Assembly (NCBI RefSeq): GCF_014697195.1
Contig: NZ_JACJRJ010000054.1
Span: 1-37,022 of the forward strand
DNA: 37,022 nt
Reading direction: 5' to 3'
From: Cylindrospermum sp. FACHB-282
GTDB taxonomy: Bacteria > Cyanobacteriota > Cyanobacteriia > Cyanobacteriales > Nostocaceae
The notes beneath the pieces were generated by a model. It did not search any database and was not told where the DNA came from. It was given only the letters and a program-made list of their open reading frames with translations. The translations under genes were made by a program, and so were the position numbers. This document shows, one piece after another, positions 1-37,022 of this stretch; positions within the stretch are counted from its first letter, which is position 1, and the number at the start of each line of letters is the position of its first letter.

Positions 1-102
1 TTTAACTCTTCATTTGGATTAATTAAATTTTGCTGGCATCCATACATTTGTTTTGCCTCCTTACCTGTATGCTAACATAAGTGTGTCGTCATTGTGTCAT
101 AT

Positions 103-255
103 ATGACAAAAAAAGAATTACACATTAGAATTACCGAACGCAGAATGAATAAACTGCGGTTGTATGCTGCAAAAAAAGATACAACTATTACCCAAGTTGT
201 AGAGGAATTGCTTGATACTCTACCTGAAATTACAGATATATTACAGGTAGGCTAA
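103..255 (+). CDS. Small ribbon-helix-helix (CopG/Arc-like) protein, 50 aa
   Basis: The reading frame runs from ATG 103 to TAA 253-255. The protein shows an alternating short strand (KKELHIRIT) followed by two predicted helices (about residues 12-25 and 29-42, ending QVVEELLDTL), which is the ribbon-helix-helix plan of CopG/Arc DNA-binding proteins. Such proteins dimerise, bind operators through the strand and often act as antitoxins or autoregulators. No toxin gene follows; instead the stop codon runs into sequence resembling the 3' end of a cyanobacterial TnpB element. From memory, small RHH genes often sit just upstream of tnpB in cyanobacterial IS200/IS605-type elements, so this may be the surviving first gene of a deleted element. 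The link to TnpB is inference. Confidence 0.6.
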   Translation: MTKKELHIRITERRMNKLRLYAAKKDTTITQVVEELLDTLPEITDILQVG

Positions 256-351
256 AGCCTACCGAGTCGTTTTTCATCCCCGGTCTGAAGTACGGAGTAT
301 GGCGCTGTGCGCCTGTTCCTCCGGGGCTTTCAAACTCCCGTCTGTTTCTTG
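256..351 (+). mobile_element. Probable 3'-end relic of an IS200/IS605-type (TnpB) element
   Basis: This stretch directly after the RHH gene has no ORF. It carries short GC-rich hairpin halves (GGCGCTGTGCGCC at about 301-313, and CCCCGG near 280 facing CCGGGG near 321) and ends close to CTCCCGTCTGTTTCTTGTAA. From memory, this arrangement matches the non-coding right end that follows tnpB in many cyanobacterial elements and that encodes the guide-RNA scaffold. No tnpB is present, so the element would be internally deleted. Assignment rests on recall, not on a database search. Confidence 0.4.
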
Positions 352-375
352 TAATGGGTAATGGGTAATGGGTAA
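352..375 (+). repeat. Heptamer short tandem repeat (TAATGGG)3
   Basis: Three perfect TAATGGG units (352-358, 359-365, 366-372) followed by TAA. The same heptamer or its complement recurs at 24421-24462, 27875-27909 and about 36825-36846, the behaviour of the STRR family of heterocystous cyanobacteria. Confidence 0.85.
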
Positions 376-392
376 AACTCATTACCCTCTAG

Positions 393-479
393 ATCAACAA
401 CCATAAAACCGACATGATGGTGCGTCCCTCTAACCTAGAAGATATTTTCATGGAATTAACGGGATGCGAGTTAGATTAA
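393..479 (+). pseudogene. 3' relic of an ABC-transporter ATP-binding protein gene
   Basis: One frame is open from 393 (after an in-frame TAG at 390-392) to TAA 477-479 and ends with residues RPSNLEDIFMELTGCELD. The pattern PSLED-I/V-F-x-ELTG is the usual extreme C-terminus of ABC-2 type transporter ATPases. Only about 28 residues remain; the rest of the gene is absent and a heptamer repeat lies directly upstream. It looks like the tail of a gene truncated by deletion or repeat insertion. Confidence 0.45.
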
Positions 480-481
480 CC

Positions 482-1162
482 TCACACACCTAACTCTCGC
501 AGCATGGCTTCTACTCTATCTACGCTATCTGAATCATTGCCCCGCTGGTATAAATCACGAGCTTTTTGAAGCACGCTGTTTGCTTGTTTGGCTTGCCGGC
601 GCTTTTTAAACATTGAACCCATCAACTCATAAGTGCGGGCATTGTTCTTATCCAGGTTAATTGCTTGCTCATAAGCCCACATAGCTGATTCATAGTCACC
701 CAGAGTGGATTGCGTCACACCTAATCCCAAATAGGCATTAACATTGTTGCGGTTCAGCTGGATGGAGCGACGGTAAGCTTCTTTAGCTCCTGGGGTGTCT
801 CCCAGATTACCTTTGATATAACCCACAGCGTAGTAAAAATCGCCATTGTTGGGATCGATGGCGATCGCCCGACGGTAAGCAGCTAAAGCCTGAGGAAAAT
901 TATTTTGTTGGGCATAGGAGTAGCCAATCCCAGAATAAATTTTGGCATTCCTGGGAGCTAGACTTGCGGCTTGCTGATAAATAGCGATCGCTCCATTATA
1001 ATCACCAGCATTTACTAGCCTCCGTCCTTCTTCCAACAGTTGCTTTAATTCAGAGTCGCTGGCTTGCGCCATCAATACCTCAGCCTGAGCAACCGAGGGT
1101 ATTGTGGTAGCGATACATCCTAATAATAGGACACTAACTACAAATGATGCTTGTTTGTACAT
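482..1162 (-). CDS. Secreted tetratricopeptide-repeat protein
   Basis: The protein (226 aa from the chosen start) begins MYKQASFVVSVLLLGC and has a typical signal peptide ending near SVAQAEVLMA, so it should be periplasmic or membrane-associated. About four and a half TPR units follow, each with the W/Y-x-G-Y/A-x-P spacing and an acidic loop such as AIDPNN or INLDKNN (roughly residues 45-185), then a charged helical tail. TPRs mediate protein-protein contacts; no catalytic domain is visible. I chose ATG 1162 because it starts the signal peptide directly; an upstream in-frame ATG at 1204 would add 14 polar residues, and both starts read ATGTACAA. The gene ends only 2 nt from the ABC-transporter relic on the other strand. 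The partner is unknown. Confidence 0.85.
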   Translation of the reverse strand: MYKQASFVVSVLLLGCIATTIPSVAQAEVLMAQASDSELKQLLEEGRRLVNAGDYNGAIAIYQQAASLAPRNAKIYSGIGYSYAQQNNFPQALAAYRRAIAIDPNNGDFYYAVGYIKGNLGDTPGAKEAYRRSIQLNRNNVNAYLGLGVTQSTLGDYESAMWAYEQAINLDKNNARTYELMGSMFKKRRQAKQANSVLQKARDLYQRGNDSDSVDRVEAMLRELGV

Positions 1163-1204
1163 AGTCAAGTTTCGATTATTATCAGGAGCTTTTTTCTTGT
1201 ACAT

Positions 1205-1521
1205 TAAAACAAAAATATTGAGTTTTGAAAACTGTATTTACTCACATTTACGAAATATTAATCAGCCTGGAAAATTTGTTTTCTCTAGTTAGAATCATTA
1301 CTCCGAGTATCTACGTAAAAATCAATGGTCGTCAATTATCAATAATTTAGAGATATCTGGCGGCTGATGGGACTTTTTTTTGAAATTAGCCAGGGAATTT
1401 TCAACTGAGGATCAACTGTAAACGTGAAGTTTCCCTTGAGTTCCTGCCTAATGCTCAGGGATACCAAAACTGAGCGCCTGGTTGTATTCTAAATCTAGAA
1501 TGCAATTTGTGAGGCTAATTT
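1205..1521. other. Divergent intergenic region between TPR and YbjQ genes
   Basis: This 317-bp AT-rich stretch separates two divergent genes and should hold both promoters. I find no coding frame, strong hairpin or recognised operator. The + strand 62-aa frame crossing 1104-1292 starts inside the TPR gene and has no family resemblance. Confidence 0.5.
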
Positions 1522-1848
1522 ATGCTTTTAACTACCACTGATGTAATTCAAGGGGCTGTGATTCAGTCATACTTAGGTATTGTAACTGCTGAAGTCGTCT
1601 ATGGTAGTAATTTCCTGCGGGATTTTTTGGCTAGCATTCGAGATATTGTTGGTGGACGCACCGGTAGCTACGAGCGTTTATTTGAGCAAGGACAACGAAA
1701 GGCACTTGAAGAATTAGAACAACGGGCCCTGCGTTTAGGCGCAGATGCTGTAATCGGTATTCAAATTGATACTGGTACAATCAATGTTGACCAGTCCGGA
1801 GTTTTGTTGCTGATTACTGCTACAGGCACAGCTGTAAAAGTTCGTTAA
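1522..1848 (+). CDS. YbjQ/UPF0145 family protein, 108 aa
   Basis: The full-length match to the UPF0145 (YbjQ) family is shown by an N-terminal strand pair (MLLTTTDVIQG, YLGIVTAEVVYG), the RDIVGGRTGSYE turn, a long helix (about 57-71) and the closing ALRLGADAVIGIQID segment with a final strand. The family forms pentameric beta-rich assemblies; it has been described as putative heavy-metal binding, but its biochemical role is not established. There is no signal peptide, so it is cytosolic. The length is normal and the frame intact. It is transcribed alone; the next gene on this strand begins 297 bp downstream. Confidence 0.85.
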   Translation: MLLTTTDVIQGAVIQSYLGIVTAEVVYGSNFLRDFLASIRDIVGGRTGSYERLFEQGQRKALEELEQRALRLGADAVIGIQIDTGTINVDQSGVLLLITATGTAVKVR

Positions 1849-1930
1849 ATAAGAGCGTTTATGCTCGTTGCAGCCAAAATAAAAATTTTGATAAATTCCT
1901 CCTAAAGTCTCATTGAAATTTGAATTTTTA

Positions 1931-1969
1931 TTGATATTTTTTAGGAGATGATCATCGATAAAATATCAA
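1931..1969. other. Nested inverted repeat (10-bp perfect arms)
   Basis: TTGATATTTT (1931-1940) is perfectly complementary to AAAATATCAA (1960-1969). The 19-nt interval contains a second palindrome, GATGATCATC (1947-1956). It lies between the YbjQ gene and the membrane-protein gene, about 177 bp before the latter's ATG. There is no downstream T-tract, so a regulator site or RNA structure is more likely than a terminator. Confidence 0.5.
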
Positions 1970-2145
1970 GATTGACTAAGTTAGATTGAATATTATTGCT
2001 CTCTGTAATCTGTTATGACTACAGACAGAGCAACTAACTCTTTCTATTGATAGATAATAAATCTCATCACCAGCAATTTAATTTTAAATATAAGCATGAA
2101 TATACCTGAACAACTTTGCTGAAATAGCAAGGGAGAAAATAAAGT

Positions 2146-2763
2146 ATGTCATACATAAATCGGGTAGGTGATGATCTTATTCCTCCTGAGCCAGCGATCG
2201 CATCTCGAGTTAGTGAATACCGCGATCGCGTTCGCTGGGGGCCGATAATTTCCGGCGTTTTAGTTGCTTTAGCCACTCAATTTATTTTGAGTTCCTTGTT
2301 TGGCGCAATTGGTGCAGGCACAATCGCCCAATCAGGCGCACCAAGAACAATTACACCTGAAATTGCAACTAACGTGGGGCTGTGGTCAACTGTCGCGTTG
2401 TTGATTTCCCTATTTATTGGCGGTTGGGTGACAACCCGTGCTTGTGGGCCAATGAACCGCAATACCGCTCTCCTCAACGGCGCAATTCTCTGGGCAACTA
2501 CTTTAGCAGTTAGCTCTTTCCTGTTAGCAAATGGAGTGTGGGGTGCTTTTGGTGTTGCTGCTCCCAATACTGCGGTAGTGATCAACCAGGTACCACAACA
2601 AAACCTACCGAGACTCACTGCTGAACAAGCCCGCGATATTGCTGCTGCAACCTCTAGAGCTTTATTGTGGTTTGTATTTGGTTCCTTGTTGGGTTTAGCC
2701 TCAGCGCTGATGGGTGCAGTCGTCGGTGCTCGCACTCCTCGTACTAACAGTTATAATCCGTAA
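2146..2763 (+). CDS. Conserved cyanobacterial-type membrane protein, four predicted helices
   Basis: I do not recognise a named family. The 205-aa protein starts with about 28 polar residues (VSEYRDRVRWGP) and then has four hydrophobic segments at roughly 32-58, 78-100, 108-135 and 168-195. The small-residue-rich helices (GAIGAG, GSLLGLASALMGAVVGAR) suggest tight packing. A polar loop rich in Gln, Asn and Ala (about 140-165) separates helices 3 and 4, and the C-terminus is short and polar. The start is supported by a purine-rich stretch (AAGGGAGAA) ten or so bases upstream. The gene stands alone and ends in a clear hairpin terminator. Function unknown; a membrane scaffold or stress-related role would be a guess. 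Confidence 0.75.
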   Translation: MSYINRVGDDLIPPEPAIASRVSEYRDRVRWGPIISGVLVALATQFILSSLFGAIGAGTIAQSGAPRTITPEIATNVGLWSTVALLISLFIGGWVTTRACGPMNRNTALLNGAILWATTLAVSSFLLANGVWGAFGVAAPNTAVVINQVPQQNLPRLTAEQARDIAAATSRALLWFVFGSLLGLASALMGAVVGARTPRTNSYNP

Positions 2764-2847
2764 CCATCCCTTTCCTCCCATTCAAAATGCAAAATTCAAA
2801 AAAAAGATTTGAATTTCCCCAAAGGGGGTTAACATATTCAATTTTGA

Positions 2848-2878
2848 AAGCACCTTGTGGAAAAAGGTGCTTTTTATT
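2848..2878 (+). terminator. Rho-independent terminator after the membrane-protein gene
   Basis: AAAGCACCTT (2848-2857) pairs perfectly with AAGGTGCTTT (2864-2873) over a 6-nt loop and runs into TTTTTATT. It separates two convergent genes (ends 2763 and 2881). Confidence 0.85.
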
Positions 2879-2880
2879 CT

Positions 2881-3459
2881 TTAACGCTGGCGTTTGTAGC
2901 GTCCAATTAATTCTGACGAAGCCAAAACATGACCCTCCATTGCTGCCAAAATTTGGTTTTTGCTAGCACCTGCTGCTAAACGCAACTTTTGATCTAGGGC
3001 ATAAAGTCGAAAAAAGTACCGATGGATGCCACTGGGTGGACAAGGGCCACCATAACCAAATTTGCCAAAATCATTTTTTCCCTGGACGCCGCCATTAGGT
3101 AGAGTTTTGATCGAGGAAATTTGCTCTGGTAGTTGGCCAGCTGTAGGGGGAATGTCATAAACCACCCAATGAACAAATATCTTTCCAGGTGCATCTGGAT
3201 CATCCACAATTAATGCGAGGCTTTGTGTTTCTCTGGGGACTTCATCCCAGATCAGGGGTGGAGAAATATCTGCACCATCACAGGTGTATTGTGCAGGAAT
3301 TAACCCATTATTTTCAAAGGCGCTGCTTGCCAATTTCATGCTTTTCGCCTCCTTTTTTAAGAGACTGTTATTGCCAGCAGAACTACAACTAACTAGAGAT
3401 AATTCTACTAATCCAAATATAGCGAAGCTTTGACTGATAAAAAATCGCCGTCCACTCAT
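2881..3459 (-). CDS. YbhB/YbcL-type PEBP (Raf kinase inhibitor-like) lipoprotein
   Basis: The 192-aa protein carries the phosphatidylethanolamine-binding protein signatures: a DDPDAPGK-type loop, HWVVYDIP, and the GGPCPPSGIHRYFFRLYALD segment with the conserved PPSG-HRY ligand-pocket motif. The bacterial YbhB/YbcL family has the PEBP fold; its physiological ligand is unclear. The N-terminus (SGRRFF, a hydrophobic run, then LVSC) looks like a signal peptide with a twin arginine and a lipobox, so export and lipid anchoring at the Cys near residue 25 is plausible. An internal ATG (MKLASSAFE) would give a cytosolic version without the leader. The gene is monocistronic, and its ATG directly abuts a dispersed repeat that also abuts the ferredoxin gene at 33909. 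Confidence 0.88.
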   Translation of the reverse strand: MSGRRFFISQSFAIFGLVELSLVSCSSAGNNSLLKKEAKSMKLASSAFENNGLIPAQYTCDGADISPPLIWDEVPRETQSLALIVDDPDAPGKIFVHWVVYDIPPTAGQLPEQISSIKTLPNGGVQGKNDFGKFGYGGPCPPSGIHRYFFRLYALDQKLRLAAGASKNQILAAMEGHVLASSELIGRYKRQR

Positions 3460-3492
3460 ACCAATTTGGGATTTTAGATTTGGGGTTGGGAA
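3460..3492 (-). repeat. Dispersed repeat abutting a start codon (copy 1)
   Basis: Directly after the complement of ATG, the + strand reads ACCAATTTGGGATTTTAGAT and continues TTGGGG. A near-identical run (ACCAATTTTGGATTTTAGAT, then TTTGG) follows the start codon complement at 33907-33909. The 5' leader of two unrelated genes is therefore the same small repeat. Confidence 0.65.
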
Positions 3493-3572
3493 TACTGATG
3501 GTTAGGCTAACAATTCCCAATTGGGTATCATATATTATTTACGGTCATCAATGCCTAATATACTCATTAGGC

Positions 3573-3833
3573 TCACCACTTTAAATATGCAGCTTCAATT
3601 CCTTGCTCTCGCCTAATTTTGGCATCTTTCTCAAACCAGGAAATTATTTGCTTTGTTGTCAAATCTTCAATAGCAATACCGTAATCTTGGGCGATATGCT
3701 GCAAAATCCTCAAGGATGAAATTGTTAGTCTGGTTAAAAACTTTTCTGGGGAAGACAACAAAGCAGCATCTACCTTTGCTGACTCTTCCAGGGTTAAAAA
3801 TTGTGTTGGCGATTGATGTGGTGCTATATCCAT
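3573..3833 (-). CDS. Small conserved-looking hypothetical protein, 86 aa
   Basis: I do not recognise this family. The protein is soluble and mostly helical, with a proline/glutamine-containing start, a helical core (LEESAKVDAALLSSPEKFLTR, then SLRILQHIAQDYGIAIEDLT) and a basic-acidic tail ending AAYLKW. It has no signal peptide, Cys motif or nucleotide-binding loop. It lies on the same strand as sufR, 116 bp downstream of the sufR stop, and could be read through from it, but the gap is AT-rich and lacks a clear terminator either way. Its composition and intact frame support a real gene. Function unknown. Confidence 0.6.
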   Translation of the reverse strand: MDIAPHQSPTQFLTLEESAKVDAALLSSPEKFLTRLTISSLRILQHIAQDYGIAIEDLTTKQIISWFEKDAKIRREQGIEAAYLKW

Positions 3834-3949
3834 ATTAAATAATTAAAAAATCCCAATTAAAAGTAACTTGGCTGCTGACTGTAGGCAAAACTTGACAATA
3901 TCCATTTTACCTACAACTTAATCTTAAAATCAGGTTATTTAGGGAACTT

Positions 3950-4654
3950 TTACTTTTGCGTTTGTACCAAATAGCCGCAGCGATGTTCGCCGTTGATAAT
4001 CCAGTGGGTGCGCTCCACTGTACAATCGGGGAGAACTGCGGCAAACATTTCTAGTTCATGACCGCAGACGCTGGGGAAAGATTCAGCAACGTTGGAAATC
4101 GCGCAGTTATGCTCCATTAAAATAAAGCATTTCCCTGGTGGGGAGTCATTCTCCTTTACAGAGTGACACTCCGCCATGAAGCCTTCAGCTTTTCTTAGTT
4201 CTACTAAATTTGCCACACGTTCTTCCAGGGAACCATTACCCAAACGTTCCCGATATTCTTGGGCTTTGCGCTCCCACTGTTTTTGTAAAATCGATTTAAC
4301 TTGGTCACGGCCAACGGTTTCCGCTAAGGTATCCAGCAGGGAAACGGCAAATCCGCCATAGCCATTACCAAAGCTATCACCTCCAGCACGGCGTAGGCGT
4401 TCACTTTCATTGCGACGTAGGCGATCGCGTCCCTGATGACTCAATTGATAAATATGCTGCGGACGCCCCATCCCCGCCTGTTCTGGCGTTGAGAACAAAA
4501 CTAGATCCTCCGTCTCCAAATCCTTGAGATGGCGACGAATCGCTTGGGGACTAACTTCTAAAATGGCCGCTAGCTCAAAAGCCGTTGCTTGTGAGTGTTT
4601 CAGCAGATACTCTAGGATATCTTGCTTCGTTGAGGACTGGTGGGTAGTCGCCAT
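3950..4654 (-). CDS. sufR: SufR, Fe-S cluster-binding repressor of the suf operon
   Basis: The 234-aa protein has an N-terminal winged helix-turn-helix (about residues 10-70; helix pair AFELAAILEVSPQAIRRHL, then wing GMGRPQHIYQLS) of the DeoR/ArsR-like type used by SufR. The C-terminal half holds cysteines C163, C176, C184, C197, C211 and C226; the last four are spaced C-X12-C-X13-C-X14-C, the spacing I recall as the SufR cluster motif. In Synechocystis SufR binds a [4Fe-4S] cluster and represses sufBCDS and its own gene when clusters are sufficient. Here it is divergent from sufB with two CAAC-N6-GTTG palindromes in the 223-bp gap, which fits the same circuit. The start at 4654 gives the normal N-terminus. 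Confidence 0.95.
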   Translation of the reverse strand: MATTHQSSTKQDILEYLLKHSQATAFELAAILEVSPQAIRRHLKDLETEDLVLFSTPEQAGMGRPQHIYQLSHQGRDRLRRNESERLRRAGGDSFGNGYGGFAVSLLDTLAETVGRDQVKSILQKQWERKAQEYRERLGNGSLEERVANLVELRKAEGFMAECHSVKENDSPPGKCFILMEHNCAISNVAESFPSVCGHELEMFAAVLPDCTVERTHWIINGEHRCGYLVQTQK

Positions 4655-4682
4655 CTTCGTCCTAAAAAATTTCTGAGAAAAT

Positions 4683-4711
4683 TTGACTTTAACAACATTG
4701 TTGTTGTTAAT
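4683..4711 (+). promoter_or_regulatory. Candidate sufB promoter overlapping SufR site 1
   Basis: TTGACT (4683-4688) lies 17 nt upstream of GTTAAT (4706-4711), an acceptable sigma-70-type -35/-10 pair (the -10 matches 4 of 6). SufR site 1 (4689-4710) would fill the spacer, a classical repression geometry. The promoter is inferred from sequence alone; it would leave a long (~160 nt) sufB leader. Confidence 0.3.
4689..4710. promoter_or_regulatory. SufR operator 1 (CAAC-N6-GTTG)
   Basis: The core CAAC-ATTGTT-GTTG is at 4693-4706. The symmetry extends outward to 8-bp arms, TTAACAAC and GTTGTTAA, perfectly complementary. This is the consensus described for cyanobacterial SufR. It lies 34 bp from the sufR start codon. 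Confidence 0.88.
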
Positions 4712-4734
4712 CTAGCGTAAAATGAAGATAGTTT

Positions 4735-4754
4735 AAACAACAGCCCCGTTGTTT
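4735..4754. promoter_or_regulatory. SufR operator 2 (CAAC-N6-GTTG)
   Basis: The core CAAC-AGCCCC-GTTG is at 4738-4751 with 7-bp perfect arms (AAACAAC and GTTGTTT). Its centre is 45 bp from the centre of operator 1, so two SufR dimers could sit on similar, though not identical, DNA faces. Confidence 0.88.
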
Positions 4755-4877
4755 TACTCTCCACATCTATATTAACAGCCGTGTGACCACTCGGTAACAC
4801 GAAAGGAGAATCGGCTAGCTACAGCCCGTCTCCCATCCTTAAAGAGATTTAGAACCGAACACAAGAGACAACTACCG

Positions 4878-6317
4878 ATGACTGCCACTGTCAAAACCTT
4901 AGTCAACCAACCCTACAAGTACGGCTTTGTCACTGACATTGAAGCCGACACGATTCCGCGTGGACTAAACGAGGACGTGATCCGCGTGATTTCCGCCAAA
5001 AAGAATGAGCCGGAATTCATGCTGGAATTTCGCCTCAGAGCTTACCGTCAGTGGCAAAAAATGACGGAACCGACTTGGCCCAGCGTCAAGTATCCAGCAA
5101 TTGACTACCAGAATATCATCTACTATTCAGCACCGAAACAAAAGAAACAAAAGCTGAACAGTTTGGAGGAAGTTGATCCCACCCTCCTAGAAACCTTTGA
5201 AAAGCTAGGCATTCCCATCACAGAACAGAAGCGCTTGGCAAATGTCGCCGTTGATGCGATTTTTGATAGCGTTTCCATCGCCACTACATTTAAGGACAAA
5301 CTAGCCAAAGACGGGGTGATCTTCTGCTCGATTTCCGAAGCACTCCAAGAACACCCAGAACTGATCAAAAAATATCTGGGTAGCGTCGTCCCCGTGGCTG
5401 ACAACTATTTTGCCGCCCTCAACGCTGCTGTCTTCTCTGATGGTTCCTTTGTCTACATTCCTAAAGGCGTCAAATGTCCGATGGAACTCTCTACCTACTT
5501 CCGCATCAATTCCGGCGATACCGGACAATTTGAGCGGACTTTGATTGTCGCTGAAGAAGGTAGCTATGTTTCTTATCTAGAAGGTTGCACTGCGCCAATG
5601 TACGACAGCAACCAGCTACACGCTGCTGTTGTGGAACTGGTGGCCTTCGACAATGCCGAAATTAAATACTCCACTGTCCAAAATTGGTACGCGGGAGATG
5701 TCAACGGTAAAGGCGGTATTTATAACTTTGTCACTAAGCGCGGTTTGTGTCAGGGTGTAAATTCTAAGATTTCCTGGACTCAGGTGGAAACTGGTTCGGC
5801 AATTACTTGGAAGTATCCTAGCTGCGTTTTGGTTGGTGATAACTCTGTGGGTGAATTCTATTCGGTGGCGCTGACAAATAATATGCAGCAAGCTGATACC
5901 GGTACTAAGATGGTTCATATCGGTAAGAATACTCGCAGCACAATTATTTCTAAAGGAATCTCTGCCGGTAAATCTAGTAATAGTTACCGGGGTTTGGTGA
6001 AGGTTAATCCGACGGCTAAAGGGGCTAGAAACTATTCTCAATGCGACTCGATGTTGATTGGGGATAATGCCCATGCGAATACTTTCCCTTATATTCAGGT
6101 GCAAAATCATACTGCAAAGGTGGAGCATGAGGCTTCTACTTCTAAGATTGGGGAAGATCAGCTTTTTTACTTCGCTCAACGAGGTATTTCTCCTGAAGAT
6201 GCTATTTCGATGATGATTAGCGGTTTCTGTAAGGATGTTTTTAATCAGCTGCCGATGGAGTTTGCTGTGGAAGCTGATAAGTTGTTGAGTCTGAAGTTGG
6301 AAGGTTCTGTTGGGTAA
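4878..6317 (+). CDS. sufB: SufB, Fe-S cluster scaffold subunit
   Basis: The 479-aa protein is full length for SufB. The N-terminal helical region ([20 protein letters not shown]) is followed by the right-handed beta-helix core shared with SufD, including [20 protein letters not shown], the [16 protein letters not shown] turn, [20 protein letters not shown] and the C-terminal [20 protein letters not shown] signature. SufB is the scaffold of the SufBC2D complex on which clusters are built from SufS-derived sulfur; it acts in the cytosol. It is the first gene of sufBCDS, divergent from sufR and preceded by two SufR operators. The 152-bp gap to sufC is unusually large for a suf operon and filled by repeats. 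Confidence 0.97.
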
Positions 6318-6348
6318 TTTCGGTGTTTAGTTGCGGTGGGTATTAACG

Positions 6349-6420
6349 TAGACGCGTAGCGGCGTGCCGCAGGCTACCGCAAAGGGCGCACGCGCGCAGC
6401 GATGCCCAAAGGGCTGTAGA
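6349..6420 (+). repeat. GC-rich small dispersed repeat between sufB and sufC
   Basis: The run starting GTAGACGCGTAGCGGCGTGC, with CCGCAGGCTACCGC and CCCAAAGGGC following, is typical of small dispersed repeats scattered through Nostoc-type genomes. It contains several short hairpins (GTAGCGGCGTGCCGC-type pairing) and has a GC content far above its surroundings. It lies inside the suf operon. Confidence 0.65.
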
Positions 6421-6430
6421 GCGCGAAGTA

Positions 6431-6460
6431 AGAAGAGAAGAGAAGAGAAGAGAAGAGAAG
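6431..6460 (+). repeat. Pentamer microsatellite (AGAAG)6 in the sufC leader
   Basis: Six perfect AGAAG units end 9 nt before the sufC ATG (6470), followed by AGAGAGAAC. The tract is wholly purine and supplies the only Shine-Dalgarno-like sequence for sufC. Unit-number changes would not shift a reading frame but could change initiation efficiency. Confidence 0.9.
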
Positions 6461-6469
6461 AGAGAGAAC

Positions 6470-7258
6470 ATGATTATTGAAAATAGTGAAGTTGTGCTGT
6501 CAGTCAGGGATTTGACGGCTGAGGTTGATGGGACGCCGATTCTGAAGGGTGTGAATTTGGAAGTTCGCTCTGGCGAAGTACACGCGATTATGGGGCCGAA
6601 TGGTTCTGGTAAGAGTACTTTTTCTAAGGTGTTAACTGGACATCCGGCTTATAAGGTGACTGGTGGTGAGGTGATTTTTCAGGGGCAAAATTTGCTGGAA
6701 ATGGAACCGGCACAAAGGGCTAGAGCGGGTGTGTTTTTGGCGTTTCAATATCCTCTGGAAATTCCGGGTGTGAGTAATTTGGATTTCTTGCGGGTGGCTT
6801 ATAATTCCCGTCGCAAGGGGCTGGGTTTGGATGAGGTGGATGCTTTTGATTTTGATGATTTGATTGAGCAAAAGTTGGATGTGGTGAAGATGAATCCCTC
6901 TTTTCTTAGTCGTAGTTTGAATGAAGGGTTTTCTGGTGGTGAGAAGAAGCGAAATGAAATTCTGCAAATGGCTCTGCTAGAACCAAAGTTGGCAATTCTT
7001 GATGAGACTGATTCGGGTTTGGATATTGATGCTCTGAGAATTGTGGCGAATGGGGTAAATCAGTTGGCAAATTCAGATAATGCCACAATTATGATTACTC
7101 ACTATCAGCGTTTACTTGACTATATTATTCCTGACTATGTTCATGTAATGGCTAATGGGCAAATTCTGATGTGCGGCGGTAAGGATTTGGCGCTGGAGTT
7201 AGAAGCTCGTGGTTATGACTGGATTGTAGAAGATGCTGCGGTTGGGGTGGGTGTGTAA
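6470..7258 (+). CDS. sufC: SufC, ABC-type ATPase of the SufBCD complex
   Basis: The 262-aa ATPase has Walker [10 protein letters not shown] at 42-50, Q-loop [12 protein letters not shown] near 90, the signature FSGGEKKR at 154-161 and Walker B LAILDE at 174-179 followed by TDSGLD, a sequence diagnostic for SufC. There are no membrane segments, as expected for this cytosolic ABC protein, which dimerises within SufBC2D and drives the conformational change for cluster assembly. Its start follows the AGAAG microsatellite. The stop overlaps the sufD start in TAATG (7256-7260), implying translational coupling of C and D but not of B and C. Confidence 0.97.
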
Positions 7259-8628
7259 TGTCTATTCAAGTTTCTCCCAGCGCTGTTTCTAACTCGGATG
7301 CCGTCGGTTTAACATCTGCTTTAGTAGATAGAGATGCTTATCTGACTAGTTTGTTAAATGATGTAATTGCAACTAAATCTGAGGGTTGGTTGCAGGAGTT
7401 ACGCCAAGACGCCGCTAATTGGGTACGTCACTCGACTATCCCCACTACCCGTGAGGAAGAATGGCGTTTTACTGATTTGTCAGAATTGCGAAAGGTGCAA
7501 TTTAATTTAGGGAGGTTAGATACAACTTCTCTACAGCCTGATATTCTCCCTGAAGCTGCTAATAGCCGTTTGGTGTTTGTAAATGGCGTTTATGCGCCGG
7601 AGTTATCGGCTGTTGCAGATTTACCACCGGGAATTGTGGTAAGTAATTTGGCTCTTTTGGATGATTATCAAGTTGTACAGCCTTTTTTAGCCCAATCTGA
7701 GGGTGCTAGGGAGGTGTTTACTGCTCTCAATACCGCAGGGTTGACTGATGCGGCGGTGGTGTTGGTGGGTAAAAATGTGGTGGTTGAAACACCTATTCAT
7801 CTGCTGTTTGTTTCGGTTGTGGGTGAAACGCCGACTTTTTCTCAGCCTCGTTGTTTGGTTGTGGCCGAAAGTGGTTCCCAGGTGACTTTGGTTGAGGAGT
7901 TTAGGGCAGGCATCTTGCCTACCCCACAAGAGAAAGAGGGGGTTTACTTCACTAATGCGGTTACGGAAATTTGGCTGGCTGAAAATGCCCAGGTGAGTCA
8001 CACTAGGGTTGAGATGGAGGGCGCAGGGGCTATTCATGTGGGCAAGACTGCGGTTACTCAAGCTCGTGATAGTCGATATACTTGTTATGCGATCGCTTTT
8101 GGTGGCAAGTTGACGCGGCACAATTTGGAGATTTTGCAAGCTGGTGAGCAAACCCAAACTACTCTCAATGGGTTGACGATGATAGGTTCTAAGCAGTTGG
8201 CGGATACTCACAGTGCGATCGCTCTCAATTATCCCTACGGTGTGAGCAAGCAATTGCATAAGTGTATTGTAGGCGATCGCGCTCATGCAGTGTTCAACGG
8301 CAAGGTTTTTGTCCCCAAACCGGCTCAGTTAACCGATGCGGCTCAGTTAAATCGCAATTTGCTACTATCACCCAAAGCGAGAATTGATACCAAACCCCAA
8401 TTGGAAATTACTGCGGATAATGTGAAATGCGCTCACGGTGCTACCGTTAGTCAGTTGGAAGATGATGAAATATTCTACCTGCAAAGTCGCGGCATTGATG
8501 AAAATGATGCCCGCAAGCTTTTAGTTAATGCCTTCGCTGCCGAAATCATCAACCAAATACCAGTTCCCTCTCTGCAAACAATCCTGTTAAACACAGTCAA
8601 TAGTCTTAAGTCTATATCTAATGACTAA
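7258..8628 (+). CDS. sufD: SufD, Fe-S cluster assembly subunit
   Basis: The 456-aa protein shows the SufD pattern: an N-terminal WVRHSTIPTTREEEWRFTDL segment, beta-helix core (AENAQVSHTRVEMEG, GKLTRHNLEILQAGEQTQT) and the C-terminal ARIDTKPQLEITADNVKCAHG and YLQSRGIDENDARKLL motifs, with the conserved CAHG region. It pairs with SufB through the beta-helix and binds SufC. Residues 216-227 (GILPTPQEK region) look like an insertion compared with the family and are encoded by a GC-rich dispersed repeat (7904-7924). The last codons and stop lie within a heptamer repeat, so the C-terminus (KSISND) may be repeat-derived. The start overlaps the sufC stop. Confidence 0.96.
   Translation: MSIQVSPSAVSNSDAVGLTSALVDRDAYLTSLLNDVIATKSEGWLQELRQDAANWVRHSTIPTTREEEWRFTDLSELRKVQFNLGRLDTTSLQPDILPEAANSRLVFVNGVYAPELSAVADLPPGIVVSNLALLDDYQVVQPFLAQSEGAREVFTALNTAGLTDAAVVLVGKNVVVETPIHLLFVSVVGETPTFSQPRCLVVAESGSQVTLVEEFRAGILPTPQEKEGVYFTNAVTEIWLAENAQVSHTRVEMEGAGAIHVGKTAVTQARDSRYTCYAIAFGGKLTRHNLEILQAGEQTQTTLNGLTMIGSKQLADTHSAIALNYPYGVSKQLHKCIVGDRAHAVFNGKVFVPKPAQLTDAAQLNRNLLLSPKARIDTKPQLEITADNVKCAHGATVSQLEDDEIFYLQSRGIDENDARKLLVNAFAAEIINQIPVPSLQTILLNTVNSLKSISND
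7904..7924 (+). repeat. Dispersed repeat inside sufD coding sequence
   Basis: GGGCAGGCA (7904-7912) and TGCCTACCC (7916-7924) form an 8-of-9 hairpin around TCT, followed by CCACAAGAG. From memory this is a very common intergenic repeat core in Nostocales; here it is read in frame as part of SufD residues 216-227. Confidence 0.6.
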
Positions 8629-8653
8629 TGACTAATGACTAATAACTAATGAC
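8619..8653 (+). repeat. Heptamer STRR (TAATGAC)5 across the sufD stop codon
   Basis: Units lie at 8619-8625, 8626-8632, 8633-8639, 8640-8646 (TAATAAC variant) and 8647-8653. The sufD stop TAA is the first triplet of unit 2 (8626-8628). It fills the sufD-sufS spacer. Confidence 0.9.
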
Positions 8654-8661
8654 TACTTACA

Positions 8662-9924
8662 ATGACTTTCACACCTACCAAAACCCTAGCCGATAAAGTT
8701 CGCGCTGACTTCCCAATATTACGTCAGGAAGTTAACGGCAAAACTTTAGTTTATCTGGATAATGCGGCAACATCACAAAAGCCTTTATTCGTATTAAATG
8801 CCCTGCGGGATTATTACGAACAGTACAACTCTAACGTGCATCGGGGTGCCCATACCCTCAGCGCTAAAGCTACTGATGCTTATGAAGGTGCTAGAGATAA
8901 AGTTGCTAAATTTATCAATGCTGCATCCCGTCAAGAAATTATTTACACCCGCAACGCTAGTGAGGCAATTAACCTAGTAGCCTACAGTTGGGGAATGAGC
9001 AATTTACAGCCTGGAGATGAGATTATTGTCTCGGTGATGGAACACCACAGTAATCTAGTTCCCTGGCAGTTTGTGGCGCAAAAAACGGGTGCAGTTCTGA
9101 AATTTGTCGAACTGACACCAGCAGAAACTTTTAATTTGGAACAGTTTAAACAACTGATTTCTGAAAAAACAAAATTGGTGTCTGTAGTTCATGTTTCTAA
9201 CACTTTGGGTTGTATTAGCCCAGTGGAGGAAATTGTCGAAGTTGCTCACAGATACGGTGCGAAAGTTCTCATCGATGCTTGTCAAAGTGTCCCCCATATG
9301 CCTATCGATGTACAGCAAATAGGCTGTGATTGGTTGGTAGCTTCGGGACATAAAATGTTAGCTCCCACAGGCATAGGCTTTTTATACGGTAAATTAGAAG
9401 TACTGGAATCTATGCCGCCGTTTATGGGTGGTGGTGAGATGATTGCAGAGGTGTATTTAGACCATTCCACCTACGCAGAATTACCCCATAAGTTTGAAGC
9501 GGGTACACCTGCAATTGGGGAAGCGATCGCACTTGGGGCAGCGGTAGACTATCTTAGTAGTATTGGTATGGATAAAATCCACGCCTACGAAGCAGAATTA
9601 ACCGCTTATTTGTTCCAACAATTAGAACAAATTCCCCAAATTAGAATTTACGGGCCTAAGCCAAATGCAAAAGGTGAAGGTAGAGCCGCTTTAGCAGCAT
9701 TCACCGCAGAAGGTGTCCACGCTAACGACTTATCTACATTATTAGATCAAGAAGGCATTGCCATCCGTTCTGGACACCATTGCACTCACCCATTACACCG
9801 TTATTTAGGTCTTCCCGCAACCGCACGGGCAAGTTTATCTTTTTACAACACCCGTGAAGAAATTGATGTTTTCATCAAAGCACTGAAAGAAACCCTTGAC
9901 TTTTTTGCTGGTTTCCTTGATTAG
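8662..9924 (+). CDS. sufS: SufS, cysteine desulfurase (group II)
   Basis: The 420-aa PLP enzyme starts with [25 protein letters not shown], characteristic of SufS/CsdA. The PLP lysine is K231 in [11 protein letters not shown] and the catalytic cysteine is C374 in [11 protein letters not shown], the group II motif. It converts L-cysteine to alanine and passes the persulfide to the SufBCD scaffold, usually through SufE, whose gene is not in this window. It is the last gene of the suf operon, 33 bp after sufD with a heptamer repeat between. The C-terminus is complete; a 10-bp inverted repeat follows 21 bp after the stop. Confidence 0.97.
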
Positions 9925-9945
9925 TTTTGATAATGTTCCTATGCT

Positions 9946-9983
9946 AATTGTGCCACTTATTATTAACCATATTTGGCACAATT
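9946..9983. other. 10-bp perfect inverted repeat downstream of sufS
   Basis: AATTGTGCCA (9946-9955) pairs with TGGCACAATT (9974-9983) across an 18-nt AT-rich loop. It lies between the sufS stop and a gene fragment. There is no T-tract after the stem, so it could be an operon-end mRNA structure or a protein-binding palindrome; it is not a standard intrinsic terminator. Confidence 0.55.
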
Positions 9984-9995
9984 TAACTAACTGAA

Positions 9996-10196
9996 ATGTT
10001 AGCAGCTAAATTGTTTAATGAACGCGAGGGTAATAACATTCAGACAATTTATGGAACTGTCACCACAGGAACTAACTGGAAATTTTTAAAACTGATTGGG
10101 CAGGTGGTTGAAATTGACTTGAGCGAATATTATATTAATGATATAGGTAAAATCATCGCAATTTTATCTAGTATCCTGACAGAAGAAGTATTGTAA
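9996..10196 (+). pseudogene. C-terminal fragment of a cyanobacterial nuclease-like hypothetical protein
   Basis: The 66-residue frame (LFNEREGNNIQTIYGTVTTG, then NWKFLKL, then VVEIDLSEYYINDIGKIIAI) resembles, from memory, the C-terminal third of ~200-aa PD-(D/E)XK-like hypothetical proteins common in Nostocales. The N-terminal nuclease core is absent: a stop (9984-9986) lies in frame just upstream and the preceding 70 bp show no matching frame. It ends 1 nt before the Uma2 gene. It is best read as a truncated remnant, though translation from ATG 9996 is possible. Confidence 0.5.
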
Positions 10197-10197
10197 T

Positions 10198-10830
10198 ATG
10201 CTTGTCAAGTCAACCCCTGCTGAACAAAGAACAGTACTACATAACGTTAGCTGGGATACCTTTGAAGCCTTACTGAGAGATACAGGTGAGGATAGAGGTT
10301 CTCGGTTTGCTTATGACTGCGGTACTTTAGAAATCATGACTCCACTTTTTGAACACGAAAACCCGAAAATTCAATTTGACCGCTTGATATTTTCTTTAGC
10401 CGAAGAACTAGGCATTGAAGTTAGAAGTGCTGGTTCCACAACCTTGAAGCGAAAAGTATCTAAGCGGGGAATAGAACCAGATAATTGCTATTATATCCAG
10501 AATGAACCAGCTATTAGAGGGAAGCTAGAACTTGATTTAAAAACTGATCCCCCTCCTGATTTAGCAATTGAAATTGATATTACCAGCAGTTCAGTTAATA
10601 AATTTAATATATATTCAGCCTTAGGTGTAGCTGAACTTTGGAGATATGACGGTGAAGTTTTAAAATTTTATCGATTGGTAGAAGGGCAATATATTGAATG
10701 TGAGTTTAGTACTGCCTTTCCTCTAGTTTCAGTAAGTGATATCAGCAGATTTATTCAGCAAAGTAAAAGTATTGGAGAAATCGCTTTGCTGAAATCTTTT
10801 CGCGCTTGGGTGCGGGGGAAGATAGGGTAG
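10198..10830 (+). CDS. Uma2 family (DUF820) putative PD-(D/E)XK endonuclease
   Basis: The 210-aa protein shows the Uma2/DUF820 layout: WDTFEALL near the start, EIMTPLFEHEN, a GIEPDNCYYI motif (acidic residue before the core), PPDLAIEIDITSSS carrying the D-x-E-x-D catalytic-type strand at about residues 118-127, and GVAELWRYDG afterwards. The family has a restriction-endonuclease-like fold and is greatly expanded in cyanobacteria; in vivo function is unknown. It starts 1 nt after the preceding fragment's stop, so the pair may once have been an operon. A second, sequence-divergent Uma2 gene lies at 12620-13297 on the other strand. Confidence 0.85.
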   Translation: MLVKSTPAEQRTVLHNVSWDTFEALLRDTGEDRGSRFAYDCGTLEIMTPLFEHENPKIQFDRLIFSLAEELGIEVRSAGSTTLKRKVSKRGIEPDNCYYIQNEPAIRGKLELDLKTDPPPDLAIEIDITSSSVNKFNIYSALGVAELWRYDGEVLKFYRLVEGQYIECEFSTAFPLVSVSDISRFIQQSKSIGEIALLKSFRAWVRGKIG

Positions 10831-10944
10831 TTTGCTTATTGGTAGATTAGGTATAGAACGATACAGGTTAGTTAAGCCTAAAACTCAACGTCTACGTAGG
10901 TTGGGTAGAGGAACGAAACCCAACATTTGTTTGTTTCTATTTAT
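10831..10944. repeat. Spacer with GGTTGGGT/AACCC dispersed repeat
   Basis: GTAGGTTGGGTAGAGGAACG (10897-10916) followed by AAACCCAAC forms a short hairpin (GTTGGGT against ACCCAAC, 7 bp). The motif of a GTTGGGTTTCGTTCC-type palindrome is frequent between cyanobacterial genes. No gene is visible here. Confidence 0.5.
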
Positions 10945-11216
10945 ATGTTAAAATATTATTGGCGATTCAGTTCCCTAGTAGAACTAATCATTACAGCGGC
11001 AAAGCCTTTAGAAGAGTTTCTCAGCACATATAAAGAGGAAAAGCTAGGGAAACAAGCTGGATTTCTGAAACTCTGTAGATAAAGTCTTGCTATTTCGCTG
11101 AAGTTGGTGTGTTCTGGCAAAAACAGTTAAAAGCTACTGCTACATCTGCGGGTTATACGCTGTGTAGAGTGGTTGATACTGCACAACTCCATCATGCATA
11201 TTATAGTTTTCAATAA
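10945..11216 (+). pseudogene. Decayed gene of unknown family in two frames
   Basis: Frame A (10945-11082) reads 45 residues including AAKPLEEFLSTYKEEKLGKQ and stops at TAA 11080. Frame B continues from about 11087 with CYFAEVGVFWQKQLKATAT, then SAGYTLCRVVDTAQLHHAYY, and stops at about 11214-11216. Both segments have protein-like composition but neither forms a whole domain, and they change frame near 11082. This suggests a frameshifted, truncated gene. I do not recognise the family. Confidence 0.35.
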
Positions 11217-11239
11217 CTGAAAGCTAAAATTCCTATGGT

Positions 11240-11362
11240 TTAACGCCAGAATCTACTAGCTTTAGCTGCTAATCGCTTGTTAGCAAAGCTACTACCGCTT
11301 TGGAGTTGCTGTAATTCTTCACTCTTCTCACGATTACCTCCAGTTGTGGCAAAAATAGCCAC
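11240..11362 (-). CDS. Possible 40-aa basic peptide
   Basis: A minus-strand frame from GTG 11362 (or TTG 11368) to TAA 11240 reads VAIFATTGGNREKSEELQQL followed by QSGSSFANKR and a basic end, ASRFWR. It is amphipathic and charged and looks more protein-like than chance, but it has no ATG or clear ribosome-binding site and lies head-to-head with the 11380 gene (17 bp apart). It may be a short gene with a rare start or another remnant. No family recognised. Confidence 0.25.
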   Translation of the reverse strand: MAIFATTGGNREKSEELQQLQSGSSFANKRLAAKASRFWR

Positions 11363-11379
11363 ACCCAACGGAGTTATAA

Positions 11380-11604
11380 ATGGCAAGTCAACAAGCGAAA
11401 AAGGCAATTAAAATTTTGACACAATATGAACGGTTAGCAAATAAATATCGTTTAAGGCTATCAGATGAAAAAATCCAAGAACTTAATCTTTTACGCGATA
11501 ATGGATTAATTAAAATATCTAATCTTCCTGCCAAGTTAGGTAGAGAGTTTCCCGGTGAGTTTCGTGATATGAATCTTAATGAAATCAGAGCTTACGAGGA
11601 GTAA
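11380..11604 (+). CDS. Small hypothetical protein, 74 aa
   Basis: I do not recognise this protein. It is helical and charged, beginning MASQQAKKAIKILTQYERLA and ending LNEIRAYEE, with a middle segment (LLRDNGLIKISNLPAKLGRE) that could be a small helix-turn-helix. It has no signal peptide. It lies 28 nt upstream of the HEAT-repeat gene on the same strand, so the two are probably co-transcribed; a regulator or partner role is conjecture. Confidence 0.55.
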   Translation: MASQQAKKAIKILTQYERLANKYRLRLSDEKIQELNLLRDNGLIKISNLPAKLGREFPGEFRDMNLNEIRAYEE

Positions 11605-11632
11605 TATTTAGTGAATTATTAGGAGATAGAGA

Positions 11633-12262
11633 ATGAGTTTTTACCCAGAACTCGATCATCTGAGCCTAGAACAGCTAATCAAGCATTTTCGTCTTCCTCC
11701 ACCTGAACGCGAAGATGCTGTACTTTACTTTCAAGAAATAGCACATCTCATCGCTACAAACGGAGAAGATGGGGTAAAATTCTTATGGCAAGAAAGTGAT
11801 AAAGCAAATACAGAAAAGTTGCAAGCTATTCTGTTTGCACTGACAGAAACGCCACTTCAACATCCTTTTGTTCAACCTGAATTATGTAAGCTGCTTGTTC
11901 GTTATCTCCATGATGAACGTCCATTAATTATTATGGAAGCAATAGATAGTTTAAGTAGGTTAGGAGTAATAGGAAGCGTCAAGTCTGTATTAGGTTTGCG
12001 AGAACATTCTTCACCTTATGTCAGAAGTAGCGTTTTGCGGTTTATGCGGACTTTATATCCAGAAAAAGCCTTACCTTTATTAATAGAAAGCCTGAAAGAT
12101 CCTGATTATATAGTGCGTGAAAGTGCGGCTGATGAATTAGGAGAATTAGACTCTGTAGAAGCAATTCCTTTTTTAAACAGTTTAATTGAAAAAGACCCTC
12201 ATCCTGATGTGAGACAAGCTGCTCAAACAAGTATAGATTTAATCAGTTCCGTGGCTTGTTAA
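11633..12262 (+). CDS. HEAT-repeat domain protein, 209 aa
   Basis: The N-terminal third (PELDHLSLEQLIKHFRLPPP) is helical without a recognised domain. From about residue 75 the protein consists of HEAT-like helix pairs, clearest in SPYVRSSVLRFMRTLYPEKA, DPDYIVRESAADELGELDS and HPDVRQAAQTSIDL, with the D-x-V-R signature at the second helix. HEAT repeats form protein-binding solenoids and in cyanobacteria include phycobilin lyases, but the lyase-type residues cannot be judged here. A good Shine-Dalgarno (TAGGAGATAG) precedes ATG 11633. It probably shares a transcript with the 74-aa gene. It ends 11 bp from a convergent antitoxin-like gene. Confidence 0.8.
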   Translation: MSFYPELDHLSLEQLIKHFRLPPPEREDAVLYFQEIAHLIATNGEDGVKFLWQESDKANTEKLQAILFALTETPLQHPFVQPELCKLLVRYLHDERPLIIMEAIDSLSRLGVIGSVKSVLGLREHSSPYVRSSVLRFMRTLYPEKALPLLIESLKDPDYIVRESAADELGELDSVEAIPFLNSLIEKDPHPDVRQAAQTSIDLISSVAC

Positions 12263-12273
12263 TAAAAATCGCT

Positions 12274-12510
12274 TTATCTATCATATAAATCTTCCCTACG
12301 GAACGAGAAATTATCAGCAACTAAACCGACAGGATAGGCTGAAAATTTTAACGTTTTTGATTTATCTTTTGCTACTAATTGTTCTGAAGCAACATTTTCA
12401 TTAAGAACTATGACTACTTGATATCCACCTGCGGGGATATCTGGAGGTAATTGCACTGTGATTTGACCATCTGGGGTAACATTCACAACTGTTTCTATTT
12501 TTTTCATCAC
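12274..12510 (-). CDS. Antitoxin-like small protein without a toxin partner
   Basis: The 78-aa protein has an N-terminal beta-rich part (IETVVNVTPDGQITVQLPPD, then IPAGGYQVVIVLNE) and a C-terminal extended arm ending LVADNFSFRREDLYDR. From memory this arrangement occurs in cyanobacterial antitoxin-like proteins usually encoded directly upstream of a VapC/PIN toxin, where the arm would wrap the toxin. Here nothing follows: the HEAT gene converges 11 bp after the stop. It would therefore be an orphan antitoxin or an independent regulator. The family assignment is tentative. Confidence 0.6.
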   Translation of the reverse strand: MMKKIETVVNVTPDGQITVQLPPDIPAGGYQVVIVLNENVASEQLVAKDKSKTLKFSAYPVGLVADNFSFRREDLYDR

Positions 12511-12619
12511 CTTTTATACTCAACAACATCTATCAGTTAAAGACTTAAAACAACTACATACATTAGATTTGATGGTATCGGAGACTTGTACCTTTTACAG
12601 TAATGGCTGGGAAGTTTAA

Positions 12620-13297
12620 TCACGCCAAATTATCAGGATTTATCCCTAACTTTCGCAACTCTTCTGCTAACCTTTCGGCGCGTTGTTCAGCAGATATTGC
12701 CCGTTCTTCAGGTGACAAATATCTCACACCTTGCTCGTCGTACCAATATAACCAATCCCGCGTAATTCCTTGATAGGTTCCCCGTTCATAACCAATTGCT
12801 AAACCTATCTCTGGTAACCAAACAGGATTTCCTGGCTGTAATATATATGCGCCATTTACCAAGCGATAAACTTCTAAAGGTGATTTTCTGCGACGTTGAG
12901 GATTATAGATCACATAATATAAAACCTCCATCTCAGCATATATTTTCTTTTTGTCGGTATATTCACCGCGTCGTCTGTGAGAAACAATTTCTAACGCCAT
13001 AATTGGCATTACCTTTTCTTCCCACAATACATAACTTAAACGTAAATTCTCATCAAAAACTCGCTCAACTCCTAAACTCAAAAAACCATCGGGTACAATT
13101 GGTGGCTGTTCGGGAACGTAGTAAATACCCATATCAATGCCAAAAAACCAATCCATGCGACTTGACCAGATCCAAGCTAGGATGGCTTTGAGTAAACTGG
13201 GAATTAAATCTTGTAGTTCATTATCCACAGGTGTATAGTCGGAGTCAGGTAGATCCTCGGCGGAGGGTAAGCAGTGCAATGGGTTGTAATTTAACAT
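12620..13297 (-). CDS. Uma2 family (DUF820) putative endonuclease with coiled tail
   Basis: The 225-aa protein begins with a typical Uma2 N-terminus (YNPLHCLPSAEDLPDSDYTP), then DMGIYYVPEQPPIVPDGFLS (containing the P-D motif), VMPIMALEIVSHRRRGEY with the catalytic-type E-x strand, and KKKIYAEMEVLYYVIYNP. It belongs to the longer Uma2 subgroup with a C-terminal acidic-basic helix (SPEERAISAEQRAERLAEEL, then RKLGINPDNLA), predicted to be a coiled coil. Activity and target are unknown. It is distant in sequence from the Uma2 gene at 10198, so not a recent duplication. It is transcribed away from the CAAX protease gene. Confidence 0.85.
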   Translation of the reverse strand: MLNYNPLHCLPSAEDLPDSDYTPVDNELQDLIPSLLKAILAWIWSSRMDWFFGIDMGIYYVPEQPPIVPDGFLSLGVERVFDENLRLSYVLWEEKVMPIMALEIVSHRRRGEYTDKKKIYAEMEVLYYVIYNPQRRRKSPLEVYRLVNGAYILQPGNPVWLPEIGLAIGYERGTYQGITRDWLYWYDEQGVRYLSPEERAISAEQRAERLAEELRKLGINPDNLA

Positions 13298-13431
13298 GGT
13301 GGGAATGCCAGAAACAAACGCAGACTTATAGTAAACTTACAATATTGATCATATCTATCCACATAACTGCTTTTTCTTGCGATAATTTCCAAGGGGCACG
13401 CGTGGCCCATTGGTTAGTGAAAGGGGGATAG

Positions 13432-15036
13432 ATGACACTTAAGCGGTTGCTTTTAATTGCGCTGACGCTGCTAGCACTCTGGATTTCCAGTATTTCTTTA
13501 TTCAGCAGTTGGCAAAAACCTCAGTTCCAAAGTAACTTGGAATTTTACCAAACAAACATTGTGCTGCAAGCGCAGTCCTGGCAACCAGAAGATAGTAATG
13601 ACGAGAATTTCCAGGCAATTCGGAAATTTATAGTAGACGAGAAACCTCTGGAAAATGCTACCAAGCAGTATCAGGAAGCGCTGCAATCTGTTCAAACTAA
13701 TTTAGACAAAGCTAAAAAACAACTAGCAGAACTGCCATCTCAAGAAGTTTCTGCTCCCACACAAACTAACCCCCTACCGGAAATCCCTCGTGCTACCAAA
13801 ATTTCTGGACAGGGACAGCAACAACAGTTACAGCAGTCTGTTAAGCAACTGCAAAAATTGCTGGATGTATTAGAATTGCGTTTGGGAATTTTGCAAGCAA
13901 AGCAGGGAGAGACAGCTAGCGCCATCAGTACTTGGAGCGAATTAGAAAAGCGCTCAGATGTCAATCCAGAATTTGGGCAAACGGCGATCGCATTAAGCGG
14001 ACTTTGGAGCAATCCCCCCCGTCTTTTACCAAATGCTCAACAGCTGATTCAAAAGAATTTAGAAGGTTGGTTTCGCTCTACAGCTTTGATTCAGCTATAT
14101 CAACTCCAGCAACGCCAAGAAGCTTTAGCAATGGTGAAAGCTGCACAGCAAGAAGCTGCTGCCCAATCGGTGGTGAAATTAGCGCTGATTGCCACAATTC
14201 CCACCTTGTCAGCTGTAATCGGCATGATCCTACTAGTTTTTCTAGTTGGAGAGCGCTTGGTAAAGGGAAGAGAGGCTTTATTAGCTCAAAATGGCGATTT
14301 AGCTTGGACAACTCCTTGGGATTGGGAAACAGTTTTACAGGTTTTCGTCCTCGGCTTTTTATTGATGGGGCAACTCTTTGTCCCCACATTGTTAGCGCTT
14401 CTCCCGATCCCGCGTTCTGCTGATGTGCGAGTTCAGGCTATTTACGTGTTGATTAGTTACTTGATGGTGGCTTCAGGGGCGCTGTTAGTCCTGTATTACT
14501 CGATTAAGCGCTTTTTTCCGCTACCAAAATCCTGGTTTGCCTTTAGTCTCCAAGGTAATTGGTTTTTGTGGGGACTGGGGGGCTATTGCACAGCTTTACC
14601 GATAGTGGTGTTGGTGTCGTTGATTAATCAACAACTATGGCAAGGACAAGGTGGTAGTAATCCGCTGTTGCAACTGGCCCTAGAAAGCCGAGATGGTGTA
14701 GCCTTGGGGATATTTTTCTTTACAGCTGCGATCGCCGCCCCATTATTTGAAGAACTTCTGTTTCGCGGCTTTTTGTTACCTTCCCTAACTCGTTATTTAC
14801 CCGTGTGGGGATCGATTCTTGTCAGTAGTTTGTTATTTGCCGCTGCTCACCTCAGCTTGTCAGAAATTTTACCCCTAACGGCCCTGGGCATTGTTTTGGG
14901 CGTAGTTTACACGCGATGTCTGACTACAAGCCCCTCCGGATCTACGCGCAACCTCTTTGCTCCTATGCTCCTCCACAGTCTTTGGAATAGCGGCACATTA
15001 CTCAGTTTGTTCATTTTAGGTAGCGGCAATAATTAA
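13432..15036 (+). CDS. CPBP (CAAX/Abi) family intramembrane glutamic protease
   Basis: The 534-aa protein has one N-terminal membrane helix (LLLIALTLLALWISSISLF), a ~230-residue soluble segment with Gln-rich helices, then about seven further hydrophobic segments. The C-terminal third is the CPBP domain: EExxxR at E440-E441-R445 (EELLFRGFLLP), H473 in the FAAAHL helix and HxxxN at H515-N519 (HSLWN), the conserved set for this glutamic-protease family. Family members cleave prenylated substrates or process peptides; the substrate here is unknown. The long N-terminal soluble region is unusual for bacterial CPBP proteins but recurs in cyanobacteria. A strong ribosome-binding site (AAAGGGGGAT) precedes the ATG. 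Confidence 0.9.
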   Translation: MTLKRLLLIALTLLALWISSISLFSSWQKPQFQSNLEFYQTNIVLQAQSWQPEDSNDENFQAIRKFIVDEKPLENATKQYQEALQSVQTNLDKAKKQLAELPSQEVSAPTQTNPLPEIPRATKISGQGQQQQLQQSVKQLQKLLDVLELRLGILQAKQGETASAISTWSELEKRSDVNPEFGQTAIALSGLWSNPPRLLPNAQQLIQKNLEGWFRSTALIQLYQLQQRQEALAMVKAAQQEAAAQSVVKLALIATIPTLSAVIGMILLVFLVGERLVKGREALLAQNGDLAWTTPWDWETVLQVFVLGFLLMGQLFVPTLLALLPIPRSADVRVQAIYVLISYLMVASGALLVLYYSIKRFFPLPKSWFAFSLQGNWFLWGLGGYCTALPIVVLVSLINQQLWQGQGGSNPLLQLALESRDGVALGIFFFTAAIAAPLFEELLFRGFLLPSLTRYLPVWGSILVSSLLFAAAHLSLSEILPLTALGIVLGVVYTRCLTTSPSGSTRNLFAPMLLHSLWNSGTLLSLFILGSGNN

Positions 15037-15783
15037 TACTATTTCAGTACAGTTGCAAAAAATAGAAATACTTGCTTATATCTGCATATGTAACATCAAT
15101 TTACTGGTTATAATTAGCAATCAGCAGGAATAAATTCTAGCTTCGGGCCAAATAGACCAATGGCAAAAGTAACTTAAACAGTGCTGTTAAACAAATAACA
15201 ACGTATTAGGCTAAGTACTTAATTGCATCTGCATTATTTTAGCCATCAGTGGCTAAAAGAGGAGGTTAAAAATCTAGTTTGCACCTATGGTAATGGGGAT
15301 CAGCAACTAACTGTGGCTGCGCTCCAATTTAAAGTAACCAAAGTTCTGATGTCTGACAACAAGCCGCAACCCTACCCTTCCACTTTCTCGAATGGCAGGG
15401 CACAACTTGCCAGGAGTTACAAAAATCGGGAAGATTTCCTGTATAGGTCTGCCCTGAGATGCCAACAAAGTGTATCCTCATCATTGCTATGAAATAAAAA
15501 AAATCCGGACATAATGATGTACTTGTAGAAAGTATTACGATATGGCAGTTTTTGCCGATTATTGGGGTCAATTCTCTTCAAGACAATGTCTAGTTGAGAA
15601 ATCTGCCAGTCTCCTGCTGTGTTGGTATTTGTAACCAAACCTACCAACAATTATTGAGGAGCGTGATAGTTTCAGGTGATATCCCAAGACCTCCTTCATC
15701 CTCTGCTTCCAGTCTTACCTCTGGAATTGTGGCACATTAATTTTGGCTATTTATTCTGGGAATATGCTTTGATTAACAGAAGC
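15037..15783. other. Long gene-poor region
   Basis: No convincing gene is visible in 747 bp. TTTTAGCCA (15237-15245) and TGGCTAAAA (15250-15258) form a perfect 9-bp hairpin with a TCAG loop, followed by GAGGAGG, which resembles a ribosome-binding site with no start codon at the right distance. A 47-residue frame from ATG 15349 to TGA 15492 (MSDNKPQPYPSTFSNGRAQL) is possible but has no family resemblance. The region may contain an untranslated RNA or the upstream part of the repeat element at 15784. Confidence 0.4.
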
Positions 15784-15992
15784 ATGAAAAGGCAGTCCGT
15801 AGGAGGGAAACTCCATAAATTCAGGGTTTTTAAACTTTTGAGGCCGAAAAGGAAGCGCTACGGCTCTCGAAATACATTTTTTTCGGCTTTTCATCAATAA
15901 ATTTACTCACTCTAAAAGAGAGTAGCAGAGGGCAAAAAATATATTTTCTTCCTTCTGCGGACTACCTCCTAGCCTCTGCCTTTCTTTGGTAA
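15784..15992 (+). ncRNA. Candidate structured RNA or non-autonomous element, copy 1
   Basis: This stretch aligns over about 195 bp with the reverse complement of 20358-20555, at roughly three-quarters identity by eye. Shared blocks include AGGAGGGAAAC, ATTCAGGGTTTT, CTACGG-TCTCG, ATCAATAAATTTACT and GCAGAGGG. Hairpin 1 pairs GCCGAAAA (15843-15850) with TTTTCGGC (15880-15887) and runs into TTTT. Hairpin 2 pairs GCAGAGG (15925-15931) with CCTCTGC (15973-15979) and runs into CTTTCTTT. Both look like intrinsic terminators. A small hairpin GGAG-GGAAA-CTCC lies near the 5' end. Whether it is an RNA gene, a leader of the TM2 gene 97 bp downstream, or a mobile repeat is open. Confidence 0.5.
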
Positions 15993-16088
15993 AAATATAT
16001 TTAGCAACTAAATATATTTGCTGATTTTATTACTAGAATAAAGACCTTAATTTTATACTTCATAACTATACAAGGAGCAGCACTTAAT

Positions 16089-16364
16089 ATGGCGAATATT
16101 AACCCCTCTCACGCTACTAAACAACTTCTAGCTGGTTATTGTGGCATTATTTTTGGTGGTTTTGGGGTGCACAAATTTATTCTCGGTTACACCTCAGAAG
16201 GTTTTATCATGCTATCGATTTCCATAGTTGGGGGTACTTTCACCTATGGCGTTAGCTTGCTGGTTATGCAACTGGTAGGTTTGATTGAAGGCATGATTTA
16301 CTTGAACAAGAACCATGAAGAATTTGTTGATACCTACTTTGTGAATAAACAGGGATGGTTTTAG
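16089..16364 (+). CDS. TM2 domain membrane protein, 91 aa
   Basis: The protein is a single TM2 domain: two membrane helices (AGYCGIIFGGFGVHKFILGY and the second at about 50-72) connected by the GFGVHKFILGYTSEGF turn that carries the characteristic G-x-H/D-K/R-F-Y/I-x-G-x-x-x-x-G motif. TM2 proteins are small inner-membrane proteins of unknown function in bacteria. The start has a good ribosome-binding site (AAGGAGCAG). No operon partner is evident; the 15784 repeat element lies directly upstream, so its leader may be partly repeat-derived. Confidence 0.88.
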   Translation: MANINPSHATKQLLAGYCGIIFGGFGVHKFILGYTSEGFIMLSISIVGGTFTYGVSLLVMQLVGLIEGMIYLNKNHEEFVDTYFVNKQGWF

Positions 16365-16680
16365 CAATTCTTATTTGGGGCTAAATATTCTAAATATATA
16401 GTTGCAACGGCTATTCTTAAAGCTTGTTAGCCTGTCTACTGCAATATTTAAATCATCAAAAATATCCTAGCTGCCTGACTATGACACAATCTTGACCATA
16501 ATAGGAATTACGCACACTCTACGAATTCTTGGCGAACAGGGGCGTCTTAGCGGTTAGATAAATTAAGGTTTTTGGCGATTTTTGCCTAAGTCCTGCATAA
16601 CTCCCGGTTGCTAGGCTTATTTATGAATTGGTGAAAATTCAGAAAACTATTTTTGATGAAAAACTCTAATTTAGACTGCC
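16365..16680. other. Intergenic region between TM2 gene and small membrane ORF
   Basis: This 316-bp AT-rich stretch has no coding frame of note, no clear terminator and no recognised repeat. It presumably holds the promoter for the small ORF at 16681. Confidence 0.4.
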
Positions 16681-16860
16681 ATGTTAACTATGAAACGTAA
16701 ACAACTGACCTGGGGCCTCTTTGTGTTAATGGGCTTTGGGTATTTCAGTGCTATGTCTAATTTAGAAATACACTATATTTTGAAAAGCATGATTGCTATC
16801 ATGCCAATCCAGGGGTTAGCTCTGATTTATGTGACTTATATAAATTGGCGCCGTCGATAA
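16681..16860 (+). CDS. Very small membrane protein, 59 aa
   Basis: The frame ATG 16681 to TAA 16858-16860 encodes a basic start (MLTMKRKQ), two hydrophobic segments (WGLFVLMGFGYFSAM and about 34-52, IAIMPIQGLALIYVTYI) and a basic end (NWRRR). This positive-inside hairpin topology is typical of genuine small membrane proteins. A second in-frame ATG at 16690 (MKRKQ) is equally possible. It lies 115 bp upstream of the copper ATPase on the same strand. No family recognised. Confidence 0.5.
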   Translation: MLTMKRKQLTWGLFVLMGFGYFSAMSNLEIHYILKSMIAIMPIQGLALIYVTYINWRRR

Positions 16861-16975
16861 CTTAATAAACTTAATATAATTTACATTTAGTCATAGCTGC
16901 GAATTTCGCCTACGCTCGAAGTAGAGACACTTTTTGTCGGGCGTTAAATTTTTCTAGCGAACCTAAACACTTGCC

Positions 16976-19600
16976 ATGCAACTTGTCCCAAAAACTAAGC
17001 TTGCCCCAGAATCTGCCCCGATCACAGAAAAAATTATTCTAGATGTTGGGGGCATGAAGTGTGCTGGGTGCGTGACGGCAGTAGAACGACAGCTAACCCA
17101 ATATCCAGGAGTCAAGAGTGCCTGTGTGAACCTCGTAACAGAGGTAGCGGTGGTGGAATTGGAAGATGGCGCAGTAGATGCAGATGCACTCTCCAAGCAA
17201 TTGACAACAGCGGGTTTCCCAACTCAACCCCGGAAATCTGCTAACAAAGTAGCAGGGGAGACATCCGCCCTAGAAGACCCAGCAGCACGAGGACGCCGAG
17301 AAACCTTGGCGGCAATTAGGCAATTGGTGATTGCTGGGGTATTGCTGGGGTTATCGGGAATTGGACATTTTGGTAACATGGGTAGCTCCGTGTTACCGAT
17401 ACTGAATAATATCTGGTTCCACTGTGGACTGGCAACTGTGGCGCTGCTATTTCCCGGTCGCCCGATTTTAGTAGATGGCTTTAGGGGCTGGCGGCGGAAT
17501 ATGCCCAATATGAATACCCTGGTGGGCTTGGGAACCCTGACAGCCTATACTGCTAGTTTGGTGGCGCTGTTGTTTCCCCGAATGGGTTGGGACTGCTTTT
17601 TTGACGAACCAGTAATGATGCTGGGTTTTATTCTTTTAGGACGGACATTAGAACAACAAGCCAGAGGTCGCGCCGCCACCGCATTTAGACAATTGCTGGC
17701 ACTCCAGCCACAGGTAGCACGATTGATTGTCAACCCAGACGCCGAGAAAATAGGCGCAGGGGCAACTATCGTCGAGGTTCCCGCGGAGCAGGTGCGTGTT
17801 GGTGAATGGTTACAGGTGCTCCCAGGAGATAAAATACCCGTTGATGGTGAAGTTCGTTTTGGGCAAACAACGGTTGATGAATCGATGTTGACTGGGGAAT
17901 CTGTACCAGCAATTAAGCACCCAGGAGATATAGTGACAGCGGGAACCCTCAACCAGTCGGGTGCGATCGCTATTCAGGCAACACGTACCGGAGATGAGAC
18001 AACTCTGGCGCAAATTGTCGCTTTGGTAGAAGCTGCCCAAACCCGTAAAGCCCCGGTACAAAAATTAGTAGATATAGTAGCTGGTTACTTTACTTATGGT
18101 GTGTTAACGGCTGCTTTATTAACATTTGCTTTTTGGTATTTTTTCGGCGTCCATCACTGGCCTAATCTCACCATGTCAGGTGGTATGGAAATGATGGGAC
18201 ACTCATATCTCCCCACTCAGCACTCCCCACTACTAGTTAGCTTAAAATTAGCGATCGCAGTCATGGTAGTCGCTTGTCCCTGTGCTTTAGGACTTGCCAC
18301 CCCAACGGCTATTCTTGTAGGAACTGGTATGGGTGCAGAACGCGGTTTGCTAATCAAAGGCGGCGACGTCTTGGAAAGAGTACACCAGCTAGACACTATA
18401 GTTTTTGATAAAACCGGCACTCTTACCACAGGTAATCCCACAGTTACAGATTGCCTGGTATTTGAGGGACTTTTGACTGAGGACAAGGAGCATAATCGGG
18501 AAATTCTCCCTAGTCTTCTCCCAATCCCTAATTCCCAATCCCTTCTCCAACTAGCAGCAGCGGTAGAAAGCGGCACTTATCATCCATTAGCAAAAGCGAT
18601 TAGAGCCGAAGCGCAACGGCAAAAGTTATCAATCCCCGATGCTGTGGACTTTCACACCGAACCAGGACTAGGGGTATCTGCTGTTGTAGAAGGCATAAGT
18701 ATCCTGTTAGGGAACTGGGACTGGCTGAGTTGGCACGGAGTTGCTATTAGTGAAACTGGACAACAGGAAGCTCAGAGATTGGCAGCAGAAGGTAAAACAG
18801 TCGTTTATGTGGCAGTTGGCGGGACTTTAGCCGGATTAATTGCCATTTTTGATACCCTGAGACCAGATGCTCAAGCAGCTGTAAATCAGTTGCAGCAGAT
18901 GGGTTTGCGGGTAATGCTGCTGAGTGGCGATAGATTAGAAGCAGCTAGTGCGATCGCTAAACAACTGGGACTAGATAGCGCCGATGTTATGGCTGGTGTC
19001 CCCCCAGCAAAAAAAGCTAGTGCCATTCAAGCTCTTCAGGCTGGGGAGATGGGGAGAATACCCAATCCCAAATCCCAAATCCGTCTGGGAAAGTTTACTT
19101 CCCTGGGCAACCCTCCTGACACGCAAGTTCCGACAACGGGGCAGCAGTCCGCACAACAGGAAGAAAATACCCAAGGGGCTGCCTTGGGAAAAAATCCAAG
19201 GGGCTGGCTTAACTTTGGGCAAAATCCACAATCCGTTGTCGCCATGGTAGGAGATGGGATCAATGATGCTCCAGCTTTATCCCAAGCAGATGTCGGAATT
19301 GCTTTACACTCTGGGACGGATGTGGCAATGGAAACCGCAGAAATTATCCTGATGCGGGATCGCTTAAGTGACGTTGTCCAAGTAATTCAGCTTAGTGGTG
19401 CTACATTCAACAAAATTCGCCAGAATTTATTTTGGGCTTTTGCATATAATACAATTGGTATTCCCCTAGCAGCCGGTATATTTTTACCCAGTCTAGGTTT
19501 TGTTCTTAGTCCATCTAGTGCTGCTGCATTAATGGCTTTTAGCTCGGTTAGTGTCGTTACCAACTCAGTTTTATTACGGCGGTTTGTTTATCGCCCATAA
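16976..19600 (+). CDS. Copper-translocating P1B-type ATPase (CopA/CtaA/PacS group)
   Basis: The 874-aa pump has an N-terminal metal-binding domain with GGMKCAGC (C29, C32), a TGES actuator loop, the CPC transport motif at C434-P435-C436, phosphorylation site DKTGT at 478-482, HP motif (YHPLAKAI) near 543 and GDGINDAP at 759-766. The final helices carry YN and MAFSS motifs, which define Cu(I)-specific P1B-1 pumps. In cyanobacteria such pumps deliver copper to plastocyanin and cytochrome oxidase or export it. It is longer than the usual ~750 aa because of extra segments: about residues 691-753, between the KxxxIQALQ helix and GDGIND, a Met/His-rich loop before helix 6 and a short proline-rich stretch near 515. 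The first looks repeat-derived. Whether it is CtaA- or PacS-like cannot be decided here. Confidence 0.93.
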   Translation: MQLVPKTKLAPESAPITEKIILDVGGMKCAGCVTAVERQLTQYPGVKSACVNLVTEVAVVELEDGAVDADALSKQLTTAGFPTQPRKSANKVAGETSALEDPAARGRRETLAAIRQLVIAGVLLGLSGIGHFGNMGSSVLPILNNIWFHCGLATVALLFPGRPILVDGFRGWRRNMPNMNTLVGLGTLTAYTASLVALLFPRMGWDCFFDEPVMMLGFILLGRTLEQQARGRAATAFRQLLALQPQVARLIVNPDAEKIGAGATIVEVPAEQVRVGEWLQVLPGDKIPVDGEVRFGQTTVDESMLTGESVPAIKHPGDIVTAGTLNQSGAIAIQATRTGDETTLAQIVALVEAAQTRKAPVQKLVDIVAGYFTYGVLTAALLTFAFWYFFGVHHWPNLTMSGGMEMMGHSYLPTQHSPLLVSLKLAIAVMVVACPCALGLATPTAILVGTGMGAERGLLIKGGDVLERVHQLDTIVFDKTGTLTTGNPTVTDCLVFEGLLTEDKEHNREILPSLLPIPNSQSLLQLAAAVESGTYHPLAKAIRAEAQRQKLSIPDAVDFHTEPGLGVSAVVEGISILLGNWDWLSWHGVAISETGQQEAQRLAAEGKTVVYVAVGGTLAGLIAIFDTLRPDAQAAVNQLQQMGLRVMLLSGDRLEAASAIAKQLGLDSADVMAGVPPAKKASAIQALQAGEMGRIPNPKSQIRLGKFTSLGNPPDTQVPTTGQQSAQQEENTQGAALGKNPRGWLNFGQNPQSVVAMVGDGINDAPALSQADVGIALHSGTDVAMETAEIILMRDRLSDVVQVIQLSGATFNKIRQNLFWAFAYNTIGIPLAAGIFLPSLGFVLSPSSAAALMAFSSVSVVTNSVLLRRFVYRP
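19046..19234 (+). repeat. Repeat-derived in-frame insertion in the copper ATPase gene
   Basis: The segment begins with heptamer-like CCCAATCCCAAATCCCAAAT (19060-19079). It contains hairpins GGGAA-N7-TTCCC (about 19088-19104) and CCCAAGG (19170-19176) against CCTTGGG (19182-19188). It encodes a low-complexity Pro/Gln/Asn/Gly stretch of about 63 residues not expected in the P-domain of this family. Confidence 0.7.
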
Positions 19601-19630
19601 TATCCTCCATTGGAGGTAATATTTCCAGGC
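19601..19630 (+). terminator. Weak hairpin after the copper ATPase gene
   Basis: CCTCCA (19604-19609) pairs with TGGAGG (19611-19616) immediately after the stop codon; the following TAATATTTCC is only moderately T-rich. It may be a weak terminator or an mRNA-stabilising stem. Confidence 0.3.
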
Positions 19631-19821
19631 AAAAACCTAAGATTCCATATCAGGTTAAACTGAGTGATTAGTTAGGTGTTACCCATCTCACAAAATCTAT
19701 TTAGACTCCTCTCGGAGCAAAGATAACCACAAGAGTAGTACAACAATGTTCTACTCATGCCTTGGCAATATGCAATTTCAATGCTTATTCGATTCAGTAC
19801 CACAGATTTTAGTGCGCGAGA

Positions 19822-20322
19822 ATGGCAGGCAAAGAAACTCAAAAAATCTTAATTCATCAAAGTTCCCACAACCATAGTAACTATCTGTCAATGGCAGCAG
19901 ACAATGATGAGAACCACCTACTGATTATTGAAGATGATCAAGGTCGCAAAGAGTTTCCTCTGGAAAACTCCGTCTATTCTATTGGTAGAGACCGCGACTG
20001 TGACATCCGTTTGATGTCGCAGTTTGTCTCCCGTCGCCATGCCACATTAGTCAGATTGCCACGAAGGCATAATAGTCTTAGCTATTATTACCGGATTGTA
20101 GATGGCGATGCTAAAGGGCGGCCTAGTTCCAACGGTCTGATGATTAACGGACGCAAGATCCCAGCCTATGACCTGAAAAATGAAGACGAAATCGTTTTCG
20201 GCCCTCAGGTACGCGCTATTTATTACCTACTAAAAAATTCTCAGCGTGCAGGGCAAACTGATTCTAGTGAGTATGACATTACATTAATAAACCCTGGCAT
20301 GACTGAAGATATGGAGGACTGA
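19822..20322 (+). CDS. FHA domain protein, 166 aa
   Basis: A forkhead-associated domain spans about residues 32-140: LLIIEDDQGRKEFPL, then the core SIGRDRDCDIRL, FVSRRHATLVR with the phosphothreonine-binding S-R-R-H, and GRPSSNGLMINGRKI with the S-x-N-G signature. FHA domains bind phosphothreonine peptides and usually act in kinase signalling. There is no second domain; the C-terminal tail (YDITLINPGMTEDMED) is acidic and short. An alternative start at Met 31 (MAADNDENH) would give a minimal FHA protein. It is a lone gene followed by the repeat element at 20358. Confidence 0.9.
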   Translation: MAGKETQKILIHQSSHNHSNYLSMAADNDENHLLIIEDDQGRKEFPLENSVYSIGRDRDCDIRLMSQFVSRRHATLVRLPRRHNSLSYYYRIVDGDAKGRPSSNGLMINGRKIPAYDLKNEDEIVFGPQVRAIYYLLKNSQRAGQTDSSEYDITLINPGMTEDMED

Positions 20323-20357
20323 CAATATACCAATTTAGGTTTGTTTCGACTATCAAC

Positions 20358-20555
20358 TTACCAAAAAAGGTAGAGGGCAGAAGACAGAAAATAGATGTTT
20401 TACCCTCTGCCAAACTCTTTTAAAGCCAGTAAATTTATTGATAAAAAGCCGAAAATAGATATAATCCGAGACCCGTAGCCCTGGGGTTCGACATCAAAGG
20501 TTTGAAAACCCTGAATTTATTTATGGGGTTTCCCTCCTGCGGGCTGCCTTCTCAT
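20358..20555 (-). ncRNA. Candidate structured RNA or non-autonomous element, copy 2
   Basis: This is the inverted copy of 15784-15992. On the minus strand it starts at ATGAGAAGGCAGCCCGC and shares the blocks listed for copy 1. Hairpin 1 pairs GTCGAA (complement of 20487-20492) with TTCGGC (complement of 20448-20453), then TTTTT; relative to copy 1 a C-to-T change keeps a G-U pair. Hairpin 2 pairs GGCAGAGGG with CCCTCTACC (complements of 20403-20411 and 20369-20377), then a T-run. It lies 24 bp past the end of the minus-strand gene 20580-20927, so it could also act as that gene's terminator region. Confidence 0.5.
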
Positions 20556-20579
20556 AATAATCCCCCGACTTCAAGACAG

Positions 20580-20927
20580 CTATCCCGCAAAATTTTCAAT
20601 CAGATGCCAATGACGACTATGTTCAATGGCCTGCTTGATCAATTCAAACAGTTGTCGGCAGTGATTATCAAGCTGAAGTGGTAGTTCCTCGTTTTTAACT
20701 ACAATACTTATTCGGGTTTCTGTTGCGGTGGCTGTTGATTGATCAATCAAAACTTCCACGGCGACTAACTTAGAAAAGGAAACATTACCAGGAACCTCAC
20801 AAGCCATAATGTAGTCGGCTGTGTAGTATTGAACATCCAACTGACAGTCTTGTAGCAATTCTATAAGTAGTGGCTGAAGATGATCACTGGGGATAGAAAC
20901 AATAAATGAACAGGTATAGCGAGCCAT
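20580..20927 (-). CDS. Hypothetical protein, 115 aa
   Basis: I do not recognise a named family. The soluble protein alternates strands and helices: a strand (YTCSFIVSIP), helix (HLQPLLIELLQDCQL), strands (VQYYTADYIMACEVP, KLVAVEVLIDQS, TRISIVVKNEEL) and a final helix (NHCRQLFELIKQAIEHSRHW). This alpha/beta plan resembles small ferredoxin-like folds such as polyketide-cyclase/START-like or ACT-like domains, but no motif settles it. It is monocistronic and followed on its own strand by the repeat element. Confidence 0.65.
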   Translation of the reverse strand: MARYTCSFIVSIPSDHLQPLLIELLQDCQLDVQYYTADYIMACEVPGNVSFSKLVAVEVLIDQSTATATETRISIVVKNEELPLQLDNHCRQLFELIKQAIEHSRHWHLIENFAG

Positions 20928-21017
20928 AATAGCCCCACGCCTTGCAACACTCCGTCCATCCTATAACACTGAAGCATGGATTCGGTAAGTAATGATTAGA
21001 ATTGGCACTCCTCGCGT
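20928..21017. other. Upstream region of the 20927 gene
   Basis: Short AT-rich promoter-side stretch; the far end (21001-21017, ATTGGCACTCC) looks like the outer end of the TnpB-element relic next to it. Confidence 0.35.
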
Positions 21018-21110
21018 TCAATCGACGGGGATTCTTGAATCTAAGACATAACTTGCTTCATCAGGTTTTATCTCTCCAAGGGTTGCTTGCATCGTTCGAC
21101 TGAGCGCTCA
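21001..21110 (-). mobile_element. Relic of a TnpB-type element: last codons and right end
   Basis: On the minus strand a frame between stops (21108 and 21018-21020) reads ALSRTMQATLGEIKPDEASY followed by VLDSRIPVD and TGA, then GGGGATTCTTG-type and GGAGTGCCAAT sequences. From memory, DEAS-x-x-LDSRIP followed by a CCCCG-rich hairpin and GGAGTG-CAAT is the tail and right end of cyanobacterial IS200/IS605 tnpB genes. The rest of tnpB is absent upstream. The assignment depends on recall. Confidence 0.5.
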
Positions 21111-21955
21111 CGCCGAAGTCAAGTGCAAAGATGCCGATATGCTGCTCTGAAAAACTTTTCTATAACCAGATAAATCTCGATAAACCAGACATGAAATAGT
21201 TTTGGTGTTCTCTTCCTGCTTCCCACGGTCCGCAATCCGATACCATCCACAGGCAAATCACTTTTTACTTCAGTACATAAAGATTGCAGTACATACGTTC
21301 GGATCTCATCCAAATACATACCGCTATAAGAATCTTTATTACAGGGAAGATGCTCTCAAAGCCTTAATAAACCGTGATCATGAAACCTTAAAGAAGGTAG
21401 AAACTTTATTGTTATGATCACACAAATCAATCGCTAGAGCACATTTTGGTTCCATTACTACTCCCTCGCAGTATCAAGCTAAATTGTAAACTTAGTACAA
21501 ATTCTTAGAGAATTTTATGTAAACTCCCCACCGGCATTGGCGGAAATCTAGTATATGTAAAGAATAGGTTACACAATAAGCTACGTATTTTCCCGGCTTT
21601 TAACCAATTTGAGATGGAAAAAACCAGTTCTACCACCACTTTATCTGCCATCAAAAAAAATTTAGGTTCTTCAGTAAGTATTATGCTAAAAATACTCATT
21701 AAAACCTTGTAGTGCATACTATGTAAGGAAAATCTGCTTTATTTTCAGCAGTATTTGACTTTTATAGTACTTGAGTATTTTGGCAATTGTATAAAAATAA
21801 ACTTGGTTGTTTAACTAATGGTTTGGCATAACAGATATTGAAGAACCAAAATTTATTGATGGCTTGGCGTAGACACTATTAAAACTTAGGCATGGGAAGC
21901 ATTAATAGTCTTGTTGTCGAGAATCTATTAAAACTAATTTGGAATAACAAAGTTT
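21111..21955. other. Gene-poor, repeat-scarred region
   Basis: No gene can be supported across 845 bp. A + frame ending at 21417 (YRYKNLYYREDALKALINRD, then HETLKKVETLLL) has a helical, protein-like tail but no plausible start or domain. A minus 66-aa frame (21119-21319) is equally uncertain. Small hairpins are present (CCGGCATTGGCGG near 21531). The last 100 bp should contain the promoter and leader of the PEP-CTERM gene. Confidence 0.4.
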
Positions 21956-22807
21956 ATGGCCACTTTAAATATGATGAAGCAGTTCTCAGTAGCTGCTGTT
22001 GGATCTGCAATTTTTGTTGCTGGAAGTCTTCTGATGGTACAGAAACAGGCAGATGCAGCGACAATAGGTGTGTTTGGCAGTACGGATGGTACCAGTACAG
22101 TTAATGGCTCTGGATATGTAGCTAATCAACTTGCAAATTTAGGACTTTTTGACGCTGTTAAAGTACTCAACGGCAATGAAAATGCAGCTACACTGGCACG
22201 ATATGATGCCATTTTATTTTACACTAACGGTGGCGCCGACCTAAGTTATTTTGGGAATAAATTGGCAGACTACGTAGACGCTGGAGGTAAACTGGTGGTC
22301 TCAACATTTGCCTATCAAACTAGTTATTTTCATAATCTTGGGAGGCTTGTTACAGACGGATACTTGCCTTTCCAAAATTATCAGGGTAACTACTACAATG
22401 TTACTTTAGGCCGTTTTAACCCCAATCATCCCATCATGCAAGGCCCACTTTCAATTAAGTCAGTAGGTGGCTATTACCATGATAAAGTCGATCTCACACT
22501 AGATGCGGAATTGGTTGCTTCGTGGAGTGATGGCAGCCCGTTTATAGCTGTGGATCGTGGGTCAAAAGTTGTGGGAATTACACTTTTTCCAAAGAATTTT
22601 TCTCCAATAATTTCGGGAGCTTCGGGAGATTACAATAACGTTTTTGGTAATGCACTATATTTTGCTGCCAACCAATCTAACGCTCCCACTGTCCCAGAAC
22701 CTTCTACTATTGTGGGTTCAGCCATAGTTTTAGGCTTTGGTAGTTTCTTAAAGCGAAAATCATTTCAGAAACAGGCAAAGAACAAATCTAAAGTTTCATC
22801 GAGTTAA
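21956..22807 (+). CDS. PEP-CTERM sorted protein with amidotransferase-like domain
   Basis: The 283-aa protein begins with a signal peptide (MMKQFSVAAVGSAIFVAGSL, cleavage near ADAA). The middle part (about 36-235) reads like a class I glutamine-amidotransferase/ThuA-like Rossmann fold: TIGVFGSTDG, ARYDAILFYTNGG, LADYVDAGGKLVVSTFAYQ, NHPIMQGP and a closing FGNALYFAAN. The usual catalytic Cys is not evident. The C-terminus is a PEP-CTERM signal: PEP at 247-249, a hydrophobic helix (TIVGSAIVLGFGSFL) and a basic tail (KRKSFQKQ), the target of an exosortase. The mature protein is probably exported to the cell surface or matrix. No exosortase gene is nearby. The tail after KRK is longer than usual (~17 residues). 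Confidence 0.85.
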   Translation: MATLNMMKQFSVAAVGSAIFVAGSLLMVQKQADAATIGVFGSTDGTSTVNGSGYVANQLANLGLFDAVKVLNGNENAATLARYDAILFYTNGGADLSYFGNKLADYVDAGGKLVVSTFAYQTSYFHNLGRLVTDGYLPFQNYQGNYYNVTLGRFNPNHPIMQGPLSIKSVGGYYHDKVDLTLDAELVASWSDGSPFIAVDRGSKVVGITLFPKNFSPIISGASGDYNNVFGNALYFAANQSNAPTVPEPSTIVGSAIVLGFGSFLKRKSFQKQAKNKSKVSSS

Positions 22808-22862
22808 ACTAATGCCAAGTACATCTGATGCCGCCCAAGGAAATTTAACAGCATTGGCTACC

Positions 22863-22965
22863 TATAGCAATCCTATTTGATTTGTGAACATAAAGTTAGT
22901 CAGATACCCGACTTCTTAGAGAAGTCGGGTATCTTTGTGTTCACAAATGATTTAGGACTGCTATA
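22863..22965. mobile_element. MITE-like element with TA-flanked terminal inverted repeats
   Basis: The ends TATAGCAATCCTA (22863-22875) and TAGGACTGCTATA (22953-22965) are inverted repeats with one mismatch, bounded by TA as in IS630/Tc1-type insertions. Inside, TTTGTGAACA (22881-22890) pairs with TGTTCACAAA (22938-22947), and AGATACCCGACTTCT (22902-22916) pairs with AGAAGTCGGGTATCT (22920-22934) over a 3-nt loop. No ORF is present. A related hairpin and right end occur at 30747-30820. Confidence 0.8.
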
Positions 22966-23076
22966 AAATCTTTACTAAAAGCAATTGATAGCTGTAGTGA
23001 CCTGCAATTATAGGTGGCGTATATAGCTCAAAAATTGGTAAAAAACTTTAAAATAAGGGTTTGTTAGAGGTGGAAA

Positions 23077-24042
23077 ATGAAAGTAGCAGTTACTGGAGCA
23101 ACAGGATTTGTGGGTAGTCGTTTGGTAGAACGACTCCACGGGGAAGGTAATAGAGTATTGGTGTTAACCCGAAACGCTGCCTTTGCTCAAAAGGTTTTTC
23201 CCTCTTCTTCCTTCCCCAATCTAGAAATAATTGCCTATACCCCTGGTGTATCGGGTTCTTGGCAAGATGCAATTGCTGGTTGTGATGGTGTAGTTAATTT
23301 GGCAGGAGAACCCATAGCTGAGGGACGCTGGACACCAGAACGCAAGCAAGCAATCCTCAATAGCCGCCAGCTAGGTACACAAAAAATAGTGGAAGCTATA
23401 GCTAAGGCTAGTCCCAAAACGGCAGTCGCTACAACCCTAGAAACCCCCGCAACGGGCTGCGTCCCTAGTGTGTTAGTCAATGCTTCGGCTATTGGCTACT
23501 ACGGCACCAGTGAAACTGCTACCTTTGATGAAATTAGCCCGAATGGTAAGGATTTTCTCGCCCAAGTCTGCCAAGCTTGGGAAGCAGAAGCGCAACTGGT
23601 GAAAGATGCTGGTGTGCGCTTGGTGATTCTGCGCTTTGGTATTGTTTTGGGCAATGGTGGTGCTTTGGAAAAAATGATTACTCCTTTCAAACTCTTTGCT
23701 GGTGGGCCTATTGGCAGTGGCCGCCAGTGGTTTTCGTGGATTCATTTAGATGATATGGTTAATCTGATTCTGGAAGCTTTAACTAAACCAGAAATGGCAG
23801 GGGTATATAATGCCACTGCCCCTAACCCCGTCCGGATGACAGAATTGAGTCAAACTATGGGAAAAGTGATGCATCGCCCGAGCTGGTTGCCTGTTCCGGC
23901 TGTAGCACTCGAAGTTCTTTTGGGAGATGGGGCAATAGTTGTCTTAGAAGGTCAACAAGTCCTTCCCAAGCGCACTTTAGAATCAGGCTTTAAATACCAA
24001 TATCCTAATTTGCCATCAGCTCTGACACAAATTATTCAATAA
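23077..24042 (+). CDS. TIGR01777 family SDR epimerase-like protein (SDR39U1/YfcH type)
   Basis: The 321-aa protein has the extended-SDR nucleotide motif GATGFVGS at 7-14, VNLAGEPIAEGRW (about 74-86), SAIGYYGTS (the YYG site of this family, near 139) and a C-terminal DUF1731-type segment (SWLPVPAVALEVLLGDGAIV). The family is predicted to be NAD(P)-dependent and related to nucleoside-sugar epimerases; its substrate is unknown and plant homologues act in plastid division. Residues about 114-130 (TAVATTLETPATG) look inserted compared with the usual ASPKP-VLVNASA junction and appear repeat-derived. Start supported by GGTGGAAA. Followed by a hairpin and convergent genes. Confidence 0.9.
   Translation: MKVAVTGATGFVGSRLVERLHGEGNRVLVLTRNAAFAQKVFPSSSFPNLEIIAYTPGVSGSWQDAIAGCDGVVNLAGEPIAEGRWTPERKQAILNSRQLGTQKIVEAIAKASPKTAVATTLETPATGCVPSVLVNASAIGYYGTSETATFDEISPNGKDFLAQVCQAWEAEAQLVKDAGVRLVILRFGIVLGNGGALEKMITPFKLFAGGPIGSGRQWFSWIHLDDMVNLILEALTKPEMAGVYNATAPNPVRMTELSQTMGKVMHRPSWLPVPAVALEVLLGDGAIVVLEGQQVLPKRTLESGFKYQYPNLPSALTQIIQ
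23416..23466 (+). repeat. Repeat-like in-frame insertion in the TIGR01777 gene
   Basis: The segment AACGGCAGTCGCTACAACC followed by GAAACCCCCGCAACGGGCTG resembles, from memory, a dispersed Nostoc repeat whose core is GGCAGT-GCTACAA and CCCGCAACGC. It encodes low-complexity residues absent at this position in most family members. Confidence 0.5.
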
Positions 24043-24051
24043 TGTTGAGTT

Positions 24052-24092
24052 GTCAGTTGTCAGTTTTTTGTTTTTTGCCACTGACGACTGAC
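24052..24092. terminator. Hairpin between convergent genes
   Basis: GTCAGTTGTCAGT (24052-24064) pairs with ACTGACGACTGAC (24080-24092) at 12 of 13 positions over a T-rich loop. It lies between convergent stops at 24042 and 24107 and also resembles a GTCAGTT heptamer repeat, so it may serve as a bidirectional terminator of repeat origin. Confidence 0.5.
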
Positions 24093-24106
24093 GGCGAAAC
24101 TAATTA

Positions 24107-24349
24107 CTAATCAGTGAGAAATTTTTTGGAAATCCAACTGGAAATGCCGCTGACAATGGCGCCTCCCATCAAGATACCTATGGCTGGGTTAAATAGAGGT
24201 TGCCAGAGTTGATGCCACAAATCCAAACCCAGGTTTATGCCGGCGGCATCACCAATAGCTGCGATCGCTAACCACCCAAAGCCCAACAGAACCAGGAATA
24301 CATCCGCAACTAAAATTAGGTTTAGCCAGTTTAACAATTTATCTTTCAT
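24107..24349 (-). CDS. Small membrane protein, 80 aa
   Basis: I do not recognise the family. Two hydrophobic segments (LILVADVFLVLLGFGWLAIA at about 11-32 and PAIGILMGGAIVSGISSWI at about 54-74) flank a loop with LDLWHQLWQPLFN, and both ends are basic (MKDKLLNW and KKFLTD). This gives a helical-hairpin topology with ends in the cytoplasm. The sequence has the look of a conserved cyanobacterial small membrane protein. It lies between a convergent epimerase-like gene and, on its own strand upstream, a TPR gene separated by heptamer repeats; operon membership is doubtful. Confidence 0.65.
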   Translation of the reverse strand: MKDKLLNWLNLILVADVFLVLLGFGWLAIAAIGDAAGINLGLDLWHQLWQPLFNPAIGILMGGAIVSGISSWISKKFLTD

Positions 24350-24420
24350 CTTGTGAACTTCTAGAGTAGGTCATCTGTAATAGGTAGTTGGGAAAAAGGT
24401 AATTAGGGAAGATAAAAAAC

Positions 24421-24462
24421 CATTACCCATTACCCATTACCTATTACCCATTACCCATTCCC
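24421..24462 (-). repeat. Heptamer STRR (CATTACC)6
   Basis: Six units of CATTACC (with one TATTACC and one CATTCCC) run from 24421 to 24462, the complement of the TAATGGG family seen at 352, 27875 and 36825. The repeat ends 2 nt before the 3' end of the TPR gene. Confidence 0.9.
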
Positions 24463-24464
24463 AA

Positions 24465-24893
24465 TTATTTTTCAAATAGCCAGGCTTTGACTTTTAGCAA
24501 ACTCTGCCAATCTGGTTTTCGGCTTAAACCATCTTCAATGCTGTTTTTAATTTCATCCTGCCATTCTTCGTTGACAAACATCAACTGTTGTGCAAAGTCG
24601 ATGTGTTGCCGCAAACCTTTTTGTCCTGTTTCCAGCATGGCTACGGCGAGGTTAACCCTGGCCTGTGGGTCTTGTGGGTTGATCTTGACTGCCTTTAGTG
24701 CAGCTTTATAAGCTAGGTTGGGCTTGTTGTCGAGTAGATACAACCACGCCAAACAAATCCAAGCCGAGCCGATTTTGGGAGCGCGATCGCAAACTTCTTT
24801 AAATACAGGGATTAAAGAATCTGCTGCTTCTCCGGCTTTATAGCGTTCTAATCCTGTATCAAACAGGGATTCAACTGTATTTGTATTAGTCAT
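24465..24893 (-). CDS. Short tetratricopeptide-repeat protein, 142 aa
   Basis: The cytosolic protein has about two and a half TPR units: SLFDTGLERYKAGEAADSLI (first helix pair), SAWICLAWLYLLDNKPNLAY followed by KAALKAVKINPQDPQARVNLA (a complete unit with the NP-D/Q-P loop). The C-terminal part (GLRQHIDFAQQLMFVNEEWQ) is helical and may cap the solenoid. No signal peptide or catalytic motif. Homologous small TPR proteins are usual in cyanobacteria, without assigned function. Its ends touch heptamer repeats on both sides: CATTACC units downstream and CATTAGT units upstream (about 24890-24933). Confidence 0.8.
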   Translation of the reverse strand: MTNTNTVESLFDTGLERYKAGEAADSLIPVFKEVCDRAPKIGSAWICLAWLYLLDNKPNLAYKAALKAVKINPQDPQARVNLAVAMLETGQKGLRQHIDFAQQLMFVNEEWQDEIKNSIEDGLSRKPDWQSLLKVKAWLFEK

Positions 24894-24933
24894 TAGTCAT
24901 TAGGCATTAGTTGTTAGTCATTAGTCATTAGGC
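24889..24933 (-). repeat. Heptamer STRR (CATTAGT-type)
   Basis: The run of CATTAGT and variant units (GCATTAG, TGTTAGT) overlaps the first codons of the TPR gene and its leader. It is related to the CTAATGA repeat at 8619-8653 (reverse complement TCATTAG). Confidence 0.75.
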
Positions 24934-24969
24934 AAATACAAATGACTAAGGACAAACCAAAATCTTACA

Positions 24970-25326
24970 CTATACGCCAAAAGACTTACCACAACCGCAG
25001 GTTTGAGAGGCGTTAGGATTAGTGAATTGGAAACCGCCGCCGATCATCGCATCGCTAAAATCGAGCATCAAACCATAGAGATACAACAGACTTTTGCGAT
25101 CGCTCACAATTTTGAAACCCTCATAGTCAAAAACTTCATCCTGAGGGGTGATCTTGCTGGTGTCTTCAAAGTCCATCATGTAAGACATCCCAGAGCAGCC
25201 GCCTTGACGTACTCCTACCCGTAAACAGAAATCTGTGCCTTGCTTGTCTCGGAGGGATTTTACCTGGCGCAATGCTGATTCGCTCAACTGAATTCCCCGT
25301 TGTTGAGGCTGAGTCGCTTGTGTCAT
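24970..25326 (-). CDS. A-type Fe-S carrier, IscA/SufA/HesB family
   Basis: The 118-aa protein has the complete A-type carrier signature: C44 in [11 protein letters not shown] and the C-terminal pair C110-x-C112 in QTCGCGKSF, the three cysteines that bind an Fe-S cluster or iron. It delivers clusters from the SufBCD scaffold to apoproteins in the cytosol. I start at ATG 25326 ([11 protein letters not shown]); a TTG four codons upstream sits too close to the AAGGAG ribosome-binding sequence. It is not linked to the suf operon, 15 kb away, and no SufR-type palindrome is evident upstream. Length and motifs are typical. Confidence 0.93.
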
Positions 25327-25338
25327 CTGCTGTTTCAA

Positions 25339-25653
25339 CTCCTTAATTGGTCTGACTATATACCCTGTAGAGGCTTTTTAGTGTCCCTGGGTTACCCTTC
25401 AGTTTTTGGATCTATTCTAGCGACATTAGCGCCTCTAGATACCAAATTGTCAACACTCCGTTAAAAGCAGCTACAGATTTTTATCCTAGAATTGAGAGAT
25501 TCGGTGTGTTTAGAGATTCGGTGCTTTTGGAGTTTAAGCCTTGTAGCAGTCTGAGCAGCAACTACCCTTCAGGTGCAGCTAGGAAAATTTCATCCGAGGC
25601 TAGCCATTTCCCAAACTTTACTTCTAAATAGCTTTTTTTGATTAACTTACTCT
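25339..25653. other. Divergent intergenic region, carrier gene to acidic-protein gene
   Basis: Both promoters should lie in these 315 bp. A 17-bp direct duplication, AGAGATTCGGTGTGTTT (25495-25511) and AGAGATTCGGTGCTTTT (25512-25528), is the only internal repeat I see. No coding frame. Confidence 0.45.
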
Positions 25654-27297
25654 ATGACAAGTTTTAATCGCTCTACCAGTCGTCGGTTGAAAAAATTAAC
25701 CCAAATTCCTTCTGTTTGGGAGGGCGATCGCCGTCCGTTGTCACCAACGCCAAACCCACCCAGAGATTCTGAGTCTAAGGGGGAATGCATTCTGTGGGTG
25801 GATGGCTCTCAAGGTATTGTCCGTGGGATGGATGTAGTAGCCGCAGACCTTGGCCCAGAAGCAATTGTCCGCACCTTAATGCGAGCAATGGAGCATCCTC
25901 ACAGTCCAGCTAAACCCGCCAGACCCCAAAGAATTGTCGTGCGCGATCGCCAAATCCAATTTTATTTGCGCGGAGTGTTGCAAGATTTGGACATTGCCAT
26001 TGATTACGCACCAGAATTGCCTTTGATTGACGAACTGTTTCGTGGGTTTGCTGATATCCTCGATAGCCAAATCCCTGATTTACCCCCACAGTATGCACAA
26101 ATTCTGGAAGAGAAGGCATTTTCAATTTGGCAAGCAGCCCCTTGGAAATTTTTGGAAGAACAGCAAATACTGTCAATAGAGATCAATAAGTGGGATGTTG
26201 GTACACTCTATGCCTCCGTCATGGGAATGCTGGGGATGGAGTATGGGATTTTGTTCTACCGCTCAGAAGATTCTTTGAAGCGGTTTCGGGCAGCGGTTTT
26301 AAGCGATGACGAATCAACCCAAGGCTTAGAAGAAGCTTTCCTCAAGCAAGATTGCTTGTTTCTCACCTTTGAGCCAGAGGACGACACAGACGAAGATGAA
26401 GATGAAGATGATGAGGATGATTTAGCGGATCTGCCGCTATCAGAAATTCAACCCACCTTTGGTAATATTCACCCCTTAGAAGGACTGCGGTCTGTTTTGT
26501 ATGAGGAAGAGGCACTTGTAGTTTTTGTGGCTCTCGAAAGTCTCAGTCGCTTTATCCGCGATCACCGTCGCCAGTTGCAGGGGGAAATCTTCCCTCCCCT
26601 GAGTCGTCGCTACCGCATTTCTGTGCCAGAGTCAGAAGAAGCGACTAAATCGGTGAATGTTACTGTCTCTACTATGCCAGAGTTGGCAGCAGAATTAGAG
26701 GAAATGGCTGGCCTTGGTATCGAAGAGGACGATGAGTCTGGCGATCCAGTGTTCCGCTCATTGCGAGATGACTTGATACCAGAAGACTCTTTCCTTAGCC
26801 TGGGTGTGGTGTCTTGGGAGATGTTAGAGCACTTACGTCAGGGGGTTAATTACCATACAGTCGGCGAAATCAAACAAGTAGGTGACGGGTTGCCTGTGAT
26901 TTTAGTTCAAACTTCCCGCCCCAAAGCTAAAACTGTAATTGAAAATATTGAGGCTGCTGGTGGATTGCAAGCAATTTGCTTTAACCCAGGTGCTGATCCC
27001 TTTGATGGCGATCGCTATGACCTCGGGTTGTTACAAACCCAAAATGGTGACTTGTACCTTTTCGGTGAATTTTTAGATGACGACCCAATTCATGTAGAAG
27101 CTAGAAAAAAATGGAATCAGCGGTGTAAAAATACCCAGGGCTACTGCGGCTTGATCATTGCTAAGGGACTAACGGGAGCAACCCGTGGTAATCCCCAGTT
27201 GCGAGATATGATGGCTCTATTTGAAGCGCGAGCGCTTTCACCAAAAGATTTGGGTCTCGGTACTCTCCAGCTTATGCCCCAACTTCAATTTGAATGA
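25654..27297 (+). CDS. Large acidic conserved cyanobacterial-type protein, 547 aa
   Basis: I cannot name the function. The N-terminal half (GECILWVDGSQGIVRGMDVV, then ARPQRIVVRDRQIQFYLRGV, and DIAIDYAPELPLIDELFRGF) has the look of an RNase H-like or DUF6930-type domain found in cyanobacteria; the assignment is tentative. A strongly acidic linker follows (EPEDDTDEDEDEDDEDDLAD, about residues 242-261). The C-terminal part (PLEGLRSVLYEEEALVVFVA, then SLGVVSWEMLEHLRQGVNYH) carries another alpha/beta domain and ends LQLMPQLQFE. It is soluble with no signal peptide. A strong terminator follows. Confidence 0.75.
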   Translation: MTSFNRSTSRRLKKLTQIPSVWEGDRRPLSPTPNPPRDSESKGECILWVDGSQGIVRGMDVVAADLGPEAIVRTLMRAMEHPHSPAKPARPQRIVVRDRQIQFYLRGVLQDLDIAIDYAPELPLIDELFRGFADILDSQIPDLPPQYAQILEEKAFSIWQAAPWKFLEEQQILSIEINKWDVGTLYASVMGMLGMEYGILFYRSEDSLKRFRAAVLSDDESTQGLEEAFLKQDCLFLTFEPEDDTDEDEDEDDEDDLADLPLSEIQPTFGNIHPLEGLRSVLYEEEALVVFVALESLSRFIRDHRRQLQGEIFPPLSRRYRISVPESEEATKSVNVTVSTMPELAAELEEMAGLGIEEDDESGDPVFRSLRDDLIPEDSFLSLGVVSWEMLEHLRQGVNYHTVGEIKQVGDGLPVILVQTSRPKAKTVIENIEAAGGLQAICFNPGADPFDGDRYDLGLLQTQNGDLYLFGEFLDDDPIHVEARKKWNQRCKNTQGYCGLIIAKGLTGATRGNPQLRDMMALFEARALSPKDLGLGTLQLMPQLQFE

Positions 27298-27311
27298 TCA
27301 TCTATGCAACT

Positions 27312-27373
27312 ACCACAGATAAACCCAAAAATTATCCTAATCTCAGCTAATTAGCGTTTATCTGTGGTTTTTT
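27312..27373 (+). terminator. Strong Rho-independent terminator
   Basis: ACCACAGATAAAC (27312-27324) pairs perfectly with GTTTATCTGTGGT (27356-27368), followed by a T-run to 27373. The loop is long (31 nt). It ends the transcript of the 547-aa gene. Confidence 0.85.
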
Positions 27374-27596
27374 GCCATCCCGAACAGCCAGCACTCCCCA
27401 CCCTCCCTTGAGTAATCATTCACAAAATAATACAAAAGGTAATCTCTTTGTTGTTATTTTCCCCTGGATTGAAAAAACTGTAACTCACTCTTTTAAGAAT
27501 GAAATTCATTTTTAATTTATCGCCCAAAACCCTTACGTGGAAAGGATTTCAAAAATTGTAGTGATTTTTCTCTTCCCAGAGTGATAGAAGAGGGTT

Positions 27597-27677
27597 ATGC
27601 TACTTGGAAATATAATAACAATTCTCAGCTTGATTTTAGGTGTTGTTGTATATGTTCTCTATACAGGTGTTTGGTGA
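27597..27677 (+). CDS. Possible 26-aa hydrophobic membrane peptide
   Basis: ATG 27597 to TGA 27675-27677 encodes MLLGNIITILSLILGVVVYV followed by LYTGVW, a single membrane helix. A purine-rich AAGAGGG lies just upstream. Short one-helix peptides in cyanobacteria include photosystem and cytochrome b6f subunits and type I toxins; it does not match any photosystem subunit I remember. It ends 17 nt before the RHH gene, so the two may be co-transcribed. Confidence 0.3.
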   Translation: MLLGNIITILSLILGVVVYVLYTGVW

Positions 27678-27694
27678 ACTTGGGCAAAACAGAA

Positions 27695-27865
27695 ATGACA
27701 AATAAAAAATGGGCCGTTAAACGTATAACTGTTAACCTAGCAACCCAGGAAGCAGAAAAACTGGAAAAATATTGCCAGCAGACAGGTAGACCTGCTACCG
27801 ATGTGATTCGGGAACTGATTAGAGGATTACCCTTCTCTGAGGATACTAAGGATGTAAGTAGGTAG
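27695..27865 (+). CDS. Ribbon-helix-helix (CopG-like) protein, 56 aa
   Basis: I start at ATG 27695, since the upstream part of the frame (from 27581) overlaps a separate small peptide and lacks protein character. The protein reads KRITVNLATQEAEKLEKYCQ followed by QTGRPATDVIRELIRGLPF: a strand, then two helices with the G-x-P/S-x-T/S-x-V-I-R turn, a clear RHH DNA-binding unit. It likely binds DNA as a dimer. No toxin gene follows; the next gene is zds, 171 bp on, with heptamer repeats in between. It resembles the RHH protein at 103-255 in fold only. Confidence 0.7.
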   Translation: MTNKKWAVKRITVNLATQEAEKLEKYCQQTGRPATDVIRELIRGLPFSEDTKDVSR

Positions 27866-27874
27866 TCACAGGAC

Positions 27875-27909
27875 TGGGTAATGGGTAATGGGTAATGGGT
27901 AATGGGTAA
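27875..27909 (+). repeat. Heptamer STRR (TGGGTAA)5
   Basis: Five perfect TGGGTAA units (27875-27909), followed by a second heptamer-like series based on CAATCCC/TAATCCC up to about 27962. It lies 8 nt after the RHH gene, within the leader region of zds. Confidence 0.9.
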
Positions 27910-28036
27910 TCCTTCTAATCCCCAATCCCAATCCCTGATACCCAATCCCTAATCCCTAATCCTTTTCACGTAAGAGGGGCAAATTTTGACACCAACCCAG
28001 TTACAATTTGTAAAGAAACTGAAAAGGAACGAGGGA

Positions 28037-29476
28037 ATGCGTGTTGCAATCGTAGGTGCGGGACTGGCGGGGCTAGCAACCGCTGTAGATTTAGCAGATG
28101 CTGGTTGTGAAGTCCAGATTTTTGAGTCTCGTCCGTTTGTTGGTGGTAAAGTTGGCAGCTGGGTTGATGGCGATGGCAATCATGTTGAAATGGGGTTGCA
28201 CGTATTTTTTGGCTGCTACTACGAGTTATTTGACTTGATGGAAAAAGTAGGGGCGTTATCTCACTTACGCCTCAAAGAACATAGCCACACTTTTATCAAT
28301 AAAGGTGGGCGTATTGGTGCTCTGGATTTTCGCTTCTTTACAGGTGCGCCTTTCAATGGATTAAAGGCATTTTTCACGACTTCCCAACTTTCGTTGCTGG
28401 ATAAATTGCAAAATGCGATCGCACTCGGAACTAGTCCCATAGTTCAAGGTTTAGTAGACTTTGACGGCGCGATGAAAACCATCCGCAAGTTAGATAAAAT
28501 CAGCTTTTCTGACTGGTTCCGCAGTCACGGCGGCAGTGAAGGCAGCATCAAACGCTTATGGAACCCCATCGCCTACGCCCTCGGCTTTATCGATTGTGAC
28601 AATATTTCCGCTCGTTGTATGTTGACAATTTTCCAGTTTTTTGCAGTCAGAACTGAAGCTTCAATTCTGCGAATGCTGGAAGGTTCCCCCCACGAATACT
28701 TACACAAGCCAATTCTGGAATATTTAGAAGCTAGAGGCACTAAAATATACACCCGTCGCCAAGTGCGGGAAATTCAATTTGCTGAGTCAGACGCACAAAC
28801 TCGCGTCACTGGCATATTAGTGGCTCAAGGCGATACAGAAGAAATTATTACCGCAGATGCTTATGTTTGCGCCTGCGATGTGCCAGGAATTCAGCGCGTA
28901 TTACCCCCAGAGTGGCGCAAGTGGTCAGAGTTTGACAACATTTACAAACTGGATGCTGTACCAGTCGCTACAGTGCAGCTACGGTTTGATGGTTGGGTGA
29001 CAGAACTCGAAGATGAGGAAAAGCGGAAACAGTTAAATCATGCGGCGGGGCTAGATAATTTGTTGTATACTGCCGATGCTGACTTTTCTTGCTTTGCTGA
29101 TTTGGCTTTGACTAGCCCTAGTGATTATTATCGTCCAGGGGAGGGATCGCTGTTACAACTGGTGCTAACACCGGGAGATCCGTTTATTAAGCAAAGTAAC
29201 GAAGCGATCGCGCAACACGTCCTCAATCAAGTTCATGAACTGTTCCCCTCTTCCCGTGAGTTAAACATGACTTGGTACAGTGTTGTCAAGCTTGCTCAGT
29301 CTCTCTACCGGGAAGCACCAGGGATGGATGCCTATCGTCCTAACCAAAAGACGCCTGTGAATAATTTCTTCTTGGCAGGGAGTTATACTCAACAAGATTA
29401 CATCGACAGCATGGAAGGGGCAACCATTTCTGGAAGACAGGCTGCGAAGGTGATTTTGGAGAGCGTGAAGAAATAA
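28037..29476 (+). CDS. zds: Zeta-carotene desaturase (plant-type, Zds/CrtQ)
   Basis: The 479-aa flavoprotein begins [20 protein letters not shown], a Rossmann FAD motif (GxGxxG at residues 7-12), followed by [20 protein letters not shown], typical of the CrtP/CrtQ desaturases. Further family features are [33 protein letters not shown] and the C-terminal [25 protein letters not shown] segment. It converts 9,9'-di-cis-zeta-carotene to prolycopene on the membrane. I chose ATG 28037 (preceded by GGAACGAGGG) over an upstream TTG that would add a 17-residue basic extension. It forms a likely operon with the SRPBCC gene 28 bp downstream. Confidence 0.95.
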
Positions 29477-29504
29477 GAAACTAACCGCGAAGGAAGAAGC
29501 CAGA

Positions 29505-29948
29505 ATGTCAGATTTGCTAGAGCATAGTGTGCAGGTGGAAGTGGAAGCGCCCATAGATTTAGTATGGAGTCTATGGTCTGACTTGGAGCAAATGCCTAAG
29601 TGGATGAAATGGATTGAGTCGGTGAAGATTTTGCCGGATGATCCAGATATATCTCTTTGGAAGTTGAGTAGTAGCGGTTGGGATTTTACTTGGAAATCAC
29701 GGATGCTCAAGGTTATCCCTAACCAAATTATCCAATGGGAATCGGTTGACGGTTTGCCAAATCAAGGCGCAATTCGCTTTTACGATCGCCAAGCTAGTAG
29801 TATTGTGAAAATGACTGTTTCCTATGCTATCCCAGGAATTCTTGGCAAAATCATGGATAATTTGTTTTTGGGAAAGGTGGTGGAGTCCACCATCCAAGCA
29901 GATTTGGAGCGGTTTAAGGTATACGCTTTGAATGTCAAAGCTAATTGA
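29505..29948 (+). CDS. SRPBCC (START-like, cyclase/dehydrase) family protein
   Basis: The 147-aa protein shows the SRPBCC/polyketide-cyclase plan: strand SVQVEVEAPIDLVWSLWSDL, helix QMPKWMKWIESV, then antiparallel strands (WDFTWKSRMLKVIPN, GAIRFYDRQASSIVKMTVSY) and a long C-terminal helix. The fold makes a hydrophobic pocket for lipids or isoprenoid-like ligands. It lies 28 nt downstream of zds on the same strand, a linkage I recall in other Nostocales, which hints at a role in handling carotenoid intermediates; that is inference. A WxDLxxMPxWMKW motif is clear; no signal peptide. Confidence 0.87.
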   Translation: MSDLLEHSVQVEVEAPIDLVWSLWSDLEQMPKWMKWIESVKILPDDPDISLWKLSSSGWDFTWKSRMLKVIPNQIIQWESVDGLPNQGAIRFYDRQASSIVKMTVSYAIPGILGKIMDNLFLGKVVESTIQADLERFKVYALNVKAN

Positions 29949-30259
29949 TATAGATAGCAAATATCAGGCAGTAAGAAACAAGGTGTAAAAGTTTCTTGCT
30001 GTCTGATGAGAAAATCTGAATTTGCTAAGGATTGTGATTTAAATAAAATGATGCAATATAAGCTCTTGTGGGGTGGGCGTCTCGCCCGCCCGGAACAGGC
30101 GAGACGCCTGTTCTACAGCTCATAATGCACAAATTTAGCCTTGTCACGCCACTATGCTGCGTTACAAACTGTTGGCTGTGGAAGCGCATCACCCGTAGCT
30201 TCATAAGCAATAATTAGAGAGTCTAAGGCTTCACGCTGTCGCTAACACACCCTACGAAA
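29949..30259. repeat. Intergenic region with GC-rich inverted repeat
   Basis: GGCGTCTCGCC (30076-30086) pairs perfectly with GGCGAGACGCC (30098-30108) over 11 nt (CGCCCGGAACA). The GGGTGGGCGTCTCGCCCGCC run is a familiar cyanobacterial dispersed repeat. The remainder, including a TAGGGTGTGTTAGCG-type repeat (complement near 30241), has no coding frame. Confidence 0.7.
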
Positions 30260-30592
30260 CTATTCCACTAGAAAAATAGAGTAAGATTTTATGTCATGAA
30301 AACTAATTATAGTAGGTGGTCTCACCGCATTCGGATTATCTGAAGGGGGATTAATTTCTGTTAATAATATAAATGAAACAACCTCACCTATATCATTAAC
30401 TTCATGAACTTTTCCCTTAAAACTAACTCCAGGGTTATTTCCTAAAAATTTATCAGGTATTCCTCGAGACACGAGAGGCATGATCTCAGGAAACACTATT
30501 TCTCCTGCGATAATTTCACCAACCTGGAAATTATAATTTTTCACTAGGTTCTCTGTATCATTAAACGTCTGGAATTTCTGGTGTTGAACCAT
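30260..30592 (-). CDS. Hypothetical protein, 110 aa
   Basis: Not recognised. The protein is soluble, beta-rich and Pro/Gly-containing: an N-terminal helix-poor start (MVQHQKFQTFNDTENLVKNY), then strands around QVGEIIAGEIVFPEIMPLVS, NPGVSFKGKVHEVNDIGEVV and SFILLTEINPPSDNPNAVRP. It ends IKSYSIFLVE. No signal peptide and no catalytic motif. It is AT-rich like its surroundings and stands alone between repeat-rich spacers, which raises the chance that it is a lineage-specific gene. The frame is intact. Confidence 0.55.
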   Translation of the reverse strand: MVQHQKFQTFNDTENLVKNYNFQVGEIIAGEIVFPEIMPLVSRGIPDKFLGNNPGVSFKGKVHEVNDIGEVVSFILLTEINPPSDNPNAVRPPTIISFHDIKSYSIFLVE

Positions 30593-31223
30593 GATAAATT
30601 CTCCAAATAATTTTGCAGGTGTGCTGTAGCTATTTTATTAAGCGCGATCGCTAATTTTGTACTTCAGATGCACAATAGTGAATAAACATACAAATTTTCT
30701 AGCTACAAAAAAAACTGTAATAACACGTAAATATACAAAAACAAAAAGATCCCCGACTTCTTCAAGAAGTCGGGGATCTGAGTCTCTCGATGAAAAGCAA
30801 ATCAAATTAGGATTGCTATATTTCAACCTAAAATAACCTGCGATTAACCTTTAAGTGAAAAAACCTTAACCTTTCTTGAGAAAATATCGAAAGTCAACAC
30901 CTGAAAATGGGTTCAAAAGTCTGACCTATTATTCTCTCTCCAGAGAAAAGTTTAAGGTTAATAGTAGGCATATCATCAGCTACAGCCAACAACATATTTG
31001 GGTTTTACAGAAAATAATGATGATTGTTAAATTATTCTAAAAAACAATAAAAAATCAAATTAGACATGATAGATAAAACCGTAGTAGAAGTTACACTTAA
31101 ATGCTCAATAAGTTATTCAAGACTTTACTACATACTGTTGAGTGTTTAGATTTTCGTGTCAAGTTCATTCTTTTCAAGACCAAAATAGCCACAAAGTTTA
31201 GCAAATCAACAAACAGGAAAATT
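30593..31223. other. Leader region of the lipoxygenase gene with a MITE-like hairpin
   Basis: No gene is seen in 631 bp apart from an unlikely 41-codon extension of the lipoxygenase frame (from ATG 31101). The hairpin element (30747-30820) is listed separately. The rest is very AT-rich; I cannot place the promoter. Confidence 0.4.
30747..30820. mobile_element. MITE-like hairpin element, partial second copy
   Basis: AGATCCCCGACTTCTT (30747-30762) pairs perfectly with AAGAAGTCGGGGATCT (30764-30779) around a single C. The right end TAGGATTGCTATA (30808-30820) matches the terminal repeat of the element at 22863-22965 with one change. I could not find the matching left end, so this copy is degenerate or truncated. 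Confidence 0.7.
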
Positions 31224-33587
31224 ATGTCTCAGATTAACGCCGAAAATTCCCCAACTATATCAAATCAAAAAAGTAAAATCTCAGATTTGAAAGATGTGCT
31301 GAAAGCAATATACGCAGCTTTGGTATTTATTAAATTAAGCTCCAAACTTGTTAGGTATAACTATAACTACGAATTTATAACCCCTTTAGCTATAACAAAT
31401 GCACGACTTATTACAATCGAGAACATTCCTATACCTATTTTTCCTGAAGGAGAATATCCAACCATCAAATGGATAATTGCAGTAGTAATTAGAATCCTTG
31501 TTATTCAGCTAAATGAATTTCTAATTAAGCAACCTCATTTTTTAAAATCAAGTCTTGCTGCTTCCTTAAACGCAATTGGTCACGAAATAGACAATCCAGA
31601 AAATCAAGAAGACGTAAACAATATTATTCCTAAGCTGAAATCAATCTTAGAACAAATCTTTGAAAGTCTAACAGCTAATGAGAAACTTACTAGTTTGGAT
31701 ACACACCAAGAAAGCAAGATTAAAGTTTCAACTGAAGAAGAATTTCAAGAAATTGAAAACCAAATAGCTCAATCGTTAATTCTAAATCCAGAAGTAGAAG
31801 CAGTAGAAGCAGTAGAAAAAGTTGTAGATAATCTTGAATCTATTGAAGAAGGTACAATAATAAATCTTCAACAAATAGTCAAAGACACGGCTAAGTTAGC
31901 AGAAATAGCTAAATATCAAACCCCCAGTTTAAAGACTGCTGCTGTTTCTCCTAGTCTTGATGATTACAACAAACAATTTCAAGCTATAGCCAAGCCGGAT
32001 ATTTCTTACCACTTTCAAGAAGATAAATATTTTGCTTATATGCAGGTGGCTGGGCCCAACCCACTTATGCTTCAGCAAATAGCACAACTAGATTCCCGCT
32101 TACAAATTACCGAAAACACATACTCTGATGTAGCCAAATTCTACGGAGTCTCAGATACTCTAAATACAGCACTAGCTGAAGGACGGATTTATTTAGCAGA
32201 CTATACTCTATTGTTAGATACATTGGTAGATGGCTCTTTCCGTCAACAAAAGTATATTTCTCCTCCTTTGGCGCTATTTGCCGTACCACCAAATAACTAT
32301 CGAGATCGCTCTTTATTTCCAGTAGCAATTAGTCTTCGGGAAACTACAATAAGTGAAGAGTGGAAACTATTTACACCCTTAGCGGCTAAAAATAACGCAG
32401 CAGCGATTGAAAATAACGCAGCAGCGATTAAAAATAATGCAGCAGCGATTGAAAATAACGTAGCAGCGATTGAAAATAACACAGCAGCGATTAAATATAA
32501 CCTAGAAGCGATTAAAAATAACACAGCAGCGATTAAAAATCATGCAGCAGCGATTAAAAATCATGCAGCAGCGACTGATACTAACGCAGATACGTGGATG
32601 ACTGCTAAGAACATTGTTCAAATGGCAGATAGCAACTATCACGAGTTAGTCAGCCATTTAGGACGTACTCACTTAGTTGTTGAGCCTTTTGTGGTTGCGA
32701 CTAATAAATTGCCTAAAAACCACCCTCTCAAAAACTTGCTCAAACCTCATCTTGAGGGTACTGTACTAATTAATTATGGCGCTCATGCCTTTTTAATAGC
32801 TCCAGAAGGTGGTGTAGACGAGCTACTAGCTGGTGAGATTAAAAGTTCCCAAACTGTAGCTGTTAAAGCCGCGCAAAGCTACCTGTTTAACTTTAATGAC
32901 ATTGATTTTCCTAGCACTTTAAAAATTCGGGGTGTTGATGATGCTAGCAAACTACCTAATTATCCCTACAGAGATGACGGTTTACTAATTTGGGGAGCTA
33001 TTGAAAGTTGGGTTAGGGAATATTTCAGCGTCTACTACAAGAGCGATTTATCAGTTTCCCAGGATAACGCTTTACAGACTTGGGGATCTACATTGAGTTC
33101 CGATCAAGGAGGCCGTCTACAAAATTTTGGTAACGATGGAAAAGGAGGCATCACAACCATAGATTATCTAGTGAAAGCTGTTTCAACAATTATTTTTACG
33201 GCTAGTGCTCAACATGCTGCTGTTAATTTTCCCCAAAAGGAACTGATGATGTACACACCAGCATTTCCTTTAGCCCGTTATTTACCTGTACCTACAGATC
33301 CTCAGCAGCCAGAGAATTTCATCAAGGGGCTACCACCGTTAGAACAAGCTTTAGAACAGATAAATTTACTTTATTTGCTTGGCTCTGTTTACTACACAAA
33401 TCTAGGCAATTATTCCGCATCAGCTTTTACAGACCCAAATGTAACATCCGCTTTGGAGAAATTCCAAACAAACCTCAAAGACATTGAGCAACAGATTAAC
33501 CTGAGAAATAGTAATAGTAAGGGTGATAGAATAATACCTTACGAGTTTTTACTACCTACCAAGATTCCTCAAAGCATCAATATTTAA
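31224..33587 (+). CDS. Lipoxygenase family protein with heptad-repeat insertion
   Basis: Numbered from ATG 31224 (AGGAAAATT upstream), this 787-aa protein has a lipoxygenase catalytic region in its C-terminal part: H473-x4-H478 in YHELVSHLGRTHLVVEPF, H664 and N668 in SAQHAAVNFPQ, and a C-terminal isoleucine (I787), together the five iron ligands of lipoxygenases. The enzyme adds O2 to polyunsaturated fatty acids. The N-terminal ~250 residues are not a PLAT domain: they contain a hydrophobic stretch (about 100-120) and acidic helices. Nine 7-residue repeats (residues 390-452, N-A-A-A-I-x-N) precede the first iron-ligand helix. An upstream ATG (31101) would add 41 residues of non-coding character. 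No P450- or AOS-like fusion partner is present. Confidence 0.88.
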   Translation: MSQINAENSPTISNQKSKISDLKDVLKAIYAALVFIKLSSKLVRYNYNYEFITPLAITNARLITIENIPIPIFPEGEYPTIKWIIAVVIRILVIQLNEFLIKQPHFLKSSLAASLNAIGHEIDNPENQEDVNNIIPKLKSILEQIFESLTANEKLTSLDTHQESKIKVSTEEEFQEIENQIAQSLILNPEVEAVEAVEKVVDNLESIEEGTIINLQQIVKDTAKLAEIAKYQTPSLKTAAVSPSLDDYNKQFQAIAKPDISYHFQEDKYFAYMQVAGPNPLMLQQIAQLDSRLQITENTYSDVAKFYGVSDTLNTALAEGRIYLADYTLLLDTLVDGSFRQQKYISPPLALFAVPPNNYRDRSLFPVAISLRETTISEEWKLFTPLAAKNNAAAIENNAAAIKNNAAAIENNVAAIENNTAAIKYNLEAIKNNTAAIKNHAAAIKNHAAATDTNADTWMTAKNIVQMADSNYHELVSHLGRTHLVVEPFVVATNKLPKNHPLKNLLKPHLEGTVLINYGAHAFLIAPEGGVDELLAGEIKSSQTVAVKAAQSYLFNFNDIDFPSTLKIRGVDDASKLPNYPYRDDGLLIWGAIESWVREYFSVYYKSDLSVSQDNALQTWGSTLSSDQGGRLQNFGNDGKGGITTIDYLVKAVSTIIFTASAQHAAVNFPQKELMMYTPAFPLARYLPVPTDPQQPENFIKGLPPLEQALEQINLLYLLGSVYYTNLGNYSASAFTDPNVTSALEKFQTNLKDIEQQINLRNSNSKGDRIIPYEFLLPTKIPQSINI
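32391..32579 (+). repeat. 21-bp coding minisatellite, nine units
   Basis: Units begin at 32391, 32412, 32433, 32454, 32475, 32496, 32517, 32538 and 32559, with consensus AATAACGCAGCAGCGATTAAA. Most differences are single bases, some silent. The unit encodes seven residues (N-N/H-A-A-A-I-K/E). Its length, a multiple of 3, keeps frame when copy number changes. Confidence 0.95.
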
Positions 33588-33669
33588 CTGATGCAGAGTA
33601 GTTAAGAATGACTGACGCCTGTAAATTTCCCTGGAAGCGACAGGCGTCAAATTCATTTTCATGTTGAGA

Positions 33670-33909
33670 TTACCAAGTTGGATCGCTAAACACATTAATT
33701 GTTAATTCATCTTTTCCTGGTGGAACTGAGGTAAGACAAGCGCGGATGATTTCGCCATCTTCCAGTTCCACGGTGCAAGCGTGACATGAACCCATTAAAC
33801 AACCAGTGGGAATTAACACCCCAGCCCGTTCTGCTACATCTAACAGGGCTTCTCCCACTTCGGCATCAGCGGTGACATTATCTGGTAAAAAGTGGATGCG
33901 AATAGTCAT
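33670..33909 (-). CDS. Short 2Fe-2S ferredoxin-type protein, 79 aa
   Basis: From ATG 33909 the protein reads MTIRIHFLPDNVTADAEVGE and contains C37-x4-C42-x2-C45 in GCLMGSCHACTVELE and C58 in IIRACLTS. The first three are the standard plant-type ferredoxin loop. The fourth follows after only 12 residues, as in the 2Fe-2S domain of molybdenum hydroxylases (CX4CX2CX11-12C), not after about 29 as in photosynthetic ferredoxin. It should be a cytosolic electron carrier with a solvent-exposed cluster; the partner is unknown. The upstream extension to 33984 is repeat sequence, so I reject it. The ATG abuts the same dispersed repeat as the PEBP gene. Confidence 0.82.
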   Translation of the reverse strand: MTIRIHFLPDNVTADAEVGEALLDVAERAGVLIPTGCLMGSCHACTVELEDGEIIRACLTSVPPGKDELTINVFSDPTW

Positions 33910-33937
33910 ACCAATTTTGGATTTTAGATTTTGGATT
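33910..33937 (-). repeat. Dispersed repeat abutting a start codon (copy 2)
   Basis: ACCAATTTTGGATTTTAGAT followed by TTTGG directly after CAT 33907-33909, matching copy 1 at 3460-3492. Both give a leader ending AATTGG-T-ATG on the coding strand. Confidence 0.65.
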
Positions 33938-34079
33938 AACAGCCTAACGCACTCTAAAGACGCGAGCAGTTTAAAATGATGCATAAAATCGGAGCTTTTC
34001 TTGTAGGGTGAGCGTCACGAGATTCTAGAACAGAGGAGACGCTTGTTATACAAGAAAAATTATCATGTGATCCAAATTT

Positions 34080-35558
34080 CTAAGGCAAAAATGGGGCTAT
34101 ATCTAAATGTTTTTCAATTTCGGTGGCTAAGGAGTCCAAAATCTGTTCTCGCTGTTCCCGGTAGTTAGCAACACCTGTAGGTAAAGACTTTAAACCCCGC
34201 TGTTGACGGAGGCGATTTAACCAAGCACGACGCCAAGGGCCATTGTCAAAAAGCCCGTGGAGATAAGTACCCCAAACTGATTGACCGCTATCAACTAGTC
34301 CTAAATTAACATCATCAAATAGGGGATGGTAGGCTTGGGAATCTATCCCTTGCTGTTCGATGCGCGATCGCCCTTGGTGGATTTCAAACCCATTGACCGG
34401 CAAGCCTATTTGGGGAAAATTCGAGCTAACTTGGCGCTGACGGGCGATTTTCTGTCCTGTAATTACAGTTCTGATGGGTAATAGATTTAACGCCTGAAAT
34501 CTGCCAGATTGTCCCTCTAACCCTTCTGGGTCGGCTATCATCTGTCCCAGCATTTGGAAGCCGCCGCAGATACCCAAAACTGTGCCACCAGAGGCAGCAT
34601 AATGTTGAATTGCTTCTGCCATGCCGCTTTTTTGGAGGGCTATTAAGTCAGAAATTGTGGTCTTTGTACCGGGGATAATCACGGCATCCGGATGCCCCAA
34701 ATCTTGCTTAGGGCTGAGGTATTTTACAGAAACTGTAGGTTCTGATTCCAGTGGGTCAAAGTCGGTAAAATTGGCAATTCTTGGTAAGCGGATAACGGCG
34801 ATGTTGAGTTCAGCTTGGTGTTTGTGCGGTTTACGTTCTAGCAGGTCAAGAGAGTCTTCTGCCGGAAATACTTCTTCTAAGTAGGGGATAACACCAACAA
34901 CGGGAATACCTGTGCGTTCTTCTAACCATTTTATGCCCGGTTCAAGGATGGAGCGTTGTCCCCGGAACTTGTTAATCACTACACCTTTAATTAAGGCTCG
35001 TTCATCTGGTTCCAATAACTCTAGAGTTCCTACCACGTGGGCAAAAGCACCACCCCGGTCAATATCAACTACTAATATAGTTGGCGCATTCAAATATTTT
35101 GCCACCCGCATATTCGTCAAGTCGCGGTGCTTGAGGTTAATCTCTGCTGGACTACCGGCACCTTCGCAAATCAATAAATCAAATTCTGTTGCTAAATGCT
35201 GTAGGCATTCTTCAATTGCTTTCCAACCTAGTTCAAAATATTCCTCGTAATAATCGCTAGCGCTGACTTTACCAACAGCCCTACCTTTGATTATTACTTG
35301 GGATGTCATATCTCCTTGGGGCTTGAGTAAAATGGGGTTCATTTCTACCCAAGGGGCGACTCCTGCGGCCCAAGCTTGCACTGCTTGAGCATAGCCCATT
35401 TCTCCACCACTGGCAGTAACATAAGCATTTAAAGCCATATTTTGCCCTTTAAAGGGAGCCACTCGCCAGCCGCGGCGCGACAGAATGCGACAAATAGCTG
35501 TAGTTAAGAGTGATTTCCCAGCGTGGGATGTTGTCCCCACTACCATAATTGCTTTCAT
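34080..35558 (-). CDS. cobQ: Cobyric acid synthase (CobQ/CbiP)
   Basis: The 492-aa amidotransferase has an N-terminal P-loop-like synthetase domain (MVVGTTSHAGKSLLTTAICR; then APFKGQNMALNAYVTASGGE) and a C-terminal class I glutaminase domain with the nucleophile Cys in GTVLGICGGFQMLG, plus WGTYLHGLFDNGPWRRAWL near the end. It uses ATP and glutamine to amidate four carboxyls of adenosylcobyrinic acid a,c-diamide in cobalamin biosynthesis. The protein is full length. I looked upstream (35559-35819) for a cobalamin riboswitch and do not see the B12 box. Transcribed alone. Confidence 0.96.
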   Translation of the reverse strand: MKAIMVVGTTSHAGKSLLTTAICRILSRRGWRVAPFKGQNMALNAYVTASGGEMGYAQAVQAWAAGVAPWVEMNPILLKPQGDMTSQVIIKGRAVGKVSASDYYEEYFELGWKAIEECLQHLATEFDLLICEGAGSPAEINLKHRDLTNMRVAKYLNAPTILVVDIDRGGAFAHVVGTLELLEPDERALIKGVVINKFRGQRSILEPGIKWLEERTGIPVVGVIPYLEEVFPAEDSLDLLERKPHKHQAELNIAVIRLPRIANFTDFDPLESEPTVSVKYLSPKQDLGHPDAVIIPGTKTTISDLIALQKSGMAEAIQHYAASGGTVLGICGGFQMLGQMIADPEGLEGQSGRFQALNLLPIRTVITGQKIARQRQVSSNFPQIGLPVNGFEIHQGRSRIEQQGIDSQAYHPLFDDVNLGLVDSGQSVWGTYLHGLFDNGPWRRAWLNRLRQQRGLKSLPTGVANYREQREQILDSLATEIEKHLDIAPFLP

Positions 35559-35768
35559 ATTTTATGATGAGTTTTTTAAGCTAGCCACTCTAATTGCAGG
35601 GGTAGACATTAATAGAACAACCTGATCGTCAGAATTTACAACGTCAAGCAACTAAGGGATATTTCTTAGCTCCCCGCATCCTATGCTACTCTATCTCTCT
35701 GCTGTATCCGTTCTAAAAATATGATCTATGGCTGACATTTTCTCTCTCTTTTCAGTCCACAGGTTGAC

Positions 35769-35795
35769 AAGGTAGTCCTAGATTTTGACTACCTT
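35769..35795. other. Perfect 9-bp inverted repeat upstream of cobQ
   Basis: AAGGTAGTC (35769-35777) pairs with GACTACCTT (35787-35795) over 9 nt. It lies just past the stop of the 35820 gene on the minus strand and about 210 bp upstream of cobQ. It has no following T-tract on either strand; terminator or operator cannot be decided. Confidence 0.45.
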
Positions 35796-35819
35796 ATATT
35801 AAGTGTTGAATTTTCGAGC

Positions 35820-36224
35820 CTAAAATGGTAGTCGAACCCAACGAATTACACCATCGGATAGGCGATCGCCCCATGAGGGTGTAGTCCAATTTTCTGCCTG
35901 TAATTGTTCTACTAACTGGTGACCTAGGGGAGTGAGGCGAAAACCATCTGTAATTCCCTGTCCATCGACTTCTCGCCGCAGTACACCTACTTGGATCAGC
36001 CAGCCTAAAGCGTTGTCACAGAGCAATTCTGATAATGGCCTTTGGGTGTAGCCTTGCTTGAGACCATTTTCTAAAGCGATCGCACCTAAGGACACAGTCT
36101 GGTGACGCATCAGGGCAAATAAACTGAGCTTGAAGGGCGAACACAAAAGCGATCGCTTGGCTCGTTCTACTGTTTTACGAGTATAGAAAAACGTTTTCGG
36201 GTTTGGGGAATCAACAGCAGGCAT
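35820..36224 (-). CDS. Npun_F0494-type protein, 134 aa
   Basis: The sequence FFYTRKTVERAKRSLLCSPF, then LCDNALGWLIQVGVLRREVD, GQGITDGFRLTPLGHQLVEQ and the ending DGVIRWVRLPF match, from memory, the cyanobacterial Npun_F0494 family. The middle (about 60-115) resembles a winged helix-turn-helix: LENGLKQGYTQRPLSELLCD, then a hinge GITDGFRLTPLG and wing. The family is restricted to cyanobacteria and its function is unknown; a DNA-binding or protein-binding role is inference from the fold. It is monocistronic and divergent from prxQ. Confidence 0.78.
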   Translation of the reverse strand: MPAVDSPNPKTFFYTRKTVERAKRSLLCSPFKLSLFALMRHQTVSLGAIALENGLKQGYTQRPLSELLCDNALGWLIQVGVLRREVDGQGITDGFRLTPLGHQLVEQLQAENWTTPSWGDRLSDGVIRWVRLPF

Positions 36225-36331
36225 ATTCTTTGGGTGTAAATTTTGCTTATTTTTCTAGTAATTTCTTAAATCATTGTAAATTAATGTAAAATTTCAAGTG
36301 CATCAACAATCTGAAACAGGAAAGGTTAATT

Positions 36332-36769
36332 ATGCCCCTAGCAGTTGGTACGGATGCACCTGCATTTACCGCTAAAGACACTAACGGCAACACCATCTCA
36401 TTATCTGATTTTGCAGGTAAAACGGTGGTCTTGTATTTTTACCCCAAAGATGATACGCCAGGCTGCACCAAACAAGCTTGTAGTTTCCGAGATGCCCAAC
36501 CTAACTATCAAGGTAAAAATGTGGTAGTTCTGGGCGTTAGTGCTGATGATCAAGCCGCCCATCAAGCATTCACCGCCAAATATAATCTGAATTTTCCTCT
36601 ATTGGCTGACACTGACAAAGCCCTCATCAAAGCTTTCGATGTGGATGGCGGTGGTTATGCCAAGCGCGTTACCTACGTCATCGATCCTAACGGCAAAATC
36701 GTTCTTGTTGACACTGCTGTCAGCACAGCTACCCACGCTAGCGATGTTTTAACTGCACTGGGAATTTAG
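36332..36769 (+). CDS. prxQ: Peroxiredoxin Q (BCP type)
   Basis: The 145-aa thiol peroxidase has the BCP/PrxQ motif YFYPKDDTPGCTKQACSFRD with peroxidatic C45 and the resolving C50 five residues later, the defining CX4C spacing. The rest follows the thioredoxin-like fold (VVVLGVSADDQAAHQAF, KRVTYVIDPNGKI). It reduces hydrogen peroxide and organic hydroperoxides using thioredoxin in the cytosol. The start has a strong ribosome-binding site (AGGAAAGG). It is divergent from the Npun_F0494 gene and is followed by a clear terminator, so it is a single-gene unit. Confidence 0.96.
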   Translation: MPLAVGTDAPAFTAKDTNGNTISLSDFAGKTVVLYFYPKDDTPGCTKQACSFRDAQPNYQGKNVVVLGVSADDQAAHQAFTAKYNLNFPLLADTDKALIKAFDVDGGGYAKRVTYVIDPNGKIVLVDTAVSTATHASDVLTALGI

Positions 36770-36795
36770 TTTTTTTCCCAAACAACCAATCACCT

Positions 36796-36820
36796 CAACC
36801 CCAATAGGGGTTGGGGTTTT
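36796..36820 (+). terminator. Rho-independent terminator after prxQ
   Basis: CAACCCC (36796-36802) pairs with GGGGTTG (36807-36813) over AATA, followed by GGGTTTT. It lies 27 bp after the prxQ stop. Confidence 0.8.
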
Positions 36821-36824
36821 GATT

Positions 36825-36848
36825 TGGTAATGGGTAATGGGTAATTGG
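36825..36848 (+). repeat. Heptamer STRR (TAATGGG-type)
   Basis: GGTAATGGGTAATGGGTAAT continues into TGGG: about three TAATGGG units directly after the prxQ terminator. Confidence 0.8.
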
Positions 36849-36910
36849 GAGCAAGATTATCAGATTAAAGGATTAACATGATTGTTTTGAGGATGATTTA
36901 AATTAATCCT

Positions 36911-37022
36911 GCTCATCCTTTTATCCTTAAATCCTGATCAAGATTAAGGAGTGCTCATCCTTTTATCCTTAAATCCTGATCAAGATTAAGGAGTGCTCAT
37001 CCTTTTATCCTTAAATCCTGAT
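36911..37022. repeat. 42-bp tandem repeat, at least 2.7 copies, cut by window edge
   Basis: Units begin with GCTCATCCTTTTATCCTTAA at 36911, 36953 and 36995, exactly 42 bp apart. The two complete copies are identical by eye, and the third (28 bp seen) runs off the window. Each unit contains a near-palindrome centred on TGATCA (TCCTTAA facing TTAAGGA). No coding frame is evident. Confidence 0.9.

Follow-up and report, generated by a model that had tools for sequence, protein, structure and literature searches.

A probably mobile, dispersed palindromic element present twice in a contig of Cylindrospermum sp. FACHB-282

Two copies at one locus

The window, that is, the whole stretch of DNA that was analysed (37,022 nucleotides of contig NZ_JACJRJ010000054.1), carries two copies of one element. 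Copy 1 (205 bp) lies on the 5' side of a TM2-domain gene. Copy 2 (~194 bp) is flanked by an FHA gene and by a small convergent gene that has no Pfam match, and a heavy-metal-type E1-E2 ATPase gene sits between the two copies. The spacing of the TM2 and FHA genes (16089-20319 in the window) is 3-5 kb in many genomes of the family, which makes this region a useful frame for site comparison.

A preliminary description of this DNA had reported a full-length match of the two copies in opposite orientation. They do align end to end, at 15783-15992 (+) and 20358-20555 (-), with 79% identity over query bases 1-184 (BLAST, E=3.6e-39); the shared blocks quoted there are present in both (sequence, alignment), and its coordinates lie a few bases off the edges that the empty site sets for copy 1. 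It had also stated that neither copy encodes protein, and no ORF of at least 80 amino acids, the only size listed, overlaps either one.

Copy 1 is a 205 bp insert (15783-15987, +) delimited by an empty syntenic site in the genomes G001 (alignment) and G002 (locus L141, read by eye). At its 3' junction stands GGTAA (15988-15992, +; TTACC on the opposite strand), and AGTAA takes its place in G001 and G002, where the site is empty. The 5' outer arm, GGCAGTCCGTAGGAGG (15791-15806, +), contains GGCAG and TAGGAGG, which pair with parts of 15965-15983 in the predicted fold. It is followed by H1 with core motif unit 1, AAACTCC-ATAAATTCA-GGGTTT (15808-15829, +; sequence, alignment and family core), in which four bases of the family core are missing. 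The H2 hairpin, GCCGAAAA/TTTTCGGC (15843-15887, +), belongs to the predicted fold, and the inner hairpin at this position covaries in long members. Core motif unit 2 is CATCAATAAATTTACT (15892-15907, +; sequence, alignment), and the predicted fold places beyond it the H3 hairpin, GCAGAGGG...CCTTCTGC (15925-15958, +), and the 3' outer arm, CCTCCTAGCCTCTGCCTTT (15965-15983, +).

Copy 2 was recognized by its identity to copy 1 and occupies about 194 bp (20362-20555, -), with edges less sure than those of copy 1. TTAC stands at its junction (20358-20361, +) and in the same place in G001 (alignment). Its H1 with core motif unit 1 reads AAACCCC-ATAAATAAATTCA-GGGTTTT (20505-20532, -; sequence, alignment and core search), and its H3 hairpin, GGCAGAGGG/CCCTCTACC (20369-20411, -), is visible in the sequence and in the predicted fold of the opposite strand.

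Two hairpins per copy had been proposed at the outset. In copy 1 the pairing GCCGAAAA/TTTTCGGC is predicted, whereas GCAGAGG pairs with the nearer CCTTCTGC, and CCTCTGCC with the 5' arm. In copy 2 GGCAGAGGG/CCCTCTACC forms a stem, but in the fold of the opposite strand, and GTCGAA/TTCGGC falls outside the minimum-energy fold.

Family, anatomy and gene context

The family core, CATAAATAAATTYAGGG, has 69 exact matches in 18 of 40 genomes, and the reversed-letter control yields one. When up to 2 mismatches are allowed the control climbs (in G000, 19 vs 10), so that weak matches need one-by-one reading. A 20-base core occurs in at least 119 stretches in named genomes; 79 of the 80 matches listed are cyanobacterial, mostly from Nostoc and other Nostocales, and among the matches listed are also Symploca, Aphanothece, Plectonema and Limnofasciculus, which lie outside the Nostocales. 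The remaining one is a contig labelled as a Candidatus Dependentiae MAG (L353, JABDCP010000002.1), which may carry the core motif through mis-binning or transfer. As queries in their own genome, copy 1 finds 3 places and copy 2 finds 5; copy 2 also has matches elsewhere, in 17 of 60 genomes in all with its own counted. These counts are rough, and some of the matches are of arm sequence only. The further copies for which a search of the host and other genomes had been proposed therefore exist, as a dispersed intergenic family.

Long members begin with an outer arm and core unit 1 (H1), continue with a linker that bears the H2 hairpin and with core unit 2, and close with H3 and the second outer arm, which runs back along the first; H2 is lacking in the short ones (L023, L030, L200, L206). 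The measured unit length is about 190-242 bp, and less in short members. Two types of ends were distinguished: TTAAG or ATGAG ... TTTCTTCGGTMA with GGCAGAA- or GGGTGTAG-like arms, and GGTCAACCCC ... GCGACGGTCA with AATTAAAA-like arms. In the genome G009 a near-identical 3' part ending in TTTTTTCGGTAA or a close variant is found at 19 of 21 core sites, in flanks that are unique apart from sites cut by contig ends, and at 8 of the 20 loci tried that type of 3' part comes with the left end TTAAGAAGGG, exact or slightly varied. One locus (L346, 2411-2657) holds two exact core matches, inverted and ~230 bp apart. Elsewhere (L029, G000:C72) an H1-bearing member sits upstream of a reading frame that we take to be DnaK-like, slightly more than 100 bp from the start codon.

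Gene context was assessed by crude longest-ORF calling, not annotation, for core hits with at most 2 mismatches. Six of the 145 hits with enough flank lie inside an ORF. Around the 139 intergenic hits the gene on the 5' side points toward the element in 69 cases and away from it in 70, and the neighbours are arranged ++ in 49, -- in 38, divergently in 32 and convergently in 20, the rarest setting.

These counts bear on the tandem terminator cassette that the preliminary description had also suggested, taken here as a set of intrinsic terminators that would guard gene ends. T-runs near the stems and the two convergent genes that flank copy 2 agree with such a function. A device of this kind is nevertheless highly improbable as an account of the family: gene orientation is unbiased, the convergent setting is the least common one, and no terminator-like site was predicted in either copy, 6 of these being predicted in 15700-20700 against a mean of 4.7 in shuffled sequences. 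The cassette reading is not supported.

Paired arms and stems

As inverted repeats, the outer arms take many unrelated sequences and are often arrays of heptamers; the classes include GGCAGAA, AATTAAA, AATTCAA, AGTCAAA, GATTTTA, ACTCAGA, AAAGTAA and GGGAACA. Single-sequence arms also occur, L054 having a 19-nt perfect non-heptamer arm pair. When arms were scored against their own partners, 44 of 229 core hits, a set that includes second core units and decayed copies, reached a score of at least 28, compared with a mean of 8.0 and a maximum of 13 in 20 shuffles; the permuted partners include elements of the same arm type, which makes this control conservative. No strong arm pair was present at the other 185 hits. 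The own pair ranked above all others in 9 of 119 cases and in the top 5% in 32 of 119.

The inner H2 stem covaries strongly. In 53 aligned long members, 311 of 371 cells are Watson-Crick pairs compared with 233 after permutation (sd 5.7, max 250, 1000 permutations), an excess inflated by the relatedness of the members; the alignment was obtained after dropping 13 of 71 segments for unit-2 mismatches and then 5 of 58 for length. Even so, the stem takes forms quite unlike one another, as in TATTTC/GAAATA, TGAAAC/GTTTCA and ATAAGCC/GGCTTAT. The outer pairs of H1 covary little, with 1 of 7 positions clearly above independence in a table that pools core units 1 and 2. A candidate pseudoknot, GGACGC/GCGTCT, crossing the H2 stem was rejected since it gave no covariation (179 vs 179.6 permuted). 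The H2 loop is forward in 32 of 58 segments, unassigned in 25 and inverted in one (L007); there, at ~1540-1590, it lies inverted between the stem arms, which fits recombination at nested palindromes.

Stem covariation had been named at the outset as support for an RNA gene. The stems do covary, through Watson-Crick changes that favour neither strand. A single G-U pair had likewise been taken as a hint of selection on RNA structure, a hint not borne out by the family: mismatches of the G.U type number 17 in the arms against 22 of the A.C type (p=0.52), and 10 against 11 in H2. Together this makes 27 vs 33, no G.U excess among what are only 60 mismatches. If one RNA strand were selected, G.U would be expected to outnumber A.C. 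The absence of such a surplus weakens the case for an oriented RNA gene, and less so the case for RNA effects of any kind, because the mismatches are few and a G.U bias could be masked if either strand were transcribed. Given this absence and the unbiased gene orientation, the structure seems to be kept on DNA, strand-symmetrically.

The competing explanation is a conserved small RNA gene or cis-acting structured RNA in the orientation of copy 1. The covarying stems agree with it, as does the predicted fold of copy 1, which beats shuffled sequences (z -4.1). The opposite strand of copy 1 also folds well, however (z -2.9), and copy 2 in the same orientation does not (z -0.34; z -1.8 on the opposite strand, neither being clear). 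Neither copy matches an Rfam family, and the sole Rfam match in 8 related loci is to IsrR, in L282. Of the 7 promoter-like sites in 15700-20700 (9.3 in shuffled sequences), the only one within a copy, at 20438-20465 (+) with 11 of 12 matches, is antisense to copy 2. With no surplus of G.U, no favoured gene orientation and copy 1 missing from two congeners, an RNA of either kind seems very unlikely.

Orthologous sites, mobility and relatives

Orthologous sites were sought for 19 copies: the 2 in the window, 7 in G000 and 10 in G001 or G002. Seven of these (copy 1, C50, C25, C30, L227, L193 and L220) proved empty or differently filled; apart from copy 2 and the unaligned sites listed below, the others lacked a flank. 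At the TM2 gene, compared through the plus-strand loci L131, L132 and L141, the sequence of G001 is CAGAAGAGTAAAAATA, and that of the window is CAGAAG, then the element, then GGTAAAAATA (alignment); G002 is also without copy 1, as read by eye in L141, the alignment there being ragged. The G001 sites of the own-genome copies C50 (with flanks that have diverged in part) and C25 contain no element, nor does the G002 site of L227, a G001 copy. That copy 1 was gained and not precisely lost would rest on the two congeners without it. Some members are old, since two appear to be common to G000 and G001 (L207/L228 and L204/L230).

The orthologous sites of C30, L193 and L220 are without the core, and in each case at least one of them has other heptamer arrays. 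In these comparisons (L224/L267, L193/L425/L428 and L220/L426/L427) several of the arrays have GTCA or GGTMA, and the arrays look as if they were landing sites or relics.

Outside the count of seven, the core was absent at up to 3 mismatches from nine unaligned regions, for C53, C72, C76, L200 and one flank of L227 in G000, and from L268. No core was found near the place of copy 2 in 18 other loci, up to 450 nt downstream of FHA with 3 mismatches allowed, a scan that misses copy 1 itself and is thus uninformative for the site of copy 1; in G001 the site of copy 2 holds a different sequence with no clean junction. For the G009 copies, one query against 30 genomes gave no usable orthologous site among the matches listed.

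Junctions show no duplication at copy 1 and C50, and GGT or GTCA on both sides at C25, C30 and L227. GTMA (TKAC on the opposite strand) is present at the junctions of copies 1 and 2, with related motifs elsewhere, and after 41 of 216 loosely matched arm ends the sequence reads GGTAA or GGTCA, by far the commonest words there. Insertion seems to follow TKAC on the strand opposite to the element, as judged from these junction sequences, without consistent duplication. A strict 3-bp TNA target duplication, as is typical of IS5/IS1031-like elements, was rejected because the left and right triplets often differ.

The copies might instead be inert remnants, slippage-born STRR heptamer arrays next to an old repeat, their pairing due to chance or to local inversion, in a unit that never transposed. 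Arm length does vary, most core hits are without a strong arm pair, and arrays without a core occupy the three orthologous sites described above. The core sequence is nonetheless conserved over many genomes, the 19 near-identical 3' parts in G009 end alike, and element-free orthologous sites exist for copy 1, C50, C25 and L227. We consider inert remnants unlikely.

Both copies are probably members of a non-autonomous, dispersed palindromic mobile DNA element, REPIN- or MITE-like, of Nostocales and some other filamentous cyanobacteria. The non-autonomous transposon that had been offered as one of three readings is supported by the many copies, their common ends and the element-free orthologous sites. 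What comparison of the sequences establishes is a conserved core, CATAAATAAATTYAGGG, present twice in long members with H2 between and framed by freely varying inverted-repeat arms, in a mostly intergenic family with no orientation bias and with presence/absence differences among congeneric genomes. The element may move as folded single-stranded or cruciform DNA, and, as a candidate route, an enzyme supplied in trans would join it next to GTMA (TKAC on the opposite strand). Complementarity of the arms could be maintained on DNA, for example if one arm were copied from the other with the hairpin as template, or if selection acted on the folded substrate; any influence on nearby genes would be incidental.

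Y1 transposases (PF01797) are encoded in all four genomes searched. A scan of 30 PF01797 loci in these 4 genomes, some with RAYT-sized genes, found no end of the AATTAAAA type. Core-like matches were limited to two with 3 mismatches (L401, L421) and none closer, and matches to the GGTMA end were scattered, with one exact, ~1 kb from the gene in L402; the latter look like chance. The loci scanned thus gave no convincing case of a Y1 transposase carrying the ends of this element.

IS200/IS605 elements (IS608) possess subterminal hairpins and asymmetric ends, and they insert without duplication on the 3' side of short targets, TTAC being one. The present element differs in having no transposase gene inside, and its ends match none of the Y1 loci scanned in 4 genomes. 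The very small mobile repeats of Nostoc genomes described by Elhai et al. in 2008 are reportedly about 21-27 bp long; the units here are larger, at the lengths given above for long and short members.

REPINs are REP doublets that form hairpins and are spread randomly in extragenic space, RAYT transposases being proposed to disseminate them, and Nostoc punctiforme is among the genomes considered in that account (PMC3116915). Like them, the present elements are short non-autonomous palindromes; the fold predicted for REPINs is one of single-stranded DNA or of mRNA (PMC3116915). The paired parts of REPINs as described there are conserved REP sequences, whereas here the arms are free and the core units conserved, and no RAYT association appeared in the limited scan of 30 PF01797 loci, in which RAYTs were not told apart. 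Cyanobacterial MITEs, among them Nezha (mentioned in PMC3733652 and PMC10969869), are likewise small and dispersed with inverted-repeat ends; the arms here are not a fixed terminal repeat and there is no consistent target duplication.

STRRs of filamentous cyanobacteria are usually 7-bp repeats capable of forming hairpins, with a function called not known in the source cited (PMC2670836), and their heptamers have been used as cyanobacterial fingerprints (PMC5088731). Unlike STRRs as described there (PMC2670836), two matching inverted arrays here frame a conserved core. In Xanthomonas, GGGAATC heptamers form 70 and 75 convergent close array pairs in two genomes, capable of stem-loop or cruciform formation (PMC4692102). 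The family shares with them two close heptamer arrays in convergent orientation; the Xanthomonas pairs are of one heptamer type, with no conserved core in the description drawn on here (PMC4692102). For the GGGGA(T/C)T heptamers of Nostoc PCC 7120 the same source reports only few inverted pairs (PMC4692102), which means that some heptamer arrays are not arms.

The four core strings were in no paper found, and the composite element in no title or abstract found; Elhai 2008, Mazel 1990 and Jackman and Mulligan 1995 may describe the family. Covariation alone, as this family cautions, is no proof of RNA. It is conceivable, although we would not yet favour it, that many STRR heptamer arrays of heterocystous cyanobacteria are arms or arm relics of a mobile palindrome whose enzyme reads the fold and the core, not the arm sequence. 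In the folded state one arm would be rewritten from the other, so that sequences of any kind would undergo concerted evolution and novel heptamer classes would emerge and spread. If many STRRs are such arms, their origin, pairing and spread become testable, and the family offers a natural case of DNA-level structure conserved despite wholesale sequence turnover.
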